DNA of 50,440 nt. It comes from Thermoplasmatales archaeon (lineage in GTDB: Archaea; Thermoplasmatota; E2; DHVEG-1). Below the pieces are notes generated by a model. The model ran no database searches, was not told the DNA's origin, and was given only the letters and a program-made list of their open reading frames with translations. The position numbers and the translations under genes are program-made. Of the stretch, positions 1-50,440 are shown one piece after another (position 1 is the first letter of the stretch; each line of letters begins with the position of its first letter). The DNA lies in assembly GCA_020343515.1 (NCBI GenBank), contig CP070798.1, positions 139,189 to 189,628 on the forward strand, written 5' to 3'.

Positions 1-1
1 A

Positions 2-385
2 CTTTCGATACAATCTGGAAATAATAGAATACTTAAACTAATGGGACGATCGTATTCAAAAGAAGATTTAGTCAATATGATATTAAAGTTAAAAAAATTC
101 AGTCCTGACTTGGAAGTGGGCATTGATTTAATGGTGGGTTTTCCAACTGAAAAAATGGAAGAATTTCGAGACTCGTTGGAACTTTTTGAACAGGTACCTT
201 TTGATTTCGGTAACGTATTTCCTTTTTCATACCAGGATGGAACAAAAGCGAGCGTAATGGAGCCGAAAATTCCAAGCAGGGAGATAAAAAGAAGGATGAA
301 GGACGCCTTAAAGTTTCTTAAAAAGAAAAATTATTTTGCATGCTATTTCAGACTTAACACGGGCATATCTTTCTATGCTAGATAA
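2..385 (+). CDS. Radical SAM methylthiotransferase-like protein, C-terminal part (MiaB/e-MtaB-like), cut by window edge
   Basis: The reading frame is open to the left edge, so the first ATG (position 41) is internal. Before it the frame reads LSIQSGNNRILKLMGRSYS, which resembles the QSGSxxxLxxMxRxY segment that follows the radical SAM core in MiaB-type tRNA methylthiotransferases. The later GFPTEKMEEF, VFPFSYQDGT and IPSREIKRRM stretches fit the same family. The enzymes insert sulfur and a methyl group at tRNA position 37. The protein ends only about 30 residues after the last family motif, so the usual C-terminal TRAM RNA-binding domain seems to be missing. It could therefore be a MiaB-like paralogue with another substrate. 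The SAM-binding CxxxCxxC lies outside the window. Confidence 0.7.
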   Translation, partial: LSIQSGNNRILKLMGRSYSKEDLVNMILKLKKFSPDLEVGIDLMVGFPTEKMEEFRDSLELFEQVPFDFGNVFPFSYQDGTKASVMEPKIPSREIKRRMKDALKFLKKKNYFACYFRLNTGISFYAR

Positions 386-574
386 ATTCCTCCACATATT
401 CAACTAAGAACACTTAAAAGCATTCATCTTCTTTGCGTTCCCCTGGAAGAAGTAACTTTGAGTGCAAGGTTATATATGTTGTTTGGAATGAAACACTATT
501 ATACCTTTATCGACATGAATAAACAAAATAAAGTATTACAATGTAATGGATGAAAGAAGAAATCAGGAATGGAT

Positions 575-600
575 AAAAAAAAAAAATAAAAAAAAAAAAA
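575..600 (-). terminator. Oligo-T tract downstream of tyrS
   Basis: Twelve A, one T and thirteen A on the plus strand make a nearly continuous T-run on the minus strand, about 63 bases past the tyrS stop. Archaeal RNA polymerase terminates on T-runs without needing a hairpin. The rest of the 386-662 gap holds no convincing gene: a 64-codon frame from 546 is low-complexity lysine sequence running into the tyrS 3' end. Confidence 0.5.
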
Positions 601-662
601 TCCCGTTGAAATTATTTGCTTGTCCGCCATACCAAGTTCACACAATATTACGTCAGATCAGA

Positions 663-1703
663 TTATTGAATAACTCCTTCTCCTTTCATCTTGTTATAGT
701 TATCAGGATGCTTCTCAAAATATGCGTGAACAGGCTCTAATATATTATTTACATAGCCGGTCGTTGCATTCTTCAAATCAAGAGGGTGAAGGCCACCAGC
801 AAATGCTTGTTCTAACTCCTTGCAAGATTTGAACTCTAGATTTCCACCGAATTTTTCAGCCCGTTTAATCAAAAATGGTTCTTCTTTCAACTCAGGAAAA
901 ATGACATACTTACAAATCTCTAACACAGGGTTTCCTACCACCTGTTTTTCTGGACAAAACGCTTTGCTTATCTTTTCCTCAACACTACTGGGATCATCAT
1001 GAATCGAAAGCATGGCCTCGGGTTTACTCTTACTCATCTTCACCTCGATTGGATCCATGCGTCCACCAGCCTGCAAACCAGTTAACAATGGCGTATGCAG
1101 GGCAACAGGGGGTTTATGACCAAGTTTTTTAGAAATTTCTCTAGCTAACATATGTGCACGACGCTGATCCATTCCGCCATATGCCACATCTAGATCAAGA
1201 TAAAAAATATCAGAAACTTGCATTGCTGGATAAAATAGCTTTGACAAGTCCTTTTCTGCTTCCTCTGCACTTCTACCCATGATATCCATCGCACGTTTTA
1301 CACGTGCAACAGACATGGATTTAGCTGTTCTCAAGACAATCTCCCAATATCTAGGATCACTTACATAATCACTGGCATACACAAACTTGACTTTATCTTT
1401 GTCAACACCCATAGAGGCAAAACAATCTTCCATATAACGTCCACAAAGCTTGATTTTCTCAATATCCCCACCAAGCTTATCGTTAATATATGCATGCCAA
1501 TCCGCAAGAAGCACTGTGAAATCAAATCCACAGTCAATGAAATCCTTGATCTTATTTGAACAAATCTTCCAACCAATGTGAACCGAACCAGATGGCTCAA
1601 AACCGATATATGCCCTTGGCTTTTCTTTATTTAAAACATACTTCAGTTCCTCTGTTGTCACGATCTCTTCAGCATTGTATGTCAATTTCTGTAATTTATC
1701 CAT
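663..1703 (-). CDS. tyrS: Tyrosyl-tRNA synthetase
   Basis: This class I aminoacyl-tRNA synthetase charges tRNA-Tyr. The 346-residue length and order of motifs fit the compact archaeal TyrRS. Near residues 33-44 it has YIGFEPSGSVHIGW, the HIGH-type ATP site with W in the last position. VAYGGMDQRRAHMLARE is the tyrosine-binding region and KMSKSK near residue 225 is the KMSKS loop. There is no bacterial S4-like C-terminal domain, as expected in archaea. The gene is transcribed divergently from the C25 peptidase gene across about 130 bp. Function is assigned with high confidence from whole-length similarity. Confidence 0.96.
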   Translation of the reverse strand: MDKLQKLTYNAEEIVTTEELKYVLNKEKPRAYIGFEPSGSVHIGWKICSNKIKDFIDCGFDFTVLLADWHAYINDKLGGDIEKIKLCGRYMEDCFASMGVDKDKVKFVYASDYVSDPRYWEIVLRTAKSMSVARVKRAMDIMGRSAEEAEKDLSKLFYPAMQVSDIFYLDLDVAYGGMDQRRAHMLAREISKKLGHKPPVALHTPLLTGLQAGGRMDPIEVKMSKSKPEAMLSIHDDPSSVEEKISKAFCPEKQVVGNPVLEICKYVIFPELKEEPFLIKRAEKFGGNLEFKSCKELEQAFAGGLHPLDLKNATTGYVNNILEPVHAYFEKHPDNYNKMKGEGVIQ

Positions 1704-1779
1704 ATTAACAAAATGAATACAACATGGTATTTATGGTTATTTCGATGTAAATGTAAAAAATCATAACCACCAAGATAAT

Positions 1780-1789
1780 ATTTATATAA
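1780..1789 (+). promoter_or_regulatory. TATA box of the C25 peptidase gene
   Basis: ATTTATATAA lies about 50 bp upstream of the ATG at 1835, which leaves room for a start site near 1810 and a GGTGG ribosome site at 1826-1830. This is the expected archaeal TBP-site composition and spacing. Confidence 0.5.
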
Positions 1790-1834
1790 CCTTTTTATTT
1801 ATTAATATAAGAAATAAACTAATTCGGTGGTATT

Positions 1835-4800
1835 ATGGAAAGGAAAAAAATTGTCAATTGCCTTGTATTAATTATTTTGTTAACAAGCATATTTTCAGTA
1901 CCAATTGCAGCAACTCAAAAAGTTGAAACAGATAATTTGTCTAGCCTTGAAGATGATTTTTCACATAACTTTCAGCCACTTGTTTTCGGATCTCGTCAAG
2001 CTGCATCAAACATAGATATTGAAGGAATCTTAGACGAAGGAAAAATGTCAGACTATGAGGATAAGGTTAAAACAATAGAATTTCACTTTGATCCATCTCA
2101 CTGTGTTCTACATCAAATAGACCAGAGACAAGTTTATCTTGAAATAGAGAGATTAAAACCATTTGGCTCACCAGGAGATCCAATGTTACCTATGAAAACA
2201 TATGTAATAGAACTCCCAAAACACTCTGAAATACTCGAGGTTGGAATCACAAATGGATATTACAAAGAAATTATGAATAGGTTGATTATAGCTCCGAATC
2301 CTGAACCTGTTTTTTGGCATAGGGATGAAGCAGAAACGGTCATTAACTCATTAATTCCAAATATGAAGGTTTACAACAGTGATCAGTTCTTCCCTGGCAC
2401 CGTTGTCTCATATGAAGCAGGAAAAAACAATGAAAAAACATTGGTTTTTGTAAGAGTATTCCCTATACAATATTTGCCGAAAAGTGGAAAAGCAGTTTTG
2501 TTAACAGATGGTTCAGTCAATGTGTTTTATAAACACGACGAATCTTTTATTTCAACACCACTTTCCAAAGATGCAGAAGTTGTGAATGTTATTATAACGC
2601 CTCCCTCTCTCTTTGCTCAAGCTTTGGAGCTGGAAACATTCCATGACGCTGAGGGAACGTCTACTGCTGTCGTAAACACAACCTGGATTTATACAGAGTA
2701 TGAGGAAGCCAATGATCCCCCATATGAAGGATATAGTGATCCTAATATCCCAGGATGGGAATCTATCAAGGGGTATAACTATAGTCTTGCTAAACGTATT
2801 ATTAGTTATCTGAATGATATTGGTGCACATCCAAATCTACAGTATGTTACGCTACTGGGAAATGCAAGGCTTGTGCCGCCAAGCTATTACTATTATTATA
2901 GCTGGACGCCAACAGATTTTTTCTACTCTTCACCAGATTATGACTTAGTACCAAACCATTTTGTGGGTAGACTACCTGTTAATGATGCTATTGAAGCCGC
3001 TCACGTAGTCGATAAAATAATACACTGGAATGCAACATCAGATTTGTTTAAAAATATTGCTGTTGCAGGAGGAAAGCCTTTTGGTACACCCTATGATTTT
3101 GGAGAATTGATTGTCATAGACGCGATAAACAGAGGGTTTTTCAATGGGGTCAATCCCACGAAGTATTTCAAAACAGAAGGATCCTTTGATAGAATAAATC
3201 TAACAAATGCCTTGATGGGATATACAGGATTGTTGTACCATATTGGTCATGGTAGTGGGACTGCATGGTCATTGGAAGGAGATCCACTTGATGTTGATGA
3301 TGTGATGAACCTTTCTGAGAGCGATACTTCACCAATAGTGGTTTCAATTTCCTGTATGAACGGTGCATTTGACACCTATTTAACAGATATGGGTTTTAGC
3401 GTTTCATTTGGAGAATCAATTTTATTATCAGATGCTGGAGGCATTGCATATATTGGCGGTTCGAGAAGTAACGCTGGAGTCCCCTTATTCACCCTTGATA
3501 AGGGATATGTCAATATTTCTAAGGAACCTTATATGGCTGGGATGCTCACATACCTGCTTAAGGCTTATCACGAAGGAGGTTCTACACTTGGTAATCTTAC
3601 CGCCCATGCAATGATGACCTATATGGAGCATAATAACTTCTCTGACCCTCTAGACAGTTTTACGTTTTTTGCTTTTGTTTTGTTAGGCGATCCAGCATTG
3701 CGGTTGCCGCCAAGATCATCAGAAAGCGAATACCAAACACCTAATTCTTTTATAGAAAATCCAGTGGCATATGTAGATCCGCAAATTTTAGAAATGGTAT
3801 TCATAACTACGGGAGACGGAGTTATACCATTGGGTGTTGTTGGAGAGAATATGACTATGATATCGGCCACCAATTCGCCAACTGTAAATATAAAACTAAT
3901 CGATGCGCTGACATTCGATGAAGTGGTTCTAGAGAAGGTTAGCATGCCTACAGTTGATAACAATGTTTTATATGATTTTATTCCTACCCATGGGACATTG
4001 TATTCTATTCGAACTATTACTGAGGACGGGAGAGAAGGATGGCTCTATGGAACTGCTGCCCGTGTTGTCGATGATGACTACAATGAATCAACGCCTGGTT
4101 GGCAGGTGACACGATGGGCAGTTATTCAAGAGGCAGTCGACAATTCTAGTGGGGATAAGTTATCTGATCTAATTTTTGTCTTCAATGGTACCTACCAAGA
4201 AAATGTAGTATTAGACAAATCAATAAAATTAATTGGAGAGGAAAATAGTATAACGACCATTGATGGCGGTGGAGATGGAACCGTTGTCAACGTTATCGAG
4301 CAATCATGTAGCATATCTGGATTCACAATAACCAACAGTGGAGAACAAAAAGTTGATGCTGGTATAGAAATACAAGCAGATACGACGGTTGTAATCAACA
4401 ACATCATTACAAATAACAACAACAGGGGCATCTATGTATCTAATGGATGGCCCATTATACAGTACAATACTATATCTAACAGTAACTATGGCGTATACAT
4501 TCAAAACAAACGTTATAATTCTGTCATTGGCAACACTATCAAAGAAAACCAGTTTGGCATTTATCTATCAGAATCAGAAGACCAATTTTTAGTAGGCAAT
4601 ACAATCATTGCTAACAGGTATGGTGCTTATTTAGAAAAATCTAGTATGAATGTTATTGGCCTTAATAATATTACAAACAATGAAAAAGGCGTCTATCTTA
4701 AAAAATCGAAAAATAATGCGATTATGCTCAACAATTTCATAAACAACAAAAGACACGCCCAATTTTCCAAATGCCTTATGAACACATGGCCACAAAACTA

Positions 4801-4945
4801 TTGGGACAATTGGATAGGATTGAGATTCAACTTATCATTGCCAAAATTCATAATCGGGAGGATTGGCATAGTAGGATTAATTCCCTGGATAAACATGGAT
4901 CGTGAACCCACGAATACCCCTTGGAACATTAATTTACCCTTCTGA
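1835..4945 (+). CDS. Secreted gingipain-like (C25) cysteine peptidase with C-terminal beta-helix domain
   Basis: The 1036-residue protein begins with KK plus a hydrophobic segment (about residues 8-27), a typical signal peptide, so it is probably exported. Residues about 250-635 match the peptidase C25/gingipain fold: LQYVTLLGNARLVPP, a GRLPVND segment, the catalytic His in HIGHGSG (about residue 472) and the catalytic Cys in SISCMNG (about 507), ending in LLGDPALRLP. Residues about 760-1000 form tandem right-handed beta-helix turns of the NosD/PbH1 type (NxxxxNxxGIYVS, GIYLSESE, GVYLKKSK) and finish with NYWDNW. C25 enzymes cleave after Arg or Lys. The beta-helix may bind polysaccharide or anchor the enzyme. 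It converges with purB, with only 21 bp between stops. Confidence 0.85.
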   Translation: MERKKIVNCLVLIILLTSIFSVPIAATQKVETDNLSSLEDDFSHNFQPLVFGSRQAASNIDIEGILDEGKMSDYEDKVKTIEFHFDPSHCVLHQIDQRQVYLEIERLKPFGSPGDPMLPMKTYVIELPKHSEILEVGITNGYYKEIMNRLIIAPNPEPVFWHRDEAETVINSLIPNMKVYNSDQFFPGTVVSYEAGKNNEKTLVFVRVFPIQYLPKSGKAVLLTDGSVNVFYKHDESFISTPLSKDAEVVNVIITPPSLFAQALELETFHDAEGTSTAVVNTTWIYTEYEEANDPPYEGYSDPNIPGWESIKGYNYSLAKRIISYLNDIGAHPNLQYVTLLGNARLVPPSYYYYYSWTPTDFFYSSPDYDLVPNHFVGRLPVNDAIEAAHVVDKIIHWNATSDLFKNIAVAGGKPFGTPYDFGELIVIDAINRGFFNGVNPTKYFKTEGSFDRINLTNALMGYTGLLYHIGHGSGTAWSLEGDPLDVDDVMNLSESDTSPIVVSISCMNGAFDTYLTDMGFSVSFGESILLSDAGGIAYIGGSRSNAGVPLFTLDKGYVNISKEPYMAGMLTYLLKAYHEGGSTLGNLTAHAMMTYMEHNNFSDPLDSFTFFAFVLLGDPALRLPPRSSESEYQTPNSFIENPVAYVDPQILEMVFITTGDGVIPLGVVGENMTMISATNSPTVNIKLIDALTFDEVVLEKVSMPTVDNNVLYDFIPTHGTLYSIRTITEDGREGWLYGTAARVVDDDYNESTPGWQVTRWAVIQEAVDNSSGDKLSDLIFVFNGTYQENVVLDKSIKLIGEENSITTIDGGGDGTVVNVIEQSCSISGFTITNSGEQKVDAGIEIQADTTVVINNIITNNNNRGIYVSNGWPIIQYNTISNSNYGVYIQNKRYNSVIGNTIKENQFGIYLSESEDQFLVGNTIIANRYGAYLEKSSMNVIGLNNITNNEKGVYLKKSKNNAIMLNNFINNKRHAQFSKCLMNTWPQNYWDNWIGLRFNLSLPKFIIGRIGIVGLIPWINMDREPTNTPWNINLPF

Positions 4946-4966
4946 TGAGTTCTCTTCAGTAAGCCT

Positions 4967-6319
4967 TCATCTCGTCAGTTTTTTGACAATATTATTTATG
5001 ATATTTTCTGATGCGCCCAGATAATTTTTTGGGTTCATGACTTCCTCCAATTCATTCTTTTTGAGTAATTTAGAAATGTTTTTATCTTCCAATAAAACAG
5101 TTAGCAAGTCTTTATCCATACTGGATGCTTTTATAGAACATTTTCTAACAAGCTCATGTGCATCTCCACGGCCCATTCCCTTTTCGACCAGTTTTGTCAT
5201 TACAGCCTCAGCCATTGGCAGACCCTTTGATTTTTCAAGATTTTCCATCATTCTATCTGGATTGACTTGAAGATTTTTGAATACATTATTCATTTGATAC
5301 ACGACCCAGTCAGTAAGAATCAGAGAATGAGGTAAAATAAAACGTTCAGATGATGAATTACAAAGATCACGTTCATGCCATTGAATCGCATTTTCAAATG
5401 CGGGTATAACACTGCTTCGTATCACCCTTGCAAGTCCACAGATCTGCTCGCATACAATCGGGTTTCTCTTATGTGGCATCGCCGAAGAGCCGACCTGTTT
5501 TTTTGACTCAAACGCCTCTGCAACTTCTCCAATTTCACTCCTCTGAAGATTTCTAATTTCAGTTGCAAACTTCTCCATGCTTGTAGCAATATTTGAGAGA
5601 ATTGACAAAAGTTCTATGTATCTATCCCTTCCAACAATTTGTGTTGCTCCCTCCTCTATTCCCAGTTTTAAATCCTGCATCACCAGCTCTTGAATTTTTA
5701 AAACGTGTTTACCCATTGCTGCACCAGTGCCTACCGCGCCAGACATTTTGCCAACAAGGACACGTGAGTTGCATTCACGCATACGTTCTAGATGCCTATC
5801 AACTTCTATGGCATACACAGCCATTTTCAAACCAAAAGTAATTGGAATAGAAAACTGTCCATGCGTCCTACCGAGCATGAGAGTGTTCTTATGCTTCTTT
5901 GCATGAGCCACCAATGTATTTCTCAGTTTTTTTAACTCTGCTTTAATAATATCGGTTGCTTTTGAAAACTGTAAAGCGTTTGCTGTATCAACAATATCAT
6001 AGCTAGTAGCCCCAAGGTGAACATATTTGGCTGCTGCTTCTCCAATACAGACCTCGCCTAGGGCTTTTGTTAATGCCATGATGTCATGCCGGGTCTCTTT
6101 TTCAATTTCTTTTACCCTCTCGATCTTAACAAACTTAACAGAGGCGTTTTTAGAAATTTCATCAGCAGCTTTTTGGGGAATGTTGTCAACTTTCGCATGC
6201 GCTCTAGCTAGTGCAGCCTCCACATCTAATAAATATTGAAGCTTACTTTTTTCACCAAAAACTTCCTTTATTTCTCTTCTCCCATATCTAAAATCAATAG
6301 GGCAAACTGGATTATCCAT
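4967..6319 (-). CDS. purB: Adenylosuccinate lyase
   Basis: PurB acts twice in purine synthesis: it releases fumarate from SAICAR and from adenylosuccinate to give AMP. The 450-residue length fits the fumarase/aspartase superfamily. The family signature appears as GSSAMPHKRNP (the flexible catalytic loop), and TRHDIMALTKAL and LGATSYDIVDT are the other two conserved blocks. The start is the ATG that opens MDNPVCPIDFRYGR, which matches the family N-terminus. It is followed downstream on the same strand by nothing in this window; the neighbouring 121-residue protein lies upstream in the same direction and may be co-transcribed. Confidence 0.96.
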   Translation of the reverse strand: MDNPVCPIDFRYGRREIKEVFGEKSKLQYLLDVEAALARAHAKVDNIPQKAADEISKNASVKFVKIERVKEIEKETRHDIMALTKALGEVCIGEAAAKYVHLGATSYDIVDTANALQFSKATDIIKAELKKLRNTLVAHAKKHKNTLMLGRTHGQFSIPITFGLKMAVYAIEVDRHLERMRECNSRVLVGKMSGAVGTGAAMGKHVLKIQELVMQDLKLGIEEGATQIVGRDRYIELLSILSNIATSMEKFATEIRNLQRSEIGEVAEAFESKKQVGSSAMPHKRNPIVCEQICGLARVIRSSVIPAFENAIQWHERDLCNSSSERFILPHSLILTDWVVYQMNNVFKNLQVNPDRMMENLEKSKGLPMAEAVMTKLVEKGMGRGDAHELVRKCSIKASSMDKDLLTVLLEDKNISKLLKKNELEEVMNPKNYLGASENIINNIVKKLTR

Positions 6320-6368
6320 AGGCTCTCCAAAACTGAATAAAATAATAGTTAATGTCTTTTTGGGCTTA

Positions 6369-6734
6369 CTAACATATGTCTTTTAATAAAACTGATAATT
6401 CCTTTGTAATATTTTTTATTCTAGGATAGTGTCTATTGAGTTTTTCAACAAGTTCATGCAATTGTTTTATAGTCCCCATAATAAGAATATTGGCACGTTC
6501 ATTTTTTAACTCAAATGCATCCTTAGGAATAGCTACCTCTCCTCCGATAGAGAGCATGTCCTGTTTAATAATAATGGCATCTTGAAGTATTACGTTTTCT
6601 ACTTTAATAGCTTTAAAAATCGCCTTCGGCGCCATGATTTCGATGCTTTTAGGGTCACTTCCTATCTTTTGAATTTCATTTTTCGCATCTTCCAGAGATA
6701 CAATTTCTATAAATTTAGAATTATGATCATTCAT
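6369..6734 (-). CDS. Free-standing domain resembling the N-terminal extension of some dihydropteroate synthases
   Basis: The 121-residue soluble protein has no signal peptide or membrane segment. Its middle (PKSIEIMAPKAIFKAIKV, then KQDMLSIGGEVAIPKDAFEL, then ILIMGTIKQLHELVEKLN) resembles, from memory, the extension found before the TIM barrel of certain archaeal and clostridial dihydropteroate synthases: K-x-MLSLGG-x-A-P and LxMGTxxQ. No DHPS catalytic domain is encoded next to it. A role in folate or tetrahydromethanopterin-type pterin synthesis is possible but not shown. It sits 49 bp upstream of purB on the same strand, so a shared transcript is likely. The homology call is moderate; the function is unknown. 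Confidence 0.5.
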   Translation of the reverse strand: MNDHNSKFIEIVSLEDAKNEIQKIGSDPKSIEIMAPKAIFKAIKVENVILQDAIIIKQDMLSIGGEVAIPKDAFELKNERANILIMGTIKQLHELVEKLNRHYPRIKNITKELSVLLKDIC

Positions 6735-6813
6735 ATTTGGAAGAAAATATGTCAGCCTTATAATAAATTATTCAAATAATACATAGCATTCCTATTCTGT
6801 AGTGGATTGCCAA

Positions 6814-7224
6814 ATGAGAGGCAGCTATCTTATGCTAGTGGAACTAAAAAACCCTAAAAAAATTCAAATAGGCAACCTTAGAGACATAGATTTCAAAAAA
6901 GGTTTCTATATCTATGTGGGCTCAGCTCTGAGTGGATTAAACCAACGCATACAACGACATCTTAGAAAACAAAAAAAGATTCATTGGCACATTGATTATC
7001 TGTTGACCCATGCAAAAATTGTGGACATTTTTTACAAACAAAGCACGCTCAAGGAGGAGTGTTGCATTGCAAAAATATTAGAAAAAGAACTCTCAATAAT
7101 TCCCAATTTTGGTTGTAGTGATTGCACTTGTAAAAGCCATCTTTTTCATGGCTCCTATGAAGATATAAAAAATGCTATTGCTAATCTAGAAATTAAACAA
7201 TATTCGATAAATGCAAAATCTTAA
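6814..7224 (+). CDS. DUF123 family protein (GIY-YIG-like)
   Basis: The sequence shows the whole DUF123 pattern: GSYLMLVEL, KGFYIYVGSALSGLNQRIQRHLR, KIHWHIDYLL, ECCIAKIL and FGCSDCTCKSHLF. DUF123 proteins are common in archaea. They are sometimes fused to endonuclease III and are related to the GIY-YIG fold (the YIYVGSA strand), so a nucleic-acid role is suspected but unproved. I chose ATG 6814 because MRGSY matches the family N-terminus; a GTG four codons earlier (6802) is possible. It is divergent from the DHPS-N-like gene and 27 bp before cutA, so the two may share a transcript. Confidence 0.85.
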   Translation: MRGSYLMLVELKNPKKIQIGNLRDIDFKKGFYIYVGSALSGLNQRIQRHLRKQKKIHWHIDYLLTHAKIVDIFYKQSTLKEECCIAKILEKELSIIPNFGCSDCTCKSHLFHGSYEDIKNAIANLEIKQYSINAKS

Positions 7225-7251
7225 AACTGGTTTTAATTATAGGATAAAAGG

Positions 7252-7563
7252 ATGGTTGCTGCAATTTATTCTATCACCGGCAATATAGATGATGCAAAGA
7301 AAATCGCGCGTTTATTAGTTGAAGAAAAACTGGTTGCATGTGTTAATATAATTCCAAAGATAGAGTCAGTTTATAGGTGGCAAGGAAAGATTGAAGAAGA
7401 AAGTGAATGTGTTTTAATAGCAAAGACAACAGATAAAAATATAGATAAAACGATACAAAGGATACAGGAAATCCATCCATATGGCGTGCCAGATATCGTC
7501 GTTCTTCCAATTGTTAAGGGGTTAAAAGAATATCTTGATTATGTTGAAGATGAGACAAAATGA
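7252..7563 (+). CDS. cutA: CutA1 divalent-cation tolerance protein
   Basis: The 103-residue protein has the compact CutA1 ferredoxin-like fold sequence: ARLLVEEKLVACVNIIP, SVYRWQGKIEEESECVLIAKT and HPYGVPDIVVLPI. CutA1 forms very stable trimers. It was linked genetically to copper tolerance in bacteria, but its biochemical role is still unclear; a PII-like signalling role has been proposed. The AGGATAAAAGG stretch just before the ATG supplies a ribosome site. It follows the DUF123 gene closely and converges with the radical SAM gene. Confidence 0.93.
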   Translation: MVAAIYSITGNIDDAKKIARLLVEEKLVACVNIIPKIESVYRWQGKIEEESECVLIAKTTDKNIDKTIQRIQEIHPYGVPDIVVLPIVKGLKEYLDYVEDETK

Positions 7564-7680
7564 AGCTTGCTCCTTTGGTTTCAAATTGGCTCTCCTGGTA
7601 ATGAGCATCTATGGCTATCTTATAAGGTGAGTGAATAACCCCTATGGCTATGAGATTAACTGGTATTTTTTTCACGGTTT

Positions 7681-8448
7681 CTATGGCTCCATTCTTCTTC
7701 TTTTAATAAGTTCCATCATGTCTAAAGGAACTGTCACAGGTTTCTGACTTTTGTAAACACAGAGTGTATTTAATCCGGCAAAAGCCTTTTCTATTTCATC
7801 TAACTCTTCTTTCGACAAGGGCTGTATGTTACATTGTCTAAGAGGAGTATTAATTTGTACTTCGTCCGGGTGAATCTTTTTTGCTAGTTGTGCAAGGTCA
7901 TTTGCATAATCTTTGTTTTCTTTCATAAACATGATTTGTAGAGCAAATTTTCCATGGAAACCTTGACGAAGTTCTTTTATTCCTTTAAGTGTTTTTTCGA
8001 ATGTTATTCCATTGGCAGGGCGGTTAATTTTCTGGAAAAGCTCTTTATTGGGTGCATCAAGTTTTGCCACAATAATATCTAGGTTACCAAGGGTTTCATA
8101 TACGTTTTTATCATAGAGTAAAGTGGAATTTGTTAGTATTGCCAACGGTATGTCGGTGAATCCTTTTATTAGATTTACGACTTCATGCATATTCTTCGCA
8201 AGCGTTGGTTCCCCTGTCCCAGAAAAGGTGATCACGTCGGGTGTTGTTTGCTTTAGGGCATTCTTTAACTCTTTTTCTACATTTTTTGTTGATACAAATG
8301 TGTCTCTTTGCGAGGTGATTTTGTCTGATTTTTCTAACTGACAGTATATGCAGTCAAAGGAGCATATCTTTTTTTCTGAACAAAGGAGATCTACACCCAG
8401 TGATCTACCTAATCTCCATGATGCAATGGGCCCGTAGACTATTTTCAT
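7681..8448 (-). CDS. Radical SAM protein, COG0731 family
   Basis: The N-terminus reads FGPIASWRLGRSLGVDLL-like (VYGPIASWRLGRSLGVDL), followed by CSFDCIYC, the CxxxCxxC that holds the SAM-binding 4Fe-4S cluster. FSGTGEPTL is the conserved GGE-like SAM motif region and ILTNSTLL follows. The 255-residue protein belongs to a family of small radical SAM enzymes widespread in archaea and anaerobic bacteria, mostly without a known substrate. I chose the ATG at 8448, since MKIVYGP is the family N-terminus; another ATG at 8484 would add 12 residues. It reads away from the nrdR promoter. Confidence 0.85.
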   Translation of the reverse strand: MKIVYGPIASWRLGRSLGVDLLCSEKKICSFDCIYCQLEKSDKITSQRDTFVSTKNVEKELKNALKQTTPDVITFSGTGEPTLAKNMHEVVNLIKGFTDIPLAILTNSTLLYDKNVYETLGNLDIIVAKLDAPNKELFQKINRPANGITFEKTLKGIKELRQGFHGKFALQIMFMKENKDYANDLAQLAKKIHPDEVQINTPLRQCNIQPLSKEELDEIEKAFAGLNTLCVYKSQKPVTVPLDMMELIKRRRMEP

Positions 8449-8550
8449 GATGTTTGACGAAACAAATCTTGTATATTTAATCATGATGCATTCAAGTCTA
8501 AAAAATGCTAATTTTCGGTAAAAATGGAAAGGTTTAAAAAGTCTAATAGT

Positions 8551-8597
8551 ATACTATATAATGTGGATTTGTATTTTTAAAGTACAATATATTGTGC
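8551..8597 (+). promoter_or_regulatory. Tandem NrdR-box-like operators overlapping the nrdRDG promoter
   Basis: Two 16-mers resemble the NrdR box acaCwAtATaTwGtgt. Box 1 is ATACTATATAATGTGG (8551-8566) and box 2 is GTACAATATATTGTGC (8582-8597), each matching at about 13 of 16 positions. Box 2 contains a perfect 12-bp palindrome, ACAATATATTGT. Their starts are 31 bp apart with a 15-bp linker, the three-turn spacing known for bacterial NrdR. Box 1 includes the likely TATA element (CTATATAA). Box 2 ends 13 bp before the nrdR ATG, near the expected start of transcription, so bound NrdR would block TBP and polymerase. Confidence 0.75.
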
Positions 8598-8610
8598 CTG
8601 GGGTGCCTGG

Positions 8611-9081
8611 ATGAATTGTCCATATTGTAACCATGTCGAGACCAAAGTAACCGACTCCCGCGATACCGGGAATTACACAATTCGTAGAAGACGAGAGTGC
8701 CTGAAATGCAATAGGCGATTTACTACATATGAGTATATTGAGATGTCGCCACTTTATGTCATTAAAAAAGATGGTAGAAGAGAAAAATTTGAGAGAAACA
8801 AAATCAAAAATGGACTAATGAAGGCACTTGAAAAACGTCCAATCAGCCATGATAAGATAGAAGAAATGCTTAACTCCATGGAAGAAAAAATAAGAAAAAA
8901 CGGTAAAGAGGAAATCGAAAGTTCAACTATAGGAGAATATGTAATGGAAACTCTGAAAGATACTGACCAAGTAGCCTACATACGGTTTGCCTCTGTTTAT
9001 CGATCATTTACTGACGTTACATCATTTGAAAAAGAAGTTAAAAATTTAATAGAACAATACAAAGGAGAGATAAAAAAATGA
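8611..9081 (+). CDS. nrdR: Transcriptional repressor NrdR
   Basis: NrdR senses the ATP/dATP ratio and represses ribonucleotide reductase genes. The N-terminal zinc ribbon has MNCPYC and CLKCNRRF (four Cys, DNA binding). An ATP-cone follows from about residue 46 (YVIKKDGRREKFERNKIKNG), and the C-terminus carries VAYIRFASVYRSF. At 156 residues it is standard length. The promoter holds two NrdR-like boxes, so autoregulation is likely. Its stop overlaps the nrdD start in an ATGA, which implies translational coupling. NrdR is best known from bacteria; its occurrence in archaea is patchy. Confidence 0.96.
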   Translation: MNCPYCNHVETKVTDSRDTGNYTIRRRRECLKCNRRFTTYEYIEMSPLYVIKKDGRREKFERNKIKNGLMKALEKRPISHDKIEEMLNSMEEKIRKNGKEEIESSTIGEYVMETLKDTDQVAYIRFASVYRSFTDVTSFEKEVKNLIEQYKGEIKK

Positions 9082-11219
9082 TACGCAAAATTAAGAAAAG
9101 AGATAGAAAAGTTGTCGATTTCAACCCAATAAAAATAACTGATGCAATTTGGAAGGCGGCGCAAGCGGTAGGCGGAAAGGATTACAAAAAATCAGTTGAA
9201 CTTACAGATAAAGTTCTAGAGAGATTAAAAAAAGAACTTAAAAAAGGTGAGATACCAACTGTTGAACAAGTACAGGATACAGTTGAGAAAACACTTATTG
9301 AAGAAGGCCATGCGAAGACAGCAAAGGCTTATATCCTATATAGAAAACAACATCAGGATATACGTGAAATTGGCGGATTGTTAAAAGACATAGACGTAGT
9401 GGATGGCTACCTCAGTATGATGGATTGGAAGGTAAAAGAGAACAGCAACATGAGCTACTCTCTACAAGGACTAAATGTATATGCCACAGAAAATATTATC
9501 TCTCATTATTGGCTTAACAAGATTTATCCTCCAGAAATTGGTGAGGCGCATGTTAAAGGTTGTTATCATATTCACGACCTCGGCACGCTCGGAGCGTACT
9601 GCGTGGGGTGGGATCTCAAAGACATACTACTAATGGGTTTCAAGGGAGTAGCAGGTAAAATTGAAAGTAAACCTGCTAAACACTTCAGTACTGCACTTAT
9701 GCAAATTGTAAACTATCTCTATACTCTTCAGGGCGAGGCAGCAGGTGCACAAGCACTATCAAACTTCGATAGCCTTTTAGCACCATTTATAAGATATGAT
9801 GGTCTCAAATACAAAGATGTTAAACAAGAAATGCAGAAATTCTTATTTAACATGAATGTTCCGACAAGGGTGGGCTTCCAGTCACCATTCTCCAACTGTA
9901 CTTTAGATCTCACTATTCCCAGCTATATGGCTGATGAACCTGTAATAATTGGTGGAGAACTAAAAGATGACAACTATAGTGATTTTGCAGATGAAATGGA
10001 CATGATCAACCAAGCCTTCGCAGAAGTCATGCTGGAAGGTGACGCTAAAGGTCGTCCTATGACGTTTCCGATTCCAACTTACAACATTACCAAAGATTTT
10101 AACTGGAATAATGATGGCTTGGATCCAATATGGGAGATGACTGCGAAGTATGGAAATCCATATTTTTCAAATTTTATCAACAGTGATATGAAACCAGATG
10201 ATGCTCGCAGTATGTGTTGCAGACTTAGGTTGGACAACAGGGAACTTCGGAAACGTGGAGGAGGATTATTTGGTGCAAACCCAAAAACTGGAGCTATAGG
10301 CGTAGTAACTATCAACATGCCACAAATTGGATACCTAGCAAAAGACGATAAAGATTTTTTTGAAAGGTTAGATCAATTAATGGACCTAGCTAAGCAAAGC
10401 CTGGAAATCAAAAGAGAAATTATAGAAAACCTAACACATAGTGGTCTACATCCCTACTCGCGGTTCTATCTTCAGGATGTGAAGAAAACCTTTGGTGAGT
10501 ACTGGAAAAATCATTTCTCCACTATCGGTTTGATTGGTATGAATGATGCCTTGCTTAACTTTATAAATAAAAGTATAGGCGATAAAGAGGGTAAAGCCTT
10601 TGCGGAAAAAATCCTAGATCATATGAGGGATAAGATGGCTGATTTTCAGGAGGAAACTGGTAATATTTTTAATCTTGAAGCGACGCCAGCCGAGGGGTGC
10701 TCGTACAGAATTGCCAGGGTTGATAAAGCACAGTATCCTGACATTCGTGCTTATAACCAGGAATTTTATGGTGATGGTGGAAAAGGTGTTGAACCCTACT
10801 ATACAAACTCTACTCAGCTTCCTGTCGGTTTTACAACTGATGTTTTTGAAGCACTGGATTTGCAGGATTCATTGCAGTCGAAGTACACTGGTGGTACAGT
10901 ACTGCATATCTATTTGGGCGAAGAACAACCTTCTATTGGGGCAGTAAAGAAACTAGTGCGTAAAATAGCAGAGAATTATTCACTTCCATATTATACCATT
11001 ACTCCGACATTTAGTGTCTGCCCAGATCATGGTTATATCCCTGGTAAACATCAGACCTGTCCAACATGTAAGGCCGAGGATAGAACCACTGAATGTGAAG
11101 TCTATTCTCGCGTAGTTGGTTATCTAAGACCGGTAAGTCAATGGAATCGCGGCAAGCAGCAAGAATTCAAAGATCGTAAAACCTTTAACATTATAAAAAA
11201 GAAAGTAATGGTTTCATAA
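9078..11219 (+). CDS. nrdD: Anaerobic (class III) ribonucleoside-triphosphate reductase
   Basis: NrdD makes dNTPs from NTPs using a glycyl radical, without oxygen. An N-terminal ATP-cone (about residues 1-95, KRDRKVVDFNPIKITDAIWKA) provides allosteric activity control. The active-site Cys is in SNCTLDL (about residue 274). Near the C-terminus, CPDHGYI and CPTC provide zinc ligands, and SRVVGYLRP carries the glycyl-radical Gly (about residue 681). The 713-residue length is normal. Its start overlaps nrdR by 4 bp and its stop overlaps nrdG by 1 bp, so the three genes form one operon controlled by NrdR. Confidence 0.97.
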   Translation: MIRKIKKRDRKVVDFNPIKITDAIWKAAQAVGGKDYKKSVELTDKVLERLKKELKKGEIPTVEQVQDTVEKTLIEEGHAKTAKAYILYRKQHQDIREIGGLLKDIDVVDGYLSMMDWKVKENSNMSYSLQGLNVYATENIISHYWLNKIYPPEIGEAHVKGCYHIHDLGTLGAYCVGWDLKDILLMGFKGVAGKIESKPAKHFSTALMQIVNYLYTLQGEAAGAQALSNFDSLLAPFIRYDGLKYKDVKQEMQKFLFNMNVPTRVGFQSPFSNCTLDLTIPSYMADEPVIIGGELKDDNYSDFADEMDMINQAFAEVMLEGDAKGRPMTFPIPTYNITKDFNWNNDGLDPIWEMTAKYGNPYFSNFINSDMKPDDARSMCCRLRLDNRELRKRGGGLFGANPKTGAIGVVTINMPQIGYLAKDDKDFFERLDQLMDLAKQSLEIKREIIENLTHSGLHPYSRFYLQDVKKTFGEYWKNHFSTIGLIGMNDALLNFINKSIGDKEGKAFAEKILDHMRDKMADFQEETGNIFNLEATPAEGCSYRIARVDKAQYPDIRAYNQEFYGDGGKGVEPYYTNSTQLPVGFTTDVFEALDLQDSLQSKYTGGTVLHIYLGEEQPSIGAVKKLVRKIAENYSLPYYTITPTFSVCPDHGYIPGKHQTCPTCKAEDRTTECEVYSRVVGYLRPVSQWNRGKQQEFKDRKTFNIIKKKVMVS

Positions 11220-11911
11220 TGAAAATCGGAGGATTTCAGAAAACAACGCTGCTCGATTTTCCCGATAAAGTTAGTGCGATTATCTGGACCATTGACTGTA
11301 ATTTCCGCTGTCCATTTTGCTACAATAAAAACCTTGTATTTGGTGAAGCAAACAGCATCTCAGAGGTAGAGGTTCTTTCTTTCCTAAAAGAACGTAAAGG
11401 ATTACTGGAGGGTCTGGTTGTTTCTGGTGGAGAACCACTTTTACAAGAAGACCTTATTAATTTTACAAATAAAGTAAAAAAACTAGGTTATCTCATAAAA
11501 ATTGATACGAATGGTACGTTCCCTAATCGGCTTAAAGAGCTTATCAATTACAAACTCATTGACTATGTATCAATGGATATTAAAGCACCGAAAAAGAAAT
11601 ACGATCAGCTTGCTGGTGTGAAGACAGACCTTTCTAAGATTGAAGAATCCATTGACCTGATAAAAAATCACGCTTCTGATTATGAATTTAAAACAACGTT
11701 TGCCCCAAGGCTTCTTTATAAAGAAGACATTATCGAGATTGCGAAATGGTTGGAGGGATCAGAACGTTTTTATCTTCAGCAGTTCAAGAATATTACACCA
11801 TTGGTTTCATCAAAATTTGATAACGTTGCACCCTATCCTAGAGAATACTTCATTGAAACATTAGATTTAGTTAAACCATTTATCAAAAACTGTTATGTTA
11901 GAGGAGTTTGA
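11219..11911 (+). CDS. nrdG: Anaerobic ribonucleotide reductase activating protein
   Basis: This radical SAM activase puts the glycyl radical on NrdD. CNFRCPFC (about residues 27-34) is the cluster-binding CxxxCxxC, and VVSGGEPLL is the SAM-binding GGE motif. The N-terminus KIGGFQKTTLLDFPDKVSA fits the longer NrdG/PflA-like subtype common in archaea and Thermotogales. At 230 residues it is longer than the short enterobacterial form. The TAATG overlap with nrdD implies coupled translation. It is the last gene of the operon; a possible terminator hairpin lies 51 bp downstream. Confidence 0.94.
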   Translation: MKIGGFQKTTLLDFPDKVSAIIWTIDCNFRCPFCYNKNLVFGEANSISEVEVLSFLKERKGLLEGLVVSGGEPLLQEDLINFTNKVKKLGYLIKIDTNGTFPNRLKELINYKLIDYVSMDIKAPKKKYDQLAGVKTDLSKIEESIDLIKNHASDYEFKTTFAPRLLYKEDIIEIAKWLEGSERFYLQQFKNITPLVSSKFDNVAPYPREYFIETLDLVKPFIKNCYVRGV

Positions 11912-11962
11912 ATATTAGAACAAAAATGAAGTAACCTAAGTTTGACGTGATATTTTCCAATT

Positions 11963-11986
11963 AGCTTTAGTTAACGATTCAAAGCT
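11963..11986 (+). terminator. Possible terminator hairpin after nrdG
   Basis: AGCTTT and AAAGCT form a perfect 6-bp stem around a 12-base loop, followed by GTTATTTTCCCC. It lies between nrdG and the next gene's promoter. The stem is weak and the T-run short, so this could be chance. Confidence 0.35.
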
Positions 11987-12058
11987 GTTATTTTCCCCTT
12001 GACTGGCATATAAATTTAAATACTAGAGGCTTTATAGTTTTATGAATGGGGGAAAGTG

Positions 12059-12892
12059 ATGATTAAGAATAAGTTGGTTAATAGAGGAATCACCTTTGCT
12101 GTAATTATTTTGTTCATTGGAATAAGCGTTCCATCAACTGGAAACATCAGCAAAGTATCCTCGGTATGTAAGTCTAACAATCCACCTTATGTTCCCAGCA
12201 ATCCTTATCCACCTAATGGTTCAACTAATGTTTCTATTTCGAGTTGTTTGCATTGGACGGGTGGTGACCCCGATGGTGATCTAGTAACTTATAATATCTA
12301 TTTTGGAAATACAAGCCCTCCTCCATTGGTGATAAGTAATATATCAATTACTTTCTTTTGCCCCGATGTTCTTGAACATAATACAACTTACTACTGGAAA
12401 ATCGTGGCTGAAGATGAACATGGTGCTAAATCCGAGGGGCCTCTATGGCATTTCACGACAGTGGTAGATGATGCTGAACTTGTATGTTGGGGAGAACTTA
12501 CATGGAATGACGTGAAACTAGGAGATACTGTTAGTGGAATGTTTTGGATAAGAAATAACGGCCGACATGGGACTCTTTATTGGCGGATTGATGAATGGCC
12601 ATCATGGGGCATTTGGGATTTTGGTTCGTTTTTTCCAAAAATCCCGCCTAGGCAATTTTGGATTGTATTCCTTAATGTGACTGCACCAAACCAAAAAAAT
12701 GCAAGCTTTACAGGCAGTGTTAAAGTAGTAAACATCTTAAATGAAGATGATTTTGGAATTATTAACGTCTCACTTACAACACAATCTTCATATGATTCAA
12801 TAATTCAAACTGAAAGTAAATTGGTTGAGGTTACAACAGAAATCTGTAGAATTCTAGGTGTGAGTTCGTATAATGTAAAGCTAGTAGAGTAG
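12059..12892 (+). CDS. Secreted surface protein with Fn3-like domain
   Basis: The protein (277 residues) opens with a positively charged stretch and a hydrophobic segment (about residues 10-27), a signal peptide. Residues about 45-135 form an Ig/Fn3-like unit of a type common in Thermoplasmata surface proteins: PPNGSTNVSISSCLHWTGGD, then DPDGDLVTYNIYFG, TTYYWKIVAEDEHGA and GPLWHFTT. A second beta-rich, Trp-rich domain follows (about 140-245). There is no recognisable enzyme motif and no C-terminal membrane anchor. Eight N-x-S/T sequons fit an exported archaeal glycoprotein. I chose ATG 12059 after GGGGGAAA; a GTG one codon earlier is also in frame. The precise function is unknown. Confidence 0.7.
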   Translation: MIKNKLVNRGITFAVIILFIGISVPSTGNISKVSSVCKSNNPPYVPSNPYPPNGSTNVSISSCLHWTGGDPDGDLVTYNIYFGNTSPPPLVISNISITFFCPDVLEHNTTYYWKIVAEDEHGAKSEGPLWHFTTVVDDAELVCWGELTWNDVKLGDTVSGMFWIRNNGRHGTLYWRIDEWPSWGIWDFGSFFPKIPPRQFWIVFLNVTAPNQKNASFTGSVKVVNILNEDDFGIINVSLTTQSSYDSIIQTESKLVEVTTEICRILGVSSYNVKLVE

Positions 12893-12919
12893 ATTTATAC
12901 ATATCCGATTAGTTGCGAG

Positions 12920-12965
12920 AGACTGAAAACCATGTTTACATTAAGTTAGACATGGAGACTGAAAA
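12920..12965. repeat. Direct repeats flanking a small inverted repeat
   Basis: AGACTGAAAA occurs at 12920-12929 and again at 12956-12965. Between the two copies, and touching both, is CCATGT, 14 bases, then ACATGG (12930-12955), a perfect inverted repeat. The layout resembles a target-site duplication around terminal inverted repeats, but the insert is only 26 bp. The rest of the 12893-13141 gap is AT-rich and shows nothing else. Confidence 0.45.
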
Positions 12966-13141
12966 GATTTATGAAACATCGAAATACGACAAACATCTTT
13001 GATTATGACAAATTCAAAATTGTGCTGAGGATAAAATCACTATATGGAAGTTTTTTTAAAAATCTTGCACCGTTTTCTACTTTGATAAAATTCTGGGTTT
13101 TGGGTAGAATAAGAAGTTATTTGAATATTTAATCTAGGCGC

Positions 13142-13636
13142 TTAGGATTTGTAAATTTTTTGCATTAGATATACATCTAAACGCTTGTCAAATTTTAAAC
13201 CAACTTCCCTCATAATTCCAATATGAAAGAATCCTACAGATTCATGAAGATGAACGCTTGTCTCATTGCCCTCTGTTATACGGGCAATCACTGTATGTAG
13301 GCCAGCCTTTTTGCCTTCTTGGATAATGGCTTCTAACAACTTCCTTCCAATTCCTTTCCCTTGATTTTTTTCCAGTATATAGAGTGAAAGTTCAGCGGTA
13401 TCAGAATACGCGCATCGATCAGACCATTCACTAAGAGATGCCCATCCAACAATAACGTCGTCTTGCTCTGCAACCAATATAGGGTTTTTTGGACCATGAT
13501 GCAAAAACCAGCTTTTTTGCTCGTCAAGAGTCTTTATCTTAGTATCAAACGTGGCCACTGTTTTGAGAATGGCTTCGTTATAGATATCAGTAATAGCAAC
13601 TATGTCCTCTAATTTCGCTTGCCTTATCTTTAACAA
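13142..13636 (-). CDS. GNAT acetyltransferase, phosphinothricin/methionine sulfone acetyltransferase-like
   Basis: The 164 residues follow the Pat/MddA subgroup of GNAT N-acetyltransferases: IRQAKLEDIVAITDIYNEAI at the start, WASLSEWSDRCAYSDTAELSLYI in the middle, and NQGKGIGRKLLEA, the pyrophosphate-binding loop for acetyl-CoA (Q-x-x-G-x-G). HLHESVGFFHIGIMREVGLKFDK is the family C-terminal block. Known members acetylate small amines such as methionine sulfone, methionine sulfoximine or phosphinothricin, which points to detoxification of glutamine-like amino acids. The actual substrate cannot be read from the sequence. It is divergent from the DUF1893 gene. Confidence 0.88.
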   Translation of the reverse strand: MLKIRQAKLEDIVAITDIYNEAILKTVATFDTKIKTLDEQKSWFLHHGPKNPILVAEQDDVIVGWASLSEWSDRCAYSDTAELSLYILEKNQGKGIGRKLLEAIIQEGKKAGLHTVIARITEGNETSVHLHESVGFFHIGIMREVGLKFDKRLDVYLMQKIYKS

Positions 13637-13746
13637 TCTAAACTCCCTTAATATCCTAATAACTTTTAGTTCTTTAAAAAACCAACTCCAGGTTTTTAAA
13701 TATTGGAAAAAGGGATTTAAAAACTATATTTTAGACCAGAAAAATC

Positions 13747-13765
13747 TATAGGGGTAGTACCTATA
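13747..13765. promoter_or_regulatory. Inverted repeat in the GNAT/DUF1893 intergenic region
   Basis: TATAGG, seven bases, then CCTATA make a 19-bp dyad about midway in the 222-bp divergent gap. It could be an operator for either gene. No regulator next door points to it, so the call is weak. Confidence 0.25.
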
Positions 13766-13858
13766 CAGCATACCATTTTATAGACAGTATGATAAGAAGA
13801 AATTTGGAAAAACCTTTCTCAAAAATGAAACCGAATTTGCTATCAGCTATTTTACTTA

Positions 13859-14329
13859 ATGACGTATAGCAGGATTTTTAAAGTGGTGTATTATTTTATT
13901 TTAGGAGGAATTATTATTCAAGATATAGATATAGTTCGAGAAATACTTACAGAATCGGAATATTCTATTGTCGTTGCGAAAAATGGCGCCATATTGGCTA
14001 AAAAACAAGGAGATGGAATCAGACCTATTATAGAGGCAATCGACGAACTTAAAAGAGATATGAAGGGTTCTACTGTGGGTGATAGAATCCTGGGAAAAGC
14101 CTCAGCGCTTCTCTGCGTCTACGCTAAGGTTGCCGGAGTCTATGCCCCACAGGCAACAAAAACGGCAATTGCAGTTTTGATACGTGCAGGTATACCTGGA
14201 CAGACAGATGAGCTTGTTCCATATATCAAAAGCAGATATGAGGATAATATTTGTCCCTTTGAAAGAATGCTTTCAGATATAGATTCTCCTGAGGAGGCAT
14301 ATAGAGTTTTGAAAAAAGCCATTAAGTGA
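13859..14329 (+). CDS. DUF1893 family protein
   Basis: The sequence from residue 22 onward (DIDIVREILTESEYSIVVAKNGAILAKKQGDGIRP, with long segments shortened here to key parts: SIVV-KNG, GDGIRP, DRILGKASALL, AVLIRAGIP, CPFERML) fits the DUF1893 family, whose solved bacterial member has a cytidine-deaminase-like fold without assigned activity. The ATG used is far from any ribosome site. A strong TTAGGAGG lies inside the frame at 13901-13908, and family proteins begin about where an ATT at 13916 would follow it by seven bases, so the true start may be that ATT. trxB follows 44 bp downstream, suggesting a shared transcript. Function unknown. Confidence 0.8.
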   Translation: MTYSRIFKVVYYFILGGIIIQDIDIVREILTESEYSIVVAKNGAILAKKQGDGIRPIIEAIDELKRDMKGSTVGDRILGKASALLCVYAKVAGVYAPQATKTAIAVLIRAGIPGQTDELVPYIKSRYEDNICPFERMLSDIDSPEEAYRVLKKAIK

Positions 14330-14373
14330 AACACAATAAAAAGACTAAATATTAGATAAGTGTTTGAGAGATT

Positions 14374-15294
14374 ATGGACTATGAGTTAGCGATTATTGGG
14401 GCAGGCCCAGCAGGCTATTCAGCTGGTATCTATGCGGTTAGATCTGGAATTAAAACCGTTGTTATTGATAAAAGCATCGGTGGGGGTCTCGCAAATGTCT
14501 CCCCAAAGATTGAAAACTATGCTGGTTTTGAATCAATCCCAGGTATGGAATTGATGGAAAAGATGAAACAACATGCGAGCAAATATGCCGATATTCATTT
14601 CAACGAGGAAGTAAAAAAAATAGAGAAAAACAACGATACATTCACAATTGAAACTAGCGAGAAAACATACATAGTTAAGGCTGTTCTTCTCTGCATGGGA
14701 ACTGAATATCAAAAACTCAATGCTCCCGGTGAAAAAGAGTTACAGGGAAAAGGTGTTTCCTATTGCGCAACCTGTGACGGGTTCTTTTTCAAAGGGAAAA
14801 AAGTTGCAGTTATCGGTGGTGGAAACTCGGCCTTAATAGAAGCCATTTTTTTGAAACAAATCGGATGCGAAGAAGTATATCTCATCCATAGACGAGACCA
14901 ATTACGTGCAGAGAAGGTATATGAGGATGAGGCACAAGCAAAACAAGTTCAGATGATGATAAACAAAGTTGTAGAAAAAATCTATGGAAAACAAAAGGTT
15001 GAACATCTTGATTTGAAAGATACAATGAATGGTGAAAAGTTGACTCTTAACGTTGACGGAGTGTTTATTTCTATTGGTGAGATGCCACAGAATGAACTAG
15101 CGAAAAGTTTAGGAGTAAAACTTGATGAACGGGGCTATGTTGTTACTGATAAACAGCAGCGAACAAATGTCAAAGGCGTGTATGCTGCTGGTGATATCAC
15201 TGGTGGGCTACGCCAAGTCATTACTGCATGTGCCGAGGGGGCGGTTGCTGCTCTTTCTTCGACTGAGGTTTTAGGCAAAAAGTATCCTTACTAA
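14374..15294 (+). CDS. trxB: Thioredoxin-disulfide reductase
   Basis: This FAD flavoprotein passes electrons to thioredoxin. IIGAGPAGYSAGIYA at the N-terminus binds FAD, CATC (residues 131-134) is the redox-active disulfide, VIGGGNSALIEA starts the pyridine-nucleotide domain, and GVYAAGDITGGLRQVITA is the C-terminal FAD motif. HRRDQLRAEKVY contains the HRR that usually binds the NADPH 2'-phosphate. At 306 residues it is the low-molecular-weight type. In a strict anaerobe it would serve NrdD or disulfide homeostasis and peroxide defence. No thioredoxin gene is visible in the window. Confidence 0.95.
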   Translation: MDYELAIIGAGPAGYSAGIYAVRSGIKTVVIDKSIGGGLANVSPKIENYAGFESIPGMELMEKMKQHASKYADIHFNEEVKKIEKNNDTFTIETSEKTYIVKAVLLCMGTEYQKLNAPGEKELQGKGVSYCATCDGFFFKGKKVAVIGGGNSALIEAIFLKQIGCEEVYLIHRRDQLRAEKVYEDEAQAKQVQMMINKVVEKIYGKQKVEHLDLKDTMNGEKLTLNVDGVFISIGEMPQNELAKSLGVKLDERGYVVTDKQQRTNVKGVYAAGDITGGLRQVITACAEGAVAALSSTEVLGKKYPY

Positions 15295-15359
15295 AGTTAT
15301 CCAACCCATAATTTAACAGATTTGTAACTGGTATAGAATATAAGACACCTGATATTGTC

Positions 15360-15800
15360 TCATTGGAGTGTTTCTATTTGTTTAAGTTTCTTGTTTTTTA
15401 TAAGCTCTATTAACCTATCTCCACTTTTTTTAACATGTATTGTCATGTCACCTGACATGGTTTCTGGTTGTATTCCTATAAACAACATTGTTTCTGCATG
15501 TCTTCTGAGATAATCCATAAGAACAGAGATAGGTATACCGTGAGTGCTGATGTGCATTCTTCCAATTTTTCCTTCTGGAACAATTCTTATTTCACCAGGC
15601 AACAGATTCATTTCAACTGCATCAATGATTATCAATTGTTTCGGTTTATATCGCTTTACAATAGAGGTATAGTTCTCAGGTACAGTCCCACAATCAATGA
15701 CAACAATATTTTCATCAGATTCTAGATTATCTGCAATGTAAGGACCAATTGCATCATCGCCTCCGTTTCTATTGCCAATGCACAATACCAGACAATCCAT
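15360..15800 (-). CDS. Hydrogenase maturation protease (HycI/HyaD family, M52)
   Basis: M52 peptidases clip the C-terminal extension from the large [NiFe] hydrogenase subunit after nickel insertion. Conserved features are GNRNGGDDAIGP near the start, the acidic residue in GTVPENYTS, IIIDAVEM (Asp) and ISTHGIPISVL (His), which supply the nickel-sensing ligands. The 146-residue length is typical. The large subunit encoded at 24296-25525 ends with DPCMSCTNR plus 30 residues, which is what such a protease would remove after Arg. It lies 6.4 kb upstream of hypE, on the opposite strand, and is the only candidate protease in the window. Confidence 0.88.
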   Translation of the reverse strand: MDCLVLCIGNRNGGDDAIGPYIADNLESDENIVVIDCGTVPENYTSIVKRYKPKQLIIIDAVEMNLLPGEIRIVPEGKIGRMHISTHGIPISVLMDYLRRHAETMLFIGIQPETMSGDMTIHVKKSGDRLIELIKNKKLKQIETLQ

Positions 15801-15874
15801 TGTTCACTCTAACATACTGAGATTAGATAAAATTTACGAAAAAAGGTAGTGGTGCAACTACTACTTATTATAAG

Positions 15875-15959
15875 CATGTTGCCTGCGACTTAAGCATTCG
15901 GCTGCCATGTTTGCCTGGCTGTTTAATCAAAAAATATCACTAATTTGGTTTTAGCCGAA
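15875..15959. other. Intergenic direct and inverted repeats (possible leader or operator)
   Basis: CATGTTGCCTG (15875-15885) recurs as CATGTTTGCCTG (15906-15917), starts 31 bp apart. TTCGGCT (15897-15903) pairs perfectly with AGCCGAA (15953-15959). The stretch is more GC-rich than its surroundings and lies between hycI and the metzincin-like gene at 16032. It could be a folded leader or a tandem binding site. Confidence 0.3.
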
Positions 15960-16031
15960 GGAATTCGATGAAGAGCAGCATTTAAATATCATACCGCTTA
16001 ATAAATATAGTAATAATTGGAAAATAATCAT

Positions 16032-18068
16032 ATGCAAAAAACCTTGCTTAAAAAGGGATTTACTTTAACCACCGTTGTCCTGCTTGTTAGTATTAGTTTT
16101 ATTCAAACTGCTGGAAGCATGTTTTTAGAAAAAAATTCTATTACATTTTTAGATAGAACTATTTTGTATGTTGGTGGATATGGACCAAGCAACTACACAA
16201 GTATTCAGGACGCGATTGATAATGCTAGTGATGGGGACATGGTTTTTGTTTATAATGGCACCTATTTTGAGAATATCATTGTAAACAAAACTATCAATCT
16301 TGAAGGAGAGAACGCAGAAAAAACCATCATCGATGGGCTCTACAACAGCAATGTAATCCATCTGTTGTCTGATAAAGTTCTTTTACAGAATTTTACAATC
16401 AGAAATTCGGGAGGATATACGCTAAATGCAGGCGTCCATTTAGATTCTGAAAACAATTCAATAAAGAGTTGTCTTATCTATAGAACTAAAACTGGGATAT
16501 TCCTAGATGATGTAGATAATAACCAGATAATAAACTGTACTTTTAATTCAAATGGTGAAGGTGCTCTAATAGCATCATCTTATAATATTACAGTTGAGAG
16601 ATGTTGTTTTGGTCATAACTCAATAGGATTACATTTTGAAGATTCTAAAGGCTGTGTTGTAGGCTATAGCCATTTCCACAACAATGGTATAGCATGTTTA
16701 TTTAATCATTCCTCAAATATTGAGATTATTAATTGTAACATCAGCGATAACAGCGCCAACATTGGAGGGGTTTTCTTTGTTGAATGTTATAATGTCACTG
16801 TTAATAATTGCATTTTTAATCATAACGGAGTTGGCATAAGCGTATACTCATCTGAAATGATTTTCATATCGAACTGTGATTTTTATTTAAATACCCATTT
16901 CGCTATCTCTATGCGTACAGCGTCAAAAAGAATTGATGTTACACTATGTGAAATAAGGAATAATTACCGATATGGAATTTATATCGAGAAAAATAATCGT
17001 TGTAATATAATTGGTAACAACATCGTTGATAACACCTTATTTGGAACTTACTCTAAGTTTGCTCACTGTATTGCAAGATACAACTGGTGGGGATCGCCAC
17101 TTGGACCATCATACACCGAGCTTAGACCAAGTAGTAAAATAACCATGTTTCCAGGGAGAATAAGATTTTTTCCATGGCTCCTTAAACCTTTGGAAAACAC
17201 AGGGGCTGACTTGGAAAATAATTATACTTGCATAAATACAACCTATGAAAATGTAATCGAGCTTCCTGGAAATGATACCGATGGAGATGGTGTGCCTGAT
17301 TGGTGGGAGGAAAAATGGGGGTATGATCCTTTTTCATGGGATGATCACAAAAACCTTGATCCAGATAATGACGCACTGAATAATTTTGAAGAATGCTATA
17401 CCGACAAGTATGGATCAAACCCTTACCGAAGAGATATATTCCTTGAAATCGACTGGATGGAGTCACTCAACCTCCCAAATAAACCACCAGAAGATCTGCT
17501 TGAAAAAGTGGTATCTATTTTTAATAAACAAAATATTAGCCTGCATATTGACATCGGTAATCTCGATGGCGGCGAAGAAATACCATATTGCGCATCCATT
17601 TCTTCATTTGCTAAATTAAGAGATCTTTACTGGGAGTATTTCCTTCAAAATGATCTCAATAACCCCCGAAAAGGCATATTTCATTATGGAATTATTTGCA
17701 ACTATTGTCCTGATCTAAATTTTCCATTTTTTGGATGGGACCATCTTGATTCCTTCGCAGTATCCGCAGAATGGTTGAAAAAAGAATTTCCCTTATTCGG
17801 TAAAGGCCGTCTTATTGTTGGAGCAATTGTTCATCATCTTGGGCATTCTCTAGGGCTACTAGCAGATACCCATGATGGCATTGATAACATTGGTACTCTA
17901 ATTCCATTCACTCTGCAATGGTGGAAATATCGAAACTACAGAAGCTGCATGAATTACTACTATAAATACAAAATATTTACATATTCAGATGGAAAACATG
18001 GCTGGGGTGACTTCAACGATTGGGGAAATCTTAATTTCGGTTTTTTCAAAAACAGCAATTTTGTATAA
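16032..18068 (+). CDS. Secreted beta-helix protein with metzincin-like domain lacking the catalytic Glu
   Basis: The protein of 678 residues has a signal peptide (MQKTLLKKGF then a hydrophobic run). Residues about 45-365 are right-handed beta-helix repeats of the NosD type, closed by ARYNWWGSPLGP. A Ca-binding-like strip follows (DTDGDGVPDWWEEKWGYDP). The C-terminal domain carries HHLGHSLGL (residues 601-609) and a SCMNY Met-turn, as in metzincin proteases, but the zinc-binding HExxH reads HHxxH: the general-base Glu is His. It is a close paralogue of the protein at 34756-36831, which keeps HELGH. It is thus probably a non-hydrolytic or altered enzyme. I chose ATG 16032 over a TTG five codons earlier. 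Confidence 0.75.
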   Translation: MQKTLLKKGFTLTTVVLLVSISFIQTAGSMFLEKNSITFLDRTILYVGGYGPSNYTSIQDAIDNASDGDMVFVYNGTYFENIIVNKTINLEGENAEKTIIDGLYNSNVIHLLSDKVLLQNFTIRNSGGYTLNAGVHLDSENNSIKSCLIYRTKTGIFLDDVDNNQIINCTFNSNGEGALIASSYNITVERCCFGHNSIGLHFEDSKGCVVGYSHFHNNGIACLFNHSSNIEIINCNISDNSANIGGVFFVECYNVTVNNCIFNHNGVGISVYSSEMIFISNCDFYLNTHFAISMRTASKRIDVTLCEIRNNYRYGIYIEKNNRCNIIGNNIVDNTLFGTYSKFAHCIARYNWWGSPLGPSYTELRPSSKITMFPGRIRFFPWLLKPLENTGADLENNYTCINTTYENVIELPGNDTDGDGVPDWWEEKWGYDPFSWDDHKNLDPDNDALNNFEECYTDKYGSNPYRRDIFLEIDWMESLNLPNKPPEDLLEKVVSIFNKQNISLHIDIGNLDGGEEIPYCASISSFAKLRDLYWEYFLQNDLNNPRKGIFHYGIICNYCPDLNFPFFGWDHLDSFAVSAEWLKKEFPLFGKGRLIVGAIVHHLGHSLGLLADTHDGIDNIGTLIPFTLQWWKYRNYRSCMNYYYKYKIFTYSDGKHGWGDFNDWGNLNFGFFKNSNFV

Positions 18069-18138
18069 TCAAATATACCACATCTGTACAAACAAATAAA
18101 AAGAATAATAGCACAGTTGCATTATCTCCTTCTTAGAT

Positions 18139-19095
18139 ATGGGTGTCAAAAAACTCCTACCTATCATAGGCATCGTCCTCTTGCTCTATATTTTATCAAC
18201 CATGGATGTTGGAAAAATTATCGATGTATTCCTCCATATCAACCTGTGGTATGCCATTTTATCCATCCTAGCTATCGTCCCAGTTCTTTTAATTTACAAT
18301 TTTGAATGGCAATTGATCCTAAAAAAACACAGCATCAAGGTCAGCTATACATATTCATTAAAAAATACCTTCATCGGATTTTTTTATGGATTTATCACAC
18401 CAGGGGGTCTAGGTGGGTACACCCGTGCCCTCCATCTCAAGGATGAAAGTGGAGAAACTATCCAAAAATGCTTCGTCAATCTCCTCATAATTAATACAAT
18501 CGACTACCTCACATTACTCTCCCTCGGCGTTTTCGGCGGGTTTCTCCTAAGCAGTAGATTTCCCAACATATTTCCAATCTTCCTCTTTGCCTTTATCGTC
18601 GTAATTGGTTTAATATCATTCTTTATTCGAAAGAACACCGGAAAATTGTTTTTCACAAAATTGCTTAAATCAAAATTGTTAACCCCATACAAGGATAAAT
18701 GGAACGCACATATTAACAACTTATATGAAGATCTTCCATCAGTTAAAGATCTTATTCCTCCTTACCTGGTCTCATTATTCGGATGGTTTTTCTGGCTCTC
18801 CGAACTCTACCTCATCTCATTCTTATTTTCAATAGATGTACCATTTCATTACTTTTTTTTAGTCGTCGCTGTTGCCAATGTCATCGCGTCATTACCCATA
18901 ACCATCTATGGCTTAGGTACAAGAGATGCGGCCATGATAGGAATGTTTTCAATATTTAACGTCCCACAAGAAAACATCCTAGGGTTCTCACTTTTCTGGT
19001 TTGTTATCTTCTGGTTAATTCCAAGTCTCGTCGGCGCAGTTGCCACGATTCATGAAACAAGAAAAAAACCTACGTTTTCCAAGAAAAAACCTTAA
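18139..19095 (+). CDS. Integral membrane protein, lysylphosphatidylglycerol-synthase TM / flippase-like family (UPF0104)
   Basis: The 318 residues form about eight hydrophobic segments with family landmarks: FEWQLILKKHSIKVSY, GFFYGFITPGGLGGYTRAL and ITIYGLGTRDAAMIGMF. The PGG-x-GG-x-R and P-x-x-GLGxRD motifs belong to the LPG_synthase_TM family (PF03706). Members include the membrane part of bacterial MprF and the archaeal AglD-associated proteins, and are thought to move or modify lipid-linked compounds. A role in cell-envelope lipid or glycan handling is an inference. The methyltransferase gene starts 89 bp downstream in the same direction. Confidence 0.85.
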   Translation: MGVKKLLPIIGIVLLLYILSTMDVGKIIDVFLHINLWYAILSILAIVPVLLIYNFEWQLILKKHSIKVSYTYSLKNTFIGFFYGFITPGGLGGYTRALHLKDESGETIQKCFVNLLIINTIDYLTLLSLGVFGGFLLSSRFPNIFPIFLFAFIVVIGLISFFIRKNTGKLFFTKLLKSKLLTPYKDKWNAHINNLYEDLPSVKDLIPPYLVSLFGWFFWLSELYLISFLFSIDVPFHYFFLVVAVANVIASLPITIYGLGTRDAAMIGMFSIFNVPQENILGFSLFWFVIFWLIPSLVGAVATIHETRKKPTFSKKKP

Positions 19096-19184
19096 TCGTA
19101 GATTACATTGTAATTATATCAAAAACAAAACAGAACATTTATCTAATCAACAATTTTTAATATGAATACAGACAGGAAAAAAAC

Positions 19185-19844
19185 ATGAGCAAACAAGGTT
19201 TCATCATTGATAAGGCATTGGCAGAGCAATTCACGAGATATATGGATAAATATTTAGAATTATATCGCTTTCTGGCCGAGAAGACAGGGGAACATATCCA
19301 AAAATCAGTAAAAAAACCAGTCATTGTTGAAATAGGTACAGGACCTGGTCTACTATCCTTTGAACTACATATGTTAATCCCTGAGGCACAGGTAATAGGT
19401 TTAGATCCATCCCTTCATATGCTTTCAATCGCTGAAAACAAATTAATCGGTTGCAAACATTGTTACTTTGTAAAGTCAAGTGTTGAAAACATGCCCCTAA
19501 AGAACCGCTCTGCGGATATCGTTGTTAGTCGTTTTGGTCTGTCATCGTGGAAAAATCCTAAAAAAGGTTTTTCGGAAATTTTTCGGGTTTTAAAACCTGG
19601 GGGCAGAATCGTCTTAGAAGTTCTAAACACAGATTTCCCGAATTGGAAACTACTGCTTACAAAAATCCATATGATGGTTAAGGGAGCTGGAAAAAACGTC
19701 ATCAAATATCATGTTGACTCATATAGAATGGCTTTTTCTATCAAACAAGTTGAAGAATTTTTAAATGAAACTAGTTTTAACATAATTAAAAAAGAAGGCG
19801 AGAGAAAAGATTGGAAATTTTTGGTAATAGCTACAAAAACTTAA
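19185..19844 (+). CDS. Class I SAM-dependent methyltransferase
   Basis: The Rossmann-fold methyltransferase motifs are clear: VIVEIGTGPGLLSFEL (motif I, SAM-binding GxGxG), VIGLDPSLHMLSIA (the acidic residue after strand 2), VENMPLKNRSADIVVSRFGLS (motif II) and EIFRVLKPGGRIVLEVL (motif III). This is the UbiE/Methyltransf_11 group, which acts on many small molecules and lipids. The 219-residue length is normal and no extra domain is seen. The substrate is unknown. Its position among envelope-related genes hints at a lipid or surface-molecule substrate, but that is only context. Confidence 0.87.
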   Translation: MSKQGFIIDKALAEQFTRYMDKYLELYRFLAEKTGEHIQKSVKKPVIVEIGTGPGLLSFELHMLIPEAQVIGLDPSLHMLSIAENKLIGCKHCYFVKSSVENMPLKNRSADIVVSRFGLSSWKNPKKGFSEIFRVLKPGGRIVLEVLNTDFPNWKLLLTKIHMMVKGAGKNVIKYHVDSYRMAFSIKQVEEFLNETSFNIIKKEGERKDWKFLVIATKT

Positions 19845-19915
19845 AAAAATAATCAATAAAAAAATATAAATAGCTATAAAAATTAATTTAATACTATAAA
19901 TTAAAAGGGTTTACT

Positions 19916-21187
19916 ATGAAGTATATTGCAAAGAATACCCTCGCAATCATTACTATTCTTCTCTTACTCATATCCAATTCAATTCCGGCATGGGCTTCCT
20001 TAGATACACAAGAATCAAACATTGATGTGCAAAAAGAGCTTTATCTAATGCGTGGAGAACACTATCTCTACCTCAACGCATCAGACAATGTCAACGAATT
20101 TCACCTCCGATTCGTCTTTCCACCAGATTATCAATACCAGGCTCCAACCCTGCTAGAAATTTACAATGATACTACAGCAGATATCCTTCATTACCAAATA
20201 GAAGATGATTTGAATAAACCAAACAAAATTATAAATTTCACCATTGGACCGATGCACAAAAATGAAAGCGTTTTACTACATTTTTCATGCTGGGTACTCG
20301 TTAAAAACCATGAGTTTGAGGACTTATCAAACTATGTCAAATTCCCTAAGAAACGTGACCTTCCTGAAGAAACAAAAACATGGCTAACCTCCACCAAAGT
20401 TGTACAAGTACACAGCATCCTTATTAGACACAAAGCAAGACAATTACGGGGTTGTAGCAATAATCTCATACAATTTGCAAATAGAGTTGCATCATTTATC
20501 AAAAACCATAGGTTTCTCTTGTTTCTAATACAGTTAAAACTAAGGATTTTATTTTCTCAAGATGCCCTCACAACTCTTCTTATAAATGGCGAGAACGTAG
20601 GGCGATCACATTTAGCATGTGCATTTTTCAGAGGATACAACGTCCCAGCACGAGTATTACTCGCTCATAATGACCAAGGCTTCTGGACTCAAATGCACTA
20701 CATGGTTGAATACTACTGTCCAGGATATGGATGGGTGTTAATAGACTCAACAAAAGGGAAAACACCATATGCAACAAAAAGACAAATCATAAACAGAATC
20801 AGCTTCCCTGAAGACGAAGAAAACACCAAAAGGGATTACATCATACCAACTATGAAAGGAGAAGAGCGTTGGATGTGGATAGATAATGAAAACATATACC
20901 CTTATTATCTCGATTGCAAAACAGGAAGTAAATCACAAATGTTTTACGAGGGAAACATCGAAACTAACGCATTTACAGCCGACTACGCCTTCCTATTAAC
21001 CCATATGGTATATCACCAATACGAAAAATATTTAGGAGTAAATCTCACGGGGGAAAACCTAGGACATCTTCAAAATGCAACAACGTTTCATCTAAAAGCT
21101 ATAGCCGAATTTCAACAATCAAACATTCAAACATATATCGACAACATGTACCTCGCCTACTATGAATACCTTAAAATAATACTATAA
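19916..21187 (+). CDS. Secreted transglutaminase-like protein
   Basis: The protein begins with MKYIAKN and a hydrophobic stretch ending near SNSIPAWA, a signal peptide with an AxA-like site. A beta-rich domain (about 30-165) precedes a transglutaminase-like core: NVGRSHLACAFFRGYNVPAR contains the nucleophile Cys, QMHYMVEYYCPGYGWVLIDSTKG the His and Asp of the triad. Archaeal proteins of this superfamily are generally regarded as cysteine peptidases or amidases rather than cross-linkers. The 423-residue protein therefore fits the window's set of exported proteolytic enzymes. A TATA-like ATAAATAGC and a GGGTTTACT lead precede the ATG. Confidence 0.8.
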   Translation: MKYIAKNTLAIITILLLLISNSIPAWASLDTQESNIDVQKELYLMRGEHYLYLNASDNVNEFHLRFVFPPDYQYQAPTLLEIYNDTTADILHYQIEDDLNKPNKIINFTIGPMHKNESVLLHFSCWVLVKNHEFEDLSNYVKFPKKRDLPEETKTWLTSTKVVQVHSILIRHKARQLRGCSNNLIQFANRVASFIKNHRFLLFLIQLKLRILFSQDALTTLLINGENVGRSHLACAFFRGYNVPARVLLAHNDQGFWTQMHYMVEYYCPGYGWVLIDSTKGKTPYATKRQIINRISFPEDEENTKRDYIIPTMKGEERWMWIDNENIYPYYLDCKTGSKSQMFYEGNIETNAFTADYAFLLTHMVYHQYEKYLGVNLTGENLGHLQNATTFHLKAIAEFQQSNIQTYIDNMYLAYYEYLKIIL

Positions 21188-21254
21188 ATGACAATAAATT
21201 TTCTAATATTTTTAACATAACTTTATTACTTTATTCATATTATGATTTCTTTAA

Positions 21255-22019
21255 ATGACAGCAGAAACACAAAAAAAGATTATCAATAAATCATCAAGCC
21301 GACCATCCGAATCAAAGATTAGATTTTTTTTCGCCACTTATCTCATTCCACTACTCGTTTTTTCAATCGGTGCAATTCCATTTTTTCTATGGCTACTACT
21401 TATGTTCTTTTTATATTTGATAACATTAAATACAATACTTTATTTTATCATAACACCGATTATATTTACCTTATCGATATTTATTTTAATCGTATCAGAA
21501 ATACTCATTTCAGGCACAATAATTAAATTATTCAACATAAAATATGAAGAAGGGACCTATGAATATTCAGTTAATAATAATGAGGTCTTTAAATGGATGC
21601 TAATTTTACAGCTTTATACTCCAATAAGAAAAATTCTAGAAATCATTCCTATGAGATACATAAAGGTTGTCTATTTGAGGCTCCTTGGGATGAAAATAGG
21701 AGAAAATACTCTTGTAGGAGGTGTTATTAGAGACCCTTGTTTGACCGAAGTCGGCAATAATGTAACGATGGGGGATTATGTTATAGTCTATTGCCATATG
21801 CACAACAAGGCTGAGGGGACAATAGCAATCAAAAAAATTAAAATAGGAAATAACTGCATTGTAGGCGCGGGGGCCATTATCATGCCGGGGGTTGTAATGG
21901 AGGATAATGCAATCCTTGCTGCTGGAGGAGTAGTTAAAAAAAATAGTGTTTTACAAAAAAATAAAATATACGGAGGTAATCCTGCGCAAGAGATAAAACT
22001 ATTTAAGAAAAAGCAATAA
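21255..22019 (+). CDS. Membrane-anchored hexapeptide-repeat acyltransferase
   Basis: Residues about 24-100 hold three or four hydrophobic segments; residues 145-250 are a left-handed beta-helix made of hexapeptide repeats (MKIGENTLVGG, TEVGNNVTMGDYVIVYCHMHN, IKIGNNCIVGAGAIIMPGVVMEDNAILAAGGVV). The conserved HMHN-type His is the usual catalytic position of acetyl- and acyl-CoA transferases of this fold. Such proteins O- or N-acylate sugars or envelope compounds. The fused membrane part suggests action on a membrane-linked substrate. It is followed by an imperfect 22-bp palindrome and then by hypE on the same strand, but is probably not part of the hydrogenase operon. Confidence 0.82.
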   Translation: MTAETQKKIINKSSSRPSESKIRFFFATYLIPLLVFSIGAIPFFLWLLLMFFLYLITLNTILYFIITPIIFTLSIFILIVSEILISGTIIKLFNIKYEEGTYEYSVNNNEVFKWMLILQLYTPIRKILEIIPMRYIKVVYLRLLGMKIGENTLVGGVIRDPCLTEVGNNVTMGDYVIVYCHMHNKAEGTIAIKKIKIGNNCIVGAGAIIMPGVVMEDNAILAAGGVVKKNSVLQKNKIYGGNPAQEIKLFKKKQ

Positions 22020-22033
22020 ACAGGAACAACTTC

Positions 22034-22055
22034 ACCTAGAAATCGATTCCTAGGT
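22034..22055. promoter_or_regulatory. 22-bp near-perfect palindrome before the hydrogenase region
   Basis: ACCTAGAAATCGATTCCTAGGT pairs in 10 of 11 symmetric positions, the only mismatch being A/C at positions 7 and 16. A flanking AACTT (22028-22032) and AAGTT (22060-22064) could extend the stem. It lies 14 bp after the acyltransferase stop and about 150 bp before hypE. It may be the 3' hairpin of the acyltransferase mRNA or an operator. Confidence 0.4.
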
Positions 22056-22203
22056 AAAAAAGTTCTATTAATATTACAACATTAAAGCATATAAACCTAA
22101 GAAATTTGTAATTTTTTATTGACGATATTTGCGCGGATTTTCTACAAAAAAGCATAAATATAACTTTTGCATCGCATGAAATAAAAATAACTCATGTGGG
22201 ATA

Positions 22204-23259
22204 ATGACGGTGGAAAAAATAAAACTTGCTCAAGGTGCTGGCGGCGAACTCATGGATCAGCTTATCAAAAATAAAATTTTGAAATACTTAGTTGAAGATG
22301 AATCAGCTGAAGTTTCTCTTTCGATGCTCGATGATGCAGCCGTGATTGACGACATTGTTTTTTCTACCGATTCTCATACAGTTCAACCAATTATTTTTCC
22401 AGGTGGCGATGTAGGTTCTCTTGCTGTCTCGGGCACGATTAACGATGTTGCTGTTATGGGTGCAAAACCAATCGCTCTTTCTGCTGGTTTTATCGTTGAA
22501 GAAGGATTATCTGTGGAAACATTTGAAAAAATCGTGAAGAGTATGAGTAAATGTGCAAAGGACGCTGGTGTTCCAATAATCACTGGTGATACAAAGGTTG
22601 TGGAAAAAGGGGCTGTACAAGAGTTTATGATTAATACAAGTGGAATAGGTAAAAGAACTTCTCTTCTTGATACGAATATAGAGGTGGTTAAACGATATCG
22701 AGTTTTTAAGAAAAGATGGCTTCTTGATTCAAACCTGGCAAAGGGCGATAAAATTATCCTTTCTGGGAATATCGGTGAACATGGTATAGCGTTGTTATCT
22801 TTTAGGGAGGGGTATGGTTTTGAAACAACAATAAAATCGGATGTCGCTCCTGTTAATGCGTTAATGGAAAAAGCCCTCTCCGTAGGAGGTGTTGTCTCTG
22901 CAAAGGATCCAACTCGTGGAGGACTAGCAAATACTATAAATGAGTTTAGCGAAAAGTCAAATATTGGGGTTGTGCTTAAAGAGGAAAGTATTCCAATTCC
23001 TGATGGCGTCCGATCTGCATGTGACATGCTTGGGATTGATCCTTTAGAGATTGGTAATGAGGGTAAGGTTGTTCTTGGTGTCGTTGAAGATAAAGCGGAT
23101 GAGGTTTTGGCTGCGATTAAACAGCATCCTCTTGGTAAAAACGTGGCGATAATTGGTGAGATAACAGATAAGATAAAAGGCGTAGTGCTAGAGACAACTG
23201 TTGGTGGTAAAAGAAATCTCCATAAGCCTCTGGGGGATCCTGTTCCAAGGATATGCTAA
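22204..23259 (+). CDS. hypE: Hydrogenase maturation protein HypE
   Basis: HypE dehydrates the thiocarboxamide on its C-terminal Cys to thiocyanate, giving the CN ligands of the [NiFe] site. The protein ends in VPRIC, with the essential terminal Cys at residue 351. AIRS/PurM-like ATP-binding features are present: LAQGAGGELMDQLI, DDAAVIDDIVFSTDSHTV, GTINDVAVMGAKP and KDPTRGGLANTINEF. The partner HypF is encoded 2.7 kb downstream. The hydrogenase structural genes follow in the same direction after 75 bp. HypA, B, C and D are not in the window. A CATAAATATAAC promoter element lies about 50 bp upstream. Confidence 0.97.
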   Translation: MTVEKIKLAQGAGGELMDQLIKNKILKYLVEDESAEVSLSMLDDAAVIDDIVFSTDSHTVQPIIFPGGDVGSLAVSGTINDVAVMGAKPIALSAGFIVEEGLSVETFEKIVKSMSKCAKDAGVPIITGDTKVVEKGAVQEFMINTSGIGKRTSLLDTNIEVVKRYRVFKKRWLLDSNLAKGDKIILSGNIGEHGIALLSFREGYGFETTIKSDVAPVNALMEKALSVGGVVSAKDPTRGGLANTINEFSEKSNIGVVLKEESIPIPDGVRSACDMLGIDPLEIGNEGKVVLGVVEDKADEVLAAIKQHPLGKNVAIIGEITDKIKGVVLETTVGGKRNLHKPLGDPVPRIC

Positions 23260-23334
23260 ATGACATAATCCGGAAATTTTTAATAGTCTATAGGGTTACC
23301 TGCTTACCAAACAACTGCATTGGGGTATTGTTTT

Positions 23335-23766
23335 ATGGCTAAGGGGCTTACAAAATCGTTTAAAAAAGCGTTGTGGGTGTATCATTGTAATTCTGGCTCT
23401 TGTAATGGGTGTGATATTGAAATCATTGCAGCGCTTTGTCCTCGATATGATGTGGAGCGTTTTGGTATACGCTTGGTGGGTTCTCCACGACATGCAGATG
23501 TATTGTTGATTACCGGTCCTGTGACAAGGCAGATGGAGGACAAGGTAAAACGTATCTATGAGCAGATGCCTGATCCTAAGGCTGTTATTTGTATTGGCAA
23601 CTGTGGGAATACTGGTGACGTATTTTATGAATCATACAATCTAGTTGGTCCTGTTGATAATATCCTTCCGGTAGATATGCATGTTATTGGTTGCCCACCA
23701 CGACCTGAGGCAATTATACTTGCGGTTGCAAAAGCATGGGTTAAACTCGAAACGTTGGAGGCTTAA
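23335..23766 (+). CDS. [NiFe] hydrogenase small subunit, group 4 type (NuoB-like)
   Basis: This subunit carries the single proximal 4Fe-4S cluster that takes electrons from the Ni-Fe site. Ligands appear as GSCNGCDIE (C23 and C26), IGNCGNTGD and GCPPRPEAI. The short length of 143 residues and the GCPPRPE block are those of NuoB/EchC/MbhJ-like subunits rather than group 1-3 small subunits. I chose ATG 23335 because GGGG lies nine bases before it; an upstream TTG (23320) is unlikely. It heads a four-gene hydrogenase unit with the next gene starting 2 bp after its stop. Confidence 0.93.
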   Translation: MAKGLTKSFKKALWVYHCNSGSCNGCDIEIIAALCPRYDVERFGIRLVGSPRHADVLLITGPVTRQMEDKVKRIYEQMPDPKAVICIGNCGNTGDVFYESYNLVGPVDNILPVDMHVIGCPPRPEAIILAVAKAWVKLETLEA

Positions 23767-23768
23767 AA

Positions 23769-24299
23769 ATGACCAAGAATTTAACTCCTGAGGAAATTGT
23801 CAAATATTTTAAAGATGAGTTTAAAACTGAGATTAAAGATGCAAAGATAAAGAGACGTGCTGCAGGATCTAAGAAAAATGAAAAGGCAACCATATGGATG
23901 AAGGTTGATAAAATCGTATTTAAAAAGGTGATAAAACACTTATTAGATTTGCAGTTCCCTCATCTCTCAATAATTTCAGGTAATGACCTTAATGAAACCA
24001 TTGAACTGATTTATCATTTTACTGTTAATTATGGCAACCGTCTAAGTGAGATAACATTCAATATCTCCATTGATCTTCCAAAATCTAAACCAGAGATTGA
24101 AACCATATGTGACTACATTCCTGGTGCTCTAATTACAGAGCGTGAAAAACAGGAGTTTCTTGGAGTAAAAATTAAGGGTATACCTGATGATAAAAGGTTG
24201 TTTTTACGTGATGATTTTCCAGAAGGTGTTTACCCGTGGAGAAGGGATGAAACAGGTCCTGAAAAATTGTATAGAAACTTACATGAGGTGAATAAATGA
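23769..24299 (+). CDS. Hydrogenase NuoC-like (30 kDa) subunit
   Basis: The protein (176 residues) has the complex I 30-kDa subunit pattern: HLSIISGNDLNETIELIYHF, a Lys/Arg-rich linker, PGALITEREKQEFLGVKIKGIPD and FPEGVYPWRRDETGP near the C-terminus. In group 4 hydrogenases this subunit (EchD, MbhK or the N-part of HycE) supports the large and small subunits and carries no cofactor. Its N-terminal third is short and divergent. It overlaps the large-subunit gene by an ATGA, implying coupled translation. Confidence 0.88.
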   Translation: MTKNLTPEEIVKYFKDEFKTEIKDAKIKRRAAGSKKNEKATIWMKVDKIVFKKVIKHLLDLQFPHLSIISGNDLNETIELIYHFTVNYGNRLSEITFNISIDLPKSKPEIETICDYIPGALITEREKQEFLGVKIKGIPDDKRLFLRDDFPEGVYPWRRDETGPEKLYRNLHEVNK

Positions 24300-25525
24300 A
24301 ACAGACAACTAAAACTTCATACCACATACCTGTTGGTCCTATTCATCCTGCACTTAAGGAACCAGTTTTTTTTGAATTTGAAATTGATGGAGAACGAATC
24401 GTTGATGTTAATGTAAAACTTGGGCATGTTCATAGAGGTATTGAGTGGGCATCTAGAAAGAGAAACCCTATCCAGATTCTTTATCTGGCTGAAAGAATTT
24501 GTGGGATTTGTTCTTATTGTCATCCTGCAGCTTTTGCTCTTGCCGTTGAAGATGCCGCAGATATTCAAGTACCAGAACGTGCTGAGTACCTAAGAGTAAT
24601 TCAAGGGGAGCTTGAGAGGATTTGCTCACATATTTTGTGGGCCGGTGTTGCCGCACATGAAATAGGATTCGATACGGTGCTGTATCTGACTTGGCAGATG
24701 AGAGAAAAAGCACTTGATCTTACCGAGTATTTGACAGGAAATCGTGTCACCAAAGCAATTATAATGATAGGTGGCATAAGACGCGACATTACCAAAGACA
24801 TGCTTCCAAAAATCCAGGATGCGCTAAAATATTTCAAGGATAATTTTGAGAAGATTCGTCATATTTTTTTAGATGATAAAACTGTTATGATGCGCAGTCA
24901 AGGTTGTGGAATCCTAACAAAGGATGATGCCTTGAAACTTTGCGCCGTTGGTCCAACTACTAGAGCATCAGGTGTGAAAAAGGACGTTCGTGTTGATCAA
25001 TCCTATTTTGCCTATGGTGATCTTGATATAGACTGTATGACACCTGATAAACTAACAGGCGAGGTTAATGGTGACGTGTATGATAGGATTATTCAACGTT
25101 TGCTTGAGGTCAAGCAATCCATTGATTTAATAGAACAATGTGTTGATAGAATGCCTGCTGGTGACATTGTTTCGGAGCCTAAGATTGCTAAGTTGCTTGC
25201 ACAGTTGAAGAGGGTTAACGGTGAGGGTGTCGGTAGACATGAGGCGCCACGTGGTGAGGTAATACATTATGTAAAGTTTGATGGGGAGAACGAAAGTCCT
25301 TATACATGGAAGGTTCGAGCGCCAACATACAACAACATTCTACCTTGGATTCCGATGCTAAAAGGTGAACAGATTGCTGATATTCCAATTGTTGCTGCAT
25401 CAACTGATCCTTGTATGTCATGTACAAATAGAGTTGCGATCACTCTTGGTAGCAAAAAATATGAAATGGATAAAGAAGAGCTCCATCGATTGAGTGTTGA
25501 GAAAACAAGGAGGCTTATGAAATGA
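24296..25525 (+). CDS. [NiFe] hydrogenase large subunit, group 4 type (NuoD/EchE/HycE-like)
   Basis: This is the catalytic subunit with the Ni-Fe site. Both ligand motifs are complete: RICGICSYCH (C69, C72) and DPCMSCTNR (C373, C376), so it should be a true hydrogenase and not a complex I NuoD, which lacks these Cys. Other family blocks are GPIHPALKEP, LGHVHRGIEWAS and HEAPRGEVIHY. Thirty residues follow R379 and are probably removed by the M52 protease encoded at 15360-15800. The gene overlaps its neighbours on both sides by 4 bp. No proton-pumping membrane subunits lie beside it. Confidence 0.95.
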   Translation: MKQTTKTSYHIPVGPIHPALKEPVFFEFEIDGERIVDVNVKLGHVHRGIEWASRKRNPIQILYLAERICGICSYCHPAAFALAVEDAADIQVPERAEYLRVIQGELERICSHILWAGVAAHEIGFDTVLYLTWQMREKALDLTEYLTGNRVTKAIIMIGGIRRDITKDMLPKIQDALKYFKDNFEKIRHIFLDDKTVMMRSQGCGILTKDDALKLCAVGPTTRASGVKKDVRVDQSYFAYGDLDIDCMTPDKLTGEVNGDVYDRIIQRLLEVKQSIDLIEQCVDRMPAGDIVSEPKIAKLLAQLKRVNGEGVGRHEAPRGEVIHYVKFDGENESPYTWKVRAPTYNNILPWIPMLKGEQIADIPIVAASTDPCMSCTNRVAITLGSKKYEMDKEELHRLSVEKTRRLMK

Positions 25526-25923
25526 GATTTTCAATGCTTCCCCAGGTATTCGCACAGATGTTTAAAAAACCGTTTACCAATAAATTCCCAGCAAAATATG
25601 TACCTCCCTCGACAACCAAGTTTTTAGAGGATGTTGGAGCAGGTAGAGCAAAGATTATTCCTCCTATTGAAACACCTCCAGGGTTTCGCGGAAAAATCCA
25701 GTATGACAAAGAGAAATGCACTGGATGTAAACTTTGTATCAGAGTTTGTCCTTCTAGTGCCATTGAATTTAAACCTGAGGAGAAGAAGATAAAGATTTAT
25801 CTTGCCCGATGTACGTTTTGTTCACAATGTAACGATGTCTGTCCAGTTAATTGCCTCAGTATGAGTAATGAGTTTTTACTGGCGGATGCTGATAAGTATT
25901 CGAAGGATTTGATTGTTGAATAA
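25522..25923 (+). CDS. Hydrogenase 2[4Fe-4S] ferredoxin-like subunit (NuoI/EchF-like)
   Basis: The 133-residue protein has two 4Fe-4S motifs, CTGCKLCIRVCPSSAI and CTFCSQCNDVCPVNCL, each CxxCxxCxxxCP. A 60-residue N-terminal part rich in Pro and basic residues precedes them and resembles the NuoI/EchF/MbhN docking region. It would pass electrons between ferredoxin and the small subunit. ATGA overlap with the large-subunit gene. It is the last structural gene of the unit; hypF starts 14 bp downstream. Confidence 0.92.
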   Translation: MRFSMLPQVFAQMFKKPFTNKFPAKYVPPSTTKFLEDVGAGRAKIIPPIETPPGFRGKIQYDKEKCTGCKLCIRVCPSSAIEFKPEEKKIKIYLARCTFCSQCNDVCPVNCLSMSNEFLLADADKYSKDLIVE

Positions 25924-25937
25924 ATGGTTAGAGTTTA

Positions 25938-28127
25938 ATGAAACTTATCTTTAAAGGAGTTGTACAGGGAGTCGGTTTTAGGCCAACTATTTATCGTGTA
26001 GCGAAAAAGTTAGGTCTTAGAGGATATGTGTTAAATAAGGGTTCTGAAGTAGAGGTAGTCATTGACAAAGATGTAGATAGATTTATTGAACTGGTTAAAA
26101 AACAACTACCTTCGATAGCTACCATTTCTGATATCGTTATTGAGCCTGACGACCGACAGTTTAATGATTTCTATATTCTCCATAGCAGGAAAGGGGAGCG
26201 TCAGTCGCTCATTCCAGTTGACATTAGTATTTGTGATAATTGTCTAGGGGAGCTCTTTGACCCTGATGATAGACGGTACCATTTTCCCTTTACTAATTGT
26301 ACGTTGTGTGGCGCACGTTTTAGTCTCATTAAAGATTTACCCTATGATAGAGAACGTACTTCTATGGATGAATTTAATCTCTGTAAAGAATGTAAAACAG
26401 AGTACAGAAGTCCAATGAATCGCAGATATCACGCTCAAACAATATCCTGTTCCGTTTGTGGCCCAGTTTATAGTTTATATGACCATAAAAAAAGAGAGCT
26501 AGATAGAAAAGATGTGATAAAACGTTTTGCAGAACAAATTGAGAACGGTAAGATAGGTGTAATCAAATCCTGGGGCGGGATGCACCTCTGTTGTAGAGTT
26601 GATGAAATAAAGCGTTTCCGCGAATGGTATGGTAGGCCTCAGAAATCCTTTGCCGTCATGGTGAAGGATATCAAGTCAGCAGAGGAGTACGGTGAGTTAA
26701 CAAATGATGAACGGAAGCTCATGCTGTCAAATAGTAGGCCTATTGTTTTAGTAGAGAAGAAAAAAGCAGAACAGGTTTCTCCTGGTTTGAACACAATTGG
26801 TTTGTATCTTCCCTATACTGGTCTTCATCATGTTCTTTTTTCATTTCTAGAGAGTAATGCTTTGATTATGACTTCTGCAAATATACCTGGTGAGCCAATG
26901 TTGACTACCAATGAAGAAGTGTTCTCTCTTAATGCTGATTATTATCTTCTACATAATAGAGTTATTCCTAATCGTATTGATGATTCTGTCTTGAAGATTT
27001 GGAAGGGTAAGACATTTTTCCTTAGAAAGTCCCGAGGTTTCGTGCCAGAACCGTTAGACGTAGATTATGATTATCAAGTTTTGAGTGTGGGCGCTGATGA
27101 AAACATTACAGGTTCAATCTCCGTTGATAGTAAGATATATGCTACACAATATATTGGCAATTCAAGGTATTATAGTACTCTGATCTTCCTTGAGGATGGC
27201 CTAAGACATCTGATGAGGTTGTTCATGAAGAAGCAGAAGCTAGATGCAGTTGCTATGGATATTCACCCTGCTTATGATACGCGAAAGGTTGCAGAAAAAT
27301 TTGCAGATGAATTCTCAGTACCGGTTTTTGAGGTTCAACATGATTGGGCACATATAGCCTCGTTGCTGGTTGATAATAAGTTGGATGAAATAGTGGCTTT
27401 GGCAATCGAGGGTCTAGGCTATGGCACTGATGGAACGTTTTGGGGTGGTGACGTTATTTACGCGGATTTTAAGGAATTTGAACGTTTAGGTCATCTTGAA
27501 TACATTCCACTTATAGGTGGTGATCAGGCTACGCTCAATCCAAGACGTTTGGTATATGCAATTTTCAAAAAAATTGGCGAGGATAGGTTTTTTTCTGGAT
27601 CTGACGCTGAAATATTATCTAAATTAATTGAGAAATCCCCGCTTTCCTGCAGTCTTGGAAGATATCTGGATGCAATCTCTTGCTATTTGGATATTTGTAA
27701 AAGGCGGACCTATAGTGGTGAGCCTGCTATGAAGCTTGAAAAATATCTCGCTATGGATCATGATAAATACAATCTGGATGTAAACGTTAAAAATAATGTG
27801 GTACAAGTAATCGATTTATTTAGACAGATAGATGAAAAAATCAAACTACCATTATCAGAGTCTGAAAAAGCAGATGTGACCTATTCTATGGTAAAAAATA
27901 TTGTAGATAGTCTTACAAATATTTCAATTGATTATGCTAACGATAACGATAAAAAAATCATTGGTTTGACAGGTGGTGTTTCATACAATATTCCTATTAC
28001 AGAAATGGTTGAAAAAAGAGTTAATGAGGCAGGATTAAAACTTGTTGTTCACAACCGCGTACCCAACGGCGATGGTGGCGTTGCAGTGGGACAAAATGCG
28101 ATAGCTGGCCATAAGTTATCTTCATAG
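25938..28127 (+). CDS. hypF: Carbamoyltransferase HypF (hydrogenase maturation)
   Basis: HypF makes the carbamoyl group used by HypE for the CN ligands. Domains in order are an acylphosphatase-like N-terminus (VVQGVGFRPTIYRVA, residues about 7-21), a double zinc-finger (CDNCLGEL, CTLCGARF, CKECKTEY, CSVCGP, about 99-185), a YrdC-like domain (about 190-370, with MTSANIPGEP), and the C-terminal Kae1-like carbamoyltransferase part (AVAMDIHPAYDTRK, VQHDWAHIASL, GLGYGTDGTFWGGD, LTGGVSYN). The length of 729 residues is normal. Adjacent to hypE and the structural genes, it completes the CN-ligand pathway in one cluster. Confidence 0.97.
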   Translation: MKLIFKGVVQGVGFRPTIYRVAKKLGLRGYVLNKGSEVEVVIDKDVDRFIELVKKQLPSIATISDIVIEPDDRQFNDFYILHSRKGERQSLIPVDISICDNCLGELFDPDDRRYHFPFTNCTLCGARFSLIKDLPYDRERTSMDEFNLCKECKTEYRSPMNRRYHAQTISCSVCGPVYSLYDHKKRELDRKDVIKRFAEQIENGKIGVIKSWGGMHLCCRVDEIKRFREWYGRPQKSFAVMVKDIKSAEEYGELTNDERKLMLSNSRPIVLVEKKKAEQVSPGLNTIGLYLPYTGLHHVLFSFLESNALIMTSANIPGEPMLTTNEEVFSLNADYYLLHNRVIPNRIDDSVLKIWKGKTFFLRKSRGFVPEPLDVDYDYQVLSVGADENITGSISVDSKIYATQYIGNSRYYSTLIFLEDGLRHLMRLFMKKQKLDAVAMDIHPAYDTRKVAEKFADEFSVPVFEVQHDWAHIASLLVDNKLDEIVALAIEGLGYGTDGTFWGGDVIYADFKEFERLGHLEYIPLIGGDQATLNPRRLVYAIFKKIGEDRFFSGSDAEILSKLIEKSPLSCSLGRYLDAISCYLDICKRRTYSGEPAMKLEKYLAMDHDKYNLDVNVKNNVVQVIDLFRQIDEKIKLPLSESEKADVTYSMVKNIVDSLTNISIDYANDNDKKIIGLTGGVSYNIPITEMVEKRVNEAGLKLVVHNRVPNGDGGVAVGQNAIAGHKLSS

Positions 28128-28155
28128 ATTTCTTAAAAATTAAGAAATATCTTTT
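28128..28155 (+). terminator. Hairpin terminator after hypF
   Basis: ATTTCTTA (28128-28135) and TAAGAAAT (28141-28148) form a perfect 8-bp stem with a 5-base loop, followed by ATCTTTT. It begins directly after the hypF stop, so it probably ends the hydrogenase transcript. Confidence 0.6.
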
Positions 28156-28184
28156 AATTAGTAACAATTTATCTAAGAGATTTC

Positions 28185-28430
28185 ATGGGAAAAAATAAAG
28201 ATTTAATCCAAATCTTATTGCTTGTCTTAATTGGCATGTTCATACCATTTTTCGGCTCTATAATACTAAGCTATGGTTTAGATTTAACAAATTTAAACGA
28301 TTTAATAAAGGTAGGTTCAACATTTGGATATTTTTTACTAATATTTGGAATAGAACTAGCAGTAATATACCTATATTTCACAACAAGTAATTGGGCTGCC
28401 AATAAAAAAATGGAAAAATACAAGCCTTAA
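28185..28430 (+). CDS. Small two-helix membrane protein, unknown
   Basis: The 81-residue protein has a short charged N-terminus (MGKNKDLIQ), two hydrophobic segments (about residues 10-31 and 46-68) and a basic tail (KKMEKYKP). No family is recognised. A TTTTAATTAGTAAC promoter-like stretch and a short leader precede its ATG, and it lies after the putative hypF terminator, so it is probably transcribed alone. It cannot be assigned to the hydrogenase on sequence grounds, although a two-helix anchor would be relevant given the missing membrane subunits. Confidence 0.55.
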   Translation: MGKNKDLIQILLLVLIGMFIPFFGSIILSYGLDLTNLNDLIKVGSTFGYFLLIFGIELAVIYLYFTTSNWAANKKMEKYKP

Positions 28431-28649
28431 CAATGAAACTGACTTATTAAAAATTTAAATCTCAAAGTTTTTAAAAACGCTACCAACCATATTCTGGGCA
28501 AGACTACGTTGAGGGACACTTGCAACCTAAAAAGATATGATGTGCCATAATTGTTATAGCTATTAAGACTGCGTTTTTGGTTATAGCTACGGGGTTTACA
28601 TAAAATATTGGATGATATTTTCTATTCGTTGTAGTATCTTCTGTAAACA

Positions 28650-28658
28650 TTTATATAT
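28650..28658 (+). promoter_or_regulatory. TATA box for the gene at 28694
   Basis: TTTATATAT inside AAACATTTATATATCA lies 36-44 bp upstream of the ATG, with AAGGGA as ribosome site at about 28683. The rest of the 28431-28693 gap is AT-rich; GTTATAGCTA occurs twice there (28553 and 28580), without other structure. Confidence 0.55.
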
Positions 28659-28693
28659 CACAACCTTTGTTAGAATAATTAAGAAGGGATAAA

Positions 28694-29080
28694 ATGAAAA
28701 AACCTATGGTTTATGATTTTCCGGCAACAATAGAAACAGAAAATTTAAGAGCTTGGGGTAATTTGGATATAGAGCAGAAGGGAAAATTGAATATAGGTAA
28801 AAACGAGGAGATATATGAAGTAAGAGTATATCCGTTTAGGTTTGAAGGAGGAGAAGTCAAGTTTTTATCAAAGATTGATAAAACAACAAAAGATGTAACA
28901 TTTATAATGATCACAGGGAATATAATCACAAATGAGCAAAAAGGACCAATTGAAAAATACAAGAATTTTGTAAATAAATTTGAGAATGATTTGAGAGAAA
29001 TAGCAGATATAGAACGAAAAAAGGTTTTAACAGGTGAGGAAATAATAAAAGAATTAAAAGGGAAAGAGATTGACTATTAG
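28694..29080 (+). CDS. Hypothetical soluble protein
   Basis: The protein (128 residues) has no signal peptide or membrane helix. The first 75 residues look like beta strands (VYDFPATIETENLRAWGNL, YEVRVYPFRFEGGEVKFLS, VTFIMITGNIIT); the rest is a highly charged helix (residues about 80-125, KFENDLREIADIERKKVLTG). I recognise no family. A strong TATA box and ribosome site precede it, so it is probably well expressed. The ferredoxin gene follows in the same direction 128 bp downstream. Confidence 0.6.
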   Translation: MKKPMVYDFPATIETENLRAWGNLDIEQKGKLNIGKNEEIYEVRVYPFRFEGGEVKFLSKIDKTTKDVTFIMITGNIITNEQKGPIEKYKNFVNKFENDLREIADIERKKVLTGEEIIKELKGKEIDY

Positions 29081-29208
29081 AATTTAAAAAATAGAGCTAC
29101 TATATAAGATGAAGAAATCCTTTGAGATTATTTACTGAGCAACTCTTATCAATAGTGGTAAAAGATAAATATGATAATTATAATCCGGTGCCAAAGAGGT
29201 TATTAAAC

Positions 29209-29376
29209 ATGGCAGTGGAAATAGATAAGGAAAAATGTACAGCATGTGGAACATGCGAAGAAACATGCCCAGTTGAAGCAATAAAAGTTGATGAAAAGGC
29301 TAAAGTCGATGAAGAAAACTGCATTGACTGTGGTACATGCGTTGATGAATGCCCAGAAGGAGCAATAAGTCAATAA
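29209..29376 (+). CDS. 2[4Fe-4S] ferredoxin
   Basis: The 55-residue protein is a clostridial-type ferredoxin with two CxxCxxCxxxCP motifs: CTACGTCEETCPVEAI and CIDCGTCVDECPEGAI. It would carry low-potential electrons, for example between oxidoreductases and the group 4 hydrogenase. I chose the ATG at 29209 because MAVEIDKEKC is the standard N-terminus and AAGAGGT lies eight bases before it; the frame is open further upstream to 29122 but those residues do not look ferredoxin-like. Confidence 0.93.
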   Translation: MAVEIDKEKCTACGTCEETCPVEAIKVDEKAKVDEENCIDCGTCVDECPEGAISQ

Positions 29377-29406
29377 TACTACTCAATATGCCACAAGTTG
29401 TATTCT

Positions 29407-30108
29407 TTAAAATTTCTTATTTTTATTAAGCCTAGCCTGTATTTTTTCACTTGTTAATTCTCTAAGGGCATCTTTGGCAATCCATCTTGCAGATTTTGAA
29501 TCGATATTTAGAATCTCCTTGGAGAGTTTGATCATCTGTTTATTAAGGGTTAGATTACGCTTACCAATGTTTCTAATCGCCCAGTTAACAGCTTTCTTAA
29601 CATAGTTACGTTCATCAATCGAATGTTTCTTAATCAATGGACAAAATTGTCCAAACTTTTTGTCACTAGCTTTTTTATCGTGAACTGCAAGGCCAGCAAT
29701 CAATGAGAAAGCACCCCGTTTGACAAACTCCTCTTTGCGCTCCGCCCATTCAAAAGCCTTCTTCCATGCAAGAGGGGTTAAATCAAAAAGACTAGTACAC
29801 GCTTGGTCGCATACATCCCATGAATCAAAATCCTTTGCCCAAGAATCCATTTGCTTCCCCGTAACCTTTTTAGGATCCTCAATAAAGCAAGCTAGTAATC
29901 GTGCATCGTGAATGCCAGAATCCCATAGTTTTAAAGCAAGTTTGTGCTCTTTGCCAATTTCTTTAGCAATAGACCTCAATTTATAAATTGAAATACCAAG
30001 ATTGTTCTTAGGATTGATTCCATACCGTGCCATTCCTTTAACAGCTTCTGGATTCGACAAAGATAATAGTTGTTTTAGAATTTCTTCATAGCACATTTGC
30101 ATTCCCAA
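29407..30108 (-). CDS. DNA alkylation repair protein (AlkD-like, HEAT repeats)
   Basis: The 233 residues follow the AlkD/AlkC-type family of DNA glycosylases that remove alkylated purines without flipping the base: MARYGINPKNNLGISIYKLRSIAKEIG, LALKLWDSGIHDARLLACFIEDP, WAKDFDSWDVCDQACTSLF, and VKKAVNWAIRNIGKRN near the end. The WD and the D-x-W-D-x-C-D-x-x segments match the active-site region. The protein is mostly amphipathic helices, as expected of HEAT repeats. The start may be the third codon (MQMCYEEIL). It is downstream of the permease gene on the same strand, 8 bp from its stop. Confidence 0.88.
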   Translation of the reverse strand: MGMQMCYEEILKQLLSLSNPEAVKGMARYGINPKNNLGISIYKLRSIAKEIGKEHKLALKLWDSGIHDARLLACFIEDPKKVTGKQMDSWAKDFDSWDVCDQACTSLFDLTPLAWKKAFEWAERKEEFVKRGAFSLIAGLAVHDKKASDKKFGQFCPLIKKHSIDERNYVKKAVNWAIRNIGKRNLTLNKQMIKLSKEILNIDSKSARWIAKDALRELTSEKIQARLNKNKKF

Positions 30109-30116
30109 TTTAGCTT

Positions 30117-31280
30117 TTATAGTAATAAATTAAACAAATAGCCTAAAATTAGTATTTGTGGAACAGTAATTATCGGGAGCCAAATTGCGGCTTTACGACC
30201 AATATTACTCCATATAAGTCCGATCTCGGTCACATCAGTCGCTACTCCCGCCATAAGAAATGTAAAACTATTACCAAATGCCCCTGTCTGATTGAATATT
30301 TCAAAAGCAAGAGGTGAACTACCCTCAGAACAAACCTCAATAATCGTTGCAAAAAATAATGTCACAAGCAGACCGAGTAATGTAGGTCCCATATATTGTT
30401 GAAAATAATCATGTGGAATATACCCCCGAGCAAACGATGCCATAATCATACCAATTAAAAGCCACCACATCACCATTTTTGTCAATGCCCAAGAACCCCT
30501 AATCGTACCTTTAACAGCATCAATGTTGTTTTTCGCCGTAAACTCATATTCTTTCCATCGTCGTTTAATATCTCGTATTATGGAAAAATCAGTTAAAACA
30601 GGTTTGTCCTCTCCAACCTTACAATGAGCACATTCAACCAACTCTCTCCTCTCCAAATGTTGATAAATTATACCTGTGATCGTTGCAATTATTAACGCAG
30701 AAACTACTATGTAGACTGCTTTTAAACCGAAGAAACCAAACAAAAGAATTGTAATAGGAAGATTAGCCCAAGGGGAAGCTAGTAAAAATGCAATAACAGA
30801 GGAAGTATTTGCTCCTTTTTTATATAATTCAATAGCAATCGCAAGAATCCCATGGGAACATGCACTCATAAAGAATCCAAAAATAATTGAATACAGTATT
30901 GTCCTTTTCCGATGACGAGAAAGATATTTTTCAATGTACTGTCTTGGGATAAAATAGTCAATAATACCGCCTATGAGGAAACCAATTAGTATTGCCCACC
31001 ATATTAATTTTAGATAATCAAGAAACGCATTATAAAATGGATTCAAAGGCTCAATAAAGTATCCAAGAATAAGAAGTATAACTATTACAGGTGTAACAAT
31101 AAAGAGTTTTTCTTTATACCATGGGGCACCAGCCTTTACTGCACAACTTGGACAGTATTTTTCCTTCTCGGGAATTCTGTGTTGTTCTTCAAATTTCTTG
31201 ATGCAATGCTCACTGCAAAAGTAATGTCCATGTGCCGGAATGGTCCCTTTCATTCCACATATTGGATCAGTTTTATCCAT
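30117..31280 (-). CDS. Permease of the ArsP/DUF318 family with N-terminal metal-binding domain
   Basis: The 387-residue protein starts with a small Cys-rich domain (DPICGMKG, HYFCSEHC, YCPSCAVKAG; a YHS/TRASH-like metal-binding unit) and continues with about eight membrane segments. MSACSHGILAIAIELYKKGA and EVCSEGSSPLAFEIF are the paired Cys-containing motifs of the PF03773 permeases, which export arsenic or metal species. CAHCKVGED between the helices may be another metal site. I chose the ATG at 31280 because GAGGG lies just before it and MDKTDPICGM starts the domain; an upstream ATG at 31337 is less likely. An HTH regulator is divergent, so metal-induced export is plausible. Confidence 0.82.
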   Translation of the reverse strand: MDKTDPICGMKGTIPAHGHYFCSEHCIKKFEEQHRIPEKEKYCPSCAVKAGAPWYKEKLFIVTPVIVILLILGYFIEPLNPFYNAFLDYLKLIWWAILIGFLIGGIIDYFIPRQYIEKYLSRHRKRTILYSIIFGFFMSACSHGILAIAIELYKKGANTSSVIAFLLASPWANLPITILLFGFFGLKAVYIVVSALIIATITGIIYQHLERRELVECAHCKVGEDKPVLTDFSIIRDIKRRWKEYEFTAKNNIDAVKGTIRGSWALTKMVMWWLLIGMIMASFARGYIPHDYFQQYMGPTLLGLLVTLFFATIIEVCSEGSSPLAFEIFNQTGAFGNSFTFLMAGVATDVTEIGLIWSNIGRKAAIWLPIITVPQILILGYLFNLLL

Positions 31281-31447
31281 TTGCTGCCCTCTATTGTAAT
31301 TTATTATTTCAACATTTTGCTTATTTCCATATACCATAGATATAAACCTGATTCGGCCAAACTAATATTTTTTCATCTCTTTTTTTAATAATTTTTCATT
31401 GAATTTTCTGCGATTTCAAAACAGATTTTTTTAGAAATAAGATTGGT

Positions 31448-31536
31448 GGAGACGTAAACCGAACAGGGGAACGGATGGTGAGGAGAGGAGGAAAGGATGG
31501 GATTATAAAAACAACCCCTGTGTTTTTTACATCTCC
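31448..31536 (-). ncRNA. Putative structured leader RNA of the permease gene
   Basis: Plus-strand arms GGAGACGTAAA (31448-31458) and TTTACATCTCC (31526-31536) pair at 10 of 11 positions. Inside them CAGGGG (31464-31469) pairs perfectly with CCCCTG (31515-31520), and 5-base strands separate the two helices. The 45-base central loop is purine-rich on the plus strand. On the minus strand the structure begins right at the start site predicted from the TATA box at 31563-31573, so it would form the first part of the permease leader, about 170 bases before the start codon. It could be a metal-responsive or translational element; an independent plus-strand RNA is also possible. No known class was recognised. 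Confidence 0.5.
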
Positions 31537-31538
31537 AG

Positions 31539-31552
31539 TTAACAATTGTTAA
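31539..31552. promoter_or_regulatory. Operator copy 1, TTAAC-N4-GTTAA, at the permease start site
   Basis: TTAACAATTGTTAA is a perfect 14-bp palindrome. It covers the predicted start of transcription of the permease, about 28 bp from the TATA box. A second site with the same half-sites lies at 31652-31665. A palindrome suits a dimeric helix-turn-helix protein, and such a protein is encoded at 31696-32037. Confidence 0.6.
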
Positions 31553-31562
31553 TAGAGATTGG

Positions 31563-31573
31563 TATTTAAATTT
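31563..31573 (-). promoter_or_regulatory. TATA box of the permease gene
   Basis: On the minus strand the sequence reads AAATTTAAATA. It lies about 28 bp upstream of the hairpin edge and operator copy 1, the normal archaeal distance to the start of transcription. Confidence 0.4.
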
Positions 31574-31651
31574 TTCGGTGGATTCCGCTCAAAATTTTAA
31601 TCTGTTTCTTATTCATGATATGAAAATAATATTGAATTTTTTCCTTAATTA

Positions 31652-31665
31652 TTAACGCTAGTTAA
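31652..31665. promoter_or_regulatory. Operator copy 2, TTAAC-N4-GTTAA, at the regulator promoter
   Basis: TTAACGCTAGTTAA has the same half-sites and 4-bp spacer as copy 1. Its right half overlaps the likely TATA element of the regulator gene (TAATTATAAG, 31663-31672). From there transcription would start close to the ATG at 31696, so the mRNA may be leaderless. Binding here would block TBP/TFB and give autoregulation. Confidence 0.6.
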
Positions 31666-31695
31666 TTATAAGTATAAAAACGTTGTTTCACACAT

Positions 31696-32037
31696 ATGAA
31701 ACCTACTCCCTGCGAATACATGATGTGGAATGGATTACCCGTGATACGAAAGGAAATTGCAGTATGTATAATCAATAATTACGGATTAAATCAAAAAGAA
31801 ACAGCAGAAAAACTAGGAGTTACGCCCGCTGCAATTTGTCAATATCTATCAAAAAAACGTGGGAAGATCAAAATTGTTGATGAATCTATACTTGCAGAAA
31901 TCAATAAATCTGCTGATAGAATCATAAAAAATGAAGGAGAGTCGGTTGTTACACCAGAAACTTGTAGAATTTGTAAGATTCTCCTATCTAAAGGAGTGTT
32001 TCCTCTCACCTGTGAATCGTGCCCAACCGAAGAATAA
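31696..32037 (+). CDS. Helix-turn-helix regulator with C-terminal Cys cluster (COG2522-like)
   Basis: The 113-residue protein has a helix-turn-helix at about residues 33-55 (LNQKETAEKLGVTPAAICQYL) like that of archaeal COG2522 regulators. Its C-terminal part has Cys at CRICK and CESC (residues about 90-110), a possible metal or redox sensor. The adjacent divergent gene encodes a metal permease, and the shared gap holds two identical-architecture palindromes, so this protein probably represses both genes and releases them on binding metal or metalloid. That link is inferred from context. Cys6 in the N-terminal MKPTPCEY could also contribute. Confidence 0.8.
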   Translation: MKPTPCEYMMWNGLPVIRKEIAVCIINNYGLNQKETAEKLGVTPAAICQYLSKKRGKIKIVDESILAEINKSADRIIKNEGESVVTPETCRICKILLSKGVFPLTCESCPTEE

Positions 32038-32327
32038 TATCTCTCGATGATCTTGACAGACCCAAGTGAAAACAAGATTTTCCATGGGCGGATAAGCATT
32101 ATGTGCCAAAAACAATGATAACATTATGGTCACAAGTATAAGATAAAATAAGAAGAGGATTACAGGTAACTTATTTACCATATATCGATTCCTGCATGTT
32201 TTATAGGTTGGTACTGAAGCTAGGGGATTAAAAACACATTTTGTAATAGGAACGATAAGAACAATGGAGTGACGGCTATGTATAACATTTGCAAGATTTT
32301 CTCCAATTTGACATGAGGTTACGATTG
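32038..32327. other. Intergenic stretch with no recognised feature
   Basis: The 290 bp between the HTH regulator and yjbQ hold only very short frames. I see no convincing promoter, stem or repeat and no tRNA-like sequence. Both flanking genes end here (convergent), so it may simply be untranslated 3' sequence. Confidence 0.4.
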
Positions 32328-32723
32328 TTAACGGAATATCATATCGATGTAAATCATCCTGTTTCGTGGTCCATCTCCTTCATAGAAAAATATATGCTGC
32401 CATGTGCCTAAAATCAGTTTTCCATTTCTTACTATAACTGTAACAGAAGATCCCAAGAGACTTGCTTTGATATGTGCATCACTGTTTCCTTCCGTATGAT
32501 GATAATCACCCATTTCTGGTACAAGTTTTTTTAATGCATCAATTATGTCTCTTTGTACGCTTGGATCTGCCCCTTCATTAATTGTTATTCCAGCTGTTGT
32601 ATGAGGAACATAAACCATTACACGTCCATCTGTGAGATTTTCTTCATCTACCAGTTTTTTGATGTCATGGGTTATGTCAATCATTTCATTTTTCTTGTTA
32701 GAAAGGATCTTTAACTCTTTCAT
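32328..32723 (-). CDS. YjbQ/UPF0047 family protein (secondary thiamine-phosphate synthase type)
   Basis: The 131 residues match COG0432: VMVYVPHTTAGITINEGADPSVQRDIIDAL, MGDYHHTEGNSDAHIKASLLGSS, and LGTWQHIFFYEGDGPRNR. The conserved HTTAGI and the H-x-E-x-N-x-x-H group form the putative active site. Members have weak thiamine-phosphate synthase activity in vitro and complement thiE mutants; their natural role is uncertain. In archaea the family is very common. It is divergent from the HAD gene with about 85 bp between the starts. Confidence 0.9.
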   Translation of the reverse strand: MKELKILSNKKNEMIDITHDIKKLVDEENLTDGRVMVYVPHTTAGITINEGADPSVQRDIIDALKKLVPEMGDYHHTEGNSDAHIKASLLGSSVTVIVRNGKLILGTWQHIFFYEGDGPRNRMIYIDMIFR

Positions 32724-32808
32724 AAAAAATCATTATTATCAAGATATTTTTAACTATGTTCCTTTGGAAAGATTTTTGTGTCATTCTAATATACCTGATT
32801 CCAGCTCT

Positions 32809-33405
32809 ATGAAAATAAAACCCAGCGCAATTCTTTTCGACATGGACGGTGTCCTTGTTGATTCACTGGATTCATGGTGGAAGTCCCTCAATCAAACTTT
32901 AAAAGCCTTTGGCCACAGGGAGATTAGTAGAGATGAATTTATCGAGAAATACTGGGGTCACGACCTTCAGGATAATATAGAAAGGATGAAACTAAATCCA
33001 GAGGTAGGAAATTTCTGTAACACTATTTATAGTGAGCATCTAGATGAAGTTACCATCTATAAAGATACAAAGGATACGTTGCAAAGGTTAAAGAGGTATA
33101 AAAAAGCAATTATTACCAATACGCCAAGAGATTGTGCAAGGCAAATACTTAAAATGTTTGACATTGAAACATATTTTAGTCATATAATTACGAGTGACGA
33201 TGTAAGAAAAGGAAAGCCTAATCCTGAAATTATATTCAAAGCCTGCGAACGTTTAAACGTTTATCCAGAAGCCGTCGTTTTAGTTGGAGATACAGAGAGT
33301 GACGTACAGGCAGGAAGAGCTGCTGGTTGTACTGTTGTCGGAATTGAAATTAACGCAGATTATACTATCAAAACATTATTAGAATTAACAGAAATTCTAG
33401 AATAA
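32809..33405 (+). CDS. HAD-superfamily phosphatase (phosphoglycolate phosphatase / beta-phosphoglucomutase-like)
   Basis: The protein (198 residues) shows all four HAD motifs: LFDMDGVLVDS (nucleophile Asp and general acid Asp), IITNTPRD (Thr), the Lys in RKGKPNPEI, and VGDTESDVQAGRAAG (acidic pair). A four-helix C1 cap lies between motifs I and II. This subgroup dephosphorylates small sugar phosphates or glycolate phosphate; the substrate cannot be told. I chose ATG 32809 because MKIKPSAILF places the nucleophile at the usual distance; an earlier open stretch to 32632 overlaps yjbQ and is unlikely to be translated. Confidence 0.88.
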   Translation: MKIKPSAILFDMDGVLVDSLDSWWKSLNQTLKAFGHREISRDEFIEKYWGHDLQDNIERMKLNPEVGNFCNTIYSEHLDEVTIYKDTKDTLQRLKRYKKAIITNTPRDCARQILKMFDIETYFSHIITSDDVRKGKPNPEIIFKACERLNVYPEAVVLVGDTESDVQAGRAAGCTVVGIEINADYTIKTLLELTEILE

Positions 33406-33511
33406 AGCTTTAGCACTTTAACCATTTTTAGAAAAACGATTGCTATATTAGATTGTTTAAAACAAAAAATTACAAAGAACGTTTAAATATAATATATCAT
33501 ATTTTGAAGTC

Positions 33512-34279
33512 ATGGATGATATATCTGTAGTTGAATATAAGGAAGTGGATTTGTCAAGTTCGATGCTTGTTGTTGCATTTCCAACAGTTGGGCTGGTTAG
33601 TTCTATAGCAGGACGATTTATCATCGATTCTTTAAAACTCGATGAGATAGGAACAATTGTTTCAAGAAATTTTATGCCTGCTACAGTCATTCATAAGTCT
33701 ATTCCTTCGCCCCCTGTAAGGATATATGCTGGAGATAAGGTCTGTGGCCCTGATGGTTCCTGTGAGCAAATAACCATAATAATCTCCGAGTTTATGCCCC
33801 CAATTGACACAATTAACCTATTAGGTGATACAATCCTCGACTGGTCAGATAAAAAGGGATGCAAAACTATTGTGGCATTGGAAGGAACGCATGCTGTGGG
33901 CGATGAAAAGAAAAAAAAGTTACAGGTCTATGGAGTGGGCAGTAACCCTAAGATGAAAAAAATTCTTAAAAATTATAAAATCGATGAAACTAAAGAGGGT
34001 ATGATCACTGGTGTCACTGGCGTCCTCCTGTATCAGGGAGTTCTTATGAAACGCGATGTTCTCTGTCTGTTGGCGGAGGCGCATGCATCATTCCCAGATT
34101 CCAGGGCTGCAGGGAATCTCCTAGAAAAATTGGACGTATTGCTTCCGGAGATAAAGATTGATCCGAAGCCTTTGTATAAAGAAGCTGAGGAGATTGAGAA
34201 AAATATACGAAGGTACCTAGAGCAATCAAAGCCAACTGCCCCATCGATGTCACCGGTTCCCTATTCGATGTACGGATAA
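33512..34279 (+). CDS. Proteasome assembly chaperone family protein (PAC2/PbaA-PbaB type)
   Basis: The 255 residues follow COG2047/PAC2: LVVAFPTVGLVSSIAGRFII, ISEFMPPIDTINLLGDTILDW, IVALEGTHAV, GVGSNPKMKKIL, GMITGVTGVLLYQG and LLAEAHASFPDSRAAGNLLEKL. Archaeal homologues PbaA and PbaB assist or cap the 20S proteasome. The chain ends in a flexible, Pro- and Ser-rich tail whose last three residues MYG fit the hydrophobic-Tyr-any (HbYX) rule for docking into the proteasome alpha ring. A TTTAAATATAATATATC promoter region precedes it. The neighbouring 100-residue RAM protein follows 52 bp later. Confidence 0.9.
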   Translation: MDDISVVEYKEVDLSSSMLVVAFPTVGLVSSIAGRFIIDSLKLDEIGTIVSRNFMPATVIHKSIPSPPVRIYAGDKVCGPDGSCEQITIIISEFMPPIDTINLLGDTILDWSDKKGCKTIVALEGTHAVGDEKKKKLQVYGVGSNPKMKKILKNYKIDETKEGMITGVTGVLLYQGVLMKRDVLCLLAEAHASFPDSRAAGNLLEKLDVLLPEIKIDPKPLYKEAEEIEKNIRRYLEQSKPTAPSMSPVPYSMYG

Positions 34280-34331
34280 GAAGCTCTTCTTTGACGCCTA
34301 TTTAAAAGAGTAAAATTTTAAGACTTATTCA

Positions 34332-34634
34332 ATGTGGCAGCCTAAGAAACAAAGAAAACTATATGATGTAGAAATAGCATTAAGATACTCTATGGCAACT
34401 GGATTCGCATTGTTGAGTATAAGTCCATTACATGAAAAGGAAGTATTTGAGACTCTAAAAGAAACAAGTGAAATCGTCGAGGTTCATCCTATATTTGGAG
34501 AATATGACATTTTGTTAAAAATCGAGTGTCCTGATATCGACTCTATAGGCGATGTAGTTATCAAAAAGATACGATCAATCAAGGGTGTGGTGGACACCAA
34601 AACACTTATTGGAACTAAGAGTTTATCCGGATAG
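34332..34634 (+). CDS. Stand-alone Lrp/AsnC ligand-binding (RAM) domain protein
   Basis: The sequence from residue 20 (ATGFALLSISPLHEKEVFETL, VHPIFGEYDILLKIEC, IRSIKGVVDTKTLIGT) is a complete RAM domain, the amino-acid-binding oligomerisation unit of Lrp/AsnC regulators. There is no DNA-binding helix-turn-helix; the first 20 residues are basic and polar. Such single-domain proteins form dimers or decamers and may modulate full-length Lrp proteins by binding amino acids. A possible alternative start is the ATG at residue 21. Confidence 0.85.
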   Translation: MWQPKKQRKLYDVEIALRYSMATGFALLSISPLHEKEVFETLKETSEIVEVHPIFGEYDILLKIECPDIDSIGDVVIKKIRSIKGVVDTKTLIGTKSLSG

Positions 34635-34652
34635 AACGTTTTCTTGTCTCTA

Positions 34653-34671
34653 GCCTTTGTAATCAAAAGGC
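34653..34671 (+). terminator. Terminator-like hairpin after the RAM gene
   Basis: GCCTTT and AAAGGC form a perfect 6-bp stem with a 7-base loop 18 bp after the stop, followed by AATTTCTG. No long T-run follows, so termination is only likely. Confidence 0.35.
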
Positions 34672-34755
34672 AATTTCTGTATGATACAAAAATTTAAATC
34701 TTGTCACCATAATATTTATGTATTATAGATTTAATGTTAATAATCATGGATTGAT

Positions 34756-36831
34756 ATGAATAACAAATTTGCATTATTTGTTATAACTATAGTATTTTTA
34801 CTCAGCAATGTTCTAGTTGTCAATAGTTGTTGCGTACAGGTTGAAACACCAAATGGCTCGGTGGTCAATAGAAAAACGATATACGTAAATATCAACAATA
34901 CAGAAGGACCATGGAACGGAACACTGGAATTCCCATACCAGCATATTTACGATGCTGTTGAGAATGCAAATGCAGGAGATGTTATTTATGTTTTCAGTGG
35001 AATATATTACGAGAATGTGATTGTCGATAAATCTCTTTCAATAATTGGAGAGAATAAAAGTAATTCTATTATTGATGGAATGTACAAAGAATTTGTAATC
35101 CATTCAATTGAAGATTACGTCAGCATTAACAATTTTACAATTAGAAATTCTGGCGGATATATGCATAACGCTGGGATAAAAGTTGAATCGAAAAATAACC
35201 TAATAACAAATTGTATTTTTTACAGGACAAAAACTGGAATATATGTAAATAATACAGGTTATAACGAAATAACTAACTGTATCTTCTACACAAATGGCGA
35301 GGGCATATATCTTAAATCATCACGTGGCAGCAAGATTAGCAACTGCTATTTTGCTCACAACGGACTTGGATTAAATCTTGAAAGCTCTGATGCAATAGAA
35401 ATAAATGGTTGTTATGCCAACACCAACGGCATTGCATTCTACTTTAACAACTCTTCAAACGTTGAAGTGTTGCAATGCGCAGTTTACAACAACAATGACA
35501 ATCAGGGTGGCTTTTTCATAGATCACAGTCGAGATATTCGTGTGGTTAACTGTAACATTAACCACAACGGTGTCGGAATAAAGCTGGCCAATTGTTCAAG
35601 TATATTTATTTCAAATTGCAGCTTGTTTTGGAACACACATTTCGCTATAATCATATATAAAAACTCAGAAGACATAAAAGTTGAAAACAGCGAAATCGTG
35701 CAAAACCTTAGATTTGGTGTATACATTGAACACAGTAGCTGCATGTTGTTCCAAAATAATCTATACGGCTCTCTTTTTGGAATATTTAATAAATACTCAC
35801 TTTGTAACGCTAGATACAACTGGTGGGGCTCACCATTTGGACCCGCCGTGGTAGAGAGGGAAACAAAAGATAGAATTTTTATGAAATTTGGGCGTATAAC
35901 TTTTTTTCCATGGCTCTTGGAAAAGGTAGAATGCACAGGTACAACTTGGGAAATAGACTATGACTTGTATAACATTGAAATCAACAATTCACGATATGTC
36001 GAAATAGAACTCCCAGGACTAGATAGTGATAATGATAAGGTACCAGATTGGTGGGAGGAAAAATGGGGGTATGATCCTTTTTCGTGGGATAACCACAAAA
36101 ACCTTGATCCAGATGAAGACAGTTTGAATAACATAGAGGAATGTTTTACTGACGAATGGGGTTCAAACCCATTTCATAAAGACATTTTTTTGGAGTTTGA
36201 CTGGATAAAAGCCCAAAAACCAGGAGTTACAAACAAACCACCTTCTAACCTTATAAATAAAATAAAATCTTTTTTTGAAAAACATGATATCACATTTCAC
36301 GTAGACGATGGAAGCTTGGGGGGAGGAGAAGAAATTTCCTATAAAGCACGATTTTCCGATACGGAGATACGTGATTTGTACTGGAACTATTTTCTCCATA
36401 ATGATCTCGATAACCCACGGAAAGGAATTTTTCATTATGGCTTGATTTGTGATTATGGTAACGAAGGAGGATTTGCCTTTGTGGGCTGCAACCATCTAGA
36501 TTCATTTATTATACCAACTCAATTTCTTGTAGATCGATCTCCGTTGTTTAGCCGCGGTCGCTATGTCATTGGAGGTTCAATCCATGAACTTGGACATACC
36601 CTGGGTCTCACCGTTGACGACTACAGAGGGATTGACAACATGATAACGACAGTACCCTTTACCATCCAATGGTGGAAATATGGAAACTATAGAAGCTGCA
36701 TGAACTATCGACATACATACGTGATAATCAATTTTTCAGATGGCTCCCACGGAAAAGGGGATTTTGATGATTGGAGTAATCTAGATTTTGGATTTTTTAA
36801 AAACACGCATTTCGAGATGTCTCAAAAATAG
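34756..36831 (+). CDS. Secreted beta-helix protein with intact metzincin-type zinc protease domain
   Basis: The 691-residue protein has a signal peptide (about 1-25) and about 330 residues of right-handed beta-helix repeats, ended by ARYNWWGSPFGP. A DSDNDKVPDWWEEKWGYDP Ca-binding-like strip links to a C-terminal protease domain. HELGHTLGL (610-618) is a full HExxHxxG zinc motif and RSCMNY gives the metzincin Met-turn. The usual third ligand at position 11 of the motif is Val here; Asp follows at positions 12 and 13 and may take its place. It is a paralogue of the protein at 16032-18068, with nearly identical linker sequences, but keeps the catalytic Glu. Probably an extracellular protease that binds a polymer through the beta-helix. 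Confidence 0.82.
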   Translation: MNNKFALFVITIVFLLSNVLVVNSCCVQVETPNGSVVNRKTIYVNINNTEGPWNGTLEFPYQHIYDAVENANAGDVIYVFSGIYYENVIVDKSLSIIGENKSNSIIDGMYKEFVIHSIEDYVSINNFTIRNSGGYMHNAGIKVESKNNLITNCIFYRTKTGIYVNNTGYNEITNCIFYTNGEGIYLKSSRGSKISNCYFAHNGLGLNLESSDAIEINGCYANTNGIAFYFNNSSNVEVLQCAVYNNNDNQGGFFIDHSRDIRVVNCNINHNGVGIKLANCSSIFISNCSLFWNTHFAIIIYKNSEDIKVENSEIVQNLRFGVYIEHSSCMLFQNNLYGSLFGIFNKYSLCNARYNWWGSPFGPAVVERETKDRIFMKFGRITFFPWLLEKVECTGTTWEIDYDLYNIEINNSRYVEIELPGLDSDNDKVPDWWEEKWGYDPFSWDNHKNLDPDEDSLNNIEECFTDEWGSNPFHKDIFLEFDWIKAQKPGVTNKPPSNLINKIKSFFEKHDITFHVDDGSLGGGEEISYKARFSDTEIRDLYWNYFLHNDLDNPRKGIFHYGLICDYGNEGGFAFVGCNHLDSFIIPTQFLVDRSPLFSRGRYVIGGSIHELGHTLGLTVDDYRGIDNMITTVPFTIQWWKYGNYRSCMNYRHTYVIINFSDGSHGKGDFDDWSNLDFGFFKNTHFEMSQK

Positions 36832-36832
36832 T

Positions 36833-37942
36833 TTAGTCTTCTTTCCATTTTGTGAGAAATACACCTGCAATAAAAAATATGAGTGTAAATGCTACAACAA
36901 AACCTGTGAAAAAAAGTGTTTTATCAAGATCTGCATGAATCATAGCGTTTCTAAGACCTTCATTTACGTAGTACAAAGGCAGAAGTCGTGCAACTGATTG
37001 TAGAAAATCAGGCATCTGATCTAAGGGGAAAAATGTCCCAGCGAGAAACATCATTGGAAAAGTAATTGCTCCACCTGCCATATCAGCGGTTTCTTCTTCT
37101 TTTACGAAACGACCTATTATCATTCCAAGTCCTGAAAACATGAAGCTTGTACAAATTACTATAACGAAGAAGAAAATGTTTATTTGAATATTTAGACCCC
37201 ATGCAAGAACCCCAACTAGTATTATAACAAAAGTTGAAATGAAAGAGAGAAATAGCATGAAAAGCATCTTTGAAAGAATCCATTCAGCTCTTGTCACTGG
37301 CATAGTTAATAGTTTACGTAGGATCCCGTCTTTACGATATTTCGTATTTCGCTCTATGCTACCGTAGATCATCGAAGTCATAATTGTAAAACCAATCATA
37401 CCTGGTACAAAGAAGTCGATATAGGTAAAATTTTGGCCAAGGGTTTTTTCTTCCTCTAAACCGATAACGGTTTTTCCTTGTGTAAGTCCCATATTATATT
37501 CATAGAGCATGCCTGATATGATGCTTTTAATCACTCCAGTCGTAGTTTGTTCAGAAGGGTCTACATAGAATGTGAGATTAACCGAAGCATTTGTATTTAC
37601 AAAATAGGCTTGTAATTTCTCAGAGAAGTCTTCAGGAATTTGTAACGCTACTGATTTATCTTCATCAAGCATGTATTCAGTGATGTCCTCATCAATATCA
37701 ATTTCAATAATTGTAAGAATAGAGATATTTTTTAGGATGTATACGAAACCTTCAGAGAGCTCAGAATCGTCAAGATCCTGCACGACAAGATCATATTCTA
37801 TGTTACCCGTATCCGAGAAAATAGCACCAAAAATCATTATTAAAAGTACTGGAAATAAAATAGTCCAAAAAACAGTTCCTTTGCTACGGAGCCACGATTT
37901 GATACCTAATATTAAATCTGTTTTGATGAACTTTAGATTCAT
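36833..37942 (-). CDS. ABC-2 type transporter permease
   Basis: The protein (369 residues) has one N-terminal membrane segment (about 24-42), a 130-residue external domain and five C-terminal membrane segments, the usual ABC-2 export permease layout. SIERNTKYRKDGILRKLLTMPVTRAEWILSK and FPLDQMPDFLQSVARLLPLYYVNEGLR are the characteristic family blocks. The substrate is unknown (drugs, lipids or polymers are typical). The start overlaps the ATPase stop in an ATGA, so the two form one export system. It converges with the metzincin gene, one base apart. Confidence 0.9.
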   Translation of the reverse strand: MNLKFIKTDLILGIKSWLRSKGTVFWTILFPVLLIMIFGAIFSDTGNIEYDLVVQDLDDSELSEGFVYILKNISILTIIEIDIDEDITEYMLDEDKSVALQIPEDFSEKLQAYFVNTNASVNLTFYVDPSEQTTTGVIKSIISGMLYEYNMGLTQGKTVIGLEEEKTLGQNFTYIDFFVPGMIGFTIMTSMIYGSIERNTKYRKDGILRKLLTMPVTRAEWILSKMLFMLFLSFISTFVIILVGVLAWGLNIQINIFFFVIVICTSFMFSGLGMIIGRFVKEEETADMAGGAITFPMMFLAGTFFPLDQMPDFLQSVARLLPLYYVNEGLRNAMIHADLDKTLFFTGFVVAFTLIFFIAGVFLTKWKED

Positions 37943-39000
37943 GTAGCACCCTCTGAGAGTCTAGCCCCTGTAAGCTTAAGAAATATCTCTTCAAGGTTCG
38001 ATCGGCGAATATCAATAGTGTCATAATCAACACATTCATGTTTCAATATTGAAAGTATCTCAAGAACACGCTCTTTGTAATCTATTCTAACAGCAATGTT
38101 GCCATTTCCCTCTGTTTTAACCTCAAAACCATGGCTTCGAAGGATGTCAATAGTTCCCTTCGATTTACAATTTTTAACACGTAAAATACTTTCGTCTCCG
38201 TATCTACTAATGAGTTCATCAAGAGAGCCCTCAGCAATAATCTTACCCTTATGAATAATCGCAATATGATCAGCGAGATACTCTGCCTCTTCCATATAAT
38301 GCGTTGTTAGAAAAACAGTTTTTCCTCTTTTTCTTAATCCTGCGATAACCTCCCAAACTTCACGTCGCGCTTTTGGATCTAAACCAGTTGTTGGTTCATC
38401 GAGGAACACAATATCAGGATCATTTACCAATGCAATAGCGACACCAACTCGTTGTTTTAACCCTCCGGATAGGTTTTTGTATAGCATGTTTTCACTGGTT
38501 TTAAGATCCATGGAAACTATTATACTATCAATATTTGCATGTCTCTGAAATAGATTTGAAAAATATACCAAGGTTTCCTGCACAGTGAGCCTTTCGAAGG
38601 ATAGAAACTCTTGCGGAAGAACTCCTATTTTTTCCTTTACCTTATCAAACGACATCTGGATATCTTCTCCAAGGATCTTAATATCGCCTGTAGTTGGTTG
38701 ACGAATTGATTCAATCATTTCAACAGTTGTTGTTTTACCGGCTCCATTTGGGCCAAGGAATGCAAAAATCTCACCTTTTCTCACGGAAAATGATATATCG
38801 TTAACCGCTGCAAGCTCACCGTAAATCTTTTTCAAATGTGATACCTCTATAGCTGTCTCTCGGTCACTGGTTGAACCATTAAAGGTTACCCATCCCCAGT
38901 TTCCACATTCTGGGCAGGTGACTTTTATACGCTCTCCAGGTTTACCAGAAAAAGTAGCGATTTTGTGACACTTTGGACAACGTGCATCCATTGTAACCAT
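37939..39000 (-). CDS. ABC transporter ATP-binding protein with N-terminal zinc ribbon
   Basis: The ATPase has FLGPNGAGKTTT (Walker A), YKNLSGGLKQRVGVA (signature), DIVFLDEPTTGLDP (Walker B) and FLTTHYMEEAE (H-loop), followed by the DrrA/CcmA-type C-terminal domain ending in RRSNLEEIFLKLTG. Ahead of it is a separate zinc ribbon (CPKCHK and CPECGNWGW) of about 45 residues, which is unusual. I chose ATG 39000; a TTG at 39030 adds ten residues. It couples to the permease through an ATGA overlap. The ribbon may sense metal or bind nucleic acid or a partner. Confidence 0.92.
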   Translation of the reverse strand: MVTMDARCPKCHKIATFSGKPGERIKVTCPECGNWGWVTFNGSTSDRETAIEVSHLKKIYGELAAVNDISFSVRKGEIFAFLGPNGAGKTTTVEMIESIRQPTTGDIKILGEDIQMSFDKVKEKIGVLPQEFLSFERLTVQETLVYFSNLFQRHANIDSIIVSMDLKTSENMLYKNLSGGLKQRVGVAIALVNDPDIVFLDEPTTGLDPKARREVWEVIAGLRKRGKTVFLTTHYMEEAEYLADHIAIIHKGKIIAEGSLDELISRYGDESILRVKNCKSKGTIDILRSHGFEVKTEGNGNIAVRIDYKERVLEILSILKHECVDYDTIDIRRSNLEEIFLKLTGARLSEGAT

Positions 39001-39058
39001 AACAACAAATCCTTTTATTGGGCTTGGCAATATAAAATAATAGTATTTATGTTTTACC

Positions 39059-39124
39059 GGGACAGTATAACAATTTTTAAAAGGTTATATTTATGATGTC
39101 AGGTTTTTACTCGTCTATTGTCCC
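39059..39124. other. Inverted repeats in the ABC/apgM intergenic region
   Basis: GGGACAGTA (39059-39067) pairs with TATTGTCCC (39116-39124) with one G-U, and inside them TATAAC (39066-39071) pairs with GTTATA (39084-39089). The 256-bp gap separates divergent genes. The nested pairing could be a folded RNA or an operator, and may be chance. Confidence 0.25.
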
Positions 39125-39255
39125 ACTTTAAAATCATTATAATCTACGAGATAATATGGTTTTTATCATAACTTTTATTAAGAAAAATAAATTGTTGGAA
39201 TCAAGTATTCAATATAAAATAACCTGTGTAGTTTCAGGAGAGAAGTGAGGACGAT

Positions 39256-40461
39256 ATGGATTTTGATTTTATTCGACCGTTAATTAAACCTGCGAAAACT
39301 AAGATAGTCCTGCTGGTGTTGGATGGATTAGGGGGACTCCCTCGGGAAAAAGATAAGTTTACTGAACTTGAAGCAGCTACTACGCCGCATTTAGATGAAC
39401 TCGCTGCTGAGGGTATCTGTGGATTGCAACAACCAATAGGGACAGGTATTACTCCAGGAAGTGGGCCTGGGCATCTTTCGTTATTTGGCTACGATCCTCT
39501 GAAATATCAAGTGGGACGTGGTGTATTATCAGCGTTAGGGGTAGAGTTTGATTTGTACCCTGAAGATGTCGCGGCTCGAGGCAACTTTTGTACTCTTGAT
39601 AATGAGGGGTATGTTGTTGATCGACGAGCTGGACGTATTTCTACAAATAAGAACGAAGAATTATGTAAAATACTAAGCAAAATTGAGGTACCGGGTGTAG
39701 ATGTTTTTGTTAAGACAGTTAAAGAACATCGGTTGTTGTTGGTGTTAAGGGGTGAAGATCTTTCTGATAAGGTTAATGACACAGACCCACAAGAGATAGG
39801 AAAAAAACCATTGACGCCAAAGGCGTTATCCTCGCAAGCGGGAAGAACCGCCAGCTTAGTCCAACAGTTCCTAGGACAGACCCATGAGTTGTTGGCAAAT
39901 CATCATCCTGCGAATATGGTAATATTACGAGGATTTGCTCAAAAACCCAAGTGGCCATCGATGGAAGATGTTTTTGGCCTACAGAGTGCAGCCATAGCTG
40001 CGTATCCCATGTATCGTGGTCTTGCTAAACTAATAGGAATGCAAGTCCTGGACACAGGTGAGACGGTGGCAGAGGAGTTCAGCACGTTGGAAAAAAACTG
40101 GGACTCTTTTGATTTCTTTTACATGCATGTCAAAAAGATTGATAGTGCTGGAGAGGATGGTGATTTTGATCGAAAAGTATCAGTAATCGAAGAGGTAGAT
40201 AGAGAGATCCCAAGGTTACAAAACCTGAATCCGGATGTGGTTATTGTCACTGGCGATCATTCCACGCCCTCTTCGTTAAAATATCATAGTTGGCATCCTG
40301 TTCCCGTATTGTTATGGTCGAAACAATGTCGAACTGATACTGTAAAACACTTTGAGGAACGTGCATGTATGACTGGTGGATTAGGGCCGCGTTTTCCAGC
40401 AGTTGACTTGATGCCGTTGGCACTAGCCAATGCCCTACGGCTTGAGAAATTTGGAGCCTAA
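39256..40461 (+). CDS. apgM: Cofactor-independent phosphoglycerate mutase, archaeal type
   Basis: ApgM interconverts 3- and 2-phosphoglycerate with two metal ions and a Ser phospho-intermediate. It belongs to the alkaline phosphatase superfamily: VLLVLDGLGGLP (metal Asp), TPGSGPGHLSLFGYDP (the nucleophilic Ser block), HVKKIDSAGEDGDFDRKV, VVIVTGDHSTPSSLKYHSWHPVP (metal His and Asp). At 401 residues it is the shorter archaeal form, not bacterial GpmI. It is transcribed alone, with GGAGAGAAGTGAGG leading to the ATG. Confidence 0.96.
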   Translation: MDFDFIRPLIKPAKTKIVLLVLDGLGGLPREKDKFTELEAATTPHLDELAAEGICGLQQPIGTGITPGSGPGHLSLFGYDPLKYQVGRGVLSALGVEFDLYPEDVAARGNFCTLDNEGYVVDRRAGRISTNKNEELCKILSKIEVPGVDVFVKTVKEHRLLLVLRGEDLSDKVNDTDPQEIGKKPLTPKALSSQAGRTASLVQQFLGQTHELLANHHPANMVILRGFAQKPKWPSMEDVFGLQSAAIAAYPMYRGLAKLIGMQVLDTGETVAEEFSTLEKNWDSFDFFYMHVKKIDSAGEDGDFDRKVSVIEEVDREIPRLQNLNPDVVIVTGDHSTPSSLKYHSWHPVPVLLWSKQCRTDTVKHFEERACMTGGLGPRFPAVDLMPLALANALRLEKFGA

Positions 40462-40468
40462 AAATATA

Positions 40469-41977
40469 TTATACCCCATAAAGAGGATAGTACTTATCTT
40501 TAAGAAAACTTATGAATATTCTAGAATTTAAGCCTTCGCCACATACATTTTTTACTATGTCTTCAGCAGTCATCACACGCCCATGTTTATGAACATGTTC
40601 CCTAAGCCAAGATAGAATGTTAGTAAAATTTGCCTGTCCAATCTCATTATATACCTCAGGATTTTCCTGTGAAAGTTGATGGAACAGCTGAGTGGCATAT
40701 ATTGTTCCAATGGCATAGGTTGGAAAATACCCAATGTCACCAACGCTCCAATGCATATCCTGCAAAACTCCTTCCGTATCAGTTTTTGGAACAATGCCCA
40801 ACAATTCTTTCATTTTTTCATTCCACACCCCGGGTAAGTCTGATACTTTAATGTTATTATCGATGAGGGCGAGTTCTATTTCAAACCGCAATATTATATG
40901 GAGTCCATAGGTTAATTCATCAGCCTCAATTCTGATAAAAGATGGATTTACTTGATTAACATAAAAATACCAGGTTTCCAAATCGATACTTCTTAGCTGC
41001 CTTGTAAAAGTTTTTTGTAAAACAGGGTAGAAATACTTCCAGAAATTGCGACTACGGCCAATCATGTTCTCCCAGAAACGAGATTGTGACTCATGTAAGC
41101 CAAAGGATGGAGCATCAGAAATAACAGTATATTTGTACTCATCTTTTGGCAATCCAAGGCTATAGAGTGCATGACCTGCTTCGTGCAGGGTAGAGAAAAA
41201 TGCAAATAGCGGTTGTTTCCTCCCATAATTTGTCGTAAAGCGGACATCATCGTTTCCAATGGATGTGGTAAAGGGATGCGTCGAAACGTCCAAACGTGCT
41301 TTATCGCTTGGTATTAGCATCTTTTTAATTAGTAAAAAACAGAGTTGCTTTTGATTTTCCGCATCAAAATTCATCTTTACATCCCGCTGCTTGTTGAAAC
41401 ATTCACTGTCTTTGATCTTGCCAAGAATTTCAACTAGCCGAGGCTTCAAATAGGAAAAAGCCTGTTTTAATTTTTCAACGGTCATCCCCTCTTCGAAATC
41501 ATCTAAGAGGCTATTATATGGATGGCCAGGTAGTCCTATGTATTCACAGTATCTTTTTCGGAGTTCAACAATTTTTTCAAGATGGGGTGAAAACCTATCG
41601 AAATTGTTGTTTTCTCTTGCGCCCTGCCAGGCAACGTAAGCAAGGCTCGTAGTCTTCGACAGTTCTTCAACAAAATCTGGAGGAATCTTCCTTGCTTTCT
41701 CAATGTCTTTTTCCAGTCTCTTTACAACTATTTGGTCCTTCTCCTCGAGTTTGTTTAGAACATCAGGATCTGTGAGTTTTCTGACATGATTCCATAGTTC
41801 CTCCGAGATAAATCTTTCATGGGAAAGTCGAGATATTAGAGAGATTTGATCGGATCGCTCTATTGCCCCTTGAGTAGGCATATAGGTTTTTTGATCCCAG
41901 TCAAGTAAAGAGCCTATGCCGCCAAAGATAGAGAGTTCTTTCTGGATTTTATATAAAAAGTCAAGTGATTTTTTCAT
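40469..41977 (-). CDS. M32 family metallocarboxypeptidase (carboxypeptidase Taq)
   Basis: This thermostable cytosolic zinc carboxypeptidase releases C-terminal amino acids. HEAGHALYSLG supplies HExxH, HESQSRFWENMIGRS the third ligand, and EADELTYGLHIILRFEIE and DMHWSVGDIGYFPTYAIG are the M32 family blocks. The 502-residue length matches the family. It has no signal peptide and would degrade peptides taken up from extracellular proteolysis. It converges with apgM, 7 bp apart, and lies 14 bp downstream of the exonuclease gene on the same strand, probably one transcript. Confidence 0.95.
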   Translation of the reverse strand: MKKSLDFLYKIQKELSIFGGIGSLLDWDQKTYMPTQGAIERSDQISLISRLSHERFISEELWNHVRKLTDPDVLNKLEEKDQIVVKRLEKDIEKARKIPPDFVEELSKTTSLAYVAWQGARENNNFDRFSPHLEKIVELRKRYCEYIGLPGHPYNSLLDDFEEGMTVEKLKQAFSYLKPRLVEILGKIKDSECFNKQRDVKMNFDAENQKQLCFLLIKKMLIPSDKARLDVSTHPFTTSIGNDDVRFTTNYGRKQPLFAFFSTLHEAGHALYSLGLPKDEYKYTVISDAPSFGLHESQSRFWENMIGRSRNFWKYFYPVLQKTFTRQLRSIDLETWYFYVNQVNPSFIRIEADELTYGLHIILRFEIELALIDNNIKVSDLPGVWNEKMKELLGIVPKTDTEGVLQDMHWSVGDIGYFPTYAIGTIYATQLFHQLSQENPEVYNEIGQANFTNILSWLREHVHKHGRVMTAEDIVKNVCGEGLNSRIFISFLKDKYYPLYGV

Positions 41978-41991
41978 ATGTACTCCTCAGG

Positions 41992-42756
41992 TTAAACCTT
42001 GATTTCTATACCAATAGGACAATGATCAGAGCCCATATCATCCTGCATTATAAATGCGTTTTTAAGATGTGGCAAAAATTCTTTATTGACAAAAAAGTAG
42101 TCGATTCTCCAGCCGACGTTTCTCTCCCGAGCCCGGGTTTTTAAATCCCACCATGTGTAATGCTCGGGTTGTTTGTTGAATTGCCTAAATGTATCAACAT
42201 AACCATGATCAATAAACGTATCAATCCATGCACGTTCTACTGGTAAAAACCCAGAGATGTGTTCATTTTCCTTGGGTCTAGCGAGATCTATTTCTTTATG
42301 AGCAGTGTTAAAATCACCACATACAACAATGTTTTTCCCTTGAATCTTCAAATTATCTGCGTAAGCGAGAAACGTGTCATAAAAGTCCAGTTTATAATCT
42401 AATCTCTCCCGATTTTTTTTACCATTTGGAAAGTAGATATTGAAGAGTGTAAAAGAGGGGAATTCAGTTATAATCGTACGTCCTTCTATGTCAAACTTTT
42501 CAATGCCGAAACCATTTTTGACTTCAGAAGGTTTTTCCTTGGTATAGGTAACAACCCCACTGTATCCTTTTCTTTCTGCAGGACTCCAAAAATTATAATA
42601 CCCGAGGGCGTTCCTAAGATAGGGTAGCACCTGTTCTGGTAGTGCTTTTATCTCTTGTAAGCAAAGAATATCTGGTGATTCTTTTTTGAACCATTTAAAC
42701 AGTCCTTTTCTTTCAGCAGCTCGTATGCCGTTGACGTTCCATGAAAGAATTTTCAT
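41992..42756 (-). CDS. xthA: Exodeoxyribonuclease III (AP endonuclease)
   Basis: This endonuclease cuts at abasic sites in base excision repair. [64 protein letters not shown] and [11 protein letters not shown] are the full set of Exo III motifs, with metal-binding Asn and Glu, the catalytic D-x-N and the DH pair. I chose ATG 42756 because it opens the family N-terminus; an ATG at 42813 would add 19 residues. Divergent from the PKD protein gene. Confidence 0.95.
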
Positions 42757-42812
42757 GTGTTTCACCACAATGGATATATTAAAATGATAGAGCAATCTTG
42801 TCGTTATAAACA

Positions 42813-42821
42813 TTTATATAT
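42813..42821 (+). promoter_or_regulatory. TATA box of the PKD protein gene
   Basis: TTTATATAT inside AAACATTTATATATGA sits 30-38 bp before the ATG at 42851; GGAGAAAA is the ribosome site. The same core occurs before the gene at 28694. Confidence 0.55.
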
Positions 42822-42850
42822 GATGACGTCCTGTAATATATGGGAGAAAA

Positions 42851-43924
42851 ATGGAACATAAAATTATTGCTTTAGTTATAATAAGTCTGTTAATAATAAC
42901 AAGTTTCGCCGCATTACCTTGTATAAGTGCTACAATCACTTCACACAAATTAAACGAGACAGTAGCATTAGATAAAGATGCGCTGCATACAGTTATGGAT
43001 GTATTAACCGGTGAACCACCATGGCCACCACTTATGTGGACTGAAGATTTTTCAACTTTCTATCTTAAGATTCCTGGTGACCCGGGTGGAGGTTATGTCT
43101 GTTACCAAATCGACTGGGGAGATGGGAATGTGGAGTGGACTGATTGGTACGGTTTCAACGAAACCGTTACCCTTTCATATGTGTGGAGTGAGGAAGGCGT
43201 ATATCAAATTAAGGTTGCAGCAAAGAATCAATATGGCAAAAAAAATAAATGCACAGTCTATAATTTGACACTATCATCTGATTTAAAGTTTTTCGGAGTA
43301 GAAATAGGATATGTAGACATAACCTATACATTCACAATTTATTGGAAAAGTTGCGAATGTTATATATTGATTGACTGGGGCGATGGAGGAACAAGTGATT
43401 GGCTTGGACCTTACGCTGTACCAGTTTTATTCTCTCATGCATGGAGTTTACCAGGGGAATACGTATTAAGACTCAAAATAAAAGATATATACGGGAATGA
43501 AAGCGACTGGTTAACACTTATAATAACGATACTCTCACTTGAGAACAATCCACCAGAACCACCGACAATCACTGGTCAAATACAGGGAAAGGCAGGAACA
43601 GCGTATGAATATACCTTTGTGTCCGTAGACCCGGATGGCGATAATGTATCATACTATATAGACTGGGGAGATAAATGTGGAGGTGAATGGATTGAACCAC
43701 ACCCATCCGGTGAACAAGCTAACGCAAGTCACGCATTTAGTCTGCCGGGAGATTTTACAATAAAAGCTCTTGCAGTAGACATCTATGGTGCAGAAAGCGA
43801 TTGGGGGTCATTGGAAGTTACGATGCCTGTGAACCATCAAGCAATCTATAGTTCGTTCCATCGGTTATTCGAGAGGTTCCCAGTATTAGAATATTTAGTT
43901 TATTCATTTTTTTGGAAAACTTAA
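42851..43924 (+). CDS. Secreted protein with three PKD-like domains
   Basis: A signal peptide (about residues 1-27) is followed by three beta-sandwich units with the PKD hallmark WGDG/WGD: YQIDWGDGNVEWTDWYG, LIDWGDGGTSDWLGP and YIDWGDKCGGEWIEP, each ending in an H/YxWSxPGxYxIxVxAKDxYGxxSDW-like strand. PKD domains occur in archaeal surface and S-layer proteins and bind other surface components. The chain ends with MPVNHQAIYSSFHRLFERFP and a short hydrophobic tail, possibly a sorting or anchoring signal. No enzyme motif is seen. Confidence 0.85.
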   Translation: MEHKIIALVIISLLIITSFAALPCISATITSHKLNETVALDKDALHTVMDVLTGEPPWPPLMWTEDFSTFYLKIPGDPGGGYVCYQIDWGDGNVEWTDWYGFNETVTLSYVWSEEGVYQIKVAAKNQYGKKNKCTVYNLTLSSDLKFFGVEIGYVDITYTFTIYWKSCECYILIDWGDGGTSDWLGPYAVPVLFSHAWSLPGEYVLRLKIKDIYGNESDWLTLIITILSLENNPPEPPTITGQIQGKAGTAYEYTFVSVDPDGDNVSYYIDWGDKCGGEWIEPHPSGEQANASHAFSLPGDFTIKALAVDIYGAESDWGSLEVTMPVNHQAIYSSFHRLFERFPVLEYLVYSFFWKT

Positions 43925-43955
43925 CACGGAATTGAATACTTTCGCCTACCCCTAT

Positions 43956-44090
43956 CTCACATATATAAATAAAAAAGGACTTACTACTACCAATAAGACG
44001 TGAGATGCGGGGGACATGCCGGCCCTCCTGAGTTGGCATTTCTGCCACTTATAATTTCAGACTAACCCCATCCCCTCCTTCTTTTTTTTC
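43956..44090 (+). ncRNA. Candidate small RNA between the PKD protein and a zinc-ribbon protein
   Basis: CATATATAAATAAAA (about 43956-43970) is a good TATA element; a start about 25 bases later would give a transcript of roughly 95 bases ending in the T-run TTCTTTTTTTT (44079-44089). The transcribed part is clearly more GC-rich than the surroundings. Possible pairings are GGGGA (44010-44014) with TCCCC (44071-44075), and TGGCA with TGCCA (44034-44047), a hairpin with loop TTTC. ATGCC (44016-44020) can also pair with GGCAT (44035-44039), so two forms compete. No known RNA class was recognised. Confidence 0.45.
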
Positions 44091-44167
44091 TCCAAAAGAT
44101 TTTTATCCACCAATTCAATAGAGATACTATCTATTAGGGATTTGGAAGTGGTATATGAGGAGTTTAT

Positions 44168-44407
44168 ATGTTTGAAAAAGTTTGTGGCATTTGTCAAAAT
44201 AGATTTCATTTAAATGAACATCAATCTGGATTAGTATTTGACGACAAAATTTTTGTTTGTGAGGAATGCTCTAAGAACACTTCAGAAAATGATATGATGG
44301 AATGGTCACAGAGCATTATGCAAAAACCTGAAAGCGGTATGCCTATTGCCCTCTGGTTAATCCACGAACAAAACAAAGATAAACCGCTGTTCTCAAAACG
44401 AAAATAA
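44168..44407 (+). CDS. Small zinc-ribbon-like protein, unknown
   Basis: The 79-residue protein has two CxxC pairs, CGIC near the start and CEEC at about residues 33-36, separated by about 26 residues, which fits a zinc ribbon or treble-clef finger. The rest is polar, ending in a basic tail (KPLFSKRK). GAGGAG lies before the ATG. I recognise no specific family; such proteins often act in translation or as regulators. The ipk gene begins 144 bp downstream on the same strand. Confidence 0.6.
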   Translation: MFEKVCGICQNRFHLNEHQSGLVFDDKIFVCEECSKNTSENDMMEWSQSIMQKPESGMPIALWLIHEQNKDKPLFSKRK

Positions 44408-44550
44408 AAAATTGCTTTTGTTGCACTAGCAGGGTTAATAATCGCCTCTAGATGTACTATGGTTTTAAGAAGAAAACAAAAATTACAAGAAGCAAAAAAC
44501 CTGTAAGACAGCAAAACCCTTTTTTATAATTAGACTTATGCGGTAAAGGC

Positions 44551-45333
44551 ATGTTCATTGTAAAACTTGGCGGCAGCGTAATCACAGATAAATCAAAAAA
44601 ATACTTTTTTAAACGACAAGTAATGAAAAGACTATCCTCAGAATTAAAAAAGGCAAACAAGGAAACTCTATTGGTCCATGGCGCAGGATCATTTGGCCAT
44701 ATCCTTGCAAAAGAACATATGTTAAATCAGGGATACAAAAGTAATAAACAGCTGCAAGGTTTTTCTCTTACACACGCAATGGTTCAAAAATTAAATTCAT
44801 TGGTTCTTGAATCGTTACACGATCGTGGCATTGCTGCTGTTTCAATCCCTCCACATGCTATTCTCAAACTGGATGATCATAAACCTGTAAAAATGGATTA
44901 TAACATATTTAGAGAATATCTCGATAGAGGGTTCACTCCATTAACTTTTGGGGATGTGGTATTAGATGGGAAACTGGGTTTTTCGATATGTTCAGGCGAT
45001 CTTCTATTACAAATGCTTGCAGAGCATTTCAAACCAGAAAAAGTAATATTTGTAATAGATGAAGACGGCTTATATACCTCAAATCCAAAGATGGATAAAA
45101 ACGCTAAGTTTATAGAAAAATCTACTGTAAGTGAGTTGGAAGCCTTAACTACCAGTTCCAATGCATATGACGATGTTACAAAGGGAATGGAGGGGAAAAT
45201 TGAAACGATAAAACACATTGTCAGTTTAGAGATAGATACTATTATGTTGAATGGTAATATAGATAACAGATTATATGATACATTGATTGGAAAAGAATCG
45301 AAGCATACGTTAATTTATGGTGGGAAAAAATGA
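44551..45333 (+). CDS. Isopentenyl phosphate kinase
   Basis: IPK phosphorylates isopentenyl phosphate to IPP, the last step of the alternative archaeal mevalonate pathway. It is an amino-acid-kinase-fold protein: VKLGGSVITDKSK at the N-terminus (ATP-binding GGS), LLVHGAGSFGH (with the His that is diagnostic of IPK), FGDVVLDGKLGFSICSGD and VTKGMEGKI. The 260-residue length is standard. It overlaps fni in an ATGA and begins a four-gene unit for isoprenoid lipids and glutamyl-tRNA. CTTTTTTATAATTAG upstream is the likely promoter. Confidence 0.95.
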   Translation: MFIVKLGGSVITDKSKKYFFKRQVMKRLSSELKKANKETLLVHGAGSFGHILAKEHMLNQGYKSNKQLQGFSLTHAMVQKLNSLVLESLHDRGIAAVSIPPHAILKLDDHKPVKMDYNIFREYLDRGFTPLTFGDVVLDGKLGFSICSGDLLLQMLAEHFKPEKVIFVIDEDGLYTSNPKMDKNAKFIEKSTVSELEALTTSSNAYDDVTKGMEGKIETIKHIVSLEIDTIMLNGNIDNRLYDTLIGKESKHTLIYGGKK

Positions 45334-46376
45334 ATCAAACAGAAGAGAGAAAACGTGAACATATCAAAATATCACTAGAGGAAAATGTGGCAGCTCATCA
45401 TAATTACTGGGATGATGTCACACTGATTCATAATGCATTACCTGAGATAAATGAGGATGAGATCGATTTATCAACAGACTTATTCGGTAAAAAACTAGGA
45501 GCACCATTGGTTATATCTGCTATGACGGGAGGCTATACAGAGGGTAAAAAGATCAATGAAAACCTTGCGGTATCTGCAGAAAAATTTCAAATTGGTATGG
45601 GAGTGGGTTCTCAAAGGGCAGCTATTGAAAATGAAGGGCTGAAGGATACCTATAGCGTAATAAATAATTACAATATTCCTTTGAAGATAGCAAATATTGG
45701 CGCGTCTCAGATAGTATTGTGGGATAAGAAAAAAATTTTGGAAAATGCTGAAAAGATTGTTGAGATGATAGATGCAGATATTCTTGCAGTCTGTCTTAAC
45801 TTTTTGCAAGAGGTTATTCAACCTGAGGGAGAGGCGCATGCTAAGGGTTGTTTAGAAACTATTGACATGCTTTCCAAAGAGTTTGGCAGGCCTATACTAG
45901 TGAAGGAAAGCGGGGCTGGTATTTCCTATAACGTTGCTGAACGACTTAAAAAAACGAATATTGCAGGTATTGATGTGGGGGGCTCAGGTGGCACCTCCTT
46001 TTCTGCTGTCGAATATTATCGTGCCAAATTCAAAAGAGATAAATATAATATAAGAGAAGGCCAAACCTTTTGGGACTGGGGGATTCCTACGCCAACTTCG
46101 ATTCTTGAGGTTGGAGAATCGACGAACTGGGAGTTGCCAATTATTGCAACTGGCGGTATCAGAAATGGTTTAGATGCTGCAAAAGCGTTAGTATTTGGAG
46201 CAAATGCTGCAGGTATTGCACATGCTCTTTTGAAACCTGCAGCGCAAGATAAAGAATCTACTATTTTTGAACTTGACGTCGTAATTAAAGAGTTGAGAAC
46301 TACTATGTTTTTGGTCGGTGCAGACAGTGTTGTGAAATTATCAGATGTGGATGTGAACTATGGACTTGGAAGCTGA
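45330..46376 (+). CDS. fni: Isopentenyl-diphosphate delta-isomerase, type 2
   Basis: This FMN enzyme interconverts IPP and DMAPP. Conserved blocks include RKREHIKISLEENVAAHH (substrate-binding), APLVISAMTGGY, GVGSQRAA, IGASQI, GIDVGGSGGTSFSAVEYYRA and IATGGIRNGLDAAKALVFGA (FMN phosphate site). The 348-residue length is standard for type 2. It overlaps ipk by 4 bp and idsA by 17 bp, so the three genes are translated as a unit producing C5 to C20 precursors for archaeal ether lipids. Confidence 0.96.
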   Translation: MNQTEERKREHIKISLEENVAAHHNYWDDVTLIHNALPEINEDEIDLSTDLFGKKLGAPLVISAMTGGYTEGKKINENLAVSAEKFQIGMGVGSQRAAIENEGLKDTYSVINNYNIPLKIANIGASQIVLWDKKKILENAEKIVEMIDADILAVCLNFLQEVIQPEGEAHAKGCLETIDMLSKEFGRPILVKESGAGISYNVAERLKKTNIAGIDVGGSGGTSFSAVEYYRAKFKRDKYNIREGQTFWDWGIPTPTSILEVGESTNWELPIIATGGIRNGLDAAKALVFGANAAGIAHALLKPAAQDKESTIFELDVVIKELRTTMFLVGADSVVKLSDVDVNYGLGS

Positions 46377-47343
46377 GCTTAAAAAAAGATGCAACGCTTT
46401 TAACAATTATTGGAAAAAATTTCTGCCAGAAGGGGGACCAGCTGATCTTTACAATGCCGCACGACACCTCACTTTTGGGGGTGGAAAAAGACTGAGGCCA
46501 TGTATAGCTATGCTTTCATGTAAAAGTGTTTTTGGTGATGTAGAGAGCGTGTTGCCATTTGCAGCAGCCTTGGAACTCATGCATAATTTCACCCTTGTAC
46601 ATGATGATATTATGGATAAATCAGATATGAGAAGAAGTCAGCAATCGGTGCACATAAAATTTGGAGAACCTACGGCAATACTCGCTGGAGATTTTCTTTT
46701 TGCAAAATCGTTTGAAGCAATGCATGACCTATCAGTCGATTTGTCCATGTTTAAAGAATTAGATTATAGCCTCATTGAATGTGTTTTAGATATCTGTAGA
46801 GGGCAGCAGCTTGACGTAGAATTTGAGCAAAGAAAAATGGTTACCGAAGAAGAATATATTAATATGATTAATAAAAAAACAGCAGTGTTATTTGAACTTG
46901 CGGCTCGGGGAGGGGCAATAATTGGCGGTGGCAATCAGGATGAAATTACCGCTTGTGCAGGCTATGGATTAAACCTAGGCTTGTCTTTTCAAATATGGGA
47001 TGATTATCTTGATATCAGTAGTGAAGAGAAAATACTGGGGAAAGATATAGGAAACGATATTAGAAACGGGAAAAAAACACTTATTGCTGTTTATTCGTTA
47101 CAGAACGCATCGGGTGAAAATAAGAAGATATTGGATGAGATATTTGGTAATAGAAATGCTTCAGATGATGATATAAAACACGTTTTTAGAGTCTTCAAAG
47201 AGATGGGATCTATAGAGCATGCTAGAAATACTGGATTCGATTATATCAAAAAAGCAAAAAATGCTTTAAATCCTCTTAGAGACTCTGAAGCTAAAGAGAT
47301 TTTGATGGAATTGGCTGATTATTCGATACAAAGAGAAAAATAG
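46360..47343 (+). CDS. idsA: Polyprenyl diphosphate synthase (geranylgeranyl/farnesyl type)
   Basis: This enzyme joins IPP units to DMAPP to form C15 to C20 chains for archaeal lipids. The first Asp-rich motif is LVHDDIMDKSDMRR and the second DDYLDISSE; GGGKRLRPCIAML is the IPP-binding block. The residue before the first motif favours short-chain products (GGPP or FPP), though chain length cannot be told from the motifs alone. The start overlaps the fni end by 17 bp; gltX begins 1 bp after the stop. Confidence 0.94.
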   Translation: MDLEAELKKRCNAFNNYWKKFLPEGGPADLYNAARHLTFGGGKRLRPCIAMLSCKSVFGDVESVLPFAAALELMHNFTLVHDDIMDKSDMRRSQQSVHIKFGEPTAILAGDFLFAKSFEAMHDLSVDLSMFKELDYSLIECVLDICRGQQLDVEFEQRKMVTEEEYINMINKKTAVLFELAARGGAIIGGGNQDEITACAGYGLNLGLSFQIWDDYLDISSEEKILGKDIGNDIRNGKKTLIAVYSLQNASGENKKILDEIFGNRNASDDDIKHVFRVFKEMGSIEHARNTGFDYIKKAKNALNPLRDSEAKEILMELADYSIQREK

Positions 47344-47344
47344 G

Positions 47345-49057
47345 ATGCCAGTTGAGAATATAAGAAAAACAGCGCGAAAATATGCTCTTCAAAATGCTAT
47401 ACAGTTTAATGGATCTGCTAATCCCAAAGCTGTTGCAGGAAAAGTAATAGCTGCTTTTAAAGAAGAAAATATATCCCCTAACTTAATTTATCAGATTTCA
47501 GGTTCAGCGTGTTTAGAAGTTAATAAGATACCTATTGAACAACAAATAGCTGAACTTGAAAAACTTGCTCCAGAACTCTTAAAGAAAGAAAAAAAAGAGA
47601 GAGATTTTTCATTACCTGAACTTCCTGACGCAGAAAAAGGAAAAGTCATTACTCGTTTTCCACCTGAACCAAATGGATATTTACATATTGGCCATGCGAA
47701 GGCTGCCATTGTTGACTATGAATATGCACAAATGTACAATGGAAAATTTATCCTAAGATTTGATGATACAAACCCTGAGAATGCACAGCTTGAATTTTAT
47801 GAAGCACAAAAAGAAGACCTGCAATGGCTAGGTATAGAATGGGATGAAGAATACAACACGTCTGATAACCTGGGGAAACACTATAGCCTGGCACAGCAGT
47901 TAATTGAGCAGGGGGATGCATATGTTTGTTATTGCCCTTCAGATGCTATAAAAGAGGGGCGTTTTCATGGAAAAGAATGCAAATGCAGAAGTCGTTCTCC
48001 TGTGGAACATGTTGATAGCTGGAAAGAGATGCTTTCTTCCTCTGTAGATGGAGTTTTAAGGCTCAAAGGAGATATGGCGTGTGCAAATACTGCCATGCGT
48101 GATCCAACATTATTTCGCATTATTGAAAAACCTCATCCTTTACATAGGGATAAATACCGAGTGTGGCCTACTTATGATTTTGCTGGTGCTGTTGAAGATA
48201 GTTTGAGTGGGGTGACACATCCTTTCCGTACAAAGGAATATGAACTTCGTGATGAATGCTATTTCAAACTTCTTGAGCTTCTCAAATTGCGAAAGCCACA
48301 TCTAATGGAATTCTCCCGCCTTTCAATAGAGGGGATGCCTGTCTCCAAGCGGAAGATAAAACCATTGATTGACCAAGGTTTGGTATCTGGCTATGATGAT
48401 ATACGGCTCCCGACTCTCAGGGGATTAAAAAAAAGAGGGATTCTCCCTGAGGCTATCAAACAGTTTGTATTCTCACAAGGAATTTCTAAGGCCGAGTCAA
48501 ATGTAACTTTTAGCCTGTTGGAAGCAGATAATAGAAAGATACTAGATCCCATTGCTAAACGTTTTTTCTTTGTGGAAAAACCTATAAAACTAGTCGTTGA
48601 AAATGCTTCAACATTAGAAAAATCGATAAGGTTACATCCCACTGATGAAAAGCTTGGGAGTAGAACCATAAAGACTGGCGACACATTTTTTGTTCCAAGG
48701 ATCGATATGGAAAAAATTAACGTTGGAGATATTTTCAGGTTAAAAGATCTTTACAATGTAAAGGTAAGGGAAAAAAACAACGTAGTTTTTGCTGAGTACG
48801 CTGGTAAGGAGTTAATAACTGGCTCAGCAAAGATTCAATGGACAACTGACAACTTTATTAAAATGAACGTTTTTGTTCCAGGGCTACTTTATCAGAAAGG
48901 CAAATACAATTCAAATAGCCTCGAAAAGGTTAAGGGGTTTGCAGAGGAAGCAGTTTCACGGTTAAAAACAGGTGAAATTGTACAGTTCGAGCGATTTGGG
49001 TTTGTACGAATAGAAAAACAAAACAAAACCATTACAGGATTTTTTGCTCATAAGTAA
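47345..49057 (+). CDS. gltX: Glutamyl-tRNA synthetase, archaeal type
   Basis: GltX charges tRNA-Glu (and, in archaea, tRNA-Gln for the transamidation route). An archaeal N-terminal domain (residues 1-95) precedes the class I core: TRFPPEPNGYLHIGHAKAA (HIGH), ILRFDDTNPE, FRTKEYELRDECYF and MPVSKRKIKPLI (KMSKS-type). The C-terminal half is the beta-barrel anticodon domain of the GlnRS/archaeal GluRS type. Length 570 residues is normal. The gene closely follows idsA, giving an ipk-fni-idsA-gltX operon, as in some other archaea. Confidence 0.96.
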   Translation: MPVENIRKTARKYALQNAIQFNGSANPKAVAGKVIAAFKEENISPNLIYQISGSACLEVNKIPIEQQIAELEKLAPELLKKEKKERDFSLPELPDAEKGKVITRFPPEPNGYLHIGHAKAAIVDYEYAQMYNGKFILRFDDTNPENAQLEFYEAQKEDLQWLGIEWDEEYNTSDNLGKHYSLAQQLIEQGDAYVCYCPSDAIKEGRFHGKECKCRSRSPVEHVDSWKEMLSSSVDGVLRLKGDMACANTAMRDPTLFRIIEKPHPLHRDKYRVWPTYDFAGAVEDSLSGVTHPFRTKEYELRDECYFKLLELLKLRKPHLMEFSRLSIEGMPVSKRKIKPLIDQGLVSGYDDIRLPTLRGLKKRGILPEAIKQFVFSQGISKAESNVTFSLLEADNRKILDPIAKRFFFVEKPIKLVVENASTLEKSIRLHPTDEKLGSRTIKTGDTFFVPRIDMEKINVGDIFRLKDLYNVKVREKNNVVFAEYAGKELITGSAKIQWTTDNFIKMNVFVPGLLYQKGKYNSNSLEKVKGFAEEAVSRLKTGEIVQFERFGFVRIEKQNKTITGFFAHK

Positions 49058-49121
49058 ACTTTTTAAAACTCTTTTGCATTTATACCGAATGCAGGGATGC
49101 AAATAAAGGATGGGATGACCA

Positions 49122-49805
49122 ATGTGCCGTGGTAAAAAATTAGGTGTAATTCTGTTTGTATTATCTGTAATTGCTGTTGCGGATTGCGCAACTGCTTCTC
49201 CATTAGGAATGGATAGTGGCAGCTCTATTATGATAACGCTGACCGTTATAATCACTGTTATAATTATTATTGCTGCCTTCTTTTTCTTAGCAAGCGGTAT
49301 AAAATATGTAACACCAGAAAACGTCCTTGATACAGAAATACGGAAAAACCTTTACGAATACATTGATGAATGCCCTGGTTCTCACCTCAGAGAGATTGCT
49401 AGAGAACTTGATTTGAAACCAAGTAATGCTGCTTGGCATCTCCGTAAACTAGAGCAGACTAATCTGATACGAAGCAGATATATTGGTGGAAAAAAAGTTT
49501 ACTACCTAGTAGAAGGTGGCGTAGAATCAAGAAAACAAGCGATAGCTGAGGCGATACTTAGAAACAAAAACGCTCGAGATATCATGCAATACCTGTATAA
49601 CCATCCAGGTAAACATCTTCTTGAAATAGCACATGCCCTTACACTAAATCATCATGTTGTGAAATGGCATATTAATAAAATGTCTATGGCAGAATTAATT
49701 GAAGGAGATACAAGCAACTCTGCCTATCCAGTGTACTATCCAACTGAAATTGGCATGGGGGCATTGGAAAAATTTATTGAATATAATAATAAATTAGCAG
49801 CTTAA
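49122..49805 (+). CDS. Membrane-anchored regulator with two winged-helix domains
   Basis: The protein (227 residues) starts with a signal-like hydrophobic stretch (about 6-26), then a second membrane helix (about 37-58, MITLTVIITVIIIIAAFFFL), then two winged-helix domains: LREIARELDLKPSNAAWHLRKLEQTNLIRS (about 85-115) and LLEIAHALTLNHHVVKWHIN (about 167-187), each ArsR/MarR-like. The layout predicts DNA-binding domains in the cytoplasm anchored to the membrane, a design frequent in Thermoplasmata and halophilic archaea. Target and signal are unknown. It converges with the EF-1 beta gene, sharing 4 bp at the stops. Confidence 0.8.
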   Translation: MCRGKKLGVILFVLSVIAVADCATASPLGMDSGSSIMITLTVIITVIIIIAAFFFLASGIKYVTPENVLDTEIRKNLYEYIDECPGSHLREIARELDLKPSNAAWHLRKLEQTNLIRSRYIGGKKVYYLVEGGVESRKQAIAEAILRNKNARDIMQYLYNHPGKHLLEIAHALTLNHHVVKWHINKMSMAELIEGDTSNSAYPVYYPTEIGMGALEKFIEYNNKLAA

Positions 49806-50074
49806 ATTCTACCAACATCCACTACTTCAACATTATCAACTTTATCAATTTTTGAAAGAACATCTACTACTGGATCTAATCCACCTTCAGAATCTGGAAC
49901 AGAAACGGTCACATTTACTCCCCTGAGGCCAAAGGCAATGTCCTTCACTTCAACCCTTCCAAGTTTCACTGGGTCTTTTATTACATTCCCTATTTTATCA
50001 ATGATTGTTTGTAATTCATTGTCACTTAATACTCCATTTGGCATGAGACGAATAAGCGCTATTACTTCACCCAT
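49802..50074 (-). CDS. ef1b: Translation elongation factor 1 beta (aEF-1B)
   Basis: This is the nucleotide-exchange factor for aEF-1A (the EF-Tu homologue): GEVIALIRLMPNG, VKLGRVEVKDIAFGLRGVNVTVSVPDSEGGLDPVVDVLSKID and VDNVEVVDVGRI. The 90-residue length is that of the archaeal protein, without the eukaryotic N-terminal part. AGGAGGT eight bases before the ATG is a strong ribosome site; it overlaps the stop of the upstream zinc-ribbon gene. The two genes are probably co-transcribed. Confidence 0.97.
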   Translation of the reverse strand: MGEVIALIRLMPNGVLSDNELQTIIDKIGNVIKDPVKLGRVEVKDIAFGLRGVNVTVSVPDSEGGLDPVVDVLSKIDKVDNVEVVDVGRI

Positions 50075-50085
50075 GTTTTAACCTC

Positions 50086-50250
50086 CTAAGGTCCTTTGAA
50101 ACCACATTTGGGACAGGTATATACTATACTTTGCTCTCTACAAGAACCGCATCTTCCAATGATTTCGTCGCACATTGGACATTGAAATGTTGTGGATCCC
50201 TTCTCAAGCAGTCCCTTTCCGCACGTTATGCACTTCTCAGCTTTTTTCAT
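50086..50250 (-). CDS. Archaeal zinc-ribbon RNA-binding protein (COG2888 type)
   Basis: The 54 residues hold four CxxC pairs: CITC, CPMC, CGSC and CPKC, in the pattern of small double zinc-ribbon proteins (COG2888, HVO_2753 type). The chain ends in CPKCGFKGP. These proteins are nearly universal in archaea, usually beside the EF-1 beta gene, and are linked to translation. The gene is short and easily missed; it lies 11 bp upstream of ef1b on the same strand. A TATA-like TTAATTTTTAATA at about 50270-50285 would give an almost leaderless mRNA. Confidence 0.88.
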
Positions 50251-50325
50251 AGGGTGTGCTGAATAACATATCTATTATTAAAAATTAATGGGTACACTAG
50301 TTTCTTTCAAACTAAAAATCCCTTC

Positions 50326-50440
50326 TTATCCTTTTAACGAGTATTTATTTTTACCATTATATATTGGTTTATGAGGCGTTAAGTGCCTCCACTCTTCCAC
50401 TTCCAGCTTTCTTCTGTTTTTCTCCCTCATTTTCCCCTCC
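50326..50440 (-). CDS. Possible C-terminal end of a basic protein, open to the window edge
   Basis: On the minus strand a frame is open from the right edge to a TAA at 50326-50328. Its last residues are rich in Lys and Arg (MREKNRRKLEVEEW, then YNGKNKYSLKG). A GGAGG with an ATG ten bases on could alternatively make a 34-residue protein starting at 50430. No family is recognised, and the short length leaves chance open. A GAGGC/GCCTC hairpin (50373-50389) lies inside. Confidence 0.35.
   Translation of the reverse strand, partial: EGKMREKNRRKLEVEEWRHLTPHKPIYNGKNKYSLKG

Follow-up and report, generated by a model that had tools for sequence, protein, structure and literature searches.

How a repressor that evolved on sigma-factor promoters can work on the eukaryote-like transcription machinery of archaea is the question raised by the locus described here. 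The repressor is NrdR, through which bacteria chiefly sense dATP at the level of transcription. According to recent papers, PMC9110341 among them, NrdR is rare in archaea, and a 2014 review held the NrdR box to be absent from them (PMC4009431). The locus lies in a stretch of 50,440 nucleotides (hereafter the window), part of a single-contig genome of 1.92 Mb whose nearest named relatives are Candidatus Thermoplasmatota MAGs. These include SM1-50 and 3300003432D, both classed as Thermoprofundales (MBG-D) in PMC6461988; the source organism is an uncultured Thermoplasmatota archaeon of the Thermoprofundales (MBG-D) lineage, from sediment. Our data make it probable that two boxes before nrdR constitute the operator of an autoregulated nrdR-nrdD-nrdG operon, at which dATP-loaded NrdR would block transcription at a step after the binding of TBP and TFB.

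The operon and its repressor

Profile matches (Table 1) bear out the nrdRDG operon as it had been described from the bare sequence. The genes are tightly packed – the nrdD start overlaps the nrdR stop, and the nrdG start the nrdD stop – and their order, nrdR to nrdD to nrdG, is conserved among relatives. NrdD has an ATP-cone of its own.

Table 1. Coordinates of the features of the nrdRDG locus (positions within the window)
Feature	Position	Strand	Description
Divergent radical-SAM gene	7681-8484	-	
Intergenic region	8485-8610		126 bp, between the divergent radical-SAM gene and nrdR
BRE/TATA	8526-8540	+	likely nrdRDG core promoter; BRE GGAAAG 8526-8531, TATA TTTAAAAA 8533-8540
NrdR box 1	8551-8566	+	ATACTATATAATGTGG; C4 and G13 invariant in 35/35 promoters
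Inter-box spacer	8567-8581	+	15 bp; sequence poorly conserved, length fixed
NrdR box 2	8582-8597	+	GTACAATATATTGTGC; within the predicted 5' leader
Shine-Dalgarno-like GGGGTG	8600-8605	+	5 nt ahead of the ATG at 8611; GGTG/GGAG-like stretch in relatives
nrdR	8611-9081	+	156 aa; Zn-ribbon and ATP-cone repressor; PF22811, PF03477, TIGR00244
nrdD	9078-11219	+	class III (anaerobic) ribonucleotide reductase; PF13597 664 bits, TIGR02487 583 bits
nrdG	11219-11911	+	radical-SAM activase (NrdG2); TIGR02495 210 bits

The repressor itself has the make-up of the NrdR family, an N-terminal Zn-ribbon with two CxxC pairs followed by a C-terminal ATP-cone, and is recognised by PF22811 (66 bits), PF03477 (89 bits) and TIGR00244 (194 bits against a cut-off of 124.65). 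We aligned it to the solved NrdR chains of S. coelicolor and E. coli. The DNA-contact residues D15, R17 and RRRR (R25-R28) are kept, D15 and R17 being those that read bases, as are the nucleotide-site residues V50, K52, E58, K64, K71, F126, V129 and Y130. In S. coelicolor the nucleotide sites, which hold an inner ATP and an outer dATP or ATP, are formed by K50, R51, E56, K62, K69, Q72, F124, V127 and Y128 (PMC9110341); two of these are replaced, R51 by K53 and Q72 by E74 of the window protein. Judged by alignment, then, the residues for DNA contact and for dATP/ATP sensing are all present or conservatively replaced. The linker between the Zn-ribbon and the ATP-cone looks like the seven residues of E. 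coli and not the four of S. coelicolor (PMC12051234), because the alignment to E. coli NrdR runs through this region without a gap.

The box pair and its promoter

The two predicted 16-mers are present in the sequence with their starts 31 bp apart, and box 2 ends 13 bp before the nrdR ATG. Both are palindromic and carry the conserved C and G; each differs from the bacterial consensus acaCwAtATaTwGtgt at three positions, mostly outer ones. Single boxes with up to three mismatches are not significant by themselves (four matches in the window against 1.34 expected). The pair is a different matter: two simulations of 10 million bases each, one with the composition of the window and one with that of the local intergenic DNA, contained no equal to its score at the 31-bp offset, and it is the top-scoring pair within the window. 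It is thus the pair, and not the single box, that exceeds chance. When up to three mismatches to the pair pattern were allowed across the whole genome of 1.92 Mb, the window pair was the sole site among the matches listed, with 0 mismatches; a backwards control pattern also returned one match. When the operator pattern was tightened to require T at each outer end, this genome gave no match, since the boxes of the window have G and C as their final letters. Spacing too is as in bacteria: the spacer leaves the boxes an integral number of helical turns apart and falls within the optimum of 15-17 bp measured for four bacterial NrdRs (PMC12051234).

Where the pair stands relative to the core promoter was examined with a BRE/TATA matrix trained on 32 relatives, the window excluded. 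The matrix gives 17.8 bits at 8525-8542; the next distinct place scores -1.5, and the start of box 1 -3.7. On these scores we reject a TATA element within box 1, and with it the claim of the original prediction that the one good TATA is overlapped by the first box. The operator does not overlap the BRE/TATA but begins 10 bp downstream of its end at 8540. This BRE/TATA is conserved in most family relatives; across 35 aligned promoters it appears as a block in columns -28 to -11 before box 1 (GAAA, then TTTAAAAA or TTTATATA). Over 400 kb of the window's own genome matches to the matrix were enriched no more than about 3-fold ahead of other genes, and the matrix fitted the four tRNA genes found there poorly; since it failed to pick out the tRNA promoters, the distance from TATA to start is uncalibrated for this genome. 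We placed the start site by the distance usual in archaea. The predicted start falls at about 8561-8565, inside box 1, which would put box 2 in the leader, ahead of the Shine-Dalgarno-like motif; use of another start farther downstream would change this geometry. Repression had been proposed to work by covering both TATA and start site: the TATA is left uncovered, while the start site, as predicted, lies within box 1. What stands is the broader proposal, an operator pair of bacterial type and bacterial spacing placed on an archaeal promoter before nrdRDG.

Conservation among relatives

Conservation of the pair upstream of nrdR in relatives had been named as a check on the prediction. A search of 390 genomes of the phylum with the TIGR00244 profile found NrdR above the cut-off in most of the family; elsewhere in the phylum it is patchy, and the listed sister families of the same order have none. 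A pattern search finds the pair in 34 of the family's 45 genomes. Wherever the 5' end of nrdR is assembled, as it is in 34 genomes of the family, the pair stands before the gene: 33 were recognised by the pattern (31 bp), and one, G217, has a spacing of 32 bp. Two further genomes with NrdR, in which the gene start is missing from the assembly, are left out of this count, and the 34th pattern match (G258) has its operator at a contig end. The same pattern found no pair in 35 genomes of the same class outside the family, none of which has NrdR above the cut-off. Genomes that seemed to have nrdD without nrdR proved to be contig-edge breaks or to hold only an nrdD fragment, and one genome (G111, 94% complete) lacks nrdR, nrdD and the pair alike.

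The promoters themselves tell the same story. In a set of 37 loci (nrdR 58-100% identical; the window's own genome included, with a few loci from other families of the phylum) the box starts are 31 bp apart in 35, giving a 15-bp spacer, and 32 bp apart in two, giving 16 bp. C4 and G13 are invariant in both boxes of the 35 aligned promoters, the spacer is near background, and box 2 in relatives is a near-perfect palindrome, ATACAATATATTGTAT; as read from the alignment, column conservation matches the pattern of a protein-bound site. The invariant bases are the same G-C pairs whose change cuts binding by S. coelicolor NrdR 50-fold or more (PMC9110341), which supports the identification of the boxes as an NrdR operator.

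Some relatives hold further traces of the system. G088 has the nrdR-type promoter, box pair included, a second time (C30, L115, 3735-3781); no nrdR or other nrd gene was seen behind it and no open reading frame of 90 aa or more lies directly downstream, so that it is perhaps a relic or a small target of another kind. A genome of the same genus contains a decayed second nrdR-like stretch with seven stops (L048, G108:C1:89830-90123). In several relatives nrdD is interrupted in frame by inteins (L058/L059, nrdD 4962-8093, where the insert ends in THN before C); G069, G160, G178, G181, G205, G222 and G243 have open frames of 1056-1747 aa corresponding to nrdD with inteins, and there seem to be up to three inserts within one nrdD gene.

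Alternative explanations

Could NrdR bind here and yet act by keeping TBP and TFB off the DNA, either with box 1 itself containing the TATA (TATACTATATAA) or with the bent complex extending upstream as far as the TATA? Box 1 is A+T-rich and contains TATATAAT, and in two genomes of another family (f54; L024, L005) hardly any DNA separates box 1 from the best TATA-like element. However, most promoters of the family have a conserved BRE/TATA ahead of box 1, the two places differ widely in matrix score in the window, as reported above, and the box 1 of some family relatives, ATACTACATTTTGTAG, has no TATA inside. We consider occlusion of this kind improbable.

Two further readings, both of which we judge very unlikely, differ over the regulator or the gene that the pair belongs to. 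The palindromes might be sites of another regulator, or hairpins in the leader RNA, with their likeness to NrdR boxes secondary; palindromes are generic, and box 2, in the predicted leader, is able to form a weak hairpin. But box 1 spans the predicted start and would not be fully transcribed, and an RNA element was rejected given that no Rfam family matches in the window. Nor would another regulator readily account for a 31-32 bp spacing held through 37 promoters with invariant specificity bases, or for a single site per genome, before nrdR, in nearly all genomes. Alternatively the pair might serve the divergent radical-SAM gene as much as nrdR, for the two genes have the short intergenic region in common and the neighbour is kept in several relatives. 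Against this, many relatives with the pair have no such neighbour within the stretch examined, and the pair is still found at about the same place before nrdR.

Proposed mechanism and extent of the regulon

For the NrdR operator of nrdRDG, we infer binding, repression, a dATP response, the blocked step and the start site as follows. At high dATP, NrdR loaded with dATP and ATP would assemble into a tetramer that holds box 1 and box 2 at once, from one side of the double helix, at a distance of three turns. With box 1 beginning 10 bp past the TATA, the stretch bound and bent by NrdR would run from roughly -12 to +35; TBP and TFB could still reach the BRE/TATA while NrdR was bound, and it would be the recruitment of RNA polymerase, or melting at the start site, that was blocked. 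With ATP alone in its sites NrdR would leave the DNA and the operon would be expressed. A block after TBP/TFB binding is favoured because box 1 lies downstream of the TATA and over the predicted start: in archaea, regulators that bind past the promoter elements inhibit the recruitment of polymerase, whereas those bound within the promoter hinder TBP or TFB (PMC5937170).

The only other reductase found in the genome is a class II enzyme, nrdJ, of 690 aa with an ATP-cone-like N-terminus. It is encoded at about 1.54 Mb, adjoining a ribosomal-protein cluster (G000:C1:1544248-1546320; L079 749-2821). A search of the region upstream of nrdJ found no box pair and one weak box-like stretch, and control of nrdJ by NrdR was on this ground rejected. 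Because nrdJ lacks the pair, NrdR appears to serve the class III operon and its own gene alone; the two reductases of this one genome seem to be under different control.

Comparison with known systems

NrdR, its boxes and their spacing are already known from bacteria; what is new is to meet this operator, at a fixed geometry, with another transcription machinery. The bacterial regulons (S. coelicolor nrdRJ and nrdAB; E. coli nrdHIEF, nrdDG and nrdAB; PMC9110341, PMC12176259, PMC12051234) resemble the window in the protein family, its domain order and its contact and sensing residues, and in tandem boxes with a 15-bp spacer over the start region; S. coelicolor nrdRJ further shares the autoregulation proposed here, together with a reductase operon. 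They differ in that the window has a TBP/TFB promoter instead of a sigma factor, and one dedicated target in its genome despite a second reductase. The boxes differ too: those of the family read ATACnATAT..TGTAt, most relatives having T/A rather than C/G at positions 2 and 15. That such an operator is conserved on a promoter of the TBP/TFB type makes the question posed at the outset testable in vitro.

Archaeal repressors that bind downstream of TATA form a described class (PMC5937170, PMC5569661). Their sites, like the box pair, lie over the start region of their own promoters. They are not NrdR homologues, and their known ligands are other than dATP and ATP.

NrdR in other archaea

Beyond the family, nrdR is present in seven genomes of a different class of the same phylum and in G026, with a class II reductase gene following it in most. 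In two of these (L035, L042) the pairs have a spacing of 32 bp and the TATA matrix peaks 27-28 bp before box 1.

Haloarchaeal plasmids carry nrdR at the head of class I operons, in the orders nrdR-nrdB-nrdA or nrdR-nrdA-nrdB (Natronomonas pharaonis PL131, Halomicrobium pHmuk01 and others; PMC3019208). On six such plasmids (L171-L176) tandem box-like palindromes are seen about 77 to 31 bp before nrdR, their starts 29 bp apart, or 30 in Natronomonas pharaonis. In 6/6 the peak of the family-trained BRE/TATA matrix falls exactly at -26 relative to box 1, the offset found in the window's own family, though the six promoters are related to each other and do not amount to six independent cases; the TATA-like element itself stands 18-19 bp before box 1. 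Thus NrdR comes first in a reductase operon and box-like palindromes precede it at the same distance from the TATA-like element; unlike the window, these operons encode a class I reductase, their box starts are 29-30 bp apart, the boxes are richer in G+C and the NrdRs are about 40% identical. A tree of NrdR groups the family's proteins together (support 92/94) and places the haloarchaeal and most nrdJ-linked NrdRs in another group; with few bacteria and long branches, it names no donor. Bacterial nrdR loci scanned as a rough control gave no pairs that stood out before nrdR itself.

Our literature search found no paper linking NrdR with haloarchaea, and no published footprints, binding assays or transcript measurements for the NrdR of any archaeon. 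Boxes have been sought in GTDB representatives, with an iterated profile of 935 sequences (PMC9110341), which may already include some sites from archaea that went undescribed. The nrdRBA plasmids of cultured haloarchaea would allow a test in living cells.

Whether archaea share a general architecture of NrdR operators is, on these comparisons, an even call. It would span at least three groups and reductase classes I, II and III, with one box over the transcription start, some 18-20 bp on from where the TATA begins, and a block after TBP/TFB binding; spacing would vary with the lineage, haloarchaea having 29-30 bp, Thermoplasmatota 31-32 bp and one class II family 52 bp. The last arrangement was observed in two genomes of that one family only (G013 and G043; L036 and L038), where nrdR-nrdJ operons have NrdR-like boxes exactly 52 bp, or about five turns, apart, flanking a BRE/TATA-like element and lying about 130 to 38 bp before nrdR.
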